Shown here: positions 1 to 64,000 of the stretch, piece by piece | Layout of the letters: each line of letters begins with the position of its first letter | Position numbering within the stretch: the first letter of the stretch is position 1 | Notes under the pieces: model-generated | What the model saw: the letters and a program-made list of their open reading frames with translations, nothing else | Told to the model about the DNA's origin: nothing | Database searches by the model: none | Origin: Sodaliphilus pleomorphus | Lineage (GTDB): Bacteria; Bacteroidota; Bacteroidia; Bacteroidales; Muribaculaceae | Assembly: GCF_009676955.1 (NCBI RefSeq) | Contig: NZ_CP045696.1 | Coordinates: 983,501-1,047,500, forward strand | DNA: 64,000 bases | Direction: 5' to 3' | Translations under genes and position numbers: made by a program

Positions 1-696
1 CAGGGCATAGTCAAAGGTGGGTTGCGAGTAGTTGTCGAGTTGCACCGGGGCGCCCTCGAGCAGGCCGAAGCGGTTGTAGGCCTTGCTCACGCTCACCTTG
101 ACCAGAGCCCCGTCGATGTCGACGCCAGCCTCTTTCATTTGCCGCACCAGCGCTGGGTCGATGGCCCAGTTGAGCTGGCACAGTGCACGGCGCAGCACAA
201 TCTTGCGGGTGACGGTGGTGCCGTCGGCGGCAACGGTCACATTCTTCTCAAGGCTATAGAAGGCATCGCGCAGGTCGTCGTTGCCGGCCACGGGCTTGCG
301 CTCGCTGCCATAGTCGAGCGAGACGGTGCTGGCGCTGCTGGGGTCGTAGACGGTGACACCCTTGGCCTGGGCCCAGAATGCAAAGCTATAGGTGTGGCCG
401 GCGGTGAGGGCCACGGTGACCGAGGCCTCGCCCGTAGGGTCGAAGGCGACGTTGTGCCGGTTGAGGGCGGCAATGTTGTTGTTATTCTCGTCGTAGACAT
501 AGAAGAAGAGCTCGTTGGCCTTGGTGCCGTCGGCAATGGCACGCGCGTCGATGCGGCTGGGCAGCTGGGCCTTGAAGGTCACCTCCACCGTCTTCTCGGG
601 TGCAGGCTCGGGCTCGGCATTGCTGCTGCACGATGCAAGCCCCCTGGCCATGAGCATGATGGCCAGTGCTGCCGATATGTTGAAAAGTTTTTTCAT
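1..696 (-). CDS. DUF6562-like adhesin/fimbrillin-type lipoprotein (partial)
   Basis: The reading frame is open from an ATG at 696 to the left edge without a stop, giving 232 codons. It starts with a lipoprotein signal (MKKLFNISAALA, then LASC with Cys at about residue 23). The mature part has the pattern VEVTFKAQLPSR, then ARAIADGTKANELFFYVYD and GHTYSFAFWAQ, which I recognise from the Bacteroidales DUF6562 group, beta-rich lipoproteins resembling fimbrillin anchors. It lies 51 bases downstream of another minus-strand lipoprotein gene and probably shares its promoter near 1900. The C-terminus is outside the window. The family call is from memory of the motif; a FimB/Mfa2-type subunit is the main alternative. 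Substrate or partner is unknown. Confidence 0.6.
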   Translation of the reverse strand, partial: MKKLFNISAALAIMLMARGLASCSSNAEPEPAPEKTVEVTFKAQLPSRIDARAIADGTKANELFFYVYDENNNNIAALNRHNVAFDPTGEASVTVALTAGHTYSFAFWAQAKGVTVYDPSSASTVSLDYGSERKPVAGNDDLRDAFYSLEKNVTVAADGTTVTRKIVLRRALCQLNWAIDPALVRQMKEAGVDIDGALVKVSVSKAYNRFGLLEGAPVQLDNYSQPTFDYAL

Positions 697-747
697 TATA
701 GTTATGTTAATGCTATCGTTTCAATTTCATTAGGCGGCCAGCAGGTG

Positions 748-1755
748 TCAATAATACACATCGATGTCGCCGTCAAAGCCAGGGTCGATGCCTATGCCAC
801 CCGTGTTGGCCGTGTGGGTGAGGAAACTGCCCCTCACCACAGTGAGGCCGCCGCGCTTGAGCGGCACCTCGAGGGCTGTGGTGCGGCCCGTGAGCTTGCC
901 CTCCTCGTTGTAGAGCCCCACAAGCACGTTGACACTACCCTCGTCGCCGTTCACCATCACATAATCGTAGCCCAGCGTGGCGCTGCCTGTGCCCTGGGTG
1001 CTCATCTCGCTCAAGGTCGACACAAATTGCTTGCCGGTGACCGAGTTGAAAGGCAGGTTGCGAAACAAGTTGAAGTTGCTGGGCAAGAAGCCGTTGTAGA
1101 GAAACACCACGCGATAGCCGCTCTTGTCCTTGTCGACAAACTTGTTGTAGTCGGTGGCTACATACTTGAACTTGCCCACAGGCGGAGTGAGATTGACGGT
1201 TGAGGCGATGACACGGGTGCTGTCGGTCGCAGGCACGTGAAACTCGATGCTGCCCGTGCCACAATAGCACAGCTTGGTGTCGTCGCTGCCTGTGCTCAGG
1301 GCCAGGGGGGTGAGCTCGACGTCGGAGAAATCGCTGCAGTCGTAGTACCTGTCGGCCGTCGAGCCGCGCCGGGTGTAGTCGGCCCATGCCAGCAGCTTGT
1401 AGCGTCCGCTGGGCAGCTTGAAGCGGCAACGGGTGTCGAGCGAGGCCGCGACCGGGCCTGTGGCCACCATCTGGGCGGCTGGCACAGTGGCACAGTCGCC
1501 GTTGCCGTCGACGGCGTAGGCCCGCACGATGTAGCGCACCCCCATCGTATCGCTCTCGATGGCACGCGCGTCGTAGTCGATCTCTCGGTAGGGCGTGAGC
1601 TCGGTACTGGGGAAGTGAAGGGTGACCTCGACTGTGGCAGGGCCATAGTCGACTTGTGGCTCGTCGCCACCGCCACTCTTGCACGACGACAGCAACACGG
1701 CCAAGAACACACTTGCAATAGCTACAACGGCAATATTTCTATTCAATTCACACAA
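748..1755 (-). CDS. DUF6562/FimB-Mfa2-like lipoprotein
   Basis: 335 residues with a lipoprotein signal peptide ending LLSSC (Cys at about 25), followed by a Gly-rich linker. The body is beta-rich: it opens with VEVTLHFPSTELTPY, has LPSGRYKLLAWADY and YYDCSDFSDVELTP in the first half, and ends GIGIDPGFDGDIDVYY. These patterns suit fimbrillin-like or DUF6562 proteins that sit in the outer membrane and often anchor or decorate surface fibres. It is the first gene of a probable two-gene minus-strand unit with the truncated lipoprotein downstream. A promoter with both -33 and -7 elements lies 134 bases upstream. No enzymatic motif is visible. Confidence 0.55.
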   Translation of the reverse strand: MCELNRNIAVVAIASVFLAVLLSSCKSGGGDEPQVDYGPATVEVTLHFPSTELTPYREIDYDARAIESDTMGVRYIVRAYAVDGNGDCATVPAAQMVATGPVAASLDTRCRFKLPSGRYKLLAWADYTRRGSTADRYYDCSDFSDVELTPLALSTGSDDTKLCYCGTGSIEFHVPATDSTRVIASTVNLTPPVGKFKYVATDYNKFVDKDKSGYRVVFLYNGFLPSNFNLFRNLPFNSVTGKQFVSTLSEMSTQGTGSATLGYDYVMVNGDEGSVNVLVGLYNEEGKLTGRTTALEVPLKRGGLTVVRGSFLTHTANTGGIGIDPGFDGDIDVYY

Positions 1756-2089
1756 ATTACAAAAACATGTTTCAAGGCAGGCCTTTCCTAATGGGTATAG
1801 TATTAATAGCGCTTTGATAGCTAATCTCGGTAGTACCAGAAGGTTAACAAGAGCTAAAACAGCAATTTAGGCCTACTTTTTCCATTTGCAAATATATGTA
1901 AATATCCCTTAACAGCAAAATTACAAGTTAATTTTTTATTATAATCTCAAAAAAAAAAGCTTCATTTATTAGTCGATAGCTGGCTTAAATCTCATTTGTG
2001 ACAGGCACTCGACAAGGGTAAACATTATTTTTATGCTACTGTGTGTTTTTGGCCCTGCCCAAATTAGGCCGCAGGGTCTACCCTATATA
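1756..2089. other. Intergenic region
   Basis: 334 bases without a convincing gene. AT-rich in the centre. It carries the minus-strand promoter for the lipoprotein pair (1889-1919) and a weak hairpin (CCCTGC 2053-2058 with GCAGGG 2071-2076) just after the stop of the clostripain gene that could help end that transcript. Nothing else is recognisable. Confidence 0.5.
1889..1919 (-). promoter_or_regulatory. Promoter for the DUF6562-like pair
   Basis: On the minus strand TATATTTG (1896-1889) matches the Bacteroidota -7 box TAnnTTTG, and TTTG (1919-1916) lies 19 bases upstream as a -33 box. The predicted leader is about 125 nt to the ATG at 1755. Confidence 0.6.
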
Positions 2090-3238
2090 TTAATAGGTGT
2101 CGCGGTACCATTGCAGGGTCTTGTAGTAGGTTTCGTTCACCCCAGGCGAGGTGCCCGGTATGTACACCGACAGGCCCGAGTAGCGCACGGGGTCGATGGT
2201 GAGCGTGTCGAAGATGCGCAGTGTGGCCGCCTTGTAGCGCACAGCGGCGGCATAGGCTTGGCCAAGGGCGGCTTGAAGCGACGGCGGGGCAATAGCCTGC
2301 TCATATTGCAAGAAGTCGAACAAAAAGCGGTAGCCACCCATGTTGTAGCACTGCAGGCCCCGCGTGCTCTCAAGCGGCACAGCGCTGGCGTGCACTTGCC
2401 GGCACACTGCGGCCAGCCGGTCGAGCTGGCTGCAGTCGACGAGCGACAGGGCCATCGTCTGCTCGCTGCCGCTGCGTGCGGCGTAGTGGCTGTAGACGGC
2501 CTGGCAGGCATCGACGAGGCGGGTCGAGTCCTGGCACAAATAGGGCAAGGCCACGTCATAGGGCATGCCCGTGCCCGGTATTTCGGTGGGACTGCCCACA
2601 AAGTAGCGCGTGGCGTGCCGCAACTCATAGGCCACCTCGATGCTGCCAAAGTAGCACACGTCGGCATATATCCACTCAAACTGCCCCGCCGGCAGCGCGC
2701 TGGCCAGCACATCGAGGGGCATGGTGTGGCCGTTGTCGATGGCAAACTCGCGGCGCCGCACGGCGCCCTTGGTGGTGAGACTCTTGGCCCACCCCGAGGC
2801 GTGCGACCACAGCACAAGCCCGTAGCTGTGTGCCGGAGCCAGGGCTGCAACATCGGCCACAACCTGGCTCATGCGCTCACGAGTCACCGAGCTGCCAGGG
2901 GCGGCATCGTAGGCCTTGAGCCCGCGGTGCTGCGCAACGGCGCCCTTGCCCCGTACAATCTCGAAGAGCTCGGGCTGTGGCTCGTCGACGCTCACGCGGT
3001 ACACCAGCAGGCGGCAACCGCCCAGCGCGCCGGCAGCCACAGCCTTGTCCATCTCGGCCAGGTCCTCGTCGTCGTGGTCGAGAGAGCCCATGCTGTTGGT
3101 GGCCACCATGTAGACCAGTATCGTGCGCCGGGCCAGGGCCGGCTGGCTCGGCTCGTGGCTGTCGCTGCTGCAGCCGGCAAGCGGGGCCAGCAGCACCAGG
3201 GCAACTGCAAACGTTAAGAGAATGTTACGCTGTATCAT
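2090..3238 (-). CDS. Clostripain-family (C11) cysteine peptidase lipoprotein
   Basis: 382 residues; lipoprotein signal ending LAGC (Cys23). The peptidase core begins RRTILVYMVATNSMG and contains both expected catalytic positions: His146 in LWSHASGW and Cys195 in YADVCYFGSIEVAYEL. This is the C11 clostripain pattern, in which a His/Cys dyad cleaves after basic residues. Lipidation places it on the periplasmic or outer face of the outer membrane. It is monocistronic, with its own promoter in the divergent region shared with susC, and has no obvious partner gene. The true substrate cannot be read from sequence; some clostripain-like Bacteroidales proteins have no known target. Confidence 0.85.
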   Translation of the reverse strand: MIQRNILLTFAVALVLLAPLAGCSSDSHEPSQPALARRTILVYMVATNSMGSLDHDDEDLAEMDKAVAAGALGGCRLLVYRVSVDEPQPELFEIVRGKGAVAQHRGLKAYDAAPGSSVTRERMSQVVADVAALAPAHSYGLVLWSHASGWAKSLTTKGAVRRREFAIDNGHTMPLDVLASALPAGQFEWIYADVCYFGSIEVAYELRHATRYFVGSPTEIPGTGMPYDVALPYLCQDSTRLVDACQAVYSHYAARSGSEQTMALSLVDCSQLDRLAAVCRQVHASAVPLESTRGLQCYNMGGYRFLFDFLQYEQAIAPPSLQAALGQAYAAAVRYKAATLRIFDTLTIDPVRYSGLSVYIPGTSPGVNETYYKTLQWYRDTY

Positions 3239-3272
3239 GGCTGCAACTGTTTTTTCCTTTTTATCTTTGTCA

Positions 3273-3303
3273 CAAAGTTATAAAACATGTCTTAGATGAC
3301 AAA
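3273..3303 (-). promoter_or_regulatory. Promoter for clostripain-family gene
   Basis: Minus strand: -33 TTTG (3303-3300), 19-base spacer, -7 TAACTTTG (3280-3273). Start of transcription predicted near 3267, about 30 nt before the ATG. Confidence 0.65.
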
Positions 3304-3350
3304 AAAAACAGCAAAACACAGTTATAATTGCAAGAAAGAATTAAAAAAGT

Positions 3351-3382
3351 TTTGCATTTGTCTACATCATTTATTAATTTTG
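3351..3382 (+). promoter_or_regulatory. Promoter for susC operon
   Basis: -33 TTTG (3351-3354), 20-base spacer, -7 TAATTTTG (3375-3382). Transcription would start near 3388, giving a leader of about 90 nt. This is the main reason for placing the SusC start at 3479 and not at the upstream in-frame ATG at 3296, which would precede the promoter. Confidence 0.7.
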
Positions 3383-3478
3383 CTTTGTTCGAAATTTATT
3401 CCCAATTATTTCGAAACACTGCACGACGAATTAACCAACTTACTAAACAATATAAATTTTTATAACAACTTAAGCATT

Positions 3479-6400
3479 ATGAGATTAAAACAAGCCCTAA
3501 GAACCGTTTGGTTGCTTGCCCTGCTTGTGATAGCGACAGCAATGTCGGCACAGACGCGGGTCACGGGTACCGTGTATGAGCCCGACGGCAAGACGCCCAT
3601 GATAGGCGCCACCGTCATGGAGAAAGGTACCAAAAACGGAACAAGCACCGATGTCGACGGTCACTTCTCTCTCAAAGTGACTGGAAAGAGTCCAGTATTA
3701 GTCATTAACTCGGTGGGATACAAACGCCAGGAGGTGAAACCCACGGGCGGCACAGTAACCGTGAGGCTCGAGGAATCGAGCACCATGCTCAACGACGTGG
3801 TGGTGACCGCACTGGGCATCACCCGCGAGCAGAAATCGCTGGGCTATGCCGTGTCGAAGGTCGACAACAGCGAGCTCACCAAGACGCAGAGCGGCAACTG
3901 GCTGAACTCGCTCAACGGCAAGGTCGCCGGTCTGAGCATGACAGGCGCCAGCAGCGGCCCCACCAGTACCATGCGCGTGGTGCTGCGTGGCGACCAGTCG
4001 CTCAACTACGGTGCCAACGAGGCCCTCTTTGTGGTCGACGGCGTGCCCATCACATCGGAGGGCACCTCGTCGGGCAGCGGGTCGAGCTACAGCAACAACG
4101 ACGCCCCAGTCGACTTTGGCAACGCCGCAAGCGATATCAATCCCGAGGACATCGAGAGCGTGAGCGTGCTCAAGGGCCCGGCAGCAACGGCCCTCTACGG
4201 CAGCCGCGCCGCCAACGGCGCCATCATCATCACCACCAAGAGCGGGCGCTCCAAGAAAGGGGTGGGTGTGACCATCAACAGCTCGGTCGTGTTTGAAAAG
4301 GCTGGCTACTTCCCCGACTTCCAGTCAACCTACGGCCCTGGCAGCGACCTGGGCTACACCCCCTTCAGCATGTGGAGCGTCGATGCCGACCATGCCAGCG
4401 ACGGCATTGCCCAGTCGCGCCACTACAGCCGCTACGGCTTCGGCGAGAAATATGACGCCAACCAGATGCGCTACCTCTACCAGAGCTACGACTGGGACAC
4501 CGGCATGTACACCAAAATGCCCTGGGTGTACCAGAAAGACTGGTACACCGGCATCTTTGAGACCGGCACCACGTGGAACAACACCGTCACCGTCGACGGC
4601 AGCAACGGCAAGGGCAGCAACGCCCGCCTGAGCATCACCGACACCCACAACGACTGGATACTGCCCAACACCGGCTACCAGAAGCAGACGGTGAACTTCT
4701 CGGGCACCACGCAGCTCAACAAGTGGATAAAGCTCAATGCCAAGGCAACCTACACCCGCAAGCAGAGCGACAACATGCCTGTGATGGGATATGGCGCCTA
4801 CAACCCCCTCTACCTGCTGGCATGGGGCTTCTCGTGCAACCCCATGCAGGTGTACCGCGACGAGTACTTCAAGGGCCGCTACACGCCTGCCAACGTGGAG
4901 GCCGGCATGATCGTGAACCCTGCCAGCTACTACAACCCCTACCGCTCGCTCTATGAGGAGCTCAACGCCAACGAGAAAAACCGCATATACGGCAACGTCT
5001 CGGTCAACATCAACCTCCCGGTCAAGGGTCTCACGCTCGACCTGCGCACCGGTCTCGACATGGACGACGAGTTCCGCCAGTTGCAGCGCCCCTACTACTC
5101 GCCAGGCCACAACAAAGGCTACTACCGCGAGCAGACGATACGCGACTACGAGTACAACCACGACTTCTTGCTGCGCTATGTGAACAACAGCTGGGTCAAC
5201 AAGCGGCTGGGCTTCAACGTGGCCTTTGGCGGCAACGCCATGACCCGCAAGTGGTATCGCAGCTACATCACCCTCGACGAGCTGGGCGAGGAGGGTGTGT
5301 ACAATGCCAACAACACCCCCATAGGCATCAACCCCACTCCCTACAACTACCACGCCAAGAAAATCGTGAACAGCTTCTACGGCTTCGCCTCGCTGAGCTG
5401 GGACGACACCTACTATCTCGACATCACCGGCCGCAACGACTGGTCGAGCGCACTGGGCCGCGGCAACTGGTCCTACTTCTACCCCAGCGTGAGCGCCAGC
5501 ATCCTGCTCGACAAGGCCCTCAAGCTCAAGAACAAGGCCTGGTGGGTCGACATGCTCAAGATGCGCCTCTCGTGGGCCAACGTGGGTAACGACACCAGCC
5601 CCTACACCCTGACCGACACCTACAGCCGCAGCGCCACCTATCCCGGCGGCTACAGCCTGCCCGGCTCGATGGCCAACCCCCTGATCAAGCCCGAGAACGT
5701 CGAGAGCTGGGAGCTTGGACTTGAAACCATGTTGTTCAAGAACCGCCTGGGTCTCGACCTGGCCTTCTACAGCTCCAGCACCACCGACCAAATCATCTCG
5801 GCAGCCACCGACCCCATCATAGGCGCCTCGTCGCGACTGGTGAACGCCGGCAAGATCAGGAACCGCGGCATCGAGATATCGACCCACATCGTGCCCGTGC
5901 GCGCCCGCAACGTGGAGTGGAGCATGGACATCAACTGGAGCCGCAACTGGAACAAGCTCGTTGAGTACAGCGACGGCTGGGACCCTGCCACCCCGTTGCA
6001 GCTGGCTGCCAACGGCACCACGATAGGCAACCGCGTCTACATCTACTCCTTTGTGGGCCATGAGATGAACGTGATATATGGCAAGGGCTACCAGCGCGCT
6101 CCCGAGGGAGCCACCTACACCGACGCCGAGGGCAACACCCACGACTGCTCGGGCGCCATCCTGGTCAATCCCAAAAACGGCTACCCGCTGCTCGACACCA
6201 AGGCCGACCGCCGCATAGGCCGCGTGAACCCCATGTGGCGCGGTGGCATGACGCAGACGGTGAAATTCTTCGACTTCACCTTCAGCGCCACCTTCAGCGC
6301 CCAGTATGGCGGACACGCCTTCTCGGTCACCAACTTCGCCCTGGGCTACCAAGGCAAGCTCAAGAGCACCCTGCCCGGTCGCCAAGACGGCCTTGTGGTC

Positions 6401-6784
6401 GACGGCGTGAACGCCATCGCCGGTGCCGACGGCAAGGTGACCTACACCAAGAATACCACCGTGACCGAGAACATCTCGACCTACTACAACTCCTACAAGT
6501 ATGTGCGCGACAACACCGAGGAAAACACCTTCTCGACCAACTTCTTCAAGTGCAAGGAAGTGCGTCTCGACTACGCCCTGCCCAAGAAGATATGCGCCAA
6601 GACCCGCGTGCTGCAAGGCGCCAGCCTGGGCTTCTACATGACCAACCTGTTCTGCATCACCCACTGGCCGCAATACGACCCCGAGGTGGGCTCGCTCAAC
6701 GGCGCCTATGTGACCTCGGGCATCGAGGCCATGTCGTTCCCCATGACGCGCAGCTACGGTGTGAATGTGAAACTCAGTTTCTAA
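3479..6784 (+). CDS. SusC/RagA-family TonB-linked outer-membrane transporter
   Basis: 1101 residues from the ATG at 3479. A signal peptide (MRLKQALRTVWLLALL, cleavage after SAQ about residue 25) is followed by a carboxypeptidase-regulatory-like domain (about 26-100, TGTVYEPDGKTPMIGATV). Next come the TonB-box-like segment MLNDVVVTALGI (103-114), the plug (LFVVDGVPI, SVLKGPAATALYGSRAANG) and a long beta-barrel. SusC proteins import oligomeric nutrients bound by their SusD lid, powered by TonB. The SusD partner follows after 73 bases. No glycoside hydrolase, sulfatase or hybrid two-component sensor is nearby. The neighbouring phosphodiesterase and G3P genes suggest a phosphorylated or lipid-derived ligand (inference), and the ligand could instead be a glycan or peptide. 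Confidence 0.95.
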   Translation: MRLKQALRTVWLLALLVIATAMSAQTRVTGTVYEPDGKTPMIGATVMEKGTKNGTSTDVDGHFSLKVTGKSPVLVINSVGYKRQEVKPTGGTVTVRLEESSTMLNDVVVTALGITREQKSLGYAVSKVDNSELTKTQSGNWLNSLNGKVAGLSMTGASSGPTSTMRVVLRGDQSLNYGANEALFVVDGVPITSEGTSSGSGSSYSNNDAPVDFGNAASDINPEDIESVSVLKGPAATALYGSRAANGAIIITTKSGRSKKGVGVTINSSVVFEKAGYFPDFQSTYGPGSDLGYTPFSMWSVDADHASDGIAQSRHYSRYGFGEKYDANQMRYLYQSYDWDTGMYTKMPWVYQKDWYTGIFETGTTWNNTVTVDGSNGKGSNARLSITDTHNDWILPNTGYQKQTVNFSGTTQLNKWIKLNAKATYTRKQSDNMPVMGYGAYNPLYLLAWGFSCNPMQVYRDEYFKGRYTPANVEAGMIVNPASYYNPYRSLYEELNANEKNRIYGNVSVNINLPVKGLTLDLRTGLDMDDEFRQLQRPYYSPGHNKGYYREQTIRDYEYNHDFLLRYVNNSWVNKRLGFNVAFGGNAMTRKWYRSYITLDELGEEGVYNANNTPIGINPTPYNYHAKKIVNSFYGFASLSWDDTYYLDITGRNDWSSALGRGNWSYFYPSVSASILLDKALKLKNKAWWVDMLKMRLSWANVGNDTSPYTLTDTYSRSATYPGGYSLPGSMANPLIKPENVESWELGLETMLFKNRLGLDLAFYSSSTTDQIISAATDPIIGASSRLVNAGKIRNRGIEISTHIVPVRARNVEWSMDINWSRNWNKLVEYSDGWDPATPLQLAANGTTIGNRVYIYSFVGHEMNVIYGKGYQRAPEGATYTDAEGNTHDCSGAILVNPKNGYPLLDTKADRRIGRVNPMWRGGMTQTVKFFDFTFSATFSAQYGGHAFSVTNFALGYQGKLKSTLPGRQDGLVVDGVNAIAGADGKVTYTKNTTVTENISTYYNSYKYVRDNTEENTFSTNFFKCKEVRLDYALPKKICAKTRVLQGASLGFYMTNLFCITHWPQYDPEVGSLNGAYVTSGIEAMSFPMTRSYGVNVKLSF

Positions 6785-6857
6785 TCTTTCACGCCAATGC
6801 AAGCTCATAGCTATTTTCAACAATAGAAACCAAACACAACATATTAAGTATTCAAAG

Positions 6858-8462
6858 ATGAAAACGAAATTATTATATATGGGATTGGCAATAGTGCTTG
6901 GGCTCTCGACGGTGTCGTGCACCAACGATTTTGAGAGCACCAACACCGACCCCAACTACATGAATGTGGGCGACCTGCACAACCCCTACGAGATGTTTGA
7001 GCCCATGTTCTACGGCATGGCTCGCAGCTGCTGGACCTACTACAGCTGGTTCTGGAACGACGAGCTCGCCCAGTACACCGTGTTCAGCGGCGGCACCACC
7101 CGCGAAGAGAACCGCTACAAGATAGGCGAGTCCAACTTCACCAGCGTGTGGAACAACTATTGCAACTACGGCAACAACTGCCAGCACATGATCGACATGG
7201 CCGTCAAGTATGACGTGCCCGCTGCCCAGGCCGTGGGCATGACCTTGAAGGTGCTCATCATGAGCAACCTCACCGACATCTATGGCGACATCCCCTACAA
7301 GGAGGCTTTCAAGGCCCGCAGCGAGCAGGCCATCACCAAGCCCACCTTTGAGTCGCAGAAAGAGGTGTACCAAGACATGCTTGCCGACCTCGACTCGGCC
7401 AACAACATCTATGCCGCCTACATCAAGAAGAACGCCTCGAGCGCCGATGCCGACTTTGCCCCCCTCGACTTGATGTATAACGGCGACATGGCCAAGTGGC
7501 AGAAGTTCAACAACACCTTGCGCATGCGCCTGCTGTGCCGTGTGAGCGGCCGCAGCGAGATGAACGCCGGCGAGCAGGTGCAGCACATGCTCGACAACCC
7601 CTCGCAGTATCCCGTGTTCACCAGCAACAGCGACAACGCCGTGGTCAACCTCACGGGCAACGACCCGTTCCAGAGCTACTTCCACAACATGCTCAAGAAC
7701 GACTTCACCTCGAGCAGCTACCATGCAGCCGAGCAGGTGATCAAGCTCATGGTCTATGTCGACTCGGTGGGCATCCAGTCCTACTTCGACCCACGCCTGC
7801 CCATATGGTTTGTCGAGGGCAGCAACGGCTGGGCAGGCGCCATAAGCGGCGGCACGCCGGCCGAGCGCTCAGAGAGCAACGGCGACGCAGCACAGCTCAA
7901 CTACGAGGTGTTTGTGCGCGATGCAGCGCCCATCAACATCATGGACTATGCCGAGGAGCAGTTCATCCTGGCCGAGATGTCGCTCAAGGGCGAGATCACC
8001 GGCGGCGAGCAGGCAGCACGCCAGTACTACGAGAACGGCGTGAGAGCCTCGATGCAGAAGTGGGCCCCCTGGGGTGCCTTCAGCGCCACCCCGCGCGCCA
8101 TCACCGACGAGGACATCGACACCTATCTGGCCTCGCCGCTGGGCAGCTGGGACCACTATGCCAACAAGGAGCAGGCCATAGGCGAGCAAAAGTACCTGGC
8201 CCTGTTCTGGACCGGCATGGAAGCCTATCACGAGATACGCCGCACCGGCTATCCCGAGCTCACCCTGGGCAACGGCACCGACTACAACGACTACCAGTAT
8301 CCTCAGCGCTTTGCCTACAACAACACCACCGTGGCCAACAATGCCGACCAGGTGAAGGCAGCCCTTGCACGCATGGGCGGCGACAACACGATGAAGACTC
8401 CCGTGTGGTGGAGCAAGCAGGCCATCACCGGCAAATTATTATTCACTTACTCTGCGCATTAA
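6858..8462 (+). CDS. SusD/RagB-family surface lipoprotein
   Basis: 534 residues; lipoprotein signal with Cys22 (LSTVSC). The sequence is typical of the SusD-like group with tetratricopeptide-type helices: NVGDLHNPYEMFEPMFYG near the N-terminus, MTLKVLIMSNLTDIYGDIPY at about 130, WQKFNNTLRMRLLCRVSGR at about 215, and near the end FWTGMEAYHEIRRTGYPEL. It acts as the surface binding lid of the preceding SusC. The next gene starts 10 bases after its stop, so the three genes form one operon. Ligand specificity cannot be read from sequence. Confidence 0.93.
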   Translation: MKTKLLYMGLAIVLGLSTVSCTNDFESTNTDPNYMNVGDLHNPYEMFEPMFYGMARSCWTYYSWFWNDELAQYTVFSGGTTREENRYKIGESNFTSVWNNYCNYGNNCQHMIDMAVKYDVPAAQAVGMTLKVLIMSNLTDIYGDIPYKEAFKARSEQAITKPTFESQKEVYQDMLADLDSANNIYAAYIKKNASSADADFAPLDLMYNGDMAKWQKFNNTLRMRLLCRVSGRSEMNAGEQVQHMLDNPSQYPVFTSNSDNAVVNLTGNDPFQSYFHNMLKNDFTSSSYHAAEQVIKLMVYVDSVGIQSYFDPRLPIWFVEGSNGWAGAISGGTPAERSESNGDAAQLNYEVFVRDAAPINIMDYAEEQFILAEMSLKGEITGGEQAARQYYENGVRASMQKWAPWGAFSATPRAITDEDIDTYLASPLGSWDHYANKEQAIGEQKYLALFWTGMEAYHEIRRTGYPELTLGNGTDYNDYQYPQRFAYNNTTVANNADQVKAALARMGGDNTMKTPVWWSKQAITGKLLFTYSAH

Positions 8463-8472
8463 TTGAACAAAA

Positions 8473-9840
8473 ATGATGAAACACTATATCACAAGCGTGC
8501 TGCTTGCAGCCCTCACCGTTGCCGCAGCACTATCATTCACAGCTTGTAGCGACGACAACGACGCGGGCGAGGCCTTCTTCACCGTCTACGACGGGAGCAA
8601 CGCCATCGAGAGCTACAACTTCGACTACACGGCCGCCGACACCACGGTGTGGAACAAGGCCAAGACCCTGGTCGTGCGCAGCAACCGCCCCTGGAAGCTG
8701 GTGCCACAAGACGAGAACGGCTGGCTGCGCGTGTTTCCCGACGAGGGCGAGGGCGACGGCCTGATACGCCTCTCGCGCACGCTCAACAACAAGCCCGACA
8801 CCCGCACGCTCACCTACAAGATCTATCTCGACGGCAAGGACTCGGGCAAGACCTTCACTGTGACTCAGACGGGCGCTGAGCCCTATCTCAAGGGCTCGGC
8901 CACCTCGTTCACCATCGCCCGCACAGGCGGCGAGAACCAGTTCACCGTCATCACCAACGTGCCCTACGAGTACTCACTCAAGGGCAAAGACACCAGCTGG
9001 CTCACCGTGACCCGCAGCACTGCCGACGAGAACGTGCTCCTGCTCACTGCAGGCGAGAACCTCTCGGGCGACGACCGCACCATCACCTTGCACCTGCAGG
9101 GCACCGGCAACTACGCAGCCCTCACGCTCGACATCCCCGTCACGCAATTGAGCACCATCTTCTTCGACAACTTCGCTTGGATGGGCATCAACGGCATCGA
9201 CACGCGCGCCGGCCTCTCGATACTGGGTTGGGACACCAACGGAGAGTCGGGTGCCCGCTTCGACAAGTGGACCGACGACGAGCTGGCCCATGGCTGGGTG
9301 AGCCGCAGCACCACCTGCTACATGCGTCCGGGCTTCTTCAAGCTGGGCAAGACCGGCAGCGGCGGCGACATCGTCTCGCCCAAGATCGACGAGATTGCCG
9401 GCACAATGGACATCACAGTGAGCTTCCAGGCTGTGGGCTACTCATCGGCCAAGGGCGCTCTCGACGACAAGGTGCTCTATGTGGGCCTCCTGGGCCCGGG
9501 CAAGATTGTGGGCGTGAAGGGCGCAGGCACTGCCGACCTGAACCAGAGCTGCTCCTATGTTGATGCCGACGGCACCACGCCGCTCACCCTCACCGGCTGC
9601 GCCTGCATCACACTCACGAGCGACAACAACTTCAACCCCACGACCGACCCCGACGGCCTGCTGATATGGAACAAGCCTGTGACCAAATACAGCGTGCTCA
9701 TCGCAGGTGCCACAAGCGAGACCCAGGTGGTGATGATAGGCGGCGCCTTCGGCACTGCACTCAAGACCATAGGGCAAGGCAAGAACCGCGTCTTCATCGA
9801 CAACTTCACCGTGCGTGCCGGCCTGGCTTCCAACGACTGA
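8473..9840 (+). CDS. BACON-domain lipoprotein with C-terminal jelly-roll-like region
   Basis: 455 residues; lipoprotein signal ending FTAC (Cys about 25). Residues of about 40-240 contain two BACON-like repeats: one ends KTFTVTQTGAEP, and the second contains GGENQFTVITNVPYEYSLKG and ends with LDIPVTQLS. The C-terminal 210 residues begin IFFDNFAWMGINGID and resemble the choice-of-anchor J/jelly-roll fold. Third gene of the susCD operon, 10 bases after susD. In such operons this position is usually taken by a surface ligand-binding lipoprotein (family knowledge). No catalytic motif is visible. An intrinsic terminator follows at 9919-9956. Confidence 0.8.
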   Translation: MMKHYITSVLLAALTVAAALSFTACSDDNDAGEAFFTVYDGSNAIESYNFDYTAADTTVWNKAKTLVVRSNRPWKLVPQDENGWLRVFPDEGEGDGLIRLSRTLNNKPDTRTLTYKIYLDGKDSGKTFTVTQTGAEPYLKGSATSFTIARTGGENQFTVITNVPYEYSLKGKDTSWLTVTRSTADENVLLLTAGENLSGDDRTITLHLQGTGNYAALTLDIPVTQLSTIFFDNFAWMGINGIDTRAGLSILGWDTNGESGARFDKWTDDELAHGWVSRSTTCYMRPGFFKLGKTGSGGDIVSPKIDEIAGTMDITVSFQAVGYSSAKGALDDKVLYVGLLGPGKIVGVKGAGTADLNQSCSYVDADGTTPLTLTGCACITLTSDNNFNPTTDPDGLLIWNKPVTKYSVLIAGATSETQVVMIGGAFGTALKTIGQGKNRVFIDNFTVRAGLASND

Positions 9841-9918
9841 CGACGCTCGACCGCCGCTCCCGCCACTGCTCAAGGGCAAGACGGTGAGTGGTGGGTAACG
9901 AAAAGGTAAAATTTTCAT

Positions 9919-9956
9919 AAACTGGCAAAGCTGTCCTGGCATGGCTTTGCCAGTTT
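9919..9956 (+). terminator. Intrinsic terminator after susCD operon
   Basis: Perfect 13-base arms AAACTGGCAAAGC (9919-9931) and GCTTTGCCAGTTT (9944-9956), loop of 12. The right arm contains the TTTG that serves as -33 box for the next gene. Confidence 0.7.
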
Positions 9957-9977
9957 CAACAAGATAACCTAAATTTG
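9946..9977 (+). promoter_or_regulatory. Promoter for glycerophosphodiesterase gene
   Basis: -33 TTTG (9946-9949) inside the terminator arm, 20-base spacer, -7 TAAATTTG (9970-9977). Predicted start near 9983, so translation from an in-frame ATG at 9975 is unlikely and the ATG at 10011 is preferred. Confidence 0.7.
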
Positions 9978-10010
9978 CAACACTCACATATCAAAACAAC
10001 AATACTGAAG

Positions 10011-10796
10011 ATGAAACGTATCATTTTATGCTTAGCGCTTATGACATTGCTCAGTGTGGGCGCCTATGCCCAAACCAAGGTGATAGCCCATCGCGGCTAC
10101 TGGAAGACCGAGGGTGTGACAGGCCCCGACGACGCCACCACCGCCTCGCAAAACTCAATCAACTCGCAGAACGGCGCCGCCCGCATCGGGGTGTACGGCT
10201 CCGAGTTTGACATTTGGTCGACAACCGACGGCGAGCTCTTCGTCAACCACGACGGGGTGCTCAACGGCGTCACCATCCAGACCTCAAAAGCTGCCGACGT
10301 GAGAAAGCTCAAGCTGCCCGACGGCGAGTACATCTCCACCCTCGACCAGTACCTGGCCAACTTCACCAAGCACCCCGGCCTGGAAGTGGTGCTCGAGGTC
10401 AAGGAGCACAAAAACAAGCTGCAAGAAGACGCAGCCGTGAAAAAGGCCATCAAGCTCGTCGACAAGTATGGCCTCATGAAGCGCACCACATGGATCACCT
10501 TCTCGCTCAACGCCATGCTCGACATGCTCAAGTGGCTGCCGCAAGGCTCGCCCGTGTACTATCTCGACGGCGAGCTGAGCCCCAAGACGCTCAAGAAAAT
10601 AGGCGCCGCCGGCCTCGACTACCAGCTCAAGGTGATGAAAAAGCACCCCGAGTGGTTCAAGAAGGCCCACGAGCTGGGGCTGAAAGTGAACGTGTGGACC
10701 GTCAACAAGCCCGAAGACATGCAGTGGTGCATCGATCAGGGCGCCGACTTCATCACTACCAACGAGCCCGTCACCTGCCTGCAACTCGTGAAATAA
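10011..10796 (+). CDS. Secreted glycerophosphodiester phosphodiesterase
   Basis: 261 residues from the ATG at 10011; cleavable signal peptide (MKRIILCLALMTLLSVGAYA). The mature protein starts with VIAHRGYW (His27, Arg28), followed by SEFDIWSTTDG (Glu65, Asp67) and FVNHDG (His80). This is the HRG...ExD...HD signature of GDPD enzymes, which hydrolyse glycerophosphodiesters to sn-glycerol-3-phosphate plus an alcohol. The usual PENT-like motif is replaced by SQNSINS. Length matches single-domain GDPDs (about 250-300). It has its own promoter and ends at a strong bidirectional hairpin. Placed between susCD and the glp genes, it could supply G3P in the periplasm for the GlpT-type carriers (inference). 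Confidence 0.9.
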   Translation: MKRIILCLALMTLLSVGAYAQTKVIAHRGYWKTEGVTGPDDATTASQNSINSQNGAARIGVYGSEFDIWSTTDGELFVNHDGVLNGVTIQTSKAADVRKLKLPDGEYISTLDQYLANFTKHPGLEVVLEVKEHKNKLQEDAAVKKAIKLVDKYGLMKRTTWITFSLNAMLDMLKWLPQGSPVYYLDGELSPKTLKKIGAAGLDYQLKVMKKHPEWFKKAHELGLKVNVWTVNKPEDMQWCIDQGADFITTNEPVTCLQLVK

Positions 10797-10826
10797 TGGC
10801 ATCACCGGCTCGCCACACCCGCTACA

Positions 10827-10873
10827 AGCGCGAGAGCCTGCACAGCATGTGTTGTTGTGCAGGCTCTCGCGCT
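10827..10873. terminator. Bidirectional terminator between gdpD and glpR
   Basis: Perfect 18-base arms (10827-10844 and 10856-10873) with an 11-base loop, between convergent genes. T-rich sequence follows on the plus side (CTTTTGCG). Confidence 0.8.
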
Positions 10874-10917
10874 ATGTGGCCTTTTGCGTTGCTGTGCCCC
10901 TTGGAGCCGGGGTGGGA

Positions 10918-11682
10918 CTACTGGGCGATGACGAGGTCGATGCCCAGGTCGTGGATGCGCTTCACGTCTTTAGGGCTGATGTCGCTATCGGTGATGATGA
11001 GGTCGATCTCCTCGAGGTCGCCAATCTTGGCAAAGCCGCGGCGGCCAAACTTGGAGCTGTCGGCCAGCACGATAGTCTTCTGCGCCGCCTTCATCATGAG
11101 CCGGTTGAGCTCGGCCTCACGCAGGTCGGTGGTCGAGAAGCCGAAGTCGAAGTCGATGCCGTCGACACCGATGAAGAACTTGGAAAACGAGCAGTCGCGC
11201 AATATCATGCCGCTGTACTTGCCCACTACCGAGAGGCTGCTGTGACGCAGCTGGCCGCCCAGCTGGATGATGTCGATATTCTCGTTTTGCGCAAGAATCT
11301 CGCTCACCTGCAGCGAGGCACTCACTACCGTGAGCCGGTGCATGGGCACAATGTTGCGCGCCAGGGCATGCACCGTCGTGCCCGACCCTATGCATATCGA
11401 GTCGTCGGCACATATGAGCTTGGCCGCCTCACGCCCGATGTTGTTTTTCTGCTCGGGGGCCAGCTTCTCCTTCTCGTTGACCGAGCGGTTGTTGGCAAAC
11501 GGGTTGAGCAGTATCGCACGACCGTGACTGCGATACAGCTTGTTGGACTTTTCCAACTCGGTCAAGTCCTTGCGCACCGTGACCGACGACACACCCAGCG
11601 CCTCGGCCAGCTCGGTAACCTGCACAGTTCCTTTCTTCAACAGTGTGCTCATTATGAGTGCATGACGTTTATCTTTAATCAT
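10918..11682 (-). CDS. glpR: DeoR/GlpR-family transcriptional regulator
   Basis: 254 residues from the ATG at 11682; an ATG at 11703 is possible but overlaps a -7-like box. N-terminal winged helix-turn-helix (ALIMSTLLKKGTVQVTELA, VSSVTVRKDLTELEK) and a DeoR-type sugar-phosphate-binding domain with GSGTTVHALA (about 105-115), GVDGIDFDFGF and VLADSSKFGRRGF. GlpR-like members repress G3P genes and release DNA on binding G3P (family knowledge). It is divergent from glpA, with a candidate operator palindrome between them at 11712-11730. Assignment to glp control is from position; the effector could be another sugar phosphate. Confidence 0.85.
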   Translation of the reverse strand: MIKDKRHALIMSTLLKKGTVQVTELAEALGVSSVTVRKDLTELEKSNKLYRSHGRAILLNPFANNRSVNEKEKLAPEQKNNIGREAAKLICADDSICIGSGTTVHALARNIVPMHRLTVVSASLQVSEILAQNENIDIIQLGGQLRHSSLSVVGKYSGMILRDCSFSKFFIGVDGIDFDFGFSTTDLREAELNRLMMKAAQKTIVLADSSKFGRRGFAKIGDLEEIDLIITDSDISPKDVKRIHDLGIDLVIAQ

Positions 11683-11711
11683 GATGCAATGGTATTTATA
11701 CACAAAGCTAT

Positions 11712-11730
11712 ACTTTGAATATTACAAAGT
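11712..11730. promoter_or_regulatory. Candidate GlpR operator
   Basis: Inverted repeat ACTTTG-aatatta-CAAAGT (11712-17 and 11725-30) between the divergent glpR and glpA genes. Minus-strand -7-like boxes TAGCTTTG (11710-11703) and TAACTTTG (11732-11725) abut or overlap it, so binding would block glpR transcription. Location-based inference. Confidence 0.4.
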
Positions 11731-11782
11731 TATAAAAAATTGAATAATTTCAGCGCTTCGAAAACAATTATTTCGTAAAAAA

Positions 11783-11814
11783 CTTGGTGATTTTTAAAAA
11801 TGTAGCTAAATTTG
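11783..11814 (+). promoter_or_regulatory. Promoter for glpABC
   Basis: -33 TTG (11784-11786), 20-base spacer, -7 TAAATTTG (11807-11814). Leader of about 125 nt before the glpA ATG at 11947. Confidence 0.65.
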
Positions 11815-11946
11815 TTGCGAACAAAAAGCATATACGTTTCAAAGCAAAAATCAAAACGTCATTTTTTGTTTCAAAACGCCTGCCACTTGTTGATATAGAC
11901 TAAAATAAAAGGAACTAATTATACTCTCGCCACAAAACTTATAGTA

Positions 11947-13569
11947 ATGAACAACGAACTTAAAAGCCATTATGACGTCATCATCATCGGGGGCGGCATC
12001 ACTGGAGCCGGCACTGCGCGCGACTGCGCCATGCGCGGGTTGAGTGTGCTGCTGGTGGAGCGTTACGACTTCACCAACGGCGCAACCGGCCGCAACCACG
12101 GCCTGCTGCACAGCGGGGCACGGTATGCCGTGACCGACAGCGAGTCGGCCTCGGAGTGCATCAAGGAGAACATGACCCTGCGCAAGATTGCACGCCACTG
12201 CGTCGATGAAACCGACGGTTTGTTTATAACTCTTCCCGAGGACGATCTCAACTATCAGGCCACCTTTGTTGAGGCCTGCCACAAAGCCGGCATCAGGGCC
12301 GACGTCATCGACCCTGCCCAGGCCCGAGAGCTCGAGCCGGCAGTCAACCCCACCCTCACAGGAGCAGTGAGGGTGCCCGACGCCTCGATCGACCCCTTCC
12401 GTCTCACCATTGCCAACGTGGTCGACGCCCGCCTGCACGGCGCTCAATTGCTCAACTACCACGAGGTGACCGGTCTCATCATCAATCAAGACCGCGTCGA
12501 GGGCGTGAAGCTGCGCAACAACCACACGGGCCAGCAGCTCGAAGTGCACAGCAGCCTGGTCATCAATGCAGCCGGGATATGGGGCATGCTCATCGCCCAA
12601 ATGGCCGGTGTGAAAGTCAACATGTTCCCGGCCAAGGGCGCGCTGCTCATCTTCGGGCACCGCGTCAACAACATGGTCATCAACCGCTGCCGCAAGCCAG
12701 CCAATGCCGACATTCTGGTGCCCGACGACACCGTGTGCGTGATAGGCACCACCAGCGACCGCGTGCCCATCGAGGAGTGCGACCACATGCGTGTGACCGA
12801 CGAGGAAGTGCAAGTGCTCATCACCGAGGGCGAGAAGCTCGCCCCCGCGCTGGCCTCGACCCGCATCCTGCGCGCCTATGCCGGCGTGCGCCCGCTGGTG
12901 GCCAGCGACAACGACCCCTCGGGCCGCAGCATCAGCCGCGGCATCGTGTGCCTCGACCACGAGACGCGCGACGGCCTGGCCGGCTTCATCACCATCACCG
13001 GCGGCAAGATGATGACCTACCGCATGATGGCCGAGGTGGCCACCAACCTGGCCTGCAAGAAGCTGCACATCGACAAGCCCTGCACCACTGCCACCACTGC
13101 GCTGCCTGGCTCAGAGGAAAAGAAAGACGAGGCCACCCTGCGCACCTACAGCTTTGCCCAGAAGGCAGCCGACGGCCGCCACGGCACCTACACCAAGCAA
13201 ATCGACGAGGCCGACCTGGTCGATGACGCCCTGGTGTGCGAGTGCGAGGAGGTGAGTGTGGGCGAGGTGAAATATGCCGTCGACAACCTGCACGTGCACA
13301 ACCTGCTCAACCTGCGCCGCCGCACACGCGTGGGCATGGGCACCTGCCAGGGCGAGCTGTGCTCGTGCCGCGCCGCCAACCTGCTGTGCAAGAGCGAGAC
13401 CGCCAGCAAGGAGGCCGCCGACCTGGCCCGCTTTGTCGACGAGCGCTGGAAAGGCATGAAGCCAGTAGCCTGGGGCGACACCCTGAGCGAGGCCCAGCTC
13501 ACAGCCACCATATATGAAGACTTATTAGGACTAAACCAGTTCTCAAGCAAGGAAGGAGGCAACCAATGA
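11947..13569 (+). CDS. glpA: Anaerobic glycerol-3-phosphate dehydrogenase subunit A
   Basis: 540 residues, as in E. coli GlpA (542). The FAD-binding motif IIIGGGITGAGTARD (13-27) opens the protein and the DAO-type oxidoreductase domain follows. The C-terminus has a BFD-like [2Fe-2S] module with C431-x-C433 (VCECEE) and C467-x4-C472 (GTCQGELC). GlpA is the catalytic flavoprotein oxidising sn-glycerol-3-phosphate to dihydroxyacetone phosphate. It works with GlpB and the membrane anchor GlpC, passing electrons to menaquinone. Its stop overlaps the glpB start by 4 bases (ATGA), indicating translational coupling. First gene of glpABC. Confidence 0.96.
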   Translation: MNNELKSHYDVIIIGGGITGAGTARDCAMRGLSVLLVERYDFTNGATGRNHGLLHSGARYAVTDSESASECIKENMTLRKIARHCVDETDGLFITLPEDDLNYQATFVEACHKAGIRADVIDPAQARELEPAVNPTLTGAVRVPDASIDPFRLTIANVVDARLHGAQLLNYHEVTGLIINQDRVEGVKLRNNHTGQQLEVHSSLVINAAGIWGMLIAQMAGVKVNMFPAKGALLIFGHRVNNMVINRCRKPANADILVPDDTVCVIGTTSDRVPIEECDHMRVTDEEVQVLITEGEKLAPALASTRILRAYAGVRPLVASDNDPSGRSISRGIVCLDHETRDGLAGFITITGGKMMTYRMMAEVATNLACKKLHIDKPCTTATTALPGSEEKKDEATLRTYSFAQKAADGRHGTYTKQIDEADLVDDALVCECEEVSVGEVKYAVDNLHVHNLLNLRRRTRVGMGTCQGELCSCRAANLLCKSETASKEAADLARFVDERWKGMKPVAWGDTLSEAQLTATIYEDLLGLNQFSSKEGGNQ

Positions 13570-14807
13570 AATTTGACACCATCATTATAGGAGGAGGCCT
13601 CGCAGGCCTCACTGCCGGACTGGCACTGCTCAAAGCCGGGCAAAAGGTGGCGCTGGTGAGCGACGGGCAGAGCGCACTGCACTTTGCCTCGGGCAGCTTC
13701 GACCTGCTGGGCTACGACGCCCAGGGCCAGGCCGTGGCCAACCCCGTCGAGGCCATCGCGCAACTCGATGCAACCCACCCCTACAGCAAGGTGAGCGACA
13801 TCGCCGCCACGGCACAAGAGGCACAGCAGCTGCTTGCCGAGTGCGGCCTCAAGACCAAGGGCGATGCCCAGGCCAACCACTACCGCCTCACCCCCATGGG
13901 CGCACTCAAGCCCACGTGGCTCACCATCGACGACTTTGTAACGCTCGACGAGCCCGCAACCGCACCGTGGAAAAAGGTGCTCGTGGCCAACATCATGGGC
14001 TATCTCGACTTTCCCTCCAAGTTTGTCGTGGCCGGCCTGCGCCAGCTGGGCGTGGAGGTCGACTTGAAAGCCTTCACCACCCCCGAGCTCACCCGTGCGC
14101 GCAAGTCGCCCAGCGAGATGCGTGCCACCAACATATCGAAGGTGCTCACCCACCCGGCCGTAGTGGCCGAGGTGGCCCGAGAGCTCAACACGCTGGCCAC
14201 GGGCTACGACGCCGTGCTTGTGCCGGCAGTAGCAGGCATGCGCGACGGCGGCGAGGCCACCTCGCTCAAGGAGCAGGTCGACACGCCACTCTACTATGTG
14301 GCCACCCTGCCCCCGTCGGTGCCCGGCGTGCGCACCCAGATGCTGCTCAACAAGCGCTTTGCCCAGCTGGGCGGCACCTTCCTCACCGGCGACCAGGTCA
14401 CTGGCGGCAAGCTCGAGGGCGACAAGCTCATGAGCATCAACACCGCCAAGCTCGAGGACACCGAGCTCAGGGCCCGCAACTATGTGCTGGCCACCGGCAG
14501 CTTCCTCTCGCACGGCCTGGCAGCCAACTACGAGCGCGTGTACGAGCCCGTGCTGGGGCTCGACGTCGACTACAGCGGCGAGCGCAAGGACTGGAGCCGC
14601 TACGGCGTGTTCAACGACCAGCCCTACATGCACTTTGGCGTGGCAACCGATGCCAAGCTGCACGTGAAGAAAGACGGCAAAGTAATCAACAACTGCTATG
14701 CTGCAGGCGCCGTGCTGAGCGGCAACAACCGCGTGAAAATGGCCGACGGTGCCGGCGTCGACATGCTCACCGCCCTGCAGGCAGCAAAAAACATCTTACA
14801 GAAATAG
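13566..14807 (+). CDS. glpB: Anaerobic glycerol-3-phosphate dehydrogenase subunit B
   Basis: 413 residues, close to E. coli GlpB (419). N-terminal flavin-binding motif IIIGGGLAGLTAGLALLKAG; C-terminal FAD_binding_2-like part with NNCYAAGAVLSGNNRVKMADG. GlpB links the GlpA flavoprotein to the GlpC iron-sulfur anchor in the menaquinone-dependent complex. It starts within the glpA stop (4-base overlap), and glpC follows after 14 bases. No truncation or missing motif seen. Confidence 0.94.
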   Translation: MKFDTIIIGGGLAGLTAGLALLKAGQKVALVSDGQSALHFASGSFDLLGYDAQGQAVANPVEAIAQLDATHPYSKVSDIAATAQEAQQLLAECGLKTKGDAQANHYRLTPMGALKPTWLTIDDFVTLDEPATAPWKKVLVANIMGYLDFPSKFVVAGLRQLGVEVDLKAFTTPELTRARKSPSEMRATNISKVLTHPAVVAEVARELNTLATGYDAVLVPAVAGMRDGGEATSLKEQVDTPLYYVATLPPSVPGVRTQMLLNKRFAQLGGTFLTGDQVTGGKLEGDKLMSINTAKLEDTELRARNYVLATGSFLSHGLAANYERVYEPVLGLDVDYSGERKDWSRYGVFNDQPYMHFGVATDAKLHVKKDGKVINNCYAAGAVLSGNNRVKMADGAGVDMLTALQAAKNILQK

Positions 14808-14821
14808 AGAGGAATTGAGTC

Positions 14822-16075
14822 ATGGCTAACAAAACTCAAATTGAAAGCAAGAGCATATTCAACTTCGAGCAATGCCTGAAGTGCTCGATATGCACAGTAT
14901 ATTGCCCCGTGGCAGCGGTCAACCCCACCTATCCCGGCCCCAAGCAGGCCGGCCCCGACGGCGAGCGCTACCGCCTGAAGAGCCCCGTGTTCTTCGACGA
15001 GAGCCTCAAGAAGTGCCTCAACTGCAAGCGCTGCGAGGTGGCTTGCCCCAGCAATGTGAACGTGGGCGACATCATCCAGGCGGCCCGCATGCAATACAGC
15101 CAGCACAAGCCAGGTCTGCGCGACCGCATCCTGGCCAGCACCGACTTTGTGGGCACCATGGCCAACCGCTTTGCCCCCATTGTGAACACCACCCTGGCCT
15201 GGGGCCTCACCAAGAGCCTGATGCACGGCACCATAGGCGTCGACAAGCACCGCACCTTCCCGGCCTACACCAACCAGCGCTTCGAGACGTGGTTCAAGCG
15301 CAACGCGCAGGCCAGCCAGGACCAGTATAGCAAGCACGTGAGCTACTTCCACGGGTGCTATGTAAACTACAACTTCCCCAAGCTGGGGCAAGACTTCGTG
15401 AAAATCATGAATGCGGTGGGCTACGGCGTGCATCTGCTCGAGAAAGAACGCTGCTGCGGCGTGGCCAAGATTGCCAACGGCCTCTATGACCAGGCCCGCA
15501 AGCATGCCAACATAAACATCAACTCTATTAAAAAATCGGTTCAGGACGAGGGTCGCCCTGTGTTAACCACGAGCAGCACCTGTACATTCACCCTCAGGGA
15601 CGAGTACGACCACCTGCTGGGCATCGACAACAGCAGCGTGCGCGACCAGGTGATGCTGGCGACCCGCTTCCTCTTCCAGTTGGTGGACCAGGGCAAGGTG
15701 AAGCTGGCCTTCAAGCCCGACTACAAGCGGCGCATCGCCTACCACAGTGCCTGCCACATGGAGCGCATGGGCTGGACCGTATACAGCACCGAGCTGCTGA
15801 AGATGGTGCCCGGCATCGACTTTGTCATGCTCGAGAGCATGTGCTGCGGCATTGCCGGCACCTATGGATTCAAGAAGGAGAACTACGAGACGTCGCAGCA
15901 GATAGGCGCTCCGCTCTTTGAGCAAATCAAAAACGCCCATGTCGACTGCGTGTCGACCGACTGCGAGACCTGCAAGTGGCAAATCGAGATGTCGACTGGC
16001 GTGCCCGTCGAAAATCCCATCAGCATCCTGGCCGACGCCCTCGATGTGGAAAAAACCATCGCGCTCAACAGCTAA
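14822..16075 (+). CDS. glpC: Anaerobic glycerol-3-phosphate dehydrogenase subunit C
   Basis: 417 residues (E. coli GlpC 396). Two 4Fe-4S clusters are predicted from C18-C21-C24-C28 (CLKCSICTVYC) and C65-C68-C71-C75 (CLNCKRCEVAC). They are followed by two CCG domains with CCG at about 211-213 and 341-343, as in heterodisulfide-reductase-like electron carriers. GlpC anchors GlpAB at the inner face of the cytoplasmic membrane and transfers electrons to menaquinone. Last gene of glpABC; a hairpin between glpC and the transporter gene may attenuate read-through. Confidence 0.95.
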   Translation: MANKTQIESKSIFNFEQCLKCSICTVYCPVAAVNPTYPGPKQAGPDGERYRLKSPVFFDESLKKCLNCKRCEVACPSNVNVGDIIQAARMQYSQHKPGLRDRILASTDFVGTMANRFAPIVNTTLAWGLTKSLMHGTIGVDKHRTFPAYTNQRFETWFKRNAQASQDQYSKHVSYFHGCYVNYNFPKLGQDFVKIMNAVGYGVHLLEKERCCGVAKIANGLYDQARKHANININSIKKSVQDEGRPVLTTSSTCTFTLRDEYDHLLGIDNSSVRDQVMLATRFLFQLVDQGKVKLAFKPDYKRRIAYHSACHMERMGWTVYSTELLKMVPGIDFVMLESMCCGIAGTYGFKKENYETSQQIGAPLFEQIKNAHVDCVSTDCETCKWQIEMSTGVPVENPISILADALDVEKTIALNS

Positions 16076-16088
16076 GTGAAAAGCAAGA

Positions 16089-16130
16089 GCTCACCCCGCC
16101 GCCCCTCAAAGTGGACAGCCGCAGGTGAGC
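16089..16130 (+). terminator. Possible attenuating hairpin between glpC and glpT
   Basis: GCTCACC (16089-16095) pairs with GGTGAGC (16124-16130), followed by a pyrimidine-rich stretch ATCTTCTTTT. The loop is long (28 bases), so termination is probably partial. Confidence 0.35.
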
Positions 16131-16220
16131 ATCTTCTTTTACAGGGCTGCACACAGCCGGCCACCCCCCCTCTGAAGCTGACTATTATTAACAAAAAAAA
16201 TACATAACACATAACACACT

Positions 16221-17612
16221 ATGAGTAATTTTCTAACTCCCCCGGCATTTAAGCCCGAGCAAACCGGCCCCGAGGCCGACGCCAGATACAGGAAACTGCG
16301 CTGGCAGGTGTTTCTGGGCATCTTCATCGGCTATGCCGGCTTCTACATCGTGCGCAAGAATTTCTCGATGGCCATACCGGCACTTGCCCCCTTCGGCTTC
16401 GACAAGGGCGAGCTCAGCATCGTGCTCTCGATGAATGCCATTGCCTACGGTTTCTCCAAGTTTATCATGGCCAGCATCAGCGACCGCAGCGATGCCCGCA
16501 AGTTCCTGCCCCTGGGCCTTGTGTGCGCCGCCGTGTCGATGCTCTTCATGATTGCCCCCGTCCAGTGGCTGGGCGCCGAGCACAAGAGTGCAGCCATCGC
16601 GCTCATGTGCGTGCTCAACTTCCTGGTGGGCTGGTTCAACGGCATGGGCTGGCCTCCCTGCGGCCGTGTGATGACACACTGGTTCAGCATCAAGGAGCGC
16701 GGCACCTGGATGAGCTTCTGGAACTGCGCCCACAACGTGGGCGGCGCGCTGGTGGGCCCCATGGCTGCCTACGGCGCCACCTGGTTTGGCTCGTGGTTCT
16801 ACGGCGCCAACGCCAAGTACTATTTCCTCATTGGCACCTATGCCTTCCCGGCTGCGGTAGCCATCTTGATTGCCATCATTGCCTGGTGCCTGATACGCGA
16901 CACACCGCAATCGTGTGGTCTGCCCTCGATCGAGAAGTGGAGCGGCAACTATGCCAAGAATTACAAAGAGAACGACGAGAAATCGATCTCGAGCAAGGAG
17001 ATATTCAAGACCGTGCTCAGCAACAAGTTTCTGTGGTTTATCGCCATGGCCAACGTGTTTGTCTACATGATACGCTACGGCTGTCTCGACTGGGCACCCA
17101 CCATTCTCACCGAGCGCGGCATCGACATCAAGAGTGCCGGCTGGGCCTACTTTGCCTATGAGTTTGCCGCCATACCGGGCACCATCTTCTGCGGCTGGCT
17201 CAGCGACCACGTGTTCCACGGCCGCCGCGCCCTACCCACCATCTTGTTTATGGCCCTGGTGGCTGTGGCCATCTTCATCTACTGGCAAAACCTCGACAAC
17301 CTCTATGTAGTGATAGGTTGCCTCATCGCCATAGGCTTCCTCATCTACGGCCCCGTGATGCTCATAGGCGTGCAGGCACTCGACCTGGCTCCCAAGAACG
17401 CTGCCGGCACCGCAGCCGGTCTCACGGGCTTCATGGGCTATGTGCTGGGCACCGCCCTGCTGGCCAACGTGGTGATAGGCTATGTGGCCGAGAATGCCGG
17501 CTGGAGCTGGACCTTTGCGCTGCTCATCATCGCCTGCCTGATGGCCATCCTGTTTATGGGCCTCACCTACCGCGAGGAGCAATATCTCGTGGGTGGCAAG
17601 AAGAGGAAATAA
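16221..17612 (+). CDS. glpT: GlpT-type organophosphate:phosphate antiporter (first copy)
   Basis: 463 residues, about twelve membrane segments, OPA family of the major facilitator superfamily (E. coli GlpT 452). Features include YAGFYIVRKNFSMAIPAL in helix 1, FNGMGWPPCGRVMTHWFS at about 135-152, and a second-half repeat beginning LWFIAMANVFVYMIRYG. GlpT imports sn-glycerol-3-phosphate in exchange for inorganic phosphate. Located 145 bases after glpC with no clear promoter of its own, so it may be transcribed by read-through. A second OPA gene follows after 55 bases. Which of the two is the true G3P carrier is not decidable here. Confidence 0.88.
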   Translation: MSNFLTPPAFKPEQTGPEADARYRKLRWQVFLGIFIGYAGFYIVRKNFSMAIPALAPFGFDKGELSIVLSMNAIAYGFSKFIMASISDRSDARKFLPLGLVCAAVSMLFMIAPVQWLGAEHKSAAIALMCVLNFLVGWFNGMGWPPCGRVMTHWFSIKERGTWMSFWNCAHNVGGALVGPMAAYGATWFGSWFYGANAKYYFLIGTYAFPAAVAILIAIIAWCLIRDTPQSCGLPSIEKWSGNYAKNYKENDEKSISSKEIFKTVLSNKFLWFIAMANVFVYMIRYGCLDWAPTILTERGIDIKSAGWAYFAYEFAAIPGTIFCGWLSDHVFHGRRALPTILFMALVAVAIFIYWQNLDNLYVVIGCLIAIGFLIYGPVMLIGVQALDLAPKNAAGTAAGLTGFMGYVLGTALLANVVIGYVAENAGWSWTFALLIIACLMAILFMGLTYREEQYLVGGKKRK

Positions 17613-17667
17613 TCAATAATAGAGAACGACACTTCATTAACATTACATCTTTTTAAATATCGAAACT

Positions 17668-19173
17668 ATGTCAAAAGAAGAAGAAAAAACTGACGTCTAT
17701 GCCTCATTGGGCAAAGACCGCAAGAGATTTCTGAGCTGGCAATGGAAGACCATCATCGTGACCATGATAGGTTACGCCCTCTTCTACTTCGTGCGCAAAA
17801 ACATGAGTGTGGCCATGCCTGGAATCACTGCCGAGTATGGCATTACCAACAAGAGCTTCGGTTGGATTATCTTTGCCGGCTCGCTGGTATATGGTTTCTC
17901 CCGCTTCATCAACGGCTACACCGTCGACAAGTACAAGGGCCGCCTGGTGATGTCGCTGGGCCTGCTGCTGTGCGCCGTGAGCAACTTCTTTTTCGGTGCC
18001 GGCGCCAACCTGAGCACAATGATCACGGGCACCTACAACGGTCCCGACTTCATCAACATGTTTATTCTGATCATGGGTGTGACCATCATCCTCAACCAGT
18101 TCTTCCAGGGTATGGGCTATCCTCCATGCGCACGCATCCTGCCGCACTGGATACACCCCAGCCAGCTGGCCACCAAGATGAGTGTGTGGAACTGCTCGCA
18201 CTCGGTGGGAGCAGCCCTGGCCGTCGTGGTGTGCGGCGCCATCATGGGCTCGCTGGGCACCGACATGAGCAACCACCCCGAGGTGGTGAAAGCCATCACG
18301 GCCAACCTGACCAACAACGACGTGGCCGACGCTGCCACCAAGGCCCTCTCCTATGCCGCCCACTACGGCGCCTGGAAGTGGTGCTTCTGGGTTCCGGCCT
18401 GCCTGGCACTGGCCGGTGCAGTCTTTCTGTTCACCTGCCTGCGCGACGAGCCCAAGGAGGTGGGTTTGCCCGACCTGCCTGGCACCAAGCTCAAGGTGAC
18501 CGAGAGCAAGAACCCCAAGGCCAAGGCAAAATTTGAGAAAGTGATGGTGTGGACCAACCGCTGGGTGTGGACCTTCTGCATCGCCAACCTCTTTGTATAT
18601 ATCGTGCGCATGAGCATCCTCGACTGGGGACCCAAGTTCCTGACCGAGGCCAGCGGCCTCGACATTGCCAAGGCAGCATGGACCACTGCCGGCTTTGAGA
18701 TCGCAGGCATCATCGGCACCCTGTCGTGGGGCTACATCACCGACCACGTGTTCAAGGGCAAGGGCCACCACACCTGCGTGGTGTGCATGCTGGGCGCTGC
18801 CATCTTCATGGCCATCTTCTTTGCCATGGTGACGATGCACGTCAACAACCTGCTCTACATCTCGATCGTGCTCATGTGCGCCGGCTTCTGCATCTACGGC
18901 CCGCAGGCCCTCATCGGCATCGAGCTGGGCAACCAGGCCACCAAGGAGGCCAGTGCACGCGCCAACGGCATCGCCGGCATCCTGGGCTATCTGGGCAGCG
19001 GCCTGAGCGGCCTCATCGTGGGCTATGTGGCCGACGCCTATGGCTGGGCAGCCGTGTTTGGCACCATGATTGTCGTGGCACTCATCGGCATGCTCGTGCT
19101 CATCTCGATGTGGAAGGCTCCGCGCGACGGTTACGCACGTGCCAACAGCATCGACTACGACAGCGAGGATTAA
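17668..19173 (+). CDS. GlpT-type organophosphate:phosphate antiporter (second copy)
   Basis: 501 residues, same OPA family. Conserved parts include YALFYFVRKNMSVAMPGI and FFQGMGYPPCARILPHWIHP. It has an extra stretch of about 40 residues (about 192-232, between helices) that the first copy lacks. The two proteins differ strongly, so this is an old paralogue or a functional partner, not a recent duplication. It may carry another organophosphate such as a hexose phosphate or glycerophosphodiester, or have a different affinity for G3P (inference). Operon with the preceding gene; a hairpin at 19221-19247 follows. Confidence 0.85.
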   Translation: MSKEEEKTDVYASLGKDRKRFLSWQWKTIIVTMIGYALFYFVRKNMSVAMPGITAEYGITNKSFGWIIFAGSLVYGFSRFINGYTVDKYKGRLVMSLGLLLCAVSNFFFGAGANLSTMITGTYNGPDFINMFILIMGVTIILNQFFQGMGYPPCARILPHWIHPSQLATKMSVWNCSHSVGAALAVVVCGAIMGSLGTDMSNHPEVVKAITANLTNNDVADAATKALSYAAHYGAWKWCFWVPACLALAGAVFLFTCLRDEPKEVGLPDLPGTKLKVTESKNPKAKAKFEKVMVWTNRWVWTFCIANLFVYIVRMSILDWGPKFLTEASGLDIAKAAWTTAGFEIAGIIGTLSWGYITDHVFKGKGHHTCVVCMLGAAIFMAIFFAMVTMHVNNLLYISIVLMCAGFCIYGPQALIGIELGNQATKEASARANGIAGILGYLGSGLSGLIVGYVADAYGWAAVFGTMIVVALIGMLVLISMWKAPRDGYARANSIDYDSED

Positions 19174-19220
19174 TCGCCGCCATGCAGCAGGCCCTCGCGG
19201 CCTGCCGCTGCAACCACAAC

Positions 19221-19247
19221 TCACCCTCCCCGCAACCGGGAGGGTGA
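19221..19247 (+). terminator. Hairpin after second OPA transporter
   Basis: Perfect 10-base arms TCACCCTCCC (19221-19230) and GGGAGGGTGA (19238-19247), 7-base loop. No long T run follows, so termination strength is uncertain. Confidence 0.45.
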
Positions 19248-19305
19248 TTGCACTCGACTGAACTTAAAGTCACAATATTGTAACAGAAAACCTAAAGAAA
19301 GAAAA

Positions 19306-20172
19306 ATGAAATTTGACAGATACATGTCGCCGCTGGGCGAGGAGAAACTCATGGAGTGGTGCCGCAAGATAAAGCACGTGGCACTCGACATGGACGGCAC
19401 CATCTACATGGGCTCGACCCTGTTTCCCTACACCCACAAGTTTCTCGACACGCTCACGCGCAACGGCATCACCTACTCGTTCTTGACCAACAACCCCACC
19501 AAGAGCCACAAGGACTACCTGCTCAAGCTCGAGCGGCTGGGCATCAAAGCCACCGACGAGCAGATGTACACCTCCTCGCTGGCCACCATCGACTACATCA
19601 AGCAGCACTACCCCAAGGCCAAGCGCCTCTTCACCCTGGGCACGCCCAGCATGCAAGAGGAATTTGTGAAGGCAGGCTTCGAGCTGTGTGCCGACGATGC
19701 TGCTTCCCGCCCCGACCTGCTGGTGGTGGCCTTCGACACCACGCTCGTCTACAGCCGCCTGTGCCGCGCCGCCTGGTGGGCATCGAAACCCGAAATACCC
19801 TATATCGCCACCAACCCCGACTGGGTGTGCCCCACCGACGAGGAGACCATACTGGTCGACTGCGGCTCGCTGCAGAAGTGCATCGAGGGAGCCACCAAGC
19901 GCAAGGCCGACGTGGTGATAGGCAAGCCCAACCCCAACATGCTCTACTGCATACGCGACAAGTACGGCCTCAAGAGCGACGAGATAGCCATGGTGGGCGA
20001 CCGCATCTACACCGATGTGGCCACCGCCCAAAACGCCGGCAGCCTGGGCGTGCTGGTGCTCAGTGGCGAGACCACGCTCGAGACAGCCCTGGCCAACGAT
20101 CCCAATCCCGACCTGACGGCCCTGAATATCGAGGTTTTCGGCCAACTGCTGGAAAAATCAAGAAAAATTTAG
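19306..20172 (+). CDS. HAD-IIA (NagD-type) phosphatase
   Basis: 288 residues. Motif I HVALDMDGTIYMG (Asp28, Asp30), motif II FLTNNPTKS, and a C-terminal motif MVGDRIYTDVATAQNAGS with the GD acid pair; a C2-type cap lies between (about 90-200). The family dephosphorylates small phosphometabolites such as nucleotides, phosphoglycolate or glycerol-3-phosphate. Located 132 bases after the OPA transporters on the same strand. A role in removing excess G3P or trimming a side product is plausible from context only. The residue pattern does not define the substrate. Confidence 0.85.
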   Translation: MKFDRYMSPLGEEKLMEWCRKIKHVALDMDGTIYMGSTLFPYTHKFLDTLTRNGITYSFLTNNPTKSHKDYLLKLERLGIKATDEQMYTSSLATIDYIKQHYPKAKRLFTLGTPSMQEEFVKAGFELCADDAASRPDLLVVAFDTTLVYSRLCRAAWWASKPEIPYIATNPDWVCPTDEETILVDCGSLQKCIEGATKRKADVVIGKPNPNMLYCIRDKYGLKSDEIAMVGDRIYTDVATAQNAGSLGVLVLSGETTLETALANDPNPDLTALNIEVFGQLLEKSRKI

Positions 20173-20214
20173 AAATTTTTTTTTAATTTTCTTTCGTTTT
20201 GAAAAAAATGTCTC

Positions 20215-20222
20215 TATATTTG
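20215..20222 (+). promoter_or_regulatory. -7 box for porin gene
   Basis: TATATTTG matches TAnnTTTG, 92 bases before the porin ATG. The nearest TTTTG (20197-20201) is only 13 bases upstream, so a standard -33 box is not seen. Confidence 0.5.
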
Positions 20223-20313
20223 TAAGGTAAAACCTGAAGGGACTTTTTGAAGCAAAAAAAATTTACAGTTTTGTTATAAAATAATCAAAGTTTAACTATT
20301 AACAATTTTTATT

Positions 20314-21549
20314 ATGAAAAAAATTTTCTCATTATTATTAGGTTGTGCAGTCATGTCGGCACCCGCAATGTATGCCGAGGATGCAGCTGCAGTTGCAACA
20401 CCTGAGCAACCCACTACAGCAGCAGTTGCCGAGCCAACTGCCGAGGCCACTCCGGCTCCCCAAGAGAAATCTACATGGGAGAAAATCCTGGCCAACATGC
20501 CCAAGATATCTGGTTACCTGCAGACAGGTTGGAACTGGGCACAGGACAGCTATGACAACTCTCACGCCACTTCTTCGTTCCAAGCCAAGCGCCTGCGCTT
20601 GATCATGGACGGCAAGGTGGGCGAGAAGGTAGACTTCCGCCTGCAAATCGAGGCCTTCAACGGCATCGCTGGCTCTACCAACGGCAACGGTCAGAAGAAC
20701 CTGCAAGTGATGGACGCATTTGCAACTTGGAAAGTGATGCCCGAGTTCAAGATTCGCGCCGGTCAATTCTACACTCCTCTGGGCTATGAGAACTACGACA
20801 TCTCGCCCAAGACCCTGGAAACTGTTGACTTCTCCAACATCGTTTACCGCATGGCATGCCGCAACCCCTATGAGTACAACTTTGTCGACTACGGCCGTGA
20901 CCTGGGCGTGATGCTGATGGGTGATCTCTTCGACAGTGGCAAGGGCTTCCGCTACCTGCACTACGACCTGGCCTTGACCAACGGCTCTATTCCTTGCAAG
21001 GACGACGACAACAGCTCCAAGGACTTCTATGTGAGTGCAACTGTGCGCCCCGTGAAGTTCTTCAACATCAAGGCTACCTACAACTACGGCAAGTACAAAG
21101 ACAACTCCAAGATTGCCGACGGCAGCAAGTACAACCCTATGCACCGCTTCGTGGTGGGCGCTTGGTACAACGATCCTCAAGGCATCGACCTGCGCGCCGA
21201 GTATGGCCTGCTCAAGTCTAAAGTCGACGGCCAGAAGCGTCTCGACGAGCAAGGCGCCTATGTGCTGGCTGGCTATCACGCAGGCAAGTGGCTGCCCATG
21301 GTGCGCTGGGACATGTATCGCGACAAGATGCAGAACACTGTGAACCCCAACGGCGAGACCATCCAAAAGTGCAATGCCAACTACAACTACAACCGTATCC
21401 TGGTGGGTGTGAACTACCAACTGTTCAAGAACGTGACGATTCAATTCAACTATCATCACTTCTTCTTCAACGACAAGCAGTACACCAGCAACGGCGAGGA
21501 GTACAGCGGCCGCAACCAGATCCAACTCATGGGTCGTTTCTGCTTCTAA
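20314..21549 (+). CDS. OprO/OprP-type outer-membrane porin
   Basis: 411 residues; signal peptide followed by an Ala/Pro/Thr-rich linker (about 20-52) and a sixteen-strand-type barrel. Recognisable parts are ISGYLQTGWNWAQD, FQAKRLRLIMDGKVGEKVDF, FKIRAGQFYTPLGYENYDIS and a terminal strand ending MGRFCF. This matches the 'porin O and P' family, named from phosphate- and polyphosphate-selective channels of Pseudomonas. Bacteroidota members are numerous and mostly of unknown selectivity. Many codons end in T and AAA/AAG use differs from neighbours, as in highly expressed genes. It could admit phosphate or organophosphates for the upstream system (inference). Confidence 0.82.
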   Translation: MKKIFSLLLGCAVMSAPAMYAEDAAAVATPEQPTTAAVAEPTAEATPAPQEKSTWEKILANMPKISGYLQTGWNWAQDSYDNSHATSSFQAKRLRLIMDGKVGEKVDFRLQIEAFNGIAGSTNGNGQKNLQVMDAFATWKVMPEFKIRAGQFYTPLGYENYDISPKTLETVDFSNIVYRMACRNPYEYNFVDYGRDLGVMLMGDLFDSGKGFRYLHYDLALTNGSIPCKDDDNSSKDFYVSATVRPVKFFNIKATYNYGKYKDNSKIADGSKYNPMHRFVVGAWYNDPQGIDLRAEYGLLKSKVDGQKRLDEQGAYVLAGYHAGKWLPMVRWDMYRDKMQNTVNPNGETIQKCNANYNYNRILVGVNYQLFKNVTIQFNYHHFFFNDKQYTSNGEEYSGRNQIQLMGRFCF

Positions 21550-21666
21550 TCGGGGCACCGTTACACTCACACGTTGGAGTTTGAACAACGCAAGTTCATA
21601 GATTTCAAACTATAAAACTCTCATTATTCTATTAATTAACTTTTTTAACCAAAAACATTTTCTATT

Positions 21667-22650
21667 ATGAAGAAGTTATTAATTCTTTTAGCAGTGTGTT
21701 GCTTAGGCACAGCAGCCTATGCACAGCACCTGGGCACAGAGTATCGCCTCAAGAAGGTGGTTCAAGTTCCCGGACGTCAGGGCGTCGCAGCCGATAAGGA
21801 TTATTTCTACATCTCCGACACCCGCGGTCTCTACAAGTTTGACCACAACTGGAACCTGGTGCAAAAGCGTGTAAAGACCGACAAAGACGGCTTGTTCCCT
21901 CATCCTGAGCTGGCCAACCACTTTGGCGACATCGACGTTTACGACGGCAAGATATATACCGGCAACGAGCACTTCAACCTGGGCCGTGGCGAGAACATCA
22001 GCGTCTCGATCTACGACGCCAAGACTCTGCAATGGATCGAGGATATTCCTTGGTCGCCCGAGTCGGGCCAAGTCGAGGTTTCGGGTGTTGCAGTCGACCG
22101 TGAGCAAGGCCTCGTGTGGCTGAGCGACTGGGTTGACAGCCGTTATGTGTATGCCTACAGCCTGGCTACCAAGAAGTACTACACCAAGATGCAATGCCGT
22201 CCTGAGCCCTACTGGTGCCAAGGTATCTATGTGTGCGACGGTACGATGCTGTTCTCGGCCGATGATGGTGAGTCGACTTACCAAATCCCCGACAACATCT
22301 ACAAGGCCGACATCTCGGGTGCTCCCTACTTCGGTCTCAAGCAAGGTACCGAGCCTGTGAAGAAAGACCCCTGGAACGTGAAGACCGATGCCAAAGGCAA
22401 GGTTGTGACTCGCACGGGCCTCATCGCAGCTGGCGCATTTGCACGTCCTCTCACTCTGTTCATGGAGATGAAGAGCTTCCGTCGTTGCGGCGAGATCGAG
22501 GGTCTTACCGTTGATCCCAACACCGACGACCTGCTGGTGCTCAACAACCGTGGCACTCAGATCATCCTGGGTATGAGCCAAGGCCCATTCAAGGAGGAAG
22601 GCTACACGGGCGAAATCCACGAGGTGTATGTGTATGAGAAAATCAAATAA
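21667..22650 (+). CDS. Secreted beta-propeller-like protein of unknown function
   Basis: 327 residues, signal peptide cleaved after AYAQ. Repeated short blades: GVAADKDYFYISDTRGLYKF, GDIDVYDGKIYTGNEHF, VSGVAVDREQGLVWLSDWVD, IEGLTVDPNTDDLLVLNNRG. The pattern suggests a five- or six-bladed propeller of the SMP-30/phytase-esterase-like kind, but I cannot name a family. It follows the porin after 117 bases, shares its relaxed codon use, and ends at a strong terminator, so the two may be one highly expressed unit. An enzymatic or binding role on phosphoesters is possible by context only. Confidence 0.6.
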   Translation: MKKLLILLAVCCLGTAAYAQHLGTEYRLKKVVQVPGRQGVAADKDYFYISDTRGLYKFDHNWNLVQKRVKTDKDGLFPHPELANHFGDIDVYDGKIYTGNEHFNLGRGENISVSIYDAKTLQWIEDIPWSPESGQVEVSGVAVDREQGLVWLSDWVDSRYVYAYSLATKKYYTKMQCRPEPYWCQGIYVCDGTMLFSADDGESTYQIPDNIYKADISGAPYFGLKQGTEPVKKDPWNVKTDAKGKVVTRTGLIAAGAFARPLTLFMEMKSFRRCGEIEGLTVDPNTDDLLVLNNRGTQIILGMSQGPFKEEGYTGEIHEVYVYEKIK

Positions 22651-22686
22651 GGATTAATCCTCTTCTCATAGACTCACTACAATACG

Positions 22687-22720
22687 GGCCTGGGCGCTAC
22701 GGCGCTCAGGCCTTTTTTTT
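22687..22720 (+). terminator. Intrinsic terminator
   Basis: GGCCTGGGCGC (22687-22697), TACG loop, GCGCTCAGGCC (22702-22712), then eight T. Textbook rho-independent terminator closing the porin/propeller unit. Confidence 0.9.
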
Positions 22721-22809
22721 GCGCCCTGCACACCCGGGAGGCATGTGCGGCCACGGCAAAAAGATGCAATTGTGCACGTCGAGTGAGTGCACGTGTCGAG
22801 AATTTTAAG

Positions 22810-22817
22810 TAACTTTG
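22810..22817 (+). promoter_or_regulatory. -7 box for rlmN
   Basis: TAACTTTG, 25 bases before the ATG at 22842; no -33 match at the usual distance. It favours the ATG at 22842 over one at 22815, which overlaps the box. Confidence 0.5.
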
Positions 22818-22841
22818 CAGTCCGCTAAAAATAAAACAATT

Positions 22842-23924
22842 ATGCAAGTCATCAAGACCAAACAACTCAAGCCGCTTGCCGGCATGACCCTGCAAGAGCT
22901 GCAGGAGGTGAGCTCACAGCTCGGAATGCCAAAATTTGTGGCCAAGCAACTCGCCGATTGGATCTACGTCAAGCGCGTGTCGAGCTTCGACGACATGCTC
23001 AATATCTCCAAAGCCAACCGCCAGAAGCTCGCCGAGCGTTTCAAGGTGGGCCTCTACGGCCCCGAGAGCGCCCAGCGCAGCGCCGACGGCACGGTCAAGT
23101 ACCTCTTTGCAGCGGGCGACGACAAGAGCATCGAGAGCGTCTACATCCCCGACGAGGACCGCGCCACGCTGTGCATCTCGAGCCAGAAGGGATGCCGCAT
23201 GAACTGCTACTTCTGCATGACCGGCCGCCAGGGCTATCACGGCAACCTCACAGCCAACCAAATCGTGAACCAGATACTGAGCGTGCCCGAGAGCAGCCAG
23301 CTCACCAATGTGGTGTTTATGGGCATGGGCGAGCCGCTCGACAACCCCGACGAGGTGCTCAAGGTGATCGAGATACTCACGGCCCCGTGGGGGCTGGCAT
23401 GGAGCCCCAAGCGCATCACCGTGTCGACAGTGGGCGTGAAACCCGCCCTCAAGCAGCTGGTCGAGACCACCCAGGTGCACATCGCCGTGAGCGTGCACAA
23501 CGCCATCGCCCAGGAGCGCGGCTCGATGATGCCCATCGAGAAGGTGTATCCCATAAAGGAGGTGCTCGAGATGCTGGGCGAGTATGACTTTGCCCACCAG
23601 CGCCGCCTCTCGCTCGAGTACATCATGTGGCAATGGTTCAACGACGACATCAAGCACGCCGAGGCCCTGCGTGAAATCATTCCCAACGAGCACGTGCGGG
23701 TCAACCTCATACGCTACCACATGATACCGGGCGTGCCCAAGCTGCGCACCAGCAGCGACGAGCGCATGGCCCAGTTCCGCGACTACCTGAACGGGCACGG
23801 CATCACCTGCACAATACGCCGCAGCCGCGGCGAGGACATCTCGGCAGCCTGCGGCATGCTGGCCGGCAAGGTGAAAGACCTGGCCAAAAAGGACAACAGC
23901 AAGAGCAACAACACAACAAAGTAA
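22842..23924 (+). CDS. rlmN: 23S rRNA (adenine-2503-C2)/tRNA A37 methyltransferase RlmN
   Basis: 360 residues. Radical-SAM cluster Cys118-x3-Cys122-x2-Cys125 (GCRMNCYFCMTG), NVVFMGMGEPLDNPDEV and ITVSTVGVKP. A Cys near the C-terminus (AACGMLAGK) matches the second catalytic cysteine of the family. It methylates A2503 of 23S rRNA and A37 of some tRNAs in the cytoplasm, using two SAM molecules. Length is normal. The start is chosen from the promoter position. The following secreted nuclease gene begins 38 bases later and may be co-transcribed. Confidence 0.96.
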   Translation: MQVIKTKQLKPLAGMTLQELQEVSSQLGMPKFVAKQLADWIYVKRVSSFDDMLNISKANRQKLAERFKVGLYGPESAQRSADGTVKYLFAAGDDKSIESVYIPDEDRATLCISSQKGCRMNCYFCMTGRQGYHGNLTANQIVNQILSVPESSQLTNVVFMGMGEPLDNPDEVLKVIEILTAPWGLAWSPKRITVSTVGVKPALKQLVETTQVHIAVSVHNAIAQERGSMMPIEKVYPIKEVLEMLGEYDFAHQRRLSLEYIMWQWFNDDIKHAEALREIIPNEHVRVNLIRYHMIPGVPKLRTSSDERMAQFRDYLNGHGITCTIRRSRGEDISAACGMLAGKVKDLAKKDNSKSNNTTK

Positions 23925-23962
23925 CATCACTTTTTTTAATCCATAACCATAACCTAAAAGAA

Positions 23963-25741
23963 ATGAAGCGAGCAATTACACTGTGGTTGCTTTGTGCTGC
24001 CGTCACCAGTATGGCTCTGGCAGCCAAGCAGCCCGCAGGCTACTACCAGCAGGCCCAGGGCAAGACCGGGCAGGCCCTGCTGAGCGCACTCTACAACATC
24101 ATCTCAAGCCACACGTCGATAAGCTATAGCGGCCTGTGGACAGCCTACAAGACCACCGACTGCGACAGCGAGGGCTACATCATCGACATGTACAGCAACG
24201 TGCGATACCTCTACGGCCAGAAGCAGGGAGCCAGCTACTCCAACATAGGCGACAGCTACAACCGCGAGCACTCGTTTCCTCAAAGCTGGTTTGCCAAGGC
24301 CACTCCCATGAAGACCGACCTGTTTCACGTGGTGCCCACCGACGGCTATGTCAACAACCAGCGCGGCAACTACCCCTTTGGCGAGTGCGAGGGCGGCACA
24401 CGCCTCACCAACGGCAGCTACAGGGCCAAGGGACGCCTGGGCACCTGCACCACCACTGGCTACAGCGGCAAGGTGTGGGAACCCGACGACGAGTACAAGG
24501 GCGACTTTGCCCGCATCTACTTCTACATGGCCACCTGCTACAACAACCGTATTGCCTCGTGGCCGGGCAACGACAGCAACGCCGCTGCCGTGCTCGCCGG
24601 CAACAGCTACCCGGTGTACAAGGACTGGTACATCGCCATGCTGCTCAAGTGGGACCGCGAGGACCCCGTGAGCGAGCGCGAGCGCGAGCGCAACGATGCC
24701 GTCTACGACCTTCAGAAGAACCGCAACCCCTATGTCGACCACCCCGAGCTGGTGGAATATGTGTGGGGCAACAAGATAGGCACCGCCTGGCAGGAAAACG
24801 GCGACACCGCCACTGTGACCATCGTCACGCCCACAGCACTCCCGGCCATCGACTCGACCAGCACCTCGCTCACTGCCGCATGGACCGCTGCCAAGGGCGC
24901 CACAAGCTACACGCTGCTCGTGAGCAAGGTCGACACCACGACCACGCCCGTGACCCCTGGCACAAGCTCGCTGCTGCTCGACGAGGACATGAGCAAGGGC
25001 ACCACCACCTGGACCACGGGAGGCAAGTACTACAACGACAACGGCTACTTGCGCCTGGGCACCGGCAAGGGCAACGGCAGCGTGACCAGCCCGGCCATCG
25101 ACCTTGCGGCAAGCGCCGGCGTGGCTACTGTGGCAGTCACTGCCAAGGCCTACGGCTCCGACAGCAACGTGCCCATGCAGGTGAGCCTTGTCGACGCCAA
25201 GGGCAACACGCTCGCCAGCCAGAGCTTCACGCTCACGGCGGGCGACATTGTGTACACAGCTGTGCTCAAGGGCAACGCCAGTGCCGACAACAAGGTGAGG
25301 ATAGAGAACACCACCACCGGCAAGCGCGTGCTGCTCAAGCAGGTGAAGGTGTATCGCGGCAACGCCGCGAGCAAGGCTCCCGTCGAGACAGGCGACACCG
25401 CCACCCGCACCGTGACCGGCATCACCGGCACCAGCTACAAGGTGACCTCGCTCGCGAGCGGCGCCGTCTACGACTACAAGGTGAAGGCAGTGTATGCCGG
25501 CGGCGAGTCGGGCTGGAGCAACGTGATACGCACCCATCTGCCCTCGGGCACGACCCTGTTGCCGGGCGACGCCGACGGCAACGGCCGTGTCGACATCACC
25601 GATGCCACCACGCTCATCAACAAGATTCTGGGCCATGAGCCCTCGCCGTTTGTCGAGGCCAATGCCGACGTCGACGGCAATGGCCGCTACGACGTGAGCG
25701 ACGTGACGGGTATCAACGTCATCATCCTGCAGCAGCAATAA
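23963..25741 (+). CDS. Secreted endonuclease I-family nuclease with dockerin-type C-terminus
   Basis: 592 residues; signal peptide (MKRAITLWLLCAAVTSMALA). Residues about 25-275 are endonuclease I-like: YNREHSFPQSWF carries the His of the beta-beta-alpha-metal site, then TDLFHVVPTDGYVNNQRGNYPFG and ARIYFYMATCYNNR. A Ser/Thr-rich region with FN3/jelly-roll character follows (280-525). Residues 533-590 form a dockerin type I pair (GDADGNGRVDITDATTLI and ADVDGNGRYDVSDVTGINV) with two calcium loops. It probably degrades extracellular DNA or RNA for nutrition. Dockerins without known cohesins are common in Bacteroidales; attachment partner unknown. A bidirectional terminator follows. Confidence 0.88.
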   Translation: MKRAITLWLLCAAVTSMALAAKQPAGYYQQAQGKTGQALLSALYNIISSHTSISYSGLWTAYKTTDCDSEGYIIDMYSNVRYLYGQKQGASYSNIGDSYNREHSFPQSWFAKATPMKTDLFHVVPTDGYVNNQRGNYPFGECEGGTRLTNGSYRAKGRLGTCTTTGYSGKVWEPDDEYKGDFARIYFYMATCYNNRIASWPGNDSNAAAVLAGNSYPVYKDWYIAMLLKWDREDPVSERERERNDAVYDLQKNRNPYVDHPELVEYVWGNKIGTAWQENGDTATVTIVTPTALPAIDSTSTSLTAAWTAAKGATSYTLLVSKVDTTTTPVTPGTSSLLLDEDMSKGTTTWTTGGKYYNDNGYLRLGTGKGNGSVTSPAIDLAASAGVATVAVTAKAYGSDSNVPMQVSLVDAKGNTLASQSFTLTAGDIVYTAVLKGNASADNKVRIENTTTGKRVLLKQVKVYRGNAASKAPVETGDTATRTVTGITGTSYKVTSLASGAVYDYKVKAVYAGGESGWSNVIRTHLPSGTTLLPGDADGNGRVDITDATTLINKILGHEPSPFVEANADVDGNGRYDVSDVTGINVIILQQQ

Positions 25742-25774
25742 CACTCTCCCCACGCGTGCGCGAGCAATGACACA

Positions 25775-25811
25775 CAAGCGGGCTGCCCCCACATTGAGGG
25801 CAGCCCGCTTG
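25775..25811. terminator. Bidirectional terminator
   Basis: Perfect 14-base arms CAAGCGGGCTGCCC (25775-25788) and GGGCAGCCCGCTTG (25798-25811), 9-base loop, between the convergent nuclease and inositol-phosphate synthase genes. Confidence 0.75.
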
Positions 25812-25924
25812 GCACTTTGCCCGCAGCCCGAGGCCGCGATGTTGTGGCAAGAAGAAAGCCGCCTTCCTGCACAGAGGGCAGCTCTCATAGAGGTAAAAAG
25901 ATGTTTTTAAGGAAACCGAAATGT

Positions 25925-27232
25925 TTAATCAATTTCTTCGTCGGCCTCATAGCCGCCCATCTCGCGCAGAGCGTTCTTGAGCATCACATACTGCTGGAAC
26001 AGGTGGTTGACGGGCACCTCATCCTTGGTATAGTCGTGCATGGGCGCCTTGAGGAAGAAGCTCAGGAAGCGCTGTATGCCATAGCGCCCTGCACGGTGTG
26101 CAAGGTCCATGAGCAGTGTCAGGTCGAGGCACAAGGGTGCAGCCAGTATTGAGTCGCGGCACAGGAAGTTGATCTTGATCTGCATGGGATAGCCGAGCCA
26201 CCCGAAGATGTCGATATTGTCCCAGCCCTCCTTGTTGTCGTTGCGCGGCGGGTAGTAGTTGATGCGCACCTTGTGGTAGTAGTTGCTGTACAGGTCGGGC
26301 TGCTTGTCGGCCACGAGGATCGACTCCAGGGTAGAGAGCTTCGACACCTCCTTGGTGTGGAAGTTGGCAGGCTCGTCAAGCACAAGACCGTCGCGGTTGC
26401 CCAGTATGTTGGTCGAGAACCAGCCGTTCAAGCCCAGGCAGCGCGTGCCTATGATGGGGGCGAAACCGCTCTTTACCAGCGTTTGGCCCGTCTTGAAGTC
26501 CTTGCCGGCGATAGGCAGTTTCTTCTCCTCGGCAAGCTCCCACATGGCAGGAATGTCGACGGTGGTGTTGGGGGCGCCCATGATGAATGGAGCATCCTCT
26601 TGCAGGGCGGCATAGGCGTAGCACATCGAGGGGGCGATGTGCACGGTGTCGTTGGCCTTCATGGCAGCCTCGAGGGCAGCCAGTGTGCCGTGATACTTCA
26701 TGTCGGGGGCAACGTAAATCTCGGTCGAAGCGGCCCAGAGCACAACCACGCGGTCCACACCATTCTCCTTCTTGAAGTTGCGTATGTCTTCGCGTATCTG
26801 CTGAGCCATGTCCCAGCGGTCCTTGCAGTCTTTCACATTGTTGCCATCGAGACGCTTGGCATAGTTCTTGTCGAAGGCAGCCTTGAGGGGCTTGATGTTG
26901 ACAAGCTCATCTTTCACTGGCTCGATATCTTTGGGTTGCAGCACTTGGGCGTTGCATGCGCTCTCATAGGCATTGACGGGATACACATCCCAAGCGCCAA
27001 ACACGATGTCGTTGAGGTCGGCCAGGGGCACGATATCTTTGTAGTGCAGATATTTCTTGTCGGCGCCGCGGCCCACGCGTATTTTGTCGTACTGGGTCAT
27101 CGAGCCCACGGGCTTGCCCAGACCCTTGCGCACCATCAGCACGCCAGTCATGAATGTTGTACTCACGGCACCCAATCCGACTACCATGATGCCAAGTTTA
27201 CCTGTAGCAGGTTTTACATTTGAATTTGCCAT
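25925..27232 (-). CDS. myo-Inositol-1(3)-phosphate synthase
   Basis: 435 residues. The NAD-binding N-terminus (LGIMVVGLGAVSTTFMTGVL) is followed by VFGAWDVYPVNAYESA. The catalytic Lys/Asp region includes KLPIAGKDFKTGQTLVKSG, LGLNGWFSTNILGNRDG and IDIFGWLGYPMQIKINFLCR. The enzyme converts glucose-6-phosphate to inositol-3-phosphate in the cytoplasm. In gut Bacteroidota it is known to feed inositol phospholipids and inositol sphingolipids. It is monocistronic here, but a CDP-alcohol phosphatidyltransferase, HAD phosphatase, nucleotidyltransferase and ATP-grasp gene lie 10-14 kb away on the same strand, which fits such a pathway. Fully intact. Confidence 0.94.
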   Translation of the reverse strand: MANSNVKPATGKLGIMVVGLGAVSTTFMTGVLMVRKGLGKPVGSMTQYDKIRVGRGADKKYLHYKDIVPLADLNDIVFGAWDVYPVNAYESACNAQVLQPKDIEPVKDELVNIKPLKAAFDKNYAKRLDGNNVKDCKDRWDMAQQIREDIRNFKKENGVDRVVVLWAASTEIYVAPDMKYHGTLAALEAAMKANDTVHIAPSMCYAYAALQEDAPFIMGAPNTTVDIPAMWELAEEKKLPIAGKDFKTGQTLVKSGFAPIIGTRCLGLNGWFSTNILGNRDGLVLDEPANFHTKEVSKLSTLESILVADKQPDLYSNYYHKVRINYYPPRNDNKEGWDNIDIFGWLGYPMQIKINFLCRDSILAAPLCLDLTLLMDLAHRAGRYGIQRFLSFFLKAPMHDYTKDEVPVNHLFQQYVMLKNALREMGGYEADEEID

Positions 27233-27316
27233 AATTTGTAAGCTATTTTTGATAGATTAATGTATTCTGTTATCGTTTATAGTCATTTTCTTGCCCCGCC
27301 AAGGGGAAAGACGTGG

Positions 27317-27324
27317 CAAAATTA
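27317..27324 (-). promoter_or_regulatory. -7 box for inositol-phosphate synthase
   Basis: TAATTTTG on the minus strand, 85 bases before the ATG. CAAA stretches upstream give only 11- or 15-base spacing, so the -33 box is unclear. Confidence 0.4.
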
Positions 27325-27662
27325 GTACCTTTTCCCAAACAAAAAAATTTTTTAATGCTAATATTTAGTTAAATTCTCCTATTAAAACCCTTTATTATGT
27401 AATTTATTTTAAATCCACGTATTTAACTGGCAATATAAACTAAGTTTTGTTAATCGCACATCGGCTATTTTGCAAACAAAAACACCCAAAACTCCCTATT
27501 TTGGCACAACTAAAGCCCACGAAACACTTTTTTACATATCAAGCGGCTGGCTGCCGGCGGGCGGCACCGTTCCTTTCCCCCTCCAGCCCGCAGCCGCCCA
27601 CGGCACGAAAACGGGAGGCAAAAAACCGAAGCCTCAATAGCTGAAATACAAAAAATTATCAC

Positions 27663-27670
27663 TACCTTTG
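27663..27670 (+). promoter_or_regulatory. -7 box for Wzz/BY-kinase gene
   Basis: TACCTTTG, 92 bases before the ATG; no convincing -33 box. Confidence 0.4.
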
Positions 27671-27762
27671 CCCCAAATAATTGTGCCCACGACGGGCGCA
27701 ACATGCAACGACAACGAGCTTATAATAATTGAACTGAAAAAAATAGTATATACACATCAATC

Positions 27763-30189
27763 ATGCAGATCGTAGAAGAGAGCGCTGGTGCACCCGCCAG
27801 CACAAGTCCTAATCGCAAGGAAACAAAGAAAAATGCAACCATCTCGATGCGCGATTTTCTGAGTGCCTGCTTGCACAACTGGTACTGGTTTGTGATCTCA
27901 GTCATCGCCGTGGGCTGCCTGGCCTTCCTGTATGCCAAGTCACAGATGCAGCAATACAGCGCATCGGCCTCAATCATAATCATCAACGACTCCTACAAGC
28001 CACAAGGCAGCCAGCAACAGGTGTTTGCCGATCTCGACCTCTCGGGCAGCAAGAACTCGATTGCCAACGAGATTTACAAGATCAAAGCCACCTCGCTCAT
28101 GGAGCAGGTGGTGGAACAGCTGGGACTCAACATCCAGTACTACGGGCATGTGTACCTGCGCGACGTGAACTGCTACAAGTCGAGCCCGCTCGAGATCACC
28201 CCGCTCAGCGACAAGGTGACCTCGTTTGACATGACCATCGTGCCCAAGGGCGGCGACAACCTGCAGTACAAAATCAACGACGGCTCGTGGCACCGTGGCC
28301 GCTTCGGCAACAAGGTGAACACCGCAGTGGGGCCGGTAGCCATCATCAAGACCAACACCTACAACGAGCAATACGTGGGCTTTACCGTCGTGGCCAAGGT
28401 GAGACCAGTCCACGCTGTGGCCGCCGGTCTTGAGGCCAGCCTCACCGCCGAGAATCCCGACCAGGCTTCCGACATCGTGAACCTCACCATCAAGACCAAC
28501 AACGCCGCCCTGGGCACCGACGTGCTCAACACCCTCATCACGCTCTACAACCAAAACGCTCTCAACGACAAGAACAGCGTGGCACGCAGCACCGAGAGCT
28601 TCATCGCCAACCGCATCGCCTCGCTCTCCAAGGACTTGAGCGGCGTCGACAGCCGCATCGCACAGCTCAAGGTGGGCTCGACCAATGCCACCATCTACAG
28701 CGACCCGAGCAGCACCATCCAATATGTGAACAACGCCAACGACGCCGACCTGCAGATGAGCATCGCCAACGACATGCTTGCCCACATCCAGCACATGGCT
28801 GGCAAGGAGCTCATACCAGGCAACACCGGCCTCAACAACGCAGGCCTCATGGACCAAATCACGGCCTACAACGAGGCCATGCTCAAGTACCAGAAGATAG
28901 CAGCCACGTCGAGTGCCGAGAACCCCGTGATGATCGACCTGAACAACCAGCTCAACACGTTGCGCAACAATATCGTGCGTTCGCTGCGCGGCTACATAGG
29001 CCAGTTGCGCGTGAAGGCTGCCAGCGCTCACTCGCAGGAGAATGCCGCCACCGGCGGCCTTGCCTCGGTACCCAATCAGGAGAAAGCCATAAGCGAGGTC
29101 ACCCGCCAGCAGCAAATCAAGGAGCAACTCTACCTCTACCTGCTCAACAAGCGTGAGGAAAACGCCCTGCAGCTGGCCATCACCGAGCCCAATGCCAAGG
29201 TGGTGGAGAAGCCCTACAGCATAGGCCAGATTGCCCCCAAACAGACCTCGATCGTGTCGGCCGGCGTCGTGCTGGGCCTCGTGCTGCCGGCATTCGTGCT
29301 GCTGCTCGTGTTCTGGATACGCTCGCTCGATACCCTCATCCACAGCCGCCGCGACATCGAAGACAACTGCAACATACCCATACTGGGCGACCTGCCCGAG
29401 AAACGCAAAGACCAGAAAGGCAAGGAGCTGGTGGTGACCGAGACCGGCCGTGACCGCATCACCGAGGCACTGCGCATCGTGAGAAGCAACCTCGACTATG
29501 TGATGCCTAAACAAGACACCGGCGTGGTGCTGCAGCTCACCTCGACTATGCCTGGCGAGGGCAAGAGCTTTGTGGCCGCCAACCTGGCCCTCACTTGCGC
29601 CTATGGCGGCAAGCGGGTAGTGGCTGTCGACCTTGACCTGCGCAAAGGCCGCTTCTCAGAGTACTTCGGCCTGCGGGCCAACGGCGTGGGCGTGACAGCC
29701 TACCTCTCCGACAACATCACCAATCTCGACGACATCATCACCAAGACCGACTTGAGCGAGAACCTCGACGTGATAAGCATAGGCGCCATCCCGCCCAACC
29801 CCACACAGCTGCTGCTCTCGAGCGAGTTCAAGACGCTCATCGGCGAGCTGCGCCGCCGCTACGACTACATCGTGCTCGACACCGTGCCCTTCGGCATGAT
29901 TGCCGACGCCTCGATCATCAACCGCTATGTCGACCTCACCATCTATATCGTGGGTGAGGGCAAGATCGACAAGCGCTTCCTCGACGACCTGCAGCGCATG
30001 AGCGACGAGAAGAAAATCAAGAATCTCACCGTCTTGCTCAATGGCGTAAAGCTCAAGTCGAAGAAATACGGCTACGGTTACGGTTATGGCTACGGTTACG
30101 GCTATGGCTACGGCTACGGTTACGGTTATGGCTACGGAGACGATCCCAGCGACAAGTCAAGGCGCAAGAAGAACCGCAACAAGGCCTGA
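27763..30189 (+). CDS. Wzz/BY-kinase fusion (polysaccharide co-polymerase tyrosine autokinase) with Tyr-Gly tail
   Basis: 808 residues. Membrane segment 1 at about 37-58 and segment 2 at about 498-520 flank a periplasmic Wzz/GNVR domain with coiled-coil-rich stretches. The cytoplasmic BY-kinase has Walker A MPGEGKSFVAANLALT (about 596), Walker A' VVAVDLDLRKGRF and Walker B YDYIVLDTVPFG. BY-kinases phosphorylate their own C-terminal tyrosine cluster, and cycling of that cluster controls polymer length and export (family knowledge). Here the cluster is twelve consecutive Tyr-Gly pairs (769-792), followed by a basic end. No glycosyltransferases or Wza-type gene are adjacent, so its polymer locus is elsewhere. 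Confidence 0.92.
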   Translation: MQIVEESAGAPASTSPNRKETKKNATISMRDFLSACLHNWYWFVISVIAVGCLAFLYAKSQMQQYSASASIIIINDSYKPQGSQQQVFADLDLSGSKNSIANEIYKIKATSLMEQVVEQLGLNIQYYGHVYLRDVNCYKSSPLEITPLSDKVTSFDMTIVPKGGDNLQYKINDGSWHRGRFGNKVNTAVGPVAIIKTNTYNEQYVGFTVVAKVRPVHAVAAGLEASLTAENPDQASDIVNLTIKTNNAALGTDVLNTLITLYNQNALNDKNSVARSTESFIANRIASLSKDLSGVDSRIAQLKVGSTNATIYSDPSSTIQYVNNANDADLQMSIANDMLAHIQHMAGKELIPGNTGLNNAGLMDQITAYNEAMLKYQKIAATSSAENPVMIDLNNQLNTLRNNIVRSLRGYIGQLRVKAASAHSQENAATGGLASVPNQEKAISEVTRQQQIKEQLYLYLLNKREENALQLAITEPNAKVVEKPYSIGQIAPKQTSIVSAGVVLGLVLPAFVLLLVFWIRSLDTLIHSRRDIEDNCNIPILGDLPEKRKDQKGKELVVTETGRDRITEALRIVRSNLDYVMPKQDTGVVLQLTSTMPGEGKSFVAANLALTCAYGGKRVVAVDLDLRKGRFSEYFGLRANGVGVTAYLSDNITNLDDIITKTDLSENLDVISIGAIPPNPTQLLLSSEFKTLIGELRRRYDYIVLDTVPFGMIADASIINRYVDLTIYIVGEGKIDKRFLDDLQRMSDEKKIKNLTVLLNGVKLKSKKYGYGYGYGYGYGYGYGYGYGYGYGDDPSDKSRRKKNRNKA
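30067..30138 (+). repeat. Hexanucleotide TAYGGN repeat, twelve copies, encoding (Tyr-Gly)12
   Basis: Codons 769-792 of the BY-kinase alternate TAC/TAT and GGC/GGT (last GGA) in phase. Gain or loss of a 6-base unit would keep the frame and change the number of tyrosines. Confidence 0.95.
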
Positions 30190-30398
30190 GCACGAGCTTA
30201 GCCCAAAGGGCACAGCCACACGCCAAATACAGCACACCGAGGCATCTCCTGCACAAGAAGATGCCTCAATTGCAATTCCAGAGCGCGCATTCCCGCCTGT
30301 GCCGCAAGCCGCAGCGCCGGCCAGATTGAAGAGAAAAAAACACAAGCACAACCGTTATCTTTACACCCGTCACAACGCTCAATCGACAACAACCAAGC

Positions 30399-31634
30399 AT
30401 GCCCATCAACACAATACAACGCCTACTGCTCTTGTGCGCCATCGCAGCCATCGCCACTGTAGCAAGCGCACAACTCGAACCTGGCCAGGAGCAGCAACCT
30501 GCCACAGCAAGGCCCCCGCTGGCCCTCACGGGCAGCAACCTCACCATCGACTCCCGCCTGCAGTCGCTGGCCTTCAGCCTGCTCAAGGGCAAGCAAGGCA
30601 GCATTGTGGCCATCAATCCGGCCAACGGCGAGGTGCTGTGCCTGGCCACCAACACACCGAGCGGCCCAAACGTGGGCATGGCCATCGCCAGCGCCCTCGA
30701 GCCAGGCTCCACCATCAAGGTAGCCCAGGCCCTCACCCTGCTCACCAGCTACGAGGTCGACGCCGGCACGGCCGTGGTGTGTGAGCGCGGCGGCACCTTC
30801 GGCGGCACACACGTGGGCTGCCACAAGCACATGTCGCCCATCAAGCTCAAAGACGCCATTGCCTACTCGTGCAACACGTGGTTTCTCACCTATTTCCAGG
30901 CCATGATAGCCGATCGCGTGAACTATGCCAGCCAGGACGAAGCCCTCACCATGTGGAACAGCTACATGCGCAGCATGGGCCTGGGCAGCCCCCTGGGCAT
31001 CGACATCGCAGGCGAGCGCGGCGGACTGCTTCCCGACGTCGACTACATGAACCGCCGCTACAAAGGCCGCTGGAACGAGCGCACCATCATGTGGGTGGGC
31101 ATGGGCCAGGGCGACATTCTCACCACCCCGCTGCAACTGTGCAACCTGGCCGTGACCATTGCCAACCGCGGCTGGTATATCACGCCCCACGTGCACAAGC
31201 TCACGGCATCGAGTTACAAGCAGTATTCCACACGGCACGACACCGAGATCAACCCCATCTTCTACCCCATCGTGGTCGAGGGCATGCGCAAGGCCGTGAC
31301 CCACGGCACAGCCGCGGCCGTCAACACGCCCGCCTTCACGCTGTGCGGCAAGACCGGCACGGCCGAGAACGCAGGTCACGACCACTCCATCTTCATAGGC
31401 TTCGCCCCAATGGACCAGCCCAAGATTGCCGTGGCCGTCTACATCATGCACGGCGGCTTCGGTGCCGACCTGGCAGCCCCCATCGCGGCCCTCATCGTCG
31501 AGAAGTATCTCAAGGGCAGCCTGAGCAAGGCCTCGCAGGCACGTGCCTCGCGCCTGGCAGCCAAGCGCCTCTTTGCCGCTCAGGCACAGAGCGAGCCCAA
31601 GAAAGCAGTCCCGCGGCCAAGCCGTGGCAAATAG
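30399..31634 (+). CDS. Stand-alone secreted penicillin-binding transpeptidase domain protein
   Basis: 411 residues. A cleavable-looking signal (about 1-24, ending VASAQ) is followed almost directly by a class B-type transpeptidase domain. The three catalytic motifs are intact: S104-T-I-K107, S157-C-N159 and K318-T-G320. Class B PBPs of 550-700 residues normally have a membrane anchor and a long pedestal before this domain; here that part is missing. It could cross-link or edit peptidoglycan, or act as a beta-lactam-binding accessory enzyme. It lies 209 bases after the BY-kinase and 71 before valS. The sequence at 30370 (TATCTTTA) is one base off a -7 box. Confidence 0.85.
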   Translation: MPINTIQRLLLLCAIAAIATVASAQLEPGQEQQPATARPPLALTGSNLTIDSRLQSLAFSLLKGKQGSIVAINPANGEVLCLATNTPSGPNVGMAIASALEPGSTIKVAQALTLLTSYEVDAGTAVVCERGGTFGGTHVGCHKHMSPIKLKDAIAYSCNTWFLTYFQAMIADRVNYASQDEALTMWNSYMRSMGLGSPLGIDIAGERGGLLPDVDYMNRRYKGRWNERTIMWVGMGQGDILTTPLQLCNLAVTIANRGWYITPHVHKLTASSYKQYSTRHDTEINPIFYPIVVEGMRKAVTHGTAAAVNTPAFTLCGKTGTAENAGHDHSIFIGFAPMDQPKIAVAVYIMHGGFGADLAAPIAALIVEKYLKGSLSKASQARASRLAAKRLFAAQAQSEPKKAVPRPSRGK

Positions 31635-31660
31635 ACAACGCGAAAGTGTGATTTTTTTTG

Positions 31661-31668
31661 TACTTTTG
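31661..31668 (+). promoter_or_regulatory. -7 box for valS
   Basis: TACTTTTG, 37 bases before the valS ATG; -33 box not apparent. Confidence 0.5.
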
Positions 31669-31705
31669 CATCAGGTAACAGAAACATCTAAAATATAGTG
31701 GTTTT

Positions 31706-34372
31706 ATGAACACTTTAGCAACAAAGTACGATCCTAAAGAGGTCGAAGACAAATGGTATAAATACTGGATGGACCACCACCTGTTCAGGTCGGTCCCCGA
31801 TGAGCGGGAGCCCTACACTATCGTCATTCCGCCGCCCAACGTCACCGGCGTGCTGCACATGGGCCACATGCTCAACGAGACCATACAAGACATCCTCATA
31901 CGCCACGCGCGCATGGAAGGCAAAAACGCGCTGTGGGTGCCTGGCACCGACCACGCCTCGATCGCTACCGAAGCCAAAGTGGTCAACCGTCTGGCCCAAC
32001 AGGGCATCAAGAAGACCGACCTGAGCCGCGACGAGTTTCTCAAGCACGCCTGGGACTGGACCCACGAGCACGGAGGCATCATCCTCAAGCAACTGCGCAA
32101 GCTGGGCGCCAGCTGCGACTGGGACCGCACGGCCTTCACCATGGACGAGGTGCGCTCGCGCAGCGTGATCAAGGTGTTTTGCGACCTCTACAACAAGGGC
32201 CTCATCTACCGCGGTGTGCGCATGGTGAACTGGGACCCCAAGGCCCTCACTGCCCTGAGCGACGAGGAGGTAGTGTACAAAGACGAGCACAGCAAGCTCT
32301 ACTACTTGAAATACCGCGTGGTTGAGCAAGACGACGTGGCCAAGAAAGACGAAGGCAACATCCTGCACCGCGACGACAAGGGCTACTATGCCGTGGTGGC
32401 CACAACCCGCCCCGAGACCATCATGGGCGACACGGCCATGTGCATCAACCCCAACGACGTGAAAAATACCTGGCTCAAGGGCAAGCACGTGATTGTGCCG
32501 CTTGTGGGCCGCGAGATTCCCGTCATCGAGGACGACTATGTCGACATCGACTTCGGCACCGGTTGCCTCAAGGTGACACCGGCCCACGACCCCAACGACC
32601 ACATGCTGGGCGACAAGTACAACCTCGAGAGCATCGACATCTTCAACGACAACGGCACCCTGAGCGAGGCTGCAGGCCTCTATGTGGGCATGGACCGCTT
32701 CGACGTGCGCCGCCAGATAGAGAAAGACCTGGCCAGCGCAGGCCTGCTCGAGAAAGTGGAGGCCTACGACAACAAGGTGGGATTCAGCGAGCGCACCAAC
32801 GTGCCCATCGAGCCCAAGCTCTCGATGCAGTGGTTCCTCAAGATGAGCGACCTCACCAAGCCCGCCCTGGCAGCTGTGGAGAACGGCGACATCAACTTTG
32901 TACCCAAGAAATACATCAACACCTATCGCCACTGGATGACCGACACCAAGGACTGGTGCATAAGCCGACAGCTGTGGTGGGGGCACCGCATCCCGGCCTA
33001 TTTCCTGCCTAAGGGCGGCTATGTCGTGGCCGAGACCAAGGAAGAAGCCCTGAAGCTGGCACAGGCCAAGGACCCCGACGTGACCCTCGATAGCCTGCGC
33101 CAAGACGAGGACTGCCTCGACACCTGGTTCTCGAGCTGGCTGTGGCCCATCTCGCTCTTCGACGGAATATGCCACCCCGACAACCCCGAGATCAAATACT
33201 ACTACCCCACCAGCGACCTGGTGACCGGCCCCGACATCATCTTCTTCTGGGTGGCACGCATGATCATGGCCGGCTACGAGTATATGGGCGACAAGCCGTT
33301 TAAAAACGTGTACTTCACCGGCATCGTGCGCGACAAGCTGGGCCGCAAGATGTCGAAGTCGCTGGGCAACAGCCCCGACCCGCTCGAGCTCATCGACCGC
33401 TATGGCGCCGACGGCGTGCGCATGGGCATGATGCTGGCAGCTCCTGCCGGCAACGACATCCTCTACGACGACTCGCTGTGCGAGCAAGGCCGCAACTTCA
33501 ACAACAAGATATGGAATGCCTTCCGCCTGGTCAAGGGCTGGCAGGTGGCCGACATCGAGCAGCCCGAGCACAGCAAGATAGCCGTGCAATGGTTCCAGAA
33601 CGTGCTCGACAGCACCCTCGCCGAGGTCGAGGACCTCTTCTCCAAGTTCCGCCTCAACGAGGCCCTTATGGCTGTGTACCGCCTGTTCTGGGAGGAGTTC
33701 TCGGCCTGGTATCTCGAGATCGTGAAGCCAGCCTACCAGCAGCCCGTCGACCGCGCCACGCTCGAGGCCACGCTGCGCTTCTTCGACATCCTGCTGCGCC
33801 TGCTGCATCCCTTCATGCCCTTCATCACCGAGGAGCTGTGGCAGCACATCACCGAGCGCCACGACGGCGAGAGCATCATGCTCGCCCAACTGCCCAAGGG
33901 CGGCAAGGTCGACCGCAAGCTGCTCGACGAGATGAACGAGGCCAAGGAGATCATTTCGGGCGTGCGCAGCGTGCGCCTGAGCAAGAACGTGCCCAACAAG
34001 AGCGCGCTCAAGCTGCTCGTCGTGGGCAAGTGGACCAACCCGTTCAAGACCGTGGTCGAGAAGCTGGCCAACCTCGAGTCGATTGGGGAGACTGCGACCA
34101 AAGACGCCACGGCTGCATCCTTCATGGTGAGCACCACCGAGTATGAAGTGCCGCTCGAGGGCAACATCGACGTGGCCCAGGAGCTCAAGAAGCTCGAAGC
34201 CGAGCTCGAGTACCAGCAGGGCTTCCTCAAGAGCGTGGAGAAGAAGTTGAGCAACGAGAAATTTGTGGCTCACGCTCCCGAGGCCGTCGTCAACAACGAG
34301 CGCAAGAAGCAGGCCGATGCCTTGAGCAAAATCAAGACCCTGCAAGAGAGCATCGACGCCTTGAAGAAATAG
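31706..34372 (+). CDS. valS: Valyl-tRNA synthetase
   Basis: 888 residues, normal length. Class I signatures: [14 protein letters not shown] (HIGH-type motif, about 45-58) and [12 protein letters not shown] (about 546). The editing domain lies between ([14 protein letters not shown]). The tRNA-binding helical domain follows, and the C-terminus is a coiled coil ([20 protein letters not shown]). It charges tRNA-Val in the cytoplasm and edits misactivated threonine. Followed by a strong terminator; a single-gene unit. Confidence 0.98.
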
Positions 34373-34438
34373 TCTCACTTCCCCGCCCCGCATGCTGCAA
34401 CAGGCCGCAAGCATGTGTTGCAACCGGGCACTCACCAC

Positions 34439-34483
34439 ATCGCTGGAGGGCTGGCACAAGCCGCCCTCCAGCGATTGTTTTTT
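34439..34483 (+). terminator. Intrinsic terminator of valS
   Basis: Perfect 13-base arms ATCGCTGGAGGGC (34439-34451) and GCCCTCCAGCGAT (34463-34475), then TGTTTTTT. Confidence 0.9.
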
Positions 34484-34622
34484 CCACCACGGCCACATGC
34501 AGCCCACGAGAAAGGCGCACAAGCGGGGCTCTCACAGCCAAAAAGACGACGAACAATAAAGTGCCCAACCGAGACAAAACAATTGAACTCGCGAAAAAAA
34601 TTGAAGAAAAAAACTATATGCA

Positions 34623-34633
34623 CTGCAATGCAG
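34623..34633. repeat. Palindrome CTGCAATGCAG, copy 1
   Basis: Perfect 11-base palindrome, preceded by CA as in copy 2 (13 identical bases, 34621-34633). Possible operator for the AAA ATPase gene downstream. Confidence 0.7.
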
Positions 34634-34702
34634 ACGTAATTAACAATCCAACGATAACATATTGTGAGACAGATAAAAAAGACGTTTTATTGTCGATAAA
34701 GA

Positions 34703-34722
34703 AACTGCACTGCAATGCAGTT
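34703..34722. repeat. Palindrome CTGCAATGCAG, copy 2, within a larger inverted repeat
   Basis: The 11-base palindrome is at 34710-34720. Here it is also overlapped by AACTGCA (34703-34709) and TGCAGTT (34716-34722), a nested 7-base inverted repeat. The copies are 87 bases apart. Confidence 0.7.
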
Positions 34723-34931
34723 GCTCTACTCGTAAGTCGGATAACTGAATAAGATTTTCCTACATAATGGTTGACTATCATGTGGGGTTAGTCAGGAATT
34801 TCCCAAAGTATAACAATGTAGGTTCGCTCCCAAAGGAATTGTGGTACTACAAAAATAATGCATTTAAAATTTGGATTATTGAAAAACAACAGCCATATTT
34901 GCAGAAAAACCACAAATATAGGCTTTAAGTT

Positions 34932-36161
34932 ATGATAATTCAATTTTCTATCGCAAATTATCTGTCTTTCAAAGAGCCGGCGACGTTATCTCTTGCCGCT
35001 ACATCTTTAAGGGAACCCGAGGCAGAAGCCAACGGTGCTTCCTTTGAACTGGATGGTATCAACCTTAAGCTTCTAAAAAGTGCTGTAGTGTTCGGAGCCA
35101 ATGCTTCGGGCAAGTCCAATTTAATCAAAGCACTTCACTTTTTCAAAGACTTTGTATTCAACTCTTTCAAGGCTTTGCAGTCGGACGAGCAGATTTCTGT
35201 AGAACCATACCGTCTGAATGCTGCCTCTGCGAAAGAACCGAGCATGATGGAAATGGTGATGGCCGTAGAAGGCAGCATCTTTCGTTATGGTTTTGAGGTG
35301 ACACCTACCGCTGTCTGCAAGGAGTGGCTTTACAGGAAAGCCTGCAAACCACGCTCTAAGGAGATAGAACTGTTCTATCGGGAGAATGGGCTGTTCAACG
35401 TCCATGCGAAATACAGCCAGGCGCAAGAGCTCGTCAATAAGAAAATGATTAGGGACAACGCGCTGCTTCTCTCCACCCTCGCACAGTTCAATGACCCGAC
35501 GGCAGTCTCGCTTATCCGTTGGCTGGGAGAGACGCAATGCCTTAGCGACCAAGACGAGACCAATGTATGGAAGGATGCGCTCAAGCATCTTGATGATCCG
35601 AATATGAGAAGGCGCATCGTGGCGTTCTCGCAATTCGCCGACCTTGGTCTTGATGACATCGAAAAGGTCAACAATCGTCTTGTGAGTACCCATGCACTGT
35701 TTGACAATGACGGCAATAAGACTGGTGACGTCTCATTTCCCTTTGAGGTGAACGAATCGGAAGGCACGCTCAAGTACTTCTCTTTCGCCTATCCCATCCT
35801 TCATGCCCTTGACGCGGGTACAAGGCTTATCATAGACGAGCTTGGTGCAAAACTCCACCCAACACTATTGGAGCACATCGTAGGTCTCTTCAACAATGCA
35901 ACAACCAATCCTCGGAACGCGCAACTGATTTTCACCACCCACGATACCAATTTGCTCAGCTCCCATCTTTTCCGTCGTGATCAGATATGGTTCACGCAGA
36001 AGGACATATACGGTGCATCACGGCTCTTCTCGCTTGCGGAATACAAGGTGCGCAGCAATGCGCCTTTTGAGCGTGACTATCTTTTAGGGAAATTCGGTGC
36101 CACTCCAATCATCGGCAACCCAAACTACGCATTGCAAAGTCAAGGTTATGAGCAGCATTAA
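34932..36161 (+). CDS. AAA/ABC-type ATPase of the AbiLii/RloC-like AAA_15-AAA_21 group
   Basis: 409 residues. Walker A VFGANASGKSNLI (G55-S62), an insert of helices, then the ABC-signature-like ESEGTLKYFSFAYPIL, Walker B RLIIDELGAKLHP and the H-loop LIFTTHDTNLL. The first residues MIIQFSIANYLSFKEPATLS are typical of COG1106-type ATPases. Relatives act in abortive-infection or retron-like defence and are often followed by an RloB/nuclease gene, which is absent here. Codon use (many A/T-ending codons) and the AT-rich flanks differ from all neighbours, suggesting transfer. Function as solitary defence protein or relic is open. Confidence 0.85.
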   Translation: MIIQFSIANYLSFKEPATLSLAATSLREPEAEANGASFELDGINLKLLKSAVVFGANASGKSNLIKALHFFKDFVFNSFKALQSDEQISVEPYRLNAASAKEPSMMEMVMAVEGSIFRYGFEVTPTAVCKEWLYRKACKPRSKEIELFYRENGLFNVHAKYSQAQELVNKKMIRDNALLLSTLAQFNDPTAVSLIRWLGETQCLSDQDETNVWKDALKHLDDPNMRRRIVAFSQFADLGLDDIEKVNNRLVSTHALFDNDGNKTGDVSFPFEVNESEGTLKYFSFAYPILHALDAGTRLIIDELGAKLHPTLLEHIVGLFNNATTNPRNAQLIFTTHDTNLLSSHLFRRDQIWFTQKDIYGASRLFSLAEYKVRSNAPFERDYLLGKFGATPIIGNPNYALQSQGYEQH

Positions 36162-36223
36162 TCATCGAATAGACAGAGGCTATGGGCGCAGAGCCTCCTG
36201 GCAGTCATATATCACAACGAAAA

Positions 36224-36263
36224 CATCCCGCAGAGTGGTTGCTGTACCCTGCGGGATGCTTTT
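36224..36263 (+). terminator. Terminator after AAA ATPase
   Basis: CATCCCGCAG (36224-36233) pairs with CTGCGGGATG (36249-36258), then CTTTT. Lies between convergent genes. Confidence 0.7.
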
Positions 36264-36347
36264 GGTTGCTTGAATGTGCCTGTTCCTGATTTTACAGGCT
36301 GATTTTGTTTTTTTTCTATCAAATTAAAACGCGATGCAGCAGCTCAA

Positions 36348-36770
36348 TTAATTGTTCTGCACGATGAGCTCGCCGTCTTTCACGACCATCTCGTCGCTGT
36401 CGTCCATCTTGCGTATGGTCACGCTGCCATTGCGAAACTTGCGCGCGTCGCTGCGGTGCACCAGGAAGTCGATCTTGCGGCGGCCGGCCATCTTGTCCTT
36501 GACTACCCAGTAGCCGTTGACAAAGGAGTTGTTGGCGCTGGTCACGACAATCGTGTCGCCCATGCGGTAGCCTGCCTTGAAGAGGTCGCGCGAGAGGGCC
36601 ACCCAGCGGTGCTCGCCGCTCTTCACCTTGGAGGGGACAACACGCGAGCCGCTTGCTGTGCAACCGCCACGCGTGGCATAATACATTGTGGCATACACGT
36701 CGTGCGACTGCCCCTGGGCCATAGTAGCAAGGCCGATGATAGATATCAGGATTACGAATAATTGCTTCAT
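36348..36770 (-). CDS. Small secreted 3D/RlpA-like (double-psi barrel) protein
   Basis: 140 residues; signal peptide cleaved near AQGQ (about 21). The mature part contains YATMYYATRGGCTASGSRVV, HRWVALSRDLF, YRMGDTIVV and NGYWVVKDKMAGRRKIDFLV. This order (start of small barrel, WVALS.DL, GD, GYWVVxDxM, IDFL) resembles 3D-domain/RlpA-like double-psi beta-barrels found in Bacteroidota. The catalytic Asp of lytic 3D proteins may correspond to the Asp in VKDKM or KIDFL. It could bind or trim peptidoglycan; no partner gene nearby. Alternative: a general secreted beta-barrel of unknown role. Confidence 0.6.
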   Translation of the reverse strand: MKQLFVILISIIGLATMAQGQSHDVYATMYYATRGGCTASGSRVVPSKVKSGEHRWVALSRDLFKAGYRMGDTIVVTSANNSFVNGYWVVKDKMAGRRKIDFLVHRSDARKFRNGSVTIRKMDDSDEMVVKDGELIVQNN

Positions 36771-37088
36771 TTTACTAACTTTTGCGGGTTAAAAAATGTC
36801 ATTAATTTTCATTCTGACTTTGCAAAATTAAGCTATCTGATTGATAATGAACACAATTATCGAAACTTTAACTTTTAACGTAAAAAACGTTATTCCATTT
36901 TCACCCCACTTTTTTGCCAATTCAACCTGCCATGAGGCCCTATAAATAAAGAAATCCCCGAAAAATTTACCATTGTTAAAATATGTAATTACGCACAGGA
37001 TTTACAAGCGTAAATTGTGAAATATTTTAACAGTCATGTATCATTTTCATCCTGCCATCTCGGCTGGATGAGAAAGCAGCACAGCACT
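36771..37088. other. Intergenic AT-rich region
   Basis: 318 bases without a gene, strongly AT-rich. Contains the -7 box of the downstream small secreted protein (36823-36830) and a small inverted repeat TAACGT/ACGTTA near 36880. No clear terminator for the operon ending at 37089. Confidence 0.5.
36823..36830 (-). promoter_or_regulatory. -7 box for small secreted protein
   Basis: TAATTTTG on the minus strand, about 53 bases before the ATG; a TTG at 36856-36854 is 23 bases upstream, slightly long. Confidence 0.45.
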
Positions 37089-37787
37089 CTAAAACTCGCG
37101 TTGGAGGTCGGCAAGCGAAGCGATAATGCCGGGGTGGGTGGTGCTATCCTCGGCATCGGTCCAGCCGCGGGCCTTGAGCCAACGCGTGGCGCAGCCCAGC
37201 GACTCGGCAGGCAGGATGTCTTTTTTCAAGCTGTCGCCCACCACAAGCACACGGCTTGCCGGGAGCTCAAGGGCGTCAACACCCAGCTTGAAGAGCGTGG
37301 GATTGGGCTTGCGCACGCCCACCACGCTACTCTCGATGATGCCCTTGAAGTAGCGCCGCAGGTCGAAGTCGCGCAGCACGCTGTCGATGTTGCCATAGAA
37401 GTTGCTCACGAGCATCATGGGATAGCGGCCGTGCAGGTACTCGAGCACGGGCCGCGCCTCGTCGACGCAATCGCGAGCACGCTCATAGCAATAGTCGGCC
37501 ACCTGCCGGCTCATGGCTGCACAGCCCTCGAGCCAGCCTTGCTGCTCGATATAGTCAAACTCGATGGCCATCTTCTTCACGAGCAGGTCGTGGAAGTTGT
37601 CGCCTGGCATGATGTGGCGCACGCGGGCCAGCTCGCGCTCGGCGTAGACATAGGCCTCGCGAAACTGCTCCAGCCTCAGGCCGGCACCGGCGTGGCGGTA
37701 GCCGTCCCATATCACCCAGCTCCAGTGCACGCCACGGCTGTCGATCGTGCCACCGTAATCAAAAATGATGCCTTCAATATTTTCCAT
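37089..37787 (-). CDS. HAD-superfamily hydrolase (possible inositol-lipid pathway phosphatase)
   Basis: 232 residues from the ATG at 37787, which lies 14 bases inside the end of the upstream gene (translational coupling). Motif I IIFDYGGTIDSRG has the nucleophile Asp10, but the usual second Asp (+2) is Gly12, as also seen in some active HAD-IA enzymes with DxG. Motif II is MLVSNFYGN, motif III/IV LVVGDSLKKDILPAESLG, so it looks functional. Last gene of the pdxA operon, directly after a CDP-alcohol phosphatidyltransferase. In that context it may dephosphorylate a phosphatidylinositol-phosphate intermediate (inference); a sugar-phosphate phosphatase is the alternative. Confidence 0.8.
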   Translation of the reverse strand: MENIEGIIFDYGGTIDSRGVHWSWVIWDGYRHAGAGLRLEQFREAYVYAERELARVRHIMPGDNFHDLLVKKMAIEFDYIEQQGWLEGCAAMSRQVADYCYERARDCVDEARPVLEYLHGRYPMMLVSNFYGNIDSVLRDFDLRRYFKGIIESSVVGVRKPNPTLFKLGVDALELPASRVLVVGDSLKKDILPAESLGCATRWLKARGWTDAEDSTTHPGIIASLADLQREF

Positions 37788-38739
37788 CTTGCAATTCCTT
37801 AAGCAGTGTGCGGCAGCGATGCTCATGGCTCACGATCATGTACACCATCATGAGGTTGAGCACCACAAGCTCGAAGGCAAAGTAGAGCCACGGCATGTCG
37901 ATGATGACCGAGATAAACATGGCAATGATGCGCGTGTTGAACGAGAGCATGTTGGTAAACTTCATGAGCGGCAGCGACTGCTTGCGGAAGGCATCCCTGA
38001 AGCTGCGGGGCACCTCGTCGCCGCCATAGCGGCTCCTGAGCTCACGGCGCAGGCGCTGCATGACGGGAGTCATCACCTCCTGGTTGGCCGTGTAGTTGCG
38101 GTAGAAAAAGAGGGTGAGCTTAGCCATGAAATTGGCGCTCCACGAGAGCGCGGCATAGTCCTTGTCGAGCGCGCTGGTCGAGTCGAGCTCGCTGCCCTCC
38201 TTGCCCTTCAGAAAGTAGAGGTGGAACTGGCGGTAGTAGTCGGCCATGGCAGCCTGCTTGGCATGGCAGCCGCCGGCAGCCACGGCAAGCACCCATATCA
38301 CCCAGCTGTGCTGCGTGAAGAAAGTGCCAGGCCACAGGTCGCCGTAGTTGAGCTCGCGAAACACCAGGGCAAAATAGATGGCCACAAACCAGAAGTCGCC
38401 GCTCAGGCCGTCGAGAATGCGTCCCACACGGCTATACTGCTTGGTGAGGCGTGCCAGCTGACCGTCGGCGCTGTCGTAGGTGTTGGCCCAGATGATGAGG
38501 AAGATGCCCACATAGTTGAGCCAGCGCAACGGGCCGTTGCCGAAGTAGAGCAACACGCCGCCAGCCACGCCCAGAAAAATGGACAGGATGGTGACCACAT
38601 TGGGCGTGACACCCATTTTCTCGAAAAACTTGGCCCACGCAAAGCCCATCGGGCGGTAGAAGAACAGATCGATGTGCTCCTCGGTATCCGACGACTTGAG
38701 CGAAGCCTTGTATTCTTGTTTCAATTCTTTAAGAGTCAT
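37774..38739 (-). CDS. CDP-alcohol phosphatidyltransferase-family membrane protein
   Basis: 321 residues from the ATG at 38739 (a longer start at 38796 is possible). Several membrane helices. The family motif is D89-x2-D92-G93-x2-A96-R97-x8-G106-x3-D110. The position of the fourth aspartate (114) is Gly, and the next residue (115) is Asp: GRILDGLSGDFW. The family transfers a phosphoalcohol from or onto CDP-activated lipids at the inner membrane. With inositol-phosphate synthase in the same region the likely acceptor is inositol phosphate, giving phosphatidylinositol phosphate (inference). Overlaps the HAD gene by 14 bases. Other head groups cannot be excluded. Confidence 0.85.
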   Translation of the reverse strand: MTLKELKQEYKASLKSSDTEEHIDLFFYRPMGFAWAKFFEKMGVTPNVVTILSIFLGVAGGVLLYFGNGPLRWLNYVGIFLIIWANTYDSADGQLARLTKQYSRVGRILDGLSGDFWFVAIYFALVFRELNYGDLWPGTFFTQHSWVIWVLAVAAGGCHAKQAAMADYYRQFHLYFLKGKEGSELDSTSALDKDYAALSWSANFMAKLTLFFYRNYTANQEVMTPVMQRLRRELRSRYGGDEVPRSFRDAFRKQSLPLMKFTNMLSFNTRIIAMFISVIIDMPWLYFAFELVVLNLMMVYMIVSHEHRCRTLLKELQDGKY

Positions 38740-38833
38740 GTCGATTTTGATAGTTTCCTGTAAAACGTGCTGAGTGAGGAGAGGGACTGTGTGCAACAGA
38801 GGGGAGAATTATAGGTCGAGGCAAGGCCCCGGC

Positions 38834-39703
38834 TCAAGCGTCTTGATGCTCCTTGATGATGGCCAGCATGCGGCGGGCAATGTGGGGAGCTGCCTCGGTG
38901 CGGCAGGGGGCAAAGCTGGGCCAGTCGTTGAAGTCGATGATGCTTATCGAGCCGTCGGGCGCAACGATGCAGTCGCCGCCATACACCTCAACGTTGAGTT
39001 CGGTGGCTGCGCGCTGGCAGATGGACTTGAGCTGCTTGACGCTGAACTTAATGCCTTGCGACTTGCCGTTGATGGCCTCGAGGCCAAACTTGCTGTGCCC
39101 GCCGTCGTAGGGGTAGAACCAGTAGAAAAACGGGGTGCCGTTGACGCCGTAGAACTTCACCAGGTCGCCCTCGAGGTGCACATTGATGACGGCCCGCTTG
39201 ATGCCGCGCAGGAAATACTCCTGCAGCACCTCCTGGGCCTCCTCGGGATGGCGCACATAGGACACATCCTCCTTGTGCATGGCGTGGAAGTCGCCGCGCT
39301 TGATCCAGCAGCTCTTGAAGCCGGCCTTCTTGAGCATGGGCTTGATGGCCTCGTCGGTGTTCACAATCAGGCTCTCGGGATAGGGGATGCCGTTGCCCAG
39401 CAGGATGCGCGTCATGCGCTCGCGGGTGCAATTCTCAATGCCGTAGCCCGAGTTGACAACGATTTTCCCGGCGTCCTCGGCTTGCTGCAGGTGCTCGATC
39501 GACTGCACCTCGCGGCACATGTTCAATATATAGGGCTCCTGCACGCCGTCGCGGTTGAACTGCTCCTCGCTGTACACATTCACGTGGCAACCGCGCTTGC
39601 GCAACTGCTCGGCAGCTGCATTGAAGATGGCTGCGTCGTTGCCTATGTGGTTGGGCGAATAGGCTCCGGCCCGCATGATTCCGGCTATTTGGATATCTGC
39701 CAT
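38834..39703 (-). CDS. ATP-grasp domain protein
   Basis: 289 residues from the ATG at 39703 (an upstream ATG at 39760 would overlap the gap with the preceding gene). The N-terminus IAGIMRAGAYSPNHIGNDAA resembles a pre-ATP-grasp fold. ATP-grasp elements include SCWIKRGDFHAMHKEDVSYV and, at the end, YGGDCIVAPDGSISIIDFND with the acidic metal ligands. ATP-grasp enzymes ligate a carboxylate to an amine or thiol. Third gene of the pdxA-to-HAD operon, and its product is unknown. Association with nucleotidyl- and CDP-alcohol transferases suggests it modifies a lipid head group or precursor (inference). Confidence 0.75.
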   Translation of the reverse strand: MADIQIAGIMRAGAYSPNHIGNDAAIFNAAAEQLRKRGCHVNVYSEEQFNRDGVQEPYILNMCREVQSIEHLQQAEDAGKIVVNSGYGIENCTRERMTRILLGNGIPYPESLIVNTDEAIKPMLKKAGFKSCWIKRGDFHAMHKEDVSYVRHPEEAQEVLQEYFLRGIKRAVINVHLEGDLVKFYGVNGTPFFYWFYPYDGGHSKFGLEAINGKSQGIKFSVKQLKSICQRAATELNVEVYGGDCIVAPDGSISIIDFNDWPSFAPCRTEAAPHIARRMLAIIKEHQDA

Positions 39704-39775
39704 AGTGTGTAAAAAAAAATTGTGATATTGTATCTTTTGTTGTATACGTTGTTTTTTCAAGCCTCAAGCAACAGG

Positions 39776-40483
39776 TCACTGGTTGATAAATTGCTGAGCA
39801 GTGGCAATGTCGCTGGCATGGTCAACATCGACAATCTTGTCGATGCTGTAGGCCTTGAGGTTGAAGCCTGCCTCGATGAGGGCGCGCTGGAAGTTGCGCA
39901 TGCGCGATATGCCCTGCTCGATGCAGCGGTCGAGCACTGCAAAGGCCTTGTCGCTCATGGCATAGATGCCCCCCGACACATACCGGGCTCCCTCGGGGCC
40001 GGGCTTGTCGGTGAAGGCCGTGATGCGCATGGTCGACTCGTCGGGCACCTCGACATAGAGGGGTTTCTCGTCGTCGACATAGGGGGTAACGGCCCACAAG
40101 CCGTCGTGCACCTTGTCGGCCTCGAAGGCGGCGATATAGCGTGCAAAATCGGGCTCTCTGAAGATGGTGTCGACCGTGGTGAGGCAGAACTTGCCGGGCT
40201 GCATCACCTTGCTCAGCTCCCAGAAGCTGTGCATGCTGCTGGGTGTGGTCTTTACCACGATGTTGAGCGGCACGTCGAGGTGCAGCGTGTCGAGAAACTC
40301 GCGCACCTGGGTCATGTGCTCGTTGACGATGATGCTGATGCTCTCGGCATTGCAGCGCTCAAAGATGCGCATGAGCCGCTCGACCATGGGCTCGCCGTTG
40401 AGCTCGACAAGCGGTTTGGGCTTCTGCACACCCTCCTGGGCCAGCCGCGAGCCCTCGCCGGCTGCTATGATTGCATAATTCAT
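39776..40483 (-). CDS. Nucleotidyltransferase (MobA/GlmU-like NTP transferase)
   Basis: 235 residues. N-terminal nucleotide-binding motif YAIIAAGEGSRLAQEG, followed by KPKPLVELNGEPMVERLM and an acidic centre in CLTTVDTIFREPDF. The C-terminal SIDKIVDVDHASDIATAQQF matches the sugar-phosphate nucleotidyltransferase pattern. It would transfer NMP to a phosphorylated small molecule. Next to a CDP-alcohol phosphatidyltransferase and with inositol-phosphate synthase nearby, CTP:inositol-phosphate or another CDP-alcohol synthesis is an attractive guess, but the nucleotide and acceptor cannot be read from sequence. 42 bases after pdxA. Confidence 0.82.
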   Translation of the reverse strand: MNYAIIAAGEGSRLAQEGVQKPKPLVELNGEPMVERLMRIFERCNAESISIIVNEHMTQVREFLDTLHLDVPLNIVVKTTPSSMHSFWELSKVMQPGKFCLTTVDTIFREPDFARYIAAFEADKVHDGLWAVTPYVDDEKPLYVEVPDESTMRITAFTDKPGPEGARYVSGGIYAMSDKAFAVLDRCIEQGISRMRNFQRALIEAGFNLKAYSIDKIVDVDHASDIATAQQFINQ

Positions 40484-40525
40484 AATCGTTGATATTTGCT
40501 TTGAAAATACACCGAGTGCGTTGTG

Positions 40526-41647
40526 CTACTTGGTGGCAAGGTCGTCGTCATCGTCCTTGGTGAGGTCGAGCACCACATTGTCCTTGCCCTTGTCGAAGTA
40601 GAGCTTGCGCAAGGGGTTGCGATGCATCTCGTCGTAGCGCTTGCGGTTGCGCAGGATGTCGATAGCCGTGTAGATGGCGTGTCGCATCGAGTCCTCGCGG
40701 GCGATGCCCTGCCCGGCAATGTCGTAGCCGGTGCCGTGGTCGGGGCTGGTGCGCACATAGGGCAGACCGGCCGTGAAATTCACGCCCTCGCCCATGGCCA
40801 GCGCCTTGAACGGGGTGAGACCCTGGTCGTGATACATGGCCAGCACGCCGTCGAAGTGGCGATACATCTCGTTGCCGAAGAAGCCGTCGGAGGCATAGGG
40901 CCCGAAGCACAGTATCTTCTCGTTGTCGTAGGCCTCGTGCAAAGCCGGCACAATGATTTCCTGCTCTTCCTTGCCCAGCAAGCCATTCTCGCCGGCATGG
41001 GGATTGAGCGAGAGCACCGCGATGCGCGGACCCTGGATGTCGAAGTCGCGCTTGAGCGAGTCGTTGAAAATGCGCAGCTTCTCGAGTATGGCATCCTTGG
41101 TCACGGCAGCCGGCACCTGCGCCAGGGGCATGTGTATGGTGACCAGGGCAACGCGCATCTTGTCGTTGCACAGTATCATGAGCGCCTTCTTGCCATCGCC
41201 CATGCTGGCCTCGAGATACTCGGTGTGGCCGGGGAAGTCAAACTCGGGGCTTTGGATATTGTCTTTGTTGATAGGCGCCGTGACCAGCACATCGATTTTG
41301 CCGTCTTTCAAGTCGCTCACTGCGGCCTCGAGAGCCAGGAAGGCGGCACGCCCGGCCTGCTTGTCGGGTTTGCCCAGCTCAACCTTGATGTCCTCGTCGA
41401 TCACCTCGACCAGGTTGGGCATGGTCTCCTTGATGTAGTCGGCAGTCTTGGTGTAGTTGATTTGATAGGGCTGCATCTCGATGGCCTTGCGGTGATAGGC
41501 CATGATCTTGCTCGACCCGTAGATGATGGGCGTGCACAGCTCGAGCATATCCTGATTGGACAAGGCCTTGAGTATCACCTCATAGCCTATGCCATTGGTA
41601 TCGCCTTGCGTGATACCAATGCGTATTTTTTTCTTATTGTCAGTCAT
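40526..41647 (-). CDS. pdxA: 4-Hydroxythreonine-4-phosphate dehydrogenase
   Basis: 373 residues; IRIGITQGDTNGIGYEVILKA at the N-terminus, PINKDNIQSPEFDFPGHTEYL (metal His) in the middle and AMYHDQGLTPFKAL near the end, as in PdxA. It oxidises 4-phosphohydroxy-L-threonine for pyridoxal phosphate synthesis, NAD-dependent, cytoplasmic. It heads a five-gene minus-strand operon with the predicted lipid-head-group genes; the link between these functions is unclear and may be simple co-transcription. A complete promoter lies at 41731-41762. Confidence 0.95.
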   Translation of the reverse strand: MTDNKKKIRIGITQGDTNGIGYEVILKALSNQDMLELCTPIIYGSSKIMAYHRKAIEMQPYQINYTKTADYIKETMPNLVEVIDEDIKVELGKPDKQAGRAAFLALEAAVSDLKDGKIDVLVTAPINKDNIQSPEFDFPGHTEYLEASMGDGKKALMILCNDKMRVALVTIHMPLAQVPAAVTKDAILEKLRIFNDSLKRDFDIQGPRIAVLSLNPHAGENGLLGKEEQEIIVPALHEAYDNEKILCFGPYASDGFFGNEMYRHFDGVLAMYHDQGLTPFKALAMGEGVNFTAGLPYVRTSPDHGTGYDIAGQGIAREDSMRHAIYTAIDILRNRKRYDEMHRNPLRKLYFDKGKDNVVLDLTKDDDDDLATK

Positions 41648-41730
41648 TAAGAATCATATATATATATTTAGCACACAGCAAGCGTGCCCCGCCTGCCGGT
41701 GAGGGCAACTGCCTGCCCTATAATAGTTGC

Positions 41731-41762
41731 CAAAGTTACAACAAAAATGGGAAACAGGCAAA
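41731..41762 (-). promoter_or_regulatory. Promoter for pdxA operon
   Basis: Minus strand: -33 TTTG (41762-41759), 20-base spacer, -7 TAACTTTG (41738-41731). Start predicted near 41725, leader about 78 nt. Confidence 0.7.
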
Positions 41763-41771
41763 TCGATACAG

Positions 41772-41807
41772 CAATGGCGGTCGCGCAACGCTGCATGACC
41801 GCCATTG
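41772..41807 (-). terminator. Hairpin after ftsH
   Basis: Perfect 11-base arms CAATGGCGGTC (41772-41782) and GACCGCCATTG (41797-41807), directly after the ftsH stop. No long T tract on the minus strand. Confidence 0.6.
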
Positions 41808-41814
41808 TGTGAAA

Positions 41815-44800
41815 TCACTTGTTGAAGCGAGGAGGAGTGTCGCCGCTGCTGTGCGAGGGGGTGTCGAGGGGCGTGTCGTCGCCAGGGGCTGAGTCTTGCG
41901 GGGCCGCAGGGGCATCTTGCTGTTGCCCTTCGGCCTGCTGCTGCCTGGCTGCCTCGGCCTGGCGTCGCCGTTCCTCGGCCACTTGCTGCAACTCCTCGGT
42001 GCGGCTCTTCCACGGCCGCTTGCCGAAGATGCGCTCCACGTCGGCAGCATAGATCACTTCCTTGCTCATGAGCTCGTCGACCACCTGGTGATGTCCCTGG
42101 GCATACTTGGAGAGAATGTCCTTGGCACGCTGATACTGCTCGTTGACGATGCGCGATATTTCCTCGTCGACCACGCGGGCACGCTCGTCGCTGTAGGGAC
42201 GCGATCCCAACTGGCCCTTGGGGTCGTAGTAGGAGATGTTGGGCATCTTCTCGCTCATGCCGTAGTAGAGCACCATGTTTCGGGCTATGCGTGTAGCCTG
42301 CTGCATGTCGTTGAGCGCCCCGGCGCCTATGGTGCCCAGGAAGAGCTCCTCGGCAGCACGGCCGCCCATGAAGGAGCATATCTCGTCGAGGAAGCCCTGC
42401 TTGTTCACACTCACGCGGTCTTCGGGCATGGTGAGATTCACGCCCAGAGCCTGGCCGCGGGGCACAATTGAGATCTTGACCAGCGGCTGGGCATATTGCA
42501 AGTGCCATATCACGGTGGTGTGTCCTGCCTCGTGCACGGCAGTCTCATACTTGTCGCGCTTGGTGAGCAGCATCGACTTGTTTTCCAAGCCCATGGTCAC
42601 CTTGTCGATGGCCTCGCCAAAGTCTTGCATGGCAATGGCCGGCGCATTGCGGCGGGCGGCGATGATGGCAGCCTCGTTGCACACGTTGGCTATCTCGGCG
42701 CCGCTCATGCCGGTAGTTTGGCGGGCCAGCAGGTTGACGTCGACCTTGTCGTCGACGACTTTCTTCTTCAAGTGTACCTTGAATATGGCCTCGCGGTCGA
42801 GCAGCTCGGGCAAGTTCACGTGCACCTTGCGGTCGAAGCGGCCAGGGCGCAGCAGGGCCGGGTCGAGAATGTCCTCGCGGTTGGTGGCGGCCAGCACAAT
42901 CACGCCGGCATCGCCGTCGATGCCGTCCATCTCGGTGAGCAGCTGGTTAAGCGTCTGGTCGTGCTCGCTGTTGAAGCCCTCGTTGCTGCGGCTGGCGCCC
43001 ACAGCGTCGATCTCGTCGATGAAGACCACACAGGGGGCCTTCTCCTTGGCCTCGTTGAAGAGCTCACGCACACGGCTGGCACCCACGCCTACAAATTTCT
43101 CGACAAACTCGGAACCCGAGCGGGAGAAGAAGGGCACCTGGGCCTCGCCGGCCACTGCACGGGCCAGCATGGTCTTGCCCGTGCCTGGAGGACCCACGAG
43201 CAGAGCGCCCTTGGGCACCTTGCCGCCCAGGCGGCCGTACTTGGCAGGATTTTTCAAGAAGTCGACAATCTCGGTCACTTCCTGCTTGGCCTCCTCCATG
43301 CCGGCCACGTCGGCAAAGGTGATGGTGCCTATCTCGGAGTGCTTGTCCTCGAGACCCTTGCGCAGGTTGGTGATGGCTTCGTCAAAATACTTGAGCGACA
43401 CGGCCTCGTCGTCGGCCTGAGTGGCAGCAGCCAGGGCGGCATCGTTGCACACCTTGGCAATGTCGGCGCCACTGAAGCCCGATGTTTTCTGAGCCAGGTC
43501 ATCGACCTTGACATCGGCAGCCAGTTTCACATGCTTGAGATAGAGGTTAAAGATCTCGAGGCGCTCGCTCTGGCTGGGTTGCCCCACATAGATGTGACGG
43601 TCGAGGCGGCCTGGTCGCAGCAGCGAGCGGTCGAGCATGTCCTGGTTGTTGCAGGCGGCCATCACAATCACGCCACTGCTGTTGCCCATGCCGTCCATCT
43701 CGATGAGCAGCTGCGACAGGGCTGGCGTGCGGCTTTGGTCGGCCGCCACCTCGCTGCGCTTGGCCCCTATGGCCTCGATCTCGTCGATGAAGACCACACA
43801 GGGCGATTTCTCGCGTGCCTCGCGAAATATCTCGTGCAGGCGCTGTATGGGATCGCCGTATATGTTGGCCAGGTCGGGGCCCGATGCGGTGATAAAGGGC
43901 ACGTCGGCCTCGTTGGCCACGGCCTTGGCCAGCATGGTCTTGCCCGTGCCGGTGGGTCCCGAGAGGAGCACGCCGCGCGGTATCTTGCCGCCCAGGCGGG
44001 TGTAGAAGTCGGGGCGCTTCAAGAAGTCGACAATCTGCAGTATCTTGCTCTTGGGCTTGTCGACACCGGCAATGTCGTCGAAGGTGACCGTGTTGGCCAG
44101 CTTGGTATCGTAGTCGAGGCCCTTGCGCACCTTCTCGATGGCCTTGAGCAGGTCGGCCTGGGTCACATGTTCGTTGCCGGCACCGGCCGACTGCACGGCG
44201 GCATCGTTGCACACGTTGGAAATCTCGGCGCCGCTGAAGCCCGAGGCCTTGCGGGCCAGCTCCTTGGTATCGACGTCGCTGGCGGTGGTGATGCGCTTGA
44301 GGTAGAGCTCAAAAATCTCCTCGCGGTCCTTGAGCTCGGGGAAGCCCACATATATCTTGCGGTCGAAGCGGCCAGGGCGCACCAGAGCCTTGTCGATGAG
44401 CTCCACACGATTGGTGGCGCCCATCACGATCACGCCCGAGTTGGTGCCATAGCCGTCCATCTCGGCCAGCAGCTGGTTGAGCGTGATTTCGCGCTCGCCG
44501 TTGCGGTTGGAGCGGCTGCCTATGGCGTCGATCTCGTCGATGAAGATGATGCAGGGAGCCTTCTCCTTGGCATTGCGGAAGAGCTCGCGCACGCGGCTCA
44601 CGCCCGAGCCCATAAACTCGCCCTGGAACTCGGCTGCCGAGGTCGAGAAGAAAGGCACATTGGCCTCGCCGGCAACGGCCTTGGCCAGCAGCGTCTTGCC
44701 CGAGCCTGGAGGGCCCACCAGCAGCACGCCGCGCGGTATCTTGCCGCCCAGGCGGGTAAACATCTTGGGATTGCGCAGGAAGGCGATGATTTCGCCCACT

Positions 44801-46203
44801 TCCTTTTTGGGTTTCTCCATGCCGGCCACGTCGGCAAAGGTCACGGTGTCGGTCATGCGGGTGGGCTTGTCGAGCTGCCGCGTCACGCGGTCGATGGCCT
44901 CGTAGAAGTCGGGCTGCTGCACGGCCTTCTTCTTGGCGCGGGCGGCCAGCAGGGTGGCCTCGTTGCATATATTGGCAATGTCGGCCCCCGACAGGCCCGA
45001 GGTCATGCGGGCCAGGCGGTCGAGGTCGACGCTACCGTCGATTTTCACATTTTTGAGATGCACCTTGAAGATGGCTGCACGGTCCTCAAGGCTGGGGTTG
45101 CCTATGTAGATCTGGCGGTCGAAGCGGCCAGCACGCAGCAGGGCCTTGTCGAGCACGTCGGCACGGTTGGTAGCGGCCAGCACAATCACGCCGCTGTTGT
45201 TGCCGAAGCCGTCCATCTCGGTGAGCAGCTGGTTGAGCGTGTTCTCGCGCTCATCGTTGGCGGCAAAGTCGTTCTTGCGGCTGCGGGCGCGCCCTATGGC
45301 GTCGATCTCGTCGATAAAGACGATGCAGGGAGCCTTCTCCTTGGCCTCGCGAAACATGTCGCGCACGCGGCTGGCACCCACGCCCACAAACATCTCGACA
45401 AAGTCGCTGCCGGCCATCGAGAAGAAAGGCACTTGCGCCTCGCCGGCCACAGCCTTGGCCAGCAACGTCTTGCCCGTGCCTGGAGGGCCCACCAGCAGGA
45501 TGCCCTTGGGGATGGTGCCGCCCAAGTCGGTGTACTGCTTAGGGTTTTTGAGAAACTCCACAATCTCGGACACCTCTTTTTTCTCTTTTTCCATGCCGGC
45601 CACGTCGGCAAAGGTGATTTCCTTGCTCTTGTCCTTGTCCTTGACGTGGAGCTTGGCACGACTGCGGCCCACGCTGAACACACCGCCGCCGCCACGGCCG
45701 CCCATGCTGCGCATCATCCATATCCAGAACACGACGAGCAGCACAAAGGGCAGCGCGCCCAGCAGCATGCTCGTGTAGTCGCTGTCGCTGGTATACTCGA
45801 CCTTGCCGTTAAACTGGCCGGCCTTGCGCCACTTGTTGACGTAGTCGTCCATCTTGTCGCTCGAGGCGATGCCGGCAGTCACCGAGCTCTGCACACCTTG
45901 CTGCGGCCGTGAGTCGGGATAGACTTGCTTGGCCAGCTCGGGGGTGAGGAAAGCCTCAACCTGGTTTTTGCCGTTGTGCACCACAATCTTGGTCACGCCC
46001 TTGCCCTTGGTCTGCACCAGGTTTTCAAAGTCGGTCCACGGCACTTGCTTGGTCTGCACGTCGGCGTCGAAGAACCAGTAGCCCACCAGCATGGCAAGTA
46101 TCAAGGCATAGAGCCAGTAGATGCTGAACCCGAAGCCCTTGCCCCGTGTCTTGCCGTCGTTGTTATTGTTGCTATTATTGTTGTTGTTGAAAATTCCAGC
46201 CAT
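41815..46203 (-). CDS. ftsH: Giant FtsH-type ATP-dependent zinc metalloprotease with four tandem AAA+ modules
   Basis: 1462 residues; ordinary FtsH has about 650-700. Order: poly-Asn start (6-15), membrane helix 27-45, periplasmic part 46-143, helix 146-165, AAA1 (196-446), AAA2 (455-700), AAA3 (706-950), AAA4 (958-1207), M41 protease (1210-1395, HEAGH 1224-1228, third zinc ligand Asp1299), and a Gln/Ala/Pro-rich tail. Walker A: 239-246 GPPGTGKT, 497-504 GPPGSGKT, 749-756 GPTGTGKT, 1004-1011 GPPGTGKT; each has a Walker B FIDEI. Pore loops are FVG, FMG, IYG and FVG. AAA3 has lost the ATN sensor-1 (ACNN). AAA1 keeps the Bacteroidota-type LLRAGRFDR finger. It follows rsfS, where this phylum's housekeeping ftsH usually lies, so this seems to be the resident membrane protease, enlarged. 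Frame is continuous and the modules differ throughout. Confidence 0.97.
46159..46188 (-). repeat. Asn-codon trinucleotide run in ftsH start
   Basis: Ten codons, nine of them AAC/AAT, encode [10 protein letters not shown] (residues 6-15) just before the first membrane helix. Low complexity; could vary in length without changing frame. Confidence 0.8.
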
Positions 46204-46300
46204 TGCCTGTAGTTTGATGGTTAATTGCCGGGAGCCCCGTCAGCCTCTGGCGCAAGCCGCCCGCCATTGAAAAAGATTCCTCACACTGCCAAAATGTCAT

Positions 46301-46660
46301 TTAGTCGAGATCGGGCACGCGGGTGAGCTTGGCGTCGGCCCACAACTCCTCGAGATTGTAGCGCACGCGGAAGTCGGGCAGGAACACGTGCACATAGACC
46401 GTGCCGTAGTCGATCACGATCCACTGCGAGTTCTGGTAGCCGTCGTAGTTGAACGGGCGGGTGCCCAGTTTCTTCTCCACATAGTCGCGCACGCTGTCGG
46501 CCACGGCATCGACCTGCATGGTGCTGTTGCCTGTGCATATCACAAAGTCGCCTGTGGCTGCCGTCTCAATCTGGTTCATGTCGACGTGCACGATATCGTG
46601 GCCCTTCTTCTCCTGGATGCCCTCGATAATCGCTTGTACTAATGTTTCGTTTTCAGTCAT
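46301..46660 (-). CDS. rsfS: Ribosome silencing factor RsfS
   Basis: 119 residues from the ATG at 46660, chosen because a -7 box lies at 46686-46693 and upstream in-frame ATGs would precede it. Typical order: LVQAIIEGIQEKKGHDIVHVDM, TGDFVICTGNSTMQVDAVAD, GYQNSQWIVIDYGTVYVHVF and FRVRYNLEELWADAKL. RsfS binds ribosomal protein L14 and blocks subunit joining in starvation. 97 bases upstream of ftsH; the rsfS-ftsH pairing is common in Bacteroidota. Confidence 0.95.
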   Translation of the reverse strand: MTENETLVQAIIEGIQEKKGHDIVHVDMNQIETAATGDFVICTGNSTMQVDAVADSVRDYVEKKLGTRPFNYDGYQNSQWIVIDYGTVYVHVFLPDFRVRYNLEELWADAKLTRVPDLD

Positions 46661-46685
46661 ATATATACATCGTAATGTTATCCTG

Positions 46686-46693
46686 CAAAGATA
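46686..46693 (-). promoter_or_regulatory. -7 box for rsfS-ftsH
   Basis: TATCTTTG on the minus strand, 25 bases before the rsfS ATG. A TTTG at 46712-46709 is only 15 bases upstream. Confidence 0.5.
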
Positions 46694-46776
46694 CAGCAAA
46701 TACTGCGCCAAACGAAATTATTTATTAAGTTTTAAGGTTTTGACTCGGGCGCGGGCCGCCGAGCTGGCCCGAGAGC

Positions 46777-46807
46777 AAAAAAGCACCCCCGCGATGCGCG
46801 AGGGTGC
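46777..46807 (-). terminator. Intrinsic terminator of pepD
   Basis: Minus strand: GCACCC-t-CGCG, cat, CGCG-g-GGGTGC (46807-46783), then six T (46782-46777). Confidence 0.85.
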
Positions 46808-46858
46808 CTATAGTGTGAGCGCGCGTGTGTGTAGTTGCACACGTGGCAAGTCACGGGT

Positions 46859-48325
46859 TTACTTCTCGCAGGCAATGGCCTGGAGCAGAGCCACGGTGAA
46901 GTCCCAGGCCTTCTGCACGGCGGGAATGTGGCAGCGCTCTTGTGGCGAGTGCACGTTTTCGAGCGTGGGCCCGTAGGATATCATCTCCATGTGGGGAGCC
47001 TGCTGCAGGAACAAGCCGCACTCGAGGCCGGCGTGGATGGCGTTGACGATGGGCTTCACGCCGTAGAGCTTCTCCCACTGTGCCACGGCATCGGCCAGGA
47101 GCTTGCTGTTCACGTTGGGCTGCCAGCCCTGGTAGCCGCCGGTATAGTCCACCTTGCGGGCGCCGGCAAGCTTGTAGAGGGCCTCGATTTGGCCGGCGAG
47201 CTCATACTTGCGGCTCTCGACCGACGAGCGCGAGAAGTGCTCGATGTAGATGGTCTTCTCGGCTTCGAGCGTCTTGATGCTGGCAAAGTTGGTCGACGTT
47301 TCCACGAGTTCCTTGATGTCGTGGTCCATCGAGTAGATGCCGTGCTGGGCCACATAGGCGGCGCTGATGATGCGGCGGGCCGTGTCGGCGTCGATCACGG
47401 TAGCAGGCTTCTCCACGCTCTCGCACAGCACCTCCATGTGGGGCTCGGTAGCCTTGTACTCGTTTTTCACGTCGGCAATATAGGCATTGAGCTCGACCGA
47501 GAGTTTCTCCTTGTCGTCGGGCTTCACACCCACGATGGCCACGGCCTCGCGGGCGATGGCATTGTGCAGGTTGCCGGCGTCGACACGGGCGAGCCTGAAG
47601 TCAAACTTCTGCTCCAGGCGGTAGAGCAGGCGTGCGATTTGCTTGGTGGCGCAGGCATAGCCCTTGTCGATGTCGCTGCCCGAGTGGCCGCCGTGCATCT
47701 TGGTGATATTGAGCTTGAAGTAGACGAGGTCGGCAGGAGCAGCCTCGGGGGTGTAGTCGAAGTAGACGAGCGACTCCAGACCGCCGGCGCACCCGATGGT
47801 GATGATGCCGTCGTCCTCGCTGTCGAGGTTGAGCAGGTAGTCGCCTTGCAGCATGTCGCTCTTGATGTTGATGGCACCGGTGAGGCCGGTCTCCTCATCG
47901 ACGGTGGCGAGCACCTCGAGCGGGCCGCACTTGATGTCGTCGTCGAGCAAGGCAGCCAGGGCCAGAGCCAGGCCCATGCCGTCGTCGGCGCCCAGCGTGG
48001 TGCCGTTGGCGCGCACCCACTCGCCGTCGACCACAGTCTCGATGGGGTCGGTCTCAAAGTTATGGTGTGAGGTGGGCACTTTCTCGGCCACCATGTCCAT
48101 GTGGCCTTGCAGCACCACCTTCTTGGCATTCTCGTAGCCTGGAGCAGCCGGGCGGAACATGGCCACATTGCCCACGGCGTCGATCTTGTGCTCGAAGTTG
48201 TGCTCCTTGGCGAAATCCACGAGCCACTGGCGTATCTTGTCGAGCTTGCCCGACGGGCGCGGCACCTTGGTAATCTCGTCGAAAATACTCCACACGTTGG
48301 TTGGTTTCAAGTCTTTTACTGTCAT
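46859..48325 (-). CDS. pepD: Aminoacyl-histidine dipeptidase (M20C, PepD/carnosinase)
   Basis: 488 residues, normal length. Metal-binding elements of the M20 family: VLQGHMDMVAEK (His, Asp), TTLGADDGMGLALALA (bridging Asp), VDEETGLTGA (catalytic and metal Glu) and SEDDG. GGHSGSDIDKG opens the lid/dimerisation domain. The enzyme hydrolyses Xaa-His dipeptides and other dipeptides in the cytoplasm, using zinc. Single gene with its own -7 box and terminator. Confidence 0.95.
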   Translation of the reverse strand: MTVKDLKPTNVWSIFDEITKVPRPSGKLDKIRQWLVDFAKEHNFEHKIDAVGNVAMFRPAAPGYENAKKVVLQGHMDMVAEKVPTSHHNFETDPIETVVDGEWVRANGTTLGADDGMGLALALAALLDDDIKCGPLEVLATVDEETGLTGAINIKSDMLQGDYLLNLDSEDDGIITIGCAGGLESLVYFDYTPEAAPADLVYFKLNITKMHGGHSGSDIDKGYACATKQIARLLYRLEQKFDFRLARVDAGNLHNAIAREAVAIVGVKPDDKEKLSVELNAYIADVKNEYKATEPHMEVLCESVEKPATVIDADTARRIISAAYVAQHGIYSMDHDIKELVETSTNFASIKTLEAEKTIYIEHFSRSSVESRKYELAGQIEALYKLAGARKVDYTGGYQGWQPNVNSKLLADAVAQWEKLYGVKPIVNAIHAGLECGLFLQQAPHMEMISYGPTLENVHSPQERCHIPAVQKAWDFTVALLQAIACEK

Positions 48326-48378
48326 AGTTGGTTGTGTCTTTTTTAAAAGTGATAATTGTTAGTTTAAGTTGCGTTCGA

Positions 48379-48386
48379 CAAATTTA
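48379..48386 (-). promoter_or_regulatory. -7 box for pepD
   Basis: TAAATTTG on the minus strand, 54 bases before the pepD ATG; -33 not evident. Confidence 0.45.
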
Positions 48387-48463
48387 TGTTAAAACATTCT
48401 CGGAACTTTGGTAAAGATACGAAATTAATTTGTAATAAAGGGCAAAATCTCGCAAAGGTTTTC

Positions 48464-48471
48464 TATATTTG
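48464..48471 (+). promoter_or_regulatory. -7 box for small membrane protein and ompH-like gene
   Basis: TATATTTG, 23 bases before the GTG at 48495. Its position supports that short gene being the first of a two-gene transcript. Confidence 0.5.
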
Positions 48472-48494
48472 CACAACAAATTCAGAATACTGCG

Positions 48495-48665
48495 GTGGAA
48501 ATTGTAATTGCGACCATAATATTGACGGGTGTTGCAGTATTGTTGCTGGGCATCAAGATATTCTTTGTCAAGGGCGGACGGTTCCCCAACACACACATAC
48601 ACAACAACGAGTCGATGCGGCAACGCGGCATCACCTGCGCAAGAGACCAAGAATTTTATAAATAA
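48495..48665 (+). CDS. Small conserved-type inner-membrane protein (56 residues)
   Basis: A GTG start at 48495 opens a 56-codon frame ending TAA at 48665. It begins VEIVIATIILTGVAVLLLGI (one membrane helix), then KIFFVKGGRFPNTHIHNNES and MRQRGITCARDQEFYK. The pattern helix, FxKGGRFPxTH, N, RGIxCAxxQ is one I recognise from short uncharacterised Bacteroidota membrane proteins. Too short and GTG-started to be noticed by usual cut-offs. A -7 box sits just upstream and the OmpH-like lipoprotein starts 20 bases downstream, so the two are probably co-transcribed. Function unknown. Confidence 0.7.
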   Translation: MEIVIATIILTGVAVLLLGIKIFFVKGGRFPNTHIHNNESMRQRGITCARDQEFYK

Positions 48666-48685
48666 CAACCGATATAAATAGAGCA

Positions 48686-49279
48686 ATGAACTTTTCAAGA
48701 AAGATGACAAAGTTTGTCATGATGGCAGCCCTCATGCTGGCCGCTGTGTCGTGCAACCAAAAGCAGCCACAAGCCAAGCCCGCGCTGCCCAAGCAAGCCA
48801 ACGAGTCGATGGTGATACGCTACATCGACCCCGACTCGATAACAAAGAACTATAACCTGGCCAAGGACTTCAAGGAGCTCACCATCACAATGCAAAACAA
48901 TCTCGATGCCGCACAGAAGGTGCAGCAGCAAAACTTGCAGAACCTCGAGAGCGAGTTCCAGGCCAAGGAAAAGAAAAACGTATATGCCACCGACCAGGCC
49001 CAGGCCCAAGCCGACCAGGCCCGCTACCAGAAGGCCGTGAACGACGCGCAGAGCAAGCTGGCCGAGATGAGGAGCAAGATGGAAAAGACGCTGCAGGAAA
49101 ACAGCCAGCAGCTGCAAGACTCTATCGACAACTATGTGAAAATCTACGCCAAGCAGAAGGGCTACGACATGATTCTCTCCAAGGCTTCGACCTTCTACAT
49201 CGACCCCAAGTATGACGTGACCGACGAGGTGGTGAAGGGATTGAACCAGCGCTACACCAAGGTGGCCAAGAAGAAATAA
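48686..49279 (+). CDS. OmpH/Skp-family periplasmic chaperone-like lipoprotein
   Basis: 197 residues; lipoprotein signal with Cys23 (LAAVSC). After a Gln/Lys/Pro-rich linker comes VIRYIDPDSITKNYNLAKDF, a long coiled coil (about 75-155, rich in Gln, Ala, Lys) and the C-terminal strand KGYDMILSKASTFYIDPKYD. This is the Skp/OmpH layout: a trimeric 'jellyfish' chaperone that guides outer-membrane proteins across the periplasm. Lipidation, in place of a cleaved soluble form, would tether it to a membrane. Follows the small membrane protein; strong bidirectional terminator after it. Confidence 0.88.
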   Translation: MNFSRKMTKFVMMAALMLAAVSCNQKQPQAKPALPKQANESMVIRYIDPDSITKNYNLAKDFKELTITMQNNLDAAQKVQQQNLQNLESEFQAKEKKNVYATDQAQAQADQARYQKAVNDAQSKLAEMRSKMEKTLQENSQQLQDSIDNYVKIYAKQKGYDMILSKASTFYIDPKYDVTDEVVKGLNQRYTKVAKKK

Positions 49280-49320
49280 CAGCCCGCATGGTGGCTCGTT
49301 GCGCCCGGCAGGGCGCCACA

Positions 49321-49372
49321 AGCGAAGCGGGAGGCAGGCACAACGACAAGTGCCAAAGCCTCCCGCTTCGCT
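49321..49372. terminator. Bidirectional terminator
   Basis: Perfect 15-base arms AGCGAAGCGGGAGGC (49321-49335) and GCCTCCCGCTTCGCT (49358-49372), with an inner GGCAC/GTGCC pair in the loop, between convergent genes. Confidence 0.8.
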
Positions 49373-49404
49373 TTACTTTATAGCGGCCAGCGCCACGCAA
49401 GGGC

Positions 49405-50124
49405 TCACAGGCGGTAGCGTGCTCTGATGAAGTTGACGCGCTTGACCAGACGCTGCCACAGGGTGCGATGGTCGACCCAGGTGGCCGCATAGTGATGAAT
49501 CGAGCGAGTGGCCGGGGTGATGTGCAGCTCGCCCGTGAAATAATTCTTGGGGCAGAAGTACTCGGGCGGGTAGATGAAGATGTCGCCCACCTGGCGCAGT
49601 CCGTTCTCGAGCTGGCGGGCCGGCAGGCTGGCAAGCAAGTTGCTCACCACGTCGACCACCGTGCCGGTGAACTTGCCGTCCCAGGTGACGAAGTGGTGAC
49701 TGCGGTACCAGTCGATGATGTGCCCGTAGAGCTCAAGGCCAGCAGGCGCGCCCAAGCCCAGGCCGGGGGCCACAATGCAGCTGCCGCCGGCGTCATGCCC
49801 GTCTTGCCGGGCCTCGCAGCCCATGAAGGGGCCGCGCTCGACGATGTCGTGAAGCGGGGCGATGAGCTCGACGTCGGTATCGAAGTAGAGGCCACCCTCG
49901 CGATACAGGATGCAGAAGCGGGCGTAGTCGCTCACAAAGGCGTATTTCTTGAGGCGATAGGCCTCGCGGGTGTAGGCAATGCTGGCCACGTCGAAGTTTG
50001 ACTCGTTCCACTCCTTTATCTCATAGCCGGGCATGTACTTGCGCCACGAGGCGATGCACTGCCGGGCGCTCTCGGGCAGGGGATTGCCGCCAAACCAGCA
50101 ATAATGTATCACTTTGGGTATCAT
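49405..50124 (-). CDS. GT32-type glycosyltransferase (OCH1/capsular sugar transferase-like)
   Basis: 239 residues beginning IPKVIHYCWFGGNPLPES, typical of the glycosyltransferase sugar-binding region with DXD motif. The metal-binding DxD is in GGLYFDTDVELI (about 95-106), preceded by KKYAFVSDYARFCILYREGG. Such enzymes add a hexose to a surface glycan or lipid on the cytoplasmic face. It follows hflX after 44 bases and may simply ride on that transcript. No other polysaccharide genes adjoin, so the acceptor is unknown. Confidence 0.85.
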   Translation of the reverse strand: MIPKVIHYCWFGGNPLPESARQCIASWRKYMPGYEIKEWNESNFDVASIAYTREAYRLKKYAFVSDYARFCILYREGGLYFDTDVELIAPLHDIVERGPFMGCEARQDGHDAGGSCIVAPGLGLGAPAGLELYGHIIDWYRSHHFVTWDGKFTGTVVDVVSNLLASLPARQLENGLRQVGDIFIYPPEYFCPKNYFTGELHITPATRSIHHYAATWVDHRTLWQRLVKRVNFIRARYRL

Positions 50125-50168
50125 CGTGCGAGCTGTTGTATAATGGTTGAGAAATCACAACTACAGCG

Positions 50169-51413
50169 CTACTCGGCTTGCGGGTCGTCGAGGTCGTCGT
50201 AGGTGTTGTACAGGAAATCGTTGTAGGGGAAGCGCTGCATGTGTATGGCCTTGGCCTTGTTGTAGAGCAGGTGCTTGAGCTCATCGATGTTCTCGCGTTT
50301 CTTGGCCGAGATGAAGACGCAGTTGTCGCCCATGCGTGCCATCCAGGTCGACTTGAGCTCGTCGAGCGGTATATTCTCGCGCTGGCGCGGGGTGAGGTCG
50401 TCGGCGTCTTTGGGCACATAGGAGAACTGGTCGATTTTGTTGAACACCATGATCATCTCCTTGTTGCCTGCATCGCACACCTCTTGCAGCGTCTTGTTGA
50501 CCACCTCGATTTGCTCTTCAAATTGCGGGTGCGAGATGTCGACCACGTGCACCAGCACGTCGGCATCGCGCACCTCGTCGAGTGTGGTCTTGAACGACTC
50601 GACCAGGTGAGTGGGCAGCTTGCGTATGAAGCCCACCGTGTCGGTGAGCAGGAAGGGCAGGTTCTGGATCACGACCTTGCGCACGGTGGTGTCGAGCGTG
50701 GCAAAGAGTTTGTTCTCGGCAAAGACGTCGCTCTTGGAGAGCACGTTCATGAGGGTCGACTTGCCCACATTGGTGTAGCCCACAAGGGCGATGCGGGTGA
50801 GCTTGCCGCGGTTTTTGCGCTGTATCACCTTCTGCTTGTCCCAGGCTGCCAGCTTCTGCTTGAGCAGCGATATCTTGGTTTTCACGATGCGGCGGTCGGT
50901 CTCGATTTGCTCCTCGCCAGGGCCGCGCATGCCTATACCGCCGCGCTGGCGCTCGAGGTGGGTCCACATGCCGGTGAGGCGGGGCAGCAAGTACTGGTAC
51001 TGTGCCAGCTCCACTTGCATCTTGGCATTGGCCGTCTGGGCGCGCCGGGCAAAGATGTCGAGTATCAGGGTGGTGCGGTCGAGCACCTTCACGCCCGTTT
51101 CCTTCTCGATGTGGGCCATCTGCTTGGGCGTGAGGTCGTCGTCGAAGATGACCAGCCCCACTTCGTGCTCGTGTACATAGCTGGCTATCTCGGCCAGCTT
51201 GCCCTTGCCCACAAACGAGGTGCTGTTGGGCGCCTCGCAGCGCTGCAAGAAGCGCTTTTCGGTCACAGCGCCGGCGGTGTCGGCCAGGAAGGCCAGCTCG
51301 TCGAGATACTCGCGGGCCTTGGCTTCGTTTTGCGTGGGGGTGATGAGGCCCACCAGCACAGCACGCTCCTGCTCGAGCTCGTTTACACGTTTTTTATCGT
51401 CAAGTAATCCCAT
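50169..51413 (-). CDS. hflX: Ribosome-associated GTPase HflX
   Basis: 414 residues from the ATG at 51413, which lies just downstream of a full promoter; the longer in-frame start (51548) is upstream of that promoter and unlikely. N-terminal HflX domain (GKGKLAEIASYVHEHEVGLV), Gly-rich linker with RGGIGMRGPGEEQIETDRR, then G1 GYTNVGKSTLMN, G3 DTVGFI and G4 NKID. HflX rescues stalled or heat-damaged 70S ribosomes by splitting them. Upstream of the glycosyltransferase on the same strand. Confidence 0.95.
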   Translation of the reverse strand: MGLLDDKKRVNELEQERAVLVGLITPTQNEAKAREYLDELAFLADTAGAVTEKRFLQRCEAPNSTSFVGKGKLAEIASYVHEHEVGLVIFDDDLTPKQMAHIEKETGVKVLDRTTLILDIFARRAQTANAKMQVELAQYQYLLPRLTGMWTHLERQRGGIGMRGPGEEQIETDRRIVKTKISLLKQKLAAWDKQKVIQRKNRGKLTRIALVGYTNVGKSTLMNVLSKSDVFAENKLFATLDTTVRKVVIQNLPFLLTDTVGFIRKLPTHLVESFKTTLDEVRDADVLVHVVDISHPQFEEQIEVVNKTLQEVCDAGNKEMIMVFNKIDQFSYVPKDADDLTPRQRENIPLDELKSTWMARMGDNCVFISAKKRENIDELKHLLYNKAKAIHMQRFPYNDFLYNTYDDLDDPQAE

Positions 51414-51497
51414 ATATGTATTTGTGTCAACAAAAAAAAACTTGCAAGCCCGGCCGCCCGTGCGGTGCAGGCCTGCGGCCACTCGTGGCGGCGGGTG

Positions 51498-51529
51498 CAA
51501 AAGTAGTAAAAATAATGCTCGCAAGCAAA
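51498..51529 (-). promoter_or_regulatory. Promoter for hflX
   Basis: Minus strand: -33 TTTG (51529-51526), 20-base spacer, -7 TACTTTTG (51505-51498). Start near 51492, leader about 80 nt. Confidence 0.65.
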
Positions 51530-51535
51530 CTAAAA

Positions 51536-51560
51536 CTCCCCGGGGCAATGCCTCGGGGAG
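51536..51560 (-). terminator. Terminator after OmpA-family gene
   Basis: Minus strand: CTCCCCG-a-GGC, att, GCC-c-CGGGGAG (51560-51536), then TTTTAGTTT. One mismatch in the stem. Confidence 0.75.
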
Positions 51561-51593
51561 CTGTGTGAGTGTGTCAATATCGTTTACTTGGGA

Positions 51594-52847
51594 TTACTTG
51601 CCCAGGTTCTTGTCGATAGTGCAGATCGAAACGCGGTTCCACTCGGGCTCGCTGAACATCTCGCTGATGCCGTTGCCAGCAGCGTCGATGCGCTTGGCGT
51701 TGATTTTGTACTTGTTGACCAGGCAGTCCTTAACGGCGGCTGCACGGTTCTTAGCCAGTTTCAGGTTCACAGCCTCTGGGCCGTCCTTAGAAGCATAACC
51801 CTTCACAACCACTGTGGCTGCGCTGTTGCGCTTCATGTAGTTGGCGATGCGCTCCACGTTAGGCATTTGGTCCCTAGTGATGTCCCACTTGCCAATCTTG
51901 AAGAACACGCTGCTCTCGAGCGACTCCTTGTTGTCCTTGGTCTCGATCACCTGAGGCTTCTGAGCCTTGCAGGCAGCCAGGTCGCGAGCGAGCTGGTCGG
52001 CGCGGGCGTTGCAGTTGGCAAGGTCGCTTTGAGCCTGGCTCAGCTGGTTGCGCAGGTTGTTGATTTGGCCGTTGAGCTGGTCGATGTCGGCCTGAGTGTA
52101 CTTGTAGGGGCACAGTGTGAAGTAGTGCTGACCGTTGCTGTTGCCGAAGTGATAGGTAACACCAGCCTCGAGCTCAACAGCTGCGTTGTTGATGTTGTAA
52201 CGCGTCTGCTGACGGTTGCTCTTGCCGGCCTGCAGGTCGTGAGCGATAGTGCTGCTGTAGCCGTTCTGGGCTGCATTGTACTGGTTCACATTGTTCATGT
52301 CCCAGAAGATAGAAGGCTTCAACGAGATGGTCCAAGCCTTGCTCTCGCCCAGGTTCCAGTTGATGTTCACACCATATTTGGTGTACCACGAGTTCATGTC
52401 GGCCGAGTTGGCGGTCTTGTAGCCGTGCAGCCAGCCTGCACCAGCCACTGCTTCAAACTCAAGAGTGCGGGGAGCGCCCTTGTAACCACCGAAGAGGTTC
52501 GACAGGTTGAAGGCTGCAAATGCACCCACCAGCTGGTGGTCGATCATTGTAGCGCTGTGAAGACCCCACACAGGAGTGATGGCCTTGTTCCAGCTCGAGG
52601 TATTGATGGTCCACTCGCCCTCAACGCCTAAACCCAGCACTGGAGTGACTTGCTTGCGAATTTCGGCACCGAAGATGCCACGTGCGTTCTTCCAGAAAGC
52701 GTAGTGTTGTGCTGGAGAAACTGCTCCACCCTTAAGTGTTACCGACCAATTGTCGGTAAACTTAGTACCATACACATGGTCGGCGACCTGTGCCTGGGCA
52801 GCAGTCATGCCGAGTAATGCGGCTGCTAACAGAATAATCTTTTTCAT
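51594..52847 (-). CDS. OmpA-family outer-membrane protein
   Basis: 417 residues; signal peptide (MKKIILLAAALLGMTAAQA). An eight-strand-type barrel spans about 25-240 (ends GVTYHFGNSNGQHYFTLCPY). A short coiled coil (QLNGQINNLRNQLSQAQSDL) follows, then a periplasmic OmpA domain (SSVFFKIGKWDITRDQMPNV, VVVKGYASKDGPEAVNLKLA, NRAAAV) that binds peptidoglycan. Members stabilise the envelope. Codon use shows more T-ending codons, as in the porin, consistent with high expression. Full promoter immediately upstream; single gene. Confidence 0.93.
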   Translation of the reverse strand: MKKIILLAAALLGMTAAQAQVADHVYGTKFTDNWSVTLKGGAVSPAQHYAFWKNARGIFGAEIRKQVTPVLGLGVEGEWTINTSSWNKAITPVWGLHSATMIDHQLVGAFAAFNLSNLFGGYKGAPRTLEFEAVAGAGWLHGYKTANSADMNSWYTKYGVNINWNLGESKAWTISLKPSIFWDMNNVNQYNAAQNGYSSTIAHDLQAGKSNRQQTRYNINNAAVELEAGVTYHFGNSNGQHYFTLCPYKYTQADIDQLNGQINNLRNQLSQAQSDLANCNARADQLARDLAACKAQKPQVIETKDNKESLESSVFFKIGKWDITRDQMPNVERIANYMKRNSAATVVVKGYASKDGPEAVNLKLAKNRAAAVKDCLVNKYKINAKRIDAAGNGISEMFSEPEWNRVSICTIDKNLGK

Positions 52848-52890
52848 AGTTCAAAATAAATTAAAACATTATACTCTATTAAAAACTTGG

Positions 52891-52921
52891 CAAAAGTAAC
52901 TATTTTTTTGATTATATCAAA
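52891..52921 (-). promoter_or_regulatory. Promoter for OmpA-family gene
   Basis: Minus strand: -33 TTTG (52921-52918), 19-base spacer, -7 TACTTTTG (52898-52891). Leader about 38 nt. Confidence 0.7.
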
Positions 52922-53077
52922 AAATTAACTAAAAATTTAGACATATAGGACCTAAATACCCCTTAAAAGCACTTTCTTTTGTTTTTTTTCAAGCTCGAAA
53001 TAAACAAAAATTGGCTTTCTTCTCTTAAATTTCGTGGCAAATGTAAGACTTTTACGGCTGTAGTGCAAACGAAATCG

Positions 53078-53503
53078 TCAAAGCCACTCAATTTGTATAC
53101 CAAACGACAATGTGAGCCACTTGTCGGGCGTGATGTAGCTGTTTTTGACTTTTTGAATAAAGTAATAGTCGCATGTGCTCAGCTCGTAAAAGAGACTCAC
53201 GCTGCGGCCAAACCATCGCTTGCGCTCAGGGATGGGCAATGTTGAAGTAGAGACCCGCCGCAAGCGGCTGGAAATCGACAAGTTCCTCCGCCACATGCAC
53301 TGTCCACGGGATGTAGTCTTGCTTGAGGGTCATCGTCATCACAGCGTGATGGGCGTTGGTCACGTTCACCATCTTCTCGCCGTCGACATCGACGTCGTAG
53401 GGGTGATAGTTGATGTAGCGGCATCCCGCCAGCGCCAAGCCCGTCGCCACACAGGCTGCAAAACTCAGCCACCTCAACGTGCTGTGCAGCCCACCCCACA
53501 CAC
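53078..53503 (-). pseudogene. Frameshifted or internally deleted lipoprotein gene remnant
   Basis: The first part (from a GTG near 53503 or TTG at 53477) reads RWLSFAACVATGLALAGC, a lipobox, then RYINYHPYDVDVDGEKMVN. This beginning resembles Bacteroidales calcineurin-like phosphoesterase lipoproteins (YHPYD...GE..VN). It runs to LAAGLYFNIAHP and stops at 53226. One base further on, another frame continues as ERKRWFGRSVSLFYEL and ends LTLSFGIQIEWL (stop at 53078), which looks like barrel strands. The joined text reads naturally, so a one-base shift is likely. It has no good ATG and is far too short for an intact phosphoesterase, suggesting internal deletion as well. Alternatively, two unrelated fragments. 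Confidence 0.4.
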
Positions 53504-53537
53504 TCTCAGAGCGACACACACATATATATATAGCAAG

Positions 53538-53570
53538 AGCCGCACTCCCCCATTGCCGAGGGGTGCGGCT
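53538..53570 (-). terminator. Hairpin after alaS
   Basis: Minus strand arms AGCCGCAC (53570-53563) and GTGCGGCT (53545-53538) with a GC-rich inner stem, about 95 bases after the alaS stop. AT-rich sequence follows. Confidence 0.55.
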
Positions 53571-53663
53571 GTATCGCTTGTGACAGTATTGCCGTTGAGA
53601 GAGAGCGTGTGTGTGTGCGCATACATGTGCCTCGCCTGCATGCGGGGGCACACACGGGTGCTG

Positions 53664-56288
53664 CTACTCGACGTTGAGCAGCTCCTTCATCTTGTCCATG
53701 GCTGCATTCAAGCCGTCGGCGTTGCGACCGCCGGCTTGTGCAAAGTGCGGCTGACCGCCGCCGCCGCCCTGGATGGCTTTGGCAGCCTCGCGCACCACCT
53801 TGCCGGCATTGAGGCCCTCTTTCACCAGGTCGTCGCTGAGCATGATGGTGAGCATGGGCCTGCCGCCCTCGCGGGTGGCAGCCAGAAACACTGTGGCAGG
53901 TTTGGCATCGGCCTTGATGGCAAAAGCCACGCCCTTGACCACGTCGGCCGAGACAGCACCCGTGAGGCTCACCACGCGCATGCCATTTATCTCCCTGGCA
54001 TCGCGGCACAGGGCCTCCTTGAGGGCATGTATGCGGTCTTGCACAAAGCCGTCGACCTGCTTGCGCAGGTTGGCATTCTCGGCCACGGCCTTGTTGACTG
54101 CGGCAGTGAGGTCGGGGGCATTGTTGAGCAGCTCCTTGAGTTTTGCCATAGTTTTCTCGAGAGCATAGATGGCGTCTTCAACGCTTTGGCCGGTGATGGC
54201 CTCGATGCGGCGTATGCCGGCTGCGATGCTGCTCTCGCTCAAAATCTTGATCATGCCTATGTTGCCCGTGTTGGGCACATGGGTGCCGCCGCACAGCTCC
54301 ACGCTGGGGCCGTATTTCACCACACGCACCTTGTCGCCATATTTCTCACCAAAGAGGGCGATGGCGCCCATGGCGCGGGCCTCGTCGATGGGCATGTCGC
54401 GGTACTCCTCGAGCGGGATGGCCTGGCGCACCATGGCGTTGGCCACCAGCTCCACCTGGTGCAGCTCCTCGGGGGTCACCTTCTGGAAGTGGGAGAAGTC
54501 GAAGCGCAGCGACTTGGCGTCGACATAGGATCCCTTCTGCTCCACGTGGCTGCCCAGCACCTTGCGCAGGGCATAGTCGAGGATGTGGGTGGCTGTGTGG
54601 TTGCAAGCAGTGGCACGGCGGGCCTTGACGTTGATGGCGGCATGCAGGGTCTCGGTCACGTCGGCGGGCAAGCGCTTCACGATGTGCACTGGCAAGTTGT
54701 TTTCACGCTTGGTGTCGACTACCTCGATCTTCTCGTCGCCGCAAGTGAGCACACCCGTGTCGCCCACCTGGCCGCCCATCTCGGCATAGAATGGCGTGCG
54801 CGAGAGCACCAGCTGGTAGAAGGTGTTCTTCTTCTGCGTCACCTTGCGGTAGCGCAGTATCTCGGTGTCGCACTCGTCGAGGTCGTAGCCCACAAACTCG
54901 GTGTGGCCCTCACGCAGCTCCACCCAGTCGTCGGCCTCAACACGGGCAGCGTTGCGGGCACGCTCCTTCTGCTTGGCCATCTCGGCGTTGAACTCGTCCT
55001 CGCTCACTGTGAGCCCGTTTTCTTTCAAGATGAGCTCGGTGAGGTCGAAGGGGAAGCCATAGGTGTCGTAGAGGGTGAAGGCCTGGGCGCCGTCGATGTG
55101 CGACTTGCCAGCCTTCTTGGCCTCGGCCACGATGCCCTCGATCATCTTCATGCCTGTGGCCAGGGTGCGCAAGAAGGCGTCTTCCTCCTCCTTGATCACG
55201 TGCTTGATGAGCAACGATTGTGCCTGCAACTCGGGATAGGCCTGGCCCATCGACTCGACGAGCGTGTCGACGAGGCGGTACATGAAGGCCTCGCGCAGGC
55301 CCAGGAAGGTGTAGCCGTAGCGCACGGCGCGGCGCAAGATGCGGCGTATCACGTAGCCAGCCTTGGCGTTGCTGGGCAACTGCCCGTCGGCAATGCTGAA
55401 AGCCACGGCGCGCACGTGGTCGGCCACCACACGCATGGCCACATCCACATCGTCGCTCTCGCCATAGTGCTTGCCCGAGATTTCGCCTATCTTCTTGATG
55501 AGGGGCTGGAATATGTCGGTGTCGTAGTTGGAGTGCTTGCCCTGCAGCATGCGCACAAGGCGCTCAAAGCCCATGCCCGTGTCGATGACGTGCATCGAGA
55601 GGGGCTCGAGGCTGCCGTCGGCCTTGCGGTTGAACTGCATGAACACGATGTTCCATATCTCGATCACCTGTGGGTCGTCTTTGTTGACCAGCTCACGGCC
55701 GGGCACCTGAGCCTTCTGCTCGGGCGTGCGCGAGTCGTAGTGTATCTCAGAGCACGGACCGCAGGGACCGGTGTCGCCCATCTCCCAGAAGTTGTCGTGC
55801 TTGTTGCCGTCGATGATGTGGTCGGCAGGCAGGTGCTTGGCCCAGTAGCCGGCGGCCTCGTCGTCGCGGGCAATGCCCTCGGCGGGGCTCCCCTCAAACA
55901 CGGTCACATAGATGTCGCTGGGGTTGAGCTTGAGCACATCGACCAGATACTCCCAGGCATAGTCGATGGCGCCCTCCTTGAAATAGTCGCCAAAGCTCCA
56001 GTTGCCCAGCATCTCAAACATGGTGTGGTGGTAGGTGTCGTGTCCCACCTCCTCCAGGTCGTTGTGCTTGCCGCTCACGCGCAGGCACTTCTGCGAGTCG
56101 GTGCGGCGGCGTGGTTCGGGATCCTTGGTGCCCAGTATGATATCCTTCCACTGGTTCATGCCTGCATTGGTAAACATGAGCGTGGGGTCGTCCTTGATCA
56201 CCAGCGGTGCCGACGGGACGATAACGTGTCCTTTCGACTCAAAGAATTTCTTGAACGAGTCGCGGATTTCATTAGCAGTCATCATCAT
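53664..56288 (-). CDS. alaS: Alanyl-tRNA synthetase
   Basis: 874 residues from the first of three consecutive ATGs (56288); upstream in-frame starts would overlap the promoter. Class II core with [18 protein letters not shown] and [15 protein letters not shown]. The editing domain has [17 protein letters not shown] (HxxxH zinc ligands) and [13 protein letters not shown] (Cys, His). The C-terminal DHHA1-like part ends with [16 protein letters not shown]. It charges tRNA-Ala and clears Ser/Gly mischarging. Normal length; single gene with its own promoter, divergent from the MerR gene. Confidence 0.98.
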
Positions 56289-56381
56289 ATTTTTTTCTTT
56301 GCTATCTATTTTTGTTTTTTTATTTCCCTTATCGTTGGTTGTGTTGCAGGAAATGATTACCTTTACACATAATATAAGACG

Positions 56382-56412
56382 CAAAGTTACTGCATAATCG
56401 CAATTTATGCAA
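56382..56412 (-). promoter_or_regulatory. Promoter for alaS
   Basis: Minus strand: -33 TTG (56412-56410), 20-base spacer, -7 TAACTTTG (56389-56382). Start near 56376, leader about 88 nt. Confidence 0.65.
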
Positions 56413-56449
56413 GCCCGTCGCGCTTTAATACCCATTTTTAGAAAGTGGC

Positions 56450-56797
56450 ATGGAAGAATTGACCAAACGTTTCTACCGCATAGGCGATGTAGCCGAGATA
56501 CTCGGCATTCCCGCCTCGACGTTGCGCTACTGGGAGAAGGAGTTCACCATCATCAAGCCCACACGCAGCGCCAAAAACATAAGGCTCTACACGCCCAAAG
56601 ACATCGAGACCATCAAGATGATCTACTACCTGGTCAAGGAGAAGGGCTTGAAGCTCGATGCCGCCCAGGCCATGATAAGGCGCAACCGCGAGGGCGTGTC
56701 CAAGCGCTTCGAGGTGGTGGAGCGCCTCAAGAGGGTGCGCGACCAGCTCAAGGCCTTCAACAAGGCGCTGCTCGAGGCCTCCAAGGCCGGGCATTGA
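56450..56797 (+). CDS. MerR-family transcriptional regulator
   Basis: 115 residues. N-terminal winged helix-turn-helix [20 protein letters not shown], then [14 protein letters not shown] and [20 protein letters not shown], followed by a helical dimerisation segment. The usual C-terminal effector domain is absent, as in the short MerR regulators common in Bacteroidota. The target is unknown. Divergent from alaS (162 bases) and separated from the next convergent gene by an 18-base-pair hairpin. Confidence 0.9.
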
Positions 56798-56829
56798 GCG
56801 CCCCCCTCCGGCTCTACTACACGAAAAGC

Positions 56830-56889
56830 GACTGCAGCCTGCTGCACATTGAGGAAATCGTCCTCGTGCAGCAGGCTGCAGTCATTTCT
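56830..56889. terminator. Bidirectional terminator
   Basis: Perfect 18-base arms (56830-56847 and 56866-56883), 18-base loop with an inner GAGGA/TCCTC pair, then ATTTCTC. Lies between convergent merR and DUF3127 genes. Confidence 0.8.
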
Positions 56890-56963
56890 CTATGCGCCAC
56901 GGGGCATGGGCATTTCACGCCCCAAGCCTCCAGGCTGTGTATCGCAGTCGCTCACAATCGCGC

Positions 56964-57356
56964 TCAGAAGGGCAGGTCATCGCTCGAGCCGCCGCCAAAG
57001 TCGACAGGGGCCCCTGGAGCAGGTGCTGCCGGTGCCGGAGCTGCGACGGGCGCACCTGGAGCAGGCGCAGGCGCCGGAGCAGCCGACGGCTCATAGGGCT
57101 CGGCCTTCCAGGCATTGATGTTGGTAAACCAGCGGCCATTGTACTCATGGCTGTCGATGTCGAAGCTCACTTTCACTTGCTGTCCCACCTCGAGCGGATA
57201 CTGATTGGCCTTGTCGCCGAAGAAACTGAAGAAGATTTTCTTGGGATAGGCCTCGGCGGTCTCGAGCACATATTCTTGCTTGCTCCACTGGTTGCCAGCC
57301 CTGGAGGTGCCTTGCTGTGCCGGCAATTTAACGATGATTTTTCCTATTGCTTCCAT
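56964..57356 (-). CDS. DUF3127 (OB-fold-like) protein with SSB-type acidic tip
   Basis: 130 residues. The first 92 form a small beta-barrel domain (MEAIGKIIVKLPAQQGTSRA, WSKQEYVLETAEAYPKKIFF, VKVSFDIDSHEYNGRWFTNI) known as DUF3127 in Bacteroidota. Then an Ala/Pro/Gly-rich disordered linker (about 95-120) leads to the last residues GGGSSDDLPF. That ending imitates the acidic tip of single-stranded DNA-binding protein (DDxIPF type), which recruits repair and replication proteins. The layout OB-like fold, linker and tip is the SSB layout, so a DNA- or RNA-binding role is plausible (inference). Confidence 0.85.
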   Translation of the reverse strand: MEAIGKIIVKLPAQQGTSRAGNQWSKQEYVLETAEAYPKKIFFSFFGDKANQYPLEVGQQVKVSFDIDSHEYNGRWFTNINAWKAEPYEPSAAPAPAPAPGAPVAAPAPAAPAPGAPVDFGGGSSDDLPF

Positions 57357-57408
57357 TGTCGATGTTTTTTCGTTGTTATCGATGTCGTTTTATTTTCCTT
57401 TGAAGTTA

Positions 57409-57416
57409 CAAAGTTA
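57409..57416 (-). promoter_or_regulatory. -7 box for DUF3127 gene
   Basis: TAACTTTG on the minus strand, 52 bases before the ATG; -33 not evident. Confidence 0.45.
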
Positions 57417-57540
57417 GCAATTCTTTCCATTCATCCATCATTTTCACCCCGAAATTTTCTCACCCCACCTCGCTCTTCGGGCTCGTGTTAAATATTGCTA
57501 AATATATCCACACGGCAACGACTTTATTAACGGTTATAAG

Positions 57541-57548
57541 TAAATTTG
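57541..57548 (+). promoter_or_regulatory. -7 box for large secreted protein
   Basis: TAAATTTG, 36 bases before the ATG at 57585; no -33 match. Confidence 0.5.
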
Positions 57549-57584
57549 ACCAATAGATTTTAAACTTTAAACAAACGCAAGCTT

Positions 57585-59906
57585 ATGAGAAAAAATTTTC
57601 GCATTTTATTAACAACAGCACTGTTGCTTTTTGCCAACGCTGCTATTGCCCAAGGAGCAACAGCGCACAACGTGAAGGGCACCATCACCATCGCCACCCC
57701 AATTGTAAAAGAGGACTTTTCTAAATTTACCGACGGTTCCGAAGAAAAGCCCTCGGCAACCAACATTGCCGCCAGTGGAACCATAGCGGCCTCCTACACC
57801 TCGGTTGCAGGCTGGACAGGAGCATCGGTGTTCCAGGCCGGAGGTGCGGCCTATATAGGCATGGACAACTCTGGATTTTGGCCAGAGCCTGGGCGACTCG
57901 TTACGCCAGCATTTGACGCCACGGGCAACGATGCCGTCTATCATGTCAAGTTTCGCGCTCGATCGTCGGCCAGCACCGACAATCTCACTATAAACAGGAA
58001 GAGCAAAGGCAATACCAACGTTGCCCTAACCAATGACTGGCAGGAGTTCACCATCGACTACACAAGCGGGACGGCTACCGAGAAAATAACTTTCTCGCCA
58101 CAGAATCACGAGTGCTTCATCGACGACATAGACATTTATCAAACCCACCAAGAGGAGGCCGACGTTGCCCCTGAAGGCGCTGTGCTATACGAGAACTTCA
58201 ACAAGTTCACCGCTGGAACCGAAATGGCTCCCAAGCAAGGCGACATTGCCGGCCAAGACTATATCCCCGACACGCTGACCATGACTCCCGGGTGGAAAGG
58301 CAAACACGTGTTTCAAGCCGGGGGCACGGCCTACCTGAGCAGCAATGGCGAGGGTGACTTTGGTATCACTACTCCGGTAGTAGACCTGTCGCACAATGCG
58401 GGAACCTTCACGCTGCAACTCAAAGCCAAACTCTATACGGGCGGGCAAGCCTCTACTTTGAGCTCGTCGGTAATAGGATACCTCTATGAAGTAGTAAACG
58501 GTGTTCCTCAACTGGTTGAAACCCAATATGCCGACATATCCAACACGTGGGCCGACTACTCTATGACCTTTAACCGCGGTACCGCCAGCAGCCAGCTGGT
58601 CATTGCCTTCTACGTTGGGGAAGGCTGGATCGACGACGTGGCACTTGTGCAACCCACCAGCACCGTCAAGGCTCCTGTGGCAACCGAATACGCTGAACTG
58701 ACCGAAACTGGGTTTACTGCCAACTGGCTCCCTGTAGAAGGAGCCCAATCCTACCTCTTGAGTGTATATGAACGTGGCAACGGCACCCGCACCTACGTCC
58801 TTCAGGACAAAGCGGTGGCGGGCACCTCATGTGCAGTGACTGGGGTAGACACATCAAAACCCTATTACTATAATGTAAAGGCAGTAAAGGACGGAGTGAA
58901 ATCGATCGAATCTAACCAAATCATGGTGCTCGGACTGCCTGTAGTGACCTTGCTCCCTGCTTCAGGCATTACAACAACTGGCTTCACAGCCCACTGGAAG
59001 TCGCTGAACAGAGCAACAACCTATATCGTCACATCCTACATCAATCACACAGCGACCGAGCCCGAAACCTTCGCGCTGATCGATGAAGATTTCAAGAATT
59101 TCAAGTCGGGCAGCATTGACAAGCCAGACACATGCCGCAGCATTGAATATAATGTGAACGACAAACTCTCGCGTGCCGACTGGGTGGCACGTAACCGCCT
59201 GGATATAAAAGGCGGCATCGGGCTTGACAATAGCGAGCAGAAGCAATATGGCACGGGCTGGCTTCACTCGCCACTGCTTGACTTGAGCAACAATGACGGT
59301 AATGTGAGTGTGACCTTGAGCACCTACGGCAGCGGGGCAAAGCGCTTCGATGTGGCCCTTTGCGATGCTGACGGCAAAAAAATCTCGGCGGTTGAATGCG
59401 CCGCAACCAATGCCTGGAACTCCGTTACAGTTGAGCTCACTGGCGGAACGCAGACATCTTACATAAGCATCGAGCTTCCCGAAAGCCAAACCGGCTCACT
59501 GTTTATCAATGCCTTGAAGGTTACCCAGCAACTCGCCGTGGGCGACAGCATCACAGTTCCTTATATTGGGAAAGAGGTGCCTAAGCCTTATAAGGCCAAA
59601 GATGAGTATTCGGCCGATTTCTCAATCGACAACTGGGCCAAGAGCGACACCTACTCCTATACAGTGCAAGGGCGGCGCACATTCTCGTCTACCTACATCC
59701 TGCCCAGATACATCTACAGCCACAAGCAAGCACCTGTCGTCGTCAACTATCCTGTGTCGACTGGCGTGGGCAATGTCGCTGTTTCTCAAAACACCGATGA
59801 GGTGATGCGCTACAATGTGGCAGGCCAACGCGTAGATGCCAACTACAAGGGAATTCAGATAATACGGCAAAGCGACGGCACCACTGTGAAGCGCATTATC
59901 AGATAA
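57585..59906 (+). CDS. Large secreted jelly-roll/FN3 repeat protein
   Basis: 773 residues; signal peptide ending NAAIAQ (about 24). Three related jelly-roll (choice-of-anchor J-like) segments: near 40-190 (EDFSKFTDGSEEKP), 200-350 (YENFNKFTAGTEMAP) and 490-650 (EDFKNFKSGSIDKPD). FN3-like stretches lie between (about 365-450 and 460-490: ETGFTANWLPVEGAQSYLLS, TTGFTAHWKSLNRATTYIVT). The C-terminus MRYNVAGQRVDANYKGIQII, ending RIIR, is the typical Bacteroidales end of secreted multi-domain proteins and may be a sorting signal. No catalytic residues recognised; probably an adhesin or scaffold. Codons are less GC-biased than in neighbours. Confidence 0.75.
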   Translation: MRKNFRILLTTALLLFANAAIAQGATAHNVKGTITIATPIVKEDFSKFTDGSEEKPSATNIAASGTIAASYTSVAGWTGASVFQAGGAAYIGMDNSGFWPEPGRLVTPAFDATGNDAVYHVKFRARSSASTDNLTINRKSKGNTNVALTNDWQEFTIDYTSGTATEKITFSPQNHECFIDDIDIYQTHQEEADVAPEGAVLYENFNKFTAGTEMAPKQGDIAGQDYIPDTLTMTPGWKGKHVFQAGGTAYLSSNGEGDFGITTPVVDLSHNAGTFTLQLKAKLYTGGQASTLSSSVIGYLYEVVNGVPQLVETQYADISNTWADYSMTFNRGTASSQLVIAFYVGEGWIDDVALVQPTSTVKAPVATEYAELTETGFTANWLPVEGAQSYLLSVYERGNGTRTYVLQDKAVAGTSCAVTGVDTSKPYYYNVKAVKDGVKSIESNQIMVLGLPVVTLLPASGITTTGFTAHWKSLNRATTYIVTSYINHTATEPETFALIDEDFKNFKSGSIDKPDTCRSIEYNVNDKLSRADWVARNRLDIKGGIGLDNSEQKQYGTGWLHSPLLDLSNNDGNVSVTLSTYGSGAKRFDVALCDADGKKISAVECAATNAWNSVTVELTGGTQTSYISIELPESQTGSLFINALKVTQQLAVGDSITVPYIGKEVPKPYKAKDEYSADFSIDNWAKSDTYSYTVQGRRTFSSTYILPRYIYSHKQAPVVVNYPVSTGVGNVAVSQNTDEVMRYNVAGQRVDANYKGIQIIRQSDGTTVKRIIR

Positions 59907-59960
59907 CCGCATGTAAAGACGGCAGGGCAAGCATCATATTACCCCGTCCTCACTTCACAG

Positions 59961-59999
59961 CCGGGCAGGAGGCACCTCTCCCTCTGCCCGGTTTGTGTT
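59961..59999 (+). terminator. Terminator after large secreted protein
   Basis: CCGGGCA-g-GAGG (59961-59972) pairs with CCTC-TGCCCGG (59981-59991), one bulge, then TTTGTGTTT. Confidence 0.75.
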
Positions 60000-60088
60000 T
60001 ATGCTTCAACCAAGCTGTATCGGTGAAGTTGTCGGCACTCCAGTTGAAATCGTTTAAAATAATTTGTTGACTGCTTTTCAAGAAAATA

Positions 60089-60121
60089 ATGCCAAGTTGT
60101 TGAAAATCGACAACTTGGCAT
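60089..60121 (-). terminator. Terminator of tRNA-Leu
   Basis: Perfect 12-base arms ATGCCAAGTTGT (60089-60100) and ACAACTTGGCAT (60110-60121), 9-base loop. On the minus strand it follows the tRNA 3' end by 9 bases and is followed by TATTTTCTT. Confidence 0.8.
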
Positions 60122-60130
60122 TTAATCTTG

Positions 60131-60213
60131 TGCGCCTGAAAGGACTCGAACCTTCACGACAGTGAGTCACCAGATCCTAAGTCTGGCGCGTCTACCAATT
60201 CCGCCACAAGCGC
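60131..60213 (-). tRNA. tRNA-Leu (anticodon UAG)
   Basis: 83 nt, class II with a long variable arm. Acceptor GCGCTTG (60213-60207) pairs with CAGGCGC (60138-60132), one G-U; discriminator A at 60131; no encoded CCA. Anticodon stem CCAGA/TCTGG encloses CTTAGGA with anticodon TAG. T-loop TTCGAGT. D-arm has GGTAGACGC as in leucine tRNAs. Reads CUA and other CUN codons. Confidence 0.95.
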
Positions 60214-60229
60214 GCAATAGATGATGTTG

Positions 60230-60237
60230 CAAAGATA
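60230..60237 (-). promoter_or_regulatory. -7 box for tRNA-Leu
   Basis: TATCTTTG on the minus strand, 16 bases before the tRNA 5' end. Confidence 0.55.
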
Positions 60238-60318
60238 CGACTATTAATCAACACTTGAAAAAAAACAGGCTGTGTTTTTTTACACGAGCGCTGCAAGGGG
60301 GCTGGGAAATCATTGGCC

Positions 60319-61335
60319 TCAGTGCTGAGCGGCCAGGATGGCCATGGCGGTGTCGAGGATGGTGTCGCGGCCGGCCTGCTTGTCGGCATCGGTGATGTTG
60401 ACCTCGCAGTCGGGGGCGACGCCAAACTCGGTGAGCTCGCCGCTGGCATCGCGTATCTGTGCCGCCGAGAATCGCACGCTCCAGCCACAGGGCAGGTCGG
60501 CAGTGAAGGGCAAACCGCATCCGCCACCGGTGGTGTCGCCCACGATGGTGACGCCAGGCAGGTGCTTCATGATCGAGACAAAATTGTTGGCCGCCGAGAA
60601 ACTGGCACGGTTGCACAGCACCACCACGGGCTTGCTGTAGTGCACGCGGCCGGCATCGGGGGTGAAGTAGTAGTCGTAGGGCTTGGAAAAGTCGTCGTGC
60701 CCGGGGCCGGTCTTGTGGCTGAGGCTGCCCACCATGGTCTTGCCGGTGATGAAGCGCTTGACGAGGGTCTCGACGTTGGTGAGATAGCCGCCGCCGTTGT
60801 TGCGCACGTCGATGATGAGCCCGTCGCTGCTGGCAAGGTAGCTCAGTATGGCGTCGAGGTTGCCGTCGCCTATCTTGTTTTCAAAGCTACCATAGTACAT
60901 ATAGCCCAGGTTATTGCTCAAGATCTGGTACTTGATGCCGCTCACGTTGCGGTAGTCGAAGTTGAGATAGTGCTCGTCGATGACGCGGCGGTCGTAGTTC
61001 ACGGGATACTGCTCCCATATCCAGTAGCGCGACACGTCGCTGCCCGAGATGAGATTGGTGTGCCCGTCTTTGAGCTCCTTGAGCATGTCGCCGCACAGGT
61101 CGAAGAGCTCGCCGGCGCTCATGCCAGGCGCCAGCTTGGCACGATACACGTTGCCCACCGAGTCCCAGTCGATGTTTTTGTACTTAAAGAAGGTGTAATG
61201 CTCGTCGATGATGGTCCACAGGGCGTCGAAGTTGCCCTGGGCGTCGTTGGAAAACTCCTCTTGCTCGTGGCAGGCCGAGAGCAGCAGGAGCAAGCCCAGG
61301 GCGAGCAGGATGATGCGTGATGACGATTGTTGCAT
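60319..61335 (-). CDS. S41-family (C-terminal-processing-like) peptidase lipoprotein
   Basis: 338 residues from the ATG at 61335; lipoprotein signal with Cys22 (LLSAC). An N-terminal helical cap (NFDALWTIIDEHYTFFKYKN) with the conserved LKDGHTNL is followed by the S41 core: GLIIDVRNNGGGYLTNVETL and VVVLCNRASFSAANNFVSIM with the catalytic Ser (about 247) in the SAAN motif. The usual PDZ domain between cap and core is short or absent. Such tail-specific-type peptidases trim envelope proteins. Last gene of a minus-strand set with the DUF3316 protein and topoisomerase IV A, 64 bases after the former. Confidence 0.9.
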   Translation of the reverse strand: MQQSSSRIILLALGLLLLLSACHEQEEFSNDAQGNFDALWTIIDEHYTFFKYKNIDWDSVGNVYRAKLAPGMSAGELFDLCGDMLKELKDGHTNLISGSDVSRYWIWEQYPVNYDRRVIDEHYLNFDYRNVSGIKYQILSNNLGYMYYGSFENKIGDGNLDAILSYLASSDGLIIDVRNNGGGYLTNVETLVKRFITGKTMVGSLSHKTGPGHDDFSKPYDYYFTPDAGRVHYSKPVVVLCNRASFSAANNFVSIMKHLPGVTIVGDTTGGGCGLPFTADLPCGWSVRFSAAQIRDASGELTEFGVAPDCEVNITDADKQAGRDTILDTAMAILAAQH

Positions 61336-61399
61336 GCTGATGAAAGGTTGAAAACTACACAAAATGGATTGGCAAGAAAAGCGCTCTTGAAACGCCAGG

Positions 61400-62293
61400 T
61401 TAGTACTGTGGCGACACCACTGCGCCTCGAGGTTTCTTGCCGTGGCGCAAGCTGAGCAGCTCGCCCCCTATGCCTATGACCAGGGCATGAGTGAAGATGT
61501 GGGTGTTGATGTGGTTCACCCACGAGGTCTCGATGCGGCCGCGGTAGCCCAGGCGCAGGGTGGTGCCGCCCAGCCGCCAGTCGGCTGTGAGGGCATGGGT
61601 GAAGTCGAAGCGGTTGCCCCACCACCCAAGGTGCACCAGGCCGCGGTGGTTGCCCTCATATATTTCATAGTAGGCCTCGTCGTAGTCGGGCGAGAAGAAG
61701 ACCCCCGCCACGGGCAGCGAGCCCTCGTAGCGCAGACTGAGCCGGCGGCCCAGCAGGCGCGTGTTCCACACGGCCATGGCATTGAAGCCCACAGCCCAGT
61801 GTATCTTGGCCGTAGCCACGTTGTTGCTGTTGTTGCCGTTGTAGATGGCACCGCCACGCAGCTGAGTCATGGGGCCTATCATGAGTTGGGTGCCGCGCAG
61901 GCCGCCAGGATTGTACCAGCGCCGCATCATCGACCAGCGGCCCTCGAGCATAAGCGAGTGCATGGTGTGGTTGCCCGCCGGGTTGCGCGTGTGGTCGTAG
62001 TCGACGCCCACCTCGAGCTGGCGCGTCCACCGCAGGGGGGCAAAACCGGTGGCCTGGAAGTGCTCGTAGCCCAGGCGCACGTTCTGCCCATGATAGGCAA
62101 TGGGGGTCATGTAGGTGTTGAGCAGCGAGGCATGGCCCACGTCGAGGGTGAACATGCTCACCACCGGGCGCAGCACCTGGGTAGAAGTGTCGCACTCCTG
62201 CTCATGGCCATGAGCGGGCAAGGCAGCACTCGCAGCAAGCACAAGGGCTGCAGCCGCCAGCCTAATTGTCGCGAGGCTTCTCATTGCCCTCAT
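61400..62293 (-). CDS. DUF3316-type outer-membrane beta-barrel protein
   Basis: 297 residues from the ATG at 62293 (62284 also possible), overlapping the end of the topoisomerase gene by about 30 bases. Signal peptide ending ALPAHG. The mature protein alternates aromatic/Gly strands: SLLNTYMTPIAYHGQNVRLG, YEHFQATGF, MLEGRWSMMRRWYNPGGLRG, AVGFNAMAVWNTRLLGRRLS and LRLGYRGRIETSWVNHINTH. The pattern fits DUF3316 proteins, predicted barrels of unknown role in Bacteroidota. Translational coupling to the topoisomerase gene is odd functionally but common as an operon effect. Confidence 0.75.
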   Translation of the reverse strand: MRAMRSLATIRLAAAALVLAASAALPAHGHEQECDTSTQVLRPVVSMFTLDVGHASLLNTYMTPIAYHGQNVRLGYEHFQATGFAPLRWTRQLEVGVDYDHTRNPAGNHTMHSLMLEGRWSMMRRWYNPGGLRGTQLMIGPMTQLRGGAIYNGNNSNNVATAKIHWAVGFNAMAVWNTRLLGRRLSLRYEGSLPVAGVFFSPDYDEAYYEIYEGNHRGLVHLGWWGNRFDFTHALTADWRLGGTTLRLGYRGRIETSWVNHINTHIFTHALVIGIGGELLSLRHGKKPRGAVVSPQY

Positions 62294-64000
62294 TGTTGCT
62301 GTCGTCGAAGAGGCGGGTCTGGCCCGTGAGCCGGTCGCGCACCTCTCGCTGGTCAATCACATCGGTGGCTGAATCATCGGTATCGACAAGGCCTTCAACC
62401 GGGGCGATGTCGGTTGCGGGAGCATCCTGCTCGGGCACTGGGCGGGGCTCAAGCTCGGTCACAGTGTCGATGGCGTAGTTGCTCACACGCTTGCCCTTGG
62501 CCTTGAAGCTCTTCACGCCTATATACTCGTCGGCATCGATCACGAGGCTGTCGCGGAAAGCATCGCCGCCGCCAAACTTCACCTCAAAGCGCGGATAGCG
62601 CGCGTCGCTGAGCAGCAGCAGGCGCGAGTCGGGGTTGCCGCCTGTCATGCTTTGCTTCTTGGCGTTGTCGTCGAGCGTGAAGCGCTTGATGTAGTAGTAG
62701 CCCTGGTCGGCATCATCAACAATGGCCGTCCACACCTTGCCCTCGTCGTATTTCTCGATGCGCAATATGCCCTCCTCGTAGTGGTTGTTCTCGTCGCTGG
62801 TGGTGGTGTAGAAGTCGCCGTTGCGCATCACCACAAGCACGCGGTCCTCGCCGCTGAACTTGCCCAGCGAGTAGCCGTGACCCTCATAGTTGAGACGCAG
62901 AATATCGGGATCAAACCACACCTCGCGGTCGCCCAGTGTGGAGATGCCATGCTCCTTGAGCGAGATGCGGTGCACCTCGTTCTTGGTCACTATGTTGCCG
63001 CGGGCCGTCTTGCCCTTGATGGCGAGCTTCGACAGGTCGACGTCAAATTGCAGCACCTTGAGCCGGAACTTGGGCTTGAGCGTGACACGCAGCACCTCGG
63101 CCTCGCCGTTGGGGTTGGCAGTGAACCACAGTATCTTGCTGCCTGGCTTGCCCATCGTCACGTCATACTCCTTGTCGCGCGTGACGCCCGTCACCGCAAA
63201 GCGCTTCATGTAGACGATGCCGCCGCGGCCGTCCTGGTAGAGCACGTTGTAGATGGTGCGCTTGTCGTTGCGATTGAACACGTTCACATAGAGCACATTC
63301 TTGCCCACATACACCTTGTCGCTCACCTTGATGACCTTGTACTTGCCGTCTTTGTAGAAGATGATGATGTCGTCGATGTCGCTGCAGTTGCATATGTACT
63401 CATCCTTCTTGAGCCCGGTGCCCAGGAAACCGTCGGCACGGTTGATGTAGAGCTTCTCGTTGGCCACAGCCACCTTCGAGGCCACAATGGTGTCGAAGTC
63501 GCGCACGATGGTGCGACGCGGGTGCTGAGCGCCGTATTTCTTTTTCAGGTTGGTATACCACTCGATAGTGTAGTCGACCAGGTGGGCCAGCTTGTTGTCG
63601 ATATCGGCAATGCGGTCGTTGAGCATCGCGATATAGTTGTTGGCCTTGTCGCTGTTGAACTTCAGGATGCGGCCCATCTTTATCTCAAGCAGCTTCAAGA
63701 TGTCGTCGCGCGTCACCTCGCGGTAGAAATGGGGCTTGAACGGATCGAGCCGCTTGTCGATGTGGGCCACTGCGGCATCCAGGTCCTTCGACTGCTCAAA
63801 GGGGCGGTCCTTGTAGATGCGCTCCTCGATGAAGATTTTCTCAAGCGAGGCAAAGAAGAGCGACTCCTCGCTGTCGTGGCGCTGATACTTGAGTTCCTTC
63901 TCCAGGATGTCCTTGGTGCGGTCCACGCTGAATCGCAACAGGTCGCTTACGGTCAGGAACTGCGGTTTCTCGTCTTTGATCACACAGCAGCATGGCGATA
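62262..64000 (-). CDS. parC: DNA topoisomerase IV subunit A (C-terminal part)
   Basis: The frame is open to the right edge (about 579 codons visible), reading ...CVIKDEKPQFLTVSDLLRF at the edge, so the start lies outside. Visible parts: end of the GyrA/ParC winged and coiled-coil region (KPHFYREVTRDDILKLLEIK, YIAMLNDRIADIDNKLAHLV), then a C-terminal beta-pinwheel-like domain with ADGFLGTGLKKDEYI and DIDDIIIFYKDGKYKVIKVS. The Bacteroidota ParC-type C-terminus lacks the GyrA-box of gyrase. The enzyme decatenates replicated chromosomes. The acidic tail after about residue 515 (of the visible part) is low complexity. Followed with overlap by the DUF3316 gene. Confidence 0.9.
   Translation of the reverse strand, partial: SPCCCVIKDEKPQFLTVSDLLRFSVDRTKDILEKELKYQRHDSEESLFFASLEKIFIEERIYKDRPFEQSKDLDAAVAHIDKRLDPFKPHFYREVTRDDILKLLEIKMGRILKFNSDKANNYIAMLNDRIADIDNKLAHLVDYTIEWYTNLKKKYGAQHPRRTIVRDFDTIVASKVAVANEKLYINRADGFLGTGLKKDEYICNCSDIDDIIIFYKDGKYKVIKVSDKVYVGKNVLYVNVFNRNDKRTIYNVLYQDGRGGIVYMKRFAVTGVTRDKEYDVTMGKPGSKILWFTANPNGEAEVLRVTLKPKFRLKVLQFDVDLSKLAIKGKTARGNIVTKNEVHRISLKEHGISTLGDREVWFDPDILRLNYEGHGYSLGKFSGEDRVLVVMRNGDFYTTTSDENNHYEEGILRIEKYDEGKVWTAIVDDADQGYYYIKRFTLDDNAKKQSMTGGNPDSRLLLLSDARYPRFEVKFGGGDAFRDSLVIDADEYIGVKSFKAKGKRVSNYAIDTVTELEPRPVPEQDAPATDIAPVEGLVDTDDSATDVIDQREVRDRLTGQTRLFDDSNNEGNEKPRDN

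Follow-up and report, generated by a model that had tools for sequence, protein, structure and literature searches.

A single-chain FtsH with four tandem AAA+ modules and one M41 protease domain in Sodaliphilus pleomorphus

FtsH, whose work includes the extraction of membrane proteins, is considered a weak unfoldase with a single ring. The only FtsH detected in the genome of Sodaliphilus pleomorphus is a membrane-anchored chain that carries a single M41 protease domain behind four AAA+ modules. We consider it likely, with a probability of roughly 0.6, that this chain assembles as a hexamer in which four stacked ATPase rings feed one protease chamber. FtsH proteins with one, three and four modules occur within one genus beside the same neighbour gene, a ready-made experiment on the effect of extra AAA+ rings.

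Gene and domain architecture

The analysed stretch of 64,000 nucleotides (contig NZ_CP045696.1; hereafter the window) contains the following features, all on the minus strand and given in window positions. Domain boundaries are quoted as residues of the FtsH chain.

41815..46203, minus: ftsH with four AAA+ modules, 1,462 aa (TIGR01241 FtsH, 1852 bits; cut-off 600)
45628..46203, minus: N-terminal membrane part, residues 1-192 (FtsH_ext and hydropathy windows)
45619..45705, minus: Gly/basic-rich linker from the second membrane span to AAA+ module 1, about residues 167-195 (from the translation; approximate boundaries)
44851..45618, minus: AAA+ module 1, about residues 196-451, canonical pore loop FVG (Pfam, alignment)
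44095..44850, minus: AAA+ module 2, about residues 452-703, pore loop FMG, shortened loop after Walker B
43333..44094, minus: AAA+ module 3, about residues 704-957, rebuilt pore loop
43849..43860, minus: rebuilt pore loop 1 of module 3, residues 782-785, YGDP replacing FVGVG
42583..43332, minus: AAA+ module 4, about residues 958-1207, canonical pore loop FVG, adjoining the protease
42028..42570, minus: M41 zinc protease domain, residues 1212-1392 (PF01434, 6.9e-53)
42520..42534, minus: HEAGH zinc-binding motif, residues 1224-1228
46301..46711, minus: rsfS, directly upstream of ftsH (RsfS, 2.8e-29)

The ftsH frame is unbroken over 1,462 codons from ATG to stop. Pfam profiles recognize four AAA (PF00004) and four AAA_lid_3 stretches but a single Peptidase_M41; canonical FtsH has one AAA+ module per chain. 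The Walker A motifs begin at residues 239, 497, 749, and 1004. Residues 29-91 match FtsH_ext (PF06480; 3.5e-7). On either side of this extracytoplasmic domain, hydropathy windows predict a membrane span, the first near residue 23 and the second near residue 143. The histidine, glutamate, and histidine of the protease motif as well as Asp-1299 are invariant in an alignment of 22 rows. A sequence-only reading of the window had described a single frame for a chain with four AAA+ modules between the FtsH membrane part and one M41 domain, each module retaining Walker A, Walker B, and an arginine finger; the Pfam profiles and motif positions agree with this description.

The score on NF008004 was 1338 bits against a cut-off of 1008, and that on the CDC48 model TIGR01243 was 920 bits against 802.65, below the FtsH score of 1852; bit scores of such curated models sum over repeated AAA modules, and the TIGR01243 cut-off is passed because these modules add up. 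The M41 domain, the curated FtsH model, the membrane anchor, and the housekeeping locus identify the gene, as judged from its sequence, as an orthologue in the FtsH/M41 family, predicted to encode a hexameric, ATP-dependent protease.

Genomic context

The window genome consists of a single contig of 3.34 Mb, is 98.6% complete, and yields exactly one M41 match. The four-module gene is thus the only FtsH detected and stands in for the housekeeping enzyme, and a search for a normal-length ftsH elsewhere in the genome, which had been proposed earlier, detected none. The single match also rules out the idea of an extra paralogue beside an ordinary FtsH. The rsfS-ftsH context recognized in the sequence-only reading is confirmed by the RsfS match and by rsfS neighbours in relatives. 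Within the genus, rsfS lies beside ftsH in 9/9 multi-module and 27/30 single-module loci examined, where single-module loci contained rsfS in part only and the three misses were loci without a whole ftsH.

Repeated modules are a general hazard for genome assembly, and an artefact of assembly or reading frame had to be considered. In the longest repeat families, however, the modules share no more than 63-78% of their DNA sequence with the reference copy, which excludes stuttered assembly of identical copies. The window genome is one contig, and the same architecture recurs across independent assemblies, which refutes this explanation and leaves it with a negligible probability.

The four-module FtsH replaces no other lost protease, since Lon and Clp-type matches are kept in the window genome; compensation for lost proteases was thereby ruled out. 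Our survey covered 17 genomes, comprising 9 of the 10 multi-module genomes (G040 was left out) and 8 single-module ones. A ClpB_D2-small match was present in 17/17 of these and a strong Lon_C match in 15/17. The two genomes without the latter, G042 (88% complete) and G043 (78%), are both of the four-module type.

Nucleotide sites, pore loops, and selection

Motifs were compared in an alignment of 18 four-module proteins (P0001 and P0003-P0019; P0002 is identical to P0001). The Walker A Lys-Thr and the Walker B Asp-Glu are intact in all four modules of 18/18 proteins. A pattern scan gave 'NE' for Walker B of module 3 three times, which we took as a slip of the pattern as the alignment has DE in 18/18. 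The arginine-finger pair is intact except for one Arg-to-Lys exchange in module 2 of one protein, and the sensor-1 Asn is absent from module 3 in 1/18.

In the window family, modules 1 and 4 carry a canonical pore loop 1, whereas that of module 2 is slightly changed. Module 2 has an aromatic-x-Gly motif in 18/18 proteins (FMG in 17). Module 3 lacks this motif: Y-x-x-P stands in place of FVGVG in 17/18 proteins, and the tyrosine is kept in at least 17/18. An aromatic residue is thus kept in every module, which counts against middle rings that do not grip. In FtsH, alanine at the first or the third position of the pore motif drastically reduces unfolding (PMC5511170). Among 55 three-module proteins from other bacteria (see below), the aromatic pore residue is present in the first module of 55/55, the middle module of 33/55, and the last module of 54/55.

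Every module is under purifying selection. Pairwise dN/dS values for modules 1-4 and M41 were, respectively, 0.065, 0.152, 0.160, 0.080, and 0.112 in comparison with G044, and 0.125, 0.214, 0.161, 0.110, and 0.135 in comparison with G042; synonymous change relative to G043 and G040 was partly saturated or undefined. By the values for G044 and G042, modules 1 and 4 are the most strongly constrained. Module 3 was the least conserved in 7/7 pairwise comparisons, one of them being a tie with module 2.

Distribution within the genus, family, and order

An M41 match was found in 91 of 101 genomes of the genus. Four-module frames of 1,452-1,487 residues occur in five genomes (G000, G040, G042, G043, and G044, the window's own included), three-module frames of 1,178-1,200 residues in another five (G011, G032, G063, G068, and G092), and frames of single-module length (656-744 residues) in 77; 27 of the latter were confirmed by motif count, and 50 were judged by frame length only. 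The earlier suggestion to look for long FtsH proteins in related genomes thus led to the same architecture in G042, G040, G043, and G044, and none of the five four-module genomes has a frame break. The remaining four genomes have other frame lengths, the frames being shortened or crossing a masked run. One of the frames crossing a masked run, of 812 residues in G039, was discarded as a distinct form. A weak second M41 match was observed in G077.

A query with modules 2-3 at an E-value of 1e-150, a threshold not aimed at three-module forms, matched 4 of 397 genomes of the family, all of the window genus. At the level of the order, a three-module query at 1e-130 against 393 genomes (207 genera), a sample without a three-module genome as positive control, matched the window genome alone. 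The closest full-length relatives (L032-L039) are in records labelled as Muribaculaceae, Prevotellaceae, or Bacteroidales, some of which mention horse faeces or water buffalo rumen; the window organism probably also lives in the gut.

Two further Bacteroidales contigs, L045 and L054, were tried as longer fusions and rejected, as they carry separate genes upstream of an ordinary single-module ftsH. These are clpX- and/or lon-like genes, at L045:5929-12201 and in L054, and form a protease cluster with ftsH; the names were read from frame ends and are unscored. The record of L041 is titled Clostridium sp., but quick trees place its FtsH among those of Bacteroidales, and it is probably a mislabelled or contaminated bin.

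Occurrence in other bacteria and in the literature

The protein search used length limits that shut out most ordinary FtsH and scored only candidates sharing most words. The best 120 of 7,983 matches included 18 members of the four-module family (P0002-P0019, among which P0002 is the window protein), 8 of the three-module family (P0020-P0027), the four-module proteins P0035 (divergent), P0039, and P0040, and a large three-module set with taxon labels mostly from Actinomycetota. The labels in the three-module set of these 120 were Acidimicrobiales, Solirubrobacterales, Thermoleophilaceae, Mycobacteriales, Actinomycetota, and, once, Chloroflexi. Multi-module FtsH is therefore not unique to the window; public databases contain unremarked three- and four-module FtsH proteins.

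According to the sequence-only reading, no FtsH with more than one AAA+ module is known to have been described. For the open-access literature this holds among the matches listed (titles and starts of abstracts; subscription journals lie mostly outside this scope), which included no description of FtsH with several AAA+ modules. Two passages of a review of FtsH evolution (PMC9020784), located by keyword, do not deal with multi-module FtsH.

One further entry, P0099, has 1,905 residues with six Walker A motifs by pattern and three AAA stretches by Pfam, and neither an M41 motif nor an M41 match. It may be an FtsH-like AAA chain that has lost its protease.

Phylogeny of modules and genomes

The module tree comprised 98 modules. 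Its coverage was 14 of 28 single-module rows, 8 of the 55 three-module proteins, and 6 of the 7 four-module proteins selected; the seventh, P0005, was lost, apparently because the Walker A pattern was strict. Separate groups were formed by the actinobacterial set together with P0039 and P0040, by P0035, and by the window family with its single-module relatives. Such clustering by lineage suggests duplication inside each lineage or later homogenization and, in a tree without single-module actinobacterial FtsH, points to at least three origins of multi-module FtsH.

Module 1 of the window family is sister to the AAA modules of single-module FtsH (96/92). Between the four- and three-module proteins, module 4 corresponds to module 3 and module 2 to module 2; module 3 of the four-module family is sister to the pair formed by its module 4 and module 3 of the three-module form (97/94). 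The module missing from the three-module relatives is, by this tree, module 3. In the rpoB tree, 9 of 10 multi-module genomes form one clade (96/89), and 4 of 5 three-module genomes are nested inside the four-module ones (97/92), which makes loss of module 3 the simpler reading. The three-module form would thus be the four-module form minus module 3, although long branches make this uncertain and G068 stands apart.

By rpoB (L125), G068 falls among single-module genomes (86/81), whereas the multi-module M41 domains, that of G068 (L120) included, form one clade on a long stem (100/100). The conflict between these groupings makes gene transfer or repeated loss possible. Both the M41 and the first-module sequences of the window family are set off by long stems from the single-module FtsH proteins of its genus, and the long stem of the M41 clade indicates that the protease changed along with the motors. 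Quick trees of M41 and module 1 with other Bacteroidales are compatible both with change in place and with import of ftsH in the window family.

Structure predictions and proposed assembly

The monomer model of residues 190-1389 shows four AAA folds and the protease (mean pLDDT 77.6, pTM 0.39). In this model of pTM 0.39, the tandem modules align with D1-D2 of p97 with an rmsd of 5.1 over 528 columns (9yrc_B; Foldseek) and with p97 tandem rows with an rmsd of 10-13 (VIA). An independent model of the three-module protein P0115 (mean pLDDT 84.5, pTM 0.48) gave poor agreement with the p97 placement (rmsd 10-24). With agreement loose for the one model and poor for the other, ring stacking is neither shown nor refuted by these comparisons. 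Module 4 with the protease aligns closely with the ordinary FtsH structures 3kds, 6nyy, and 6az0 (VIA).

We infer a hexamer with four rings from the nearly fixed spacing of the modules, the finding that module 4 plus protease is an ordinary unit, and the fact that some related species have three modules and others four; ring stacking, the substrate path, and the division of labour belong to the same inferred picture. The four stacked rings with 24 working ATPase sites and the stronger unfolding proposed in the sequence-only reading are likewise predictions. Six chains would be anchored in the membrane via their paired N-terminal helices. The substrate would enter sideways through the gap between membrane and ring 1, as proposed for ordinary FtsH. 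In Aquifex FtsH, where such entry was proposed, the gap is kept by a flexible membrane-AAA linker of about 20 residues (PMC7949044); a Gly/basic-rich linker also follows the second membrane span in the translated window FtsH. Ring 1, with its canonical pore loop, would grip the substrate and pass it through rings 2 and 3, and ring 4 would grip it again for cleavage in the M41 ring. Ring 3, with a rebuilt loop and a single tyrosine, would hydrolyse ATP with a different grip and could act as a clutch or a low-grip booster.

A less probable but serious alternative keeps the stacked rings and assigns unfolding to the terminal ring alone. Modules 1-3 would bind ATP and act as a gate or spacer, selecting substrates and keeping the protease chamber at a distance from the membrane. 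The rebuilt pore loop and low conservation of module 3 would suit such a role, as would the frequent lack of the middle-module aromatic in the three-module proteins of another lineage. The conservation of Walker A and B in every module, and nearly so of the arginine fingers, argues against it, and a passive module 1 would not need the constraint that it shares with module 4.

Dynein and midasin place the AAA modules of one chain side by side in one ring. An arrangement of this kind, with fewer chains per ring, would need an arginine finger and a nucleotide site in each module, as found here, but we regard it as improbable. Related species have three or four modules, and four cannot close a six-membered ring; each chain has one M41 domain, which forms a six-membered ring in known FtsH; and the last module with its protease closely matches the ordinary enzyme. 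Still harder to defend is a chain that is processed, or read from internal starts, to an ordinary one-module working FtsH. FtsH is known to trim its own C-terminus, but the present analysis found no support for this idea. Against it, the five four-module genomes have no frame break, all modules are under purifying selection, and a piece without module 1 loses the membrane anchor. The hexamer with four stacked rings is the reading that we prefer.

The broader proposal, which we hold to be evenly poised, is that multi-ring FtsH constitutes a new class of membrane protease with up to 24 ATP sites stacked over one six-fold chamber. It would have arisen separately in the Bacteroidales genus, the actinobacterial group, and a third lineage, each time by duplication of AAA+ within ftsH, with end rings keeping their grip and middle rings free to change. 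Cells would in this way have exchanged their only FtsH for a geared, multi-stage unfoldase.

Comparison with known systems

Canonical FtsH and the m- and i-AAA proteases YME1 and AFG3L2 share with the window protein the membrane anchor, the extracytoplasmic domain, the FtsH-type AAA+, the M41 HEAGH motif, and the rsfS-ftsH locus. The window chain differs in having four AAA+ modules instead of one and a rebuilt loop in module 3.

p97/Cdc48 is similar in that a single chain carries AAA modules of this class in tandem and that the pore loop of one module is altered. In eukaryotic Cdc48, the pore aromatic is absent from the D1 ring, and restoring it is lethal in yeast (PMC5511170). However, p97 has two modules, whereas the window FtsH has four and a covalently attached protease, and the p97 N domain is replaced by a membrane anchor with FtsH_ext and two hydropathy peaks.

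The three-module proteins P0065, P0103, and P0115, which groups with them, and the four-module proteins P0039 and P0040 have the same order of membrane part, tandem AAA, and one M41. This actinobacterial-type set differs from the window family in its own module clade, longer inter-module spacing (266-278 residues), and the presence of three modules in the 55 proteins examined. The double FtsH of dinoflagellates (P0032, P0041, P0050, and others) also has more than one AAA+ module per chain, but it contains two M41 motifs with one AAA+ before each and resembles a polyprotein-like tandem of FtsH rather than several motors serving one protease.

A design rule for stacked motors is suggested by the repeated independent origins and by the frequent loss of the middle-module aromatic after one of these origins. 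The one-, three-, and four-module forms of the genus offer a way to read out whether extra rings add force or processivity, increase the distance from the membrane, or alter the choice of substrates. The window FtsH is also an annotation trap, since the summed scores of its repeated AAA modules lift it above the curated cut-offs of two other models, CDC48 and proteasome-activating nucleotidase.
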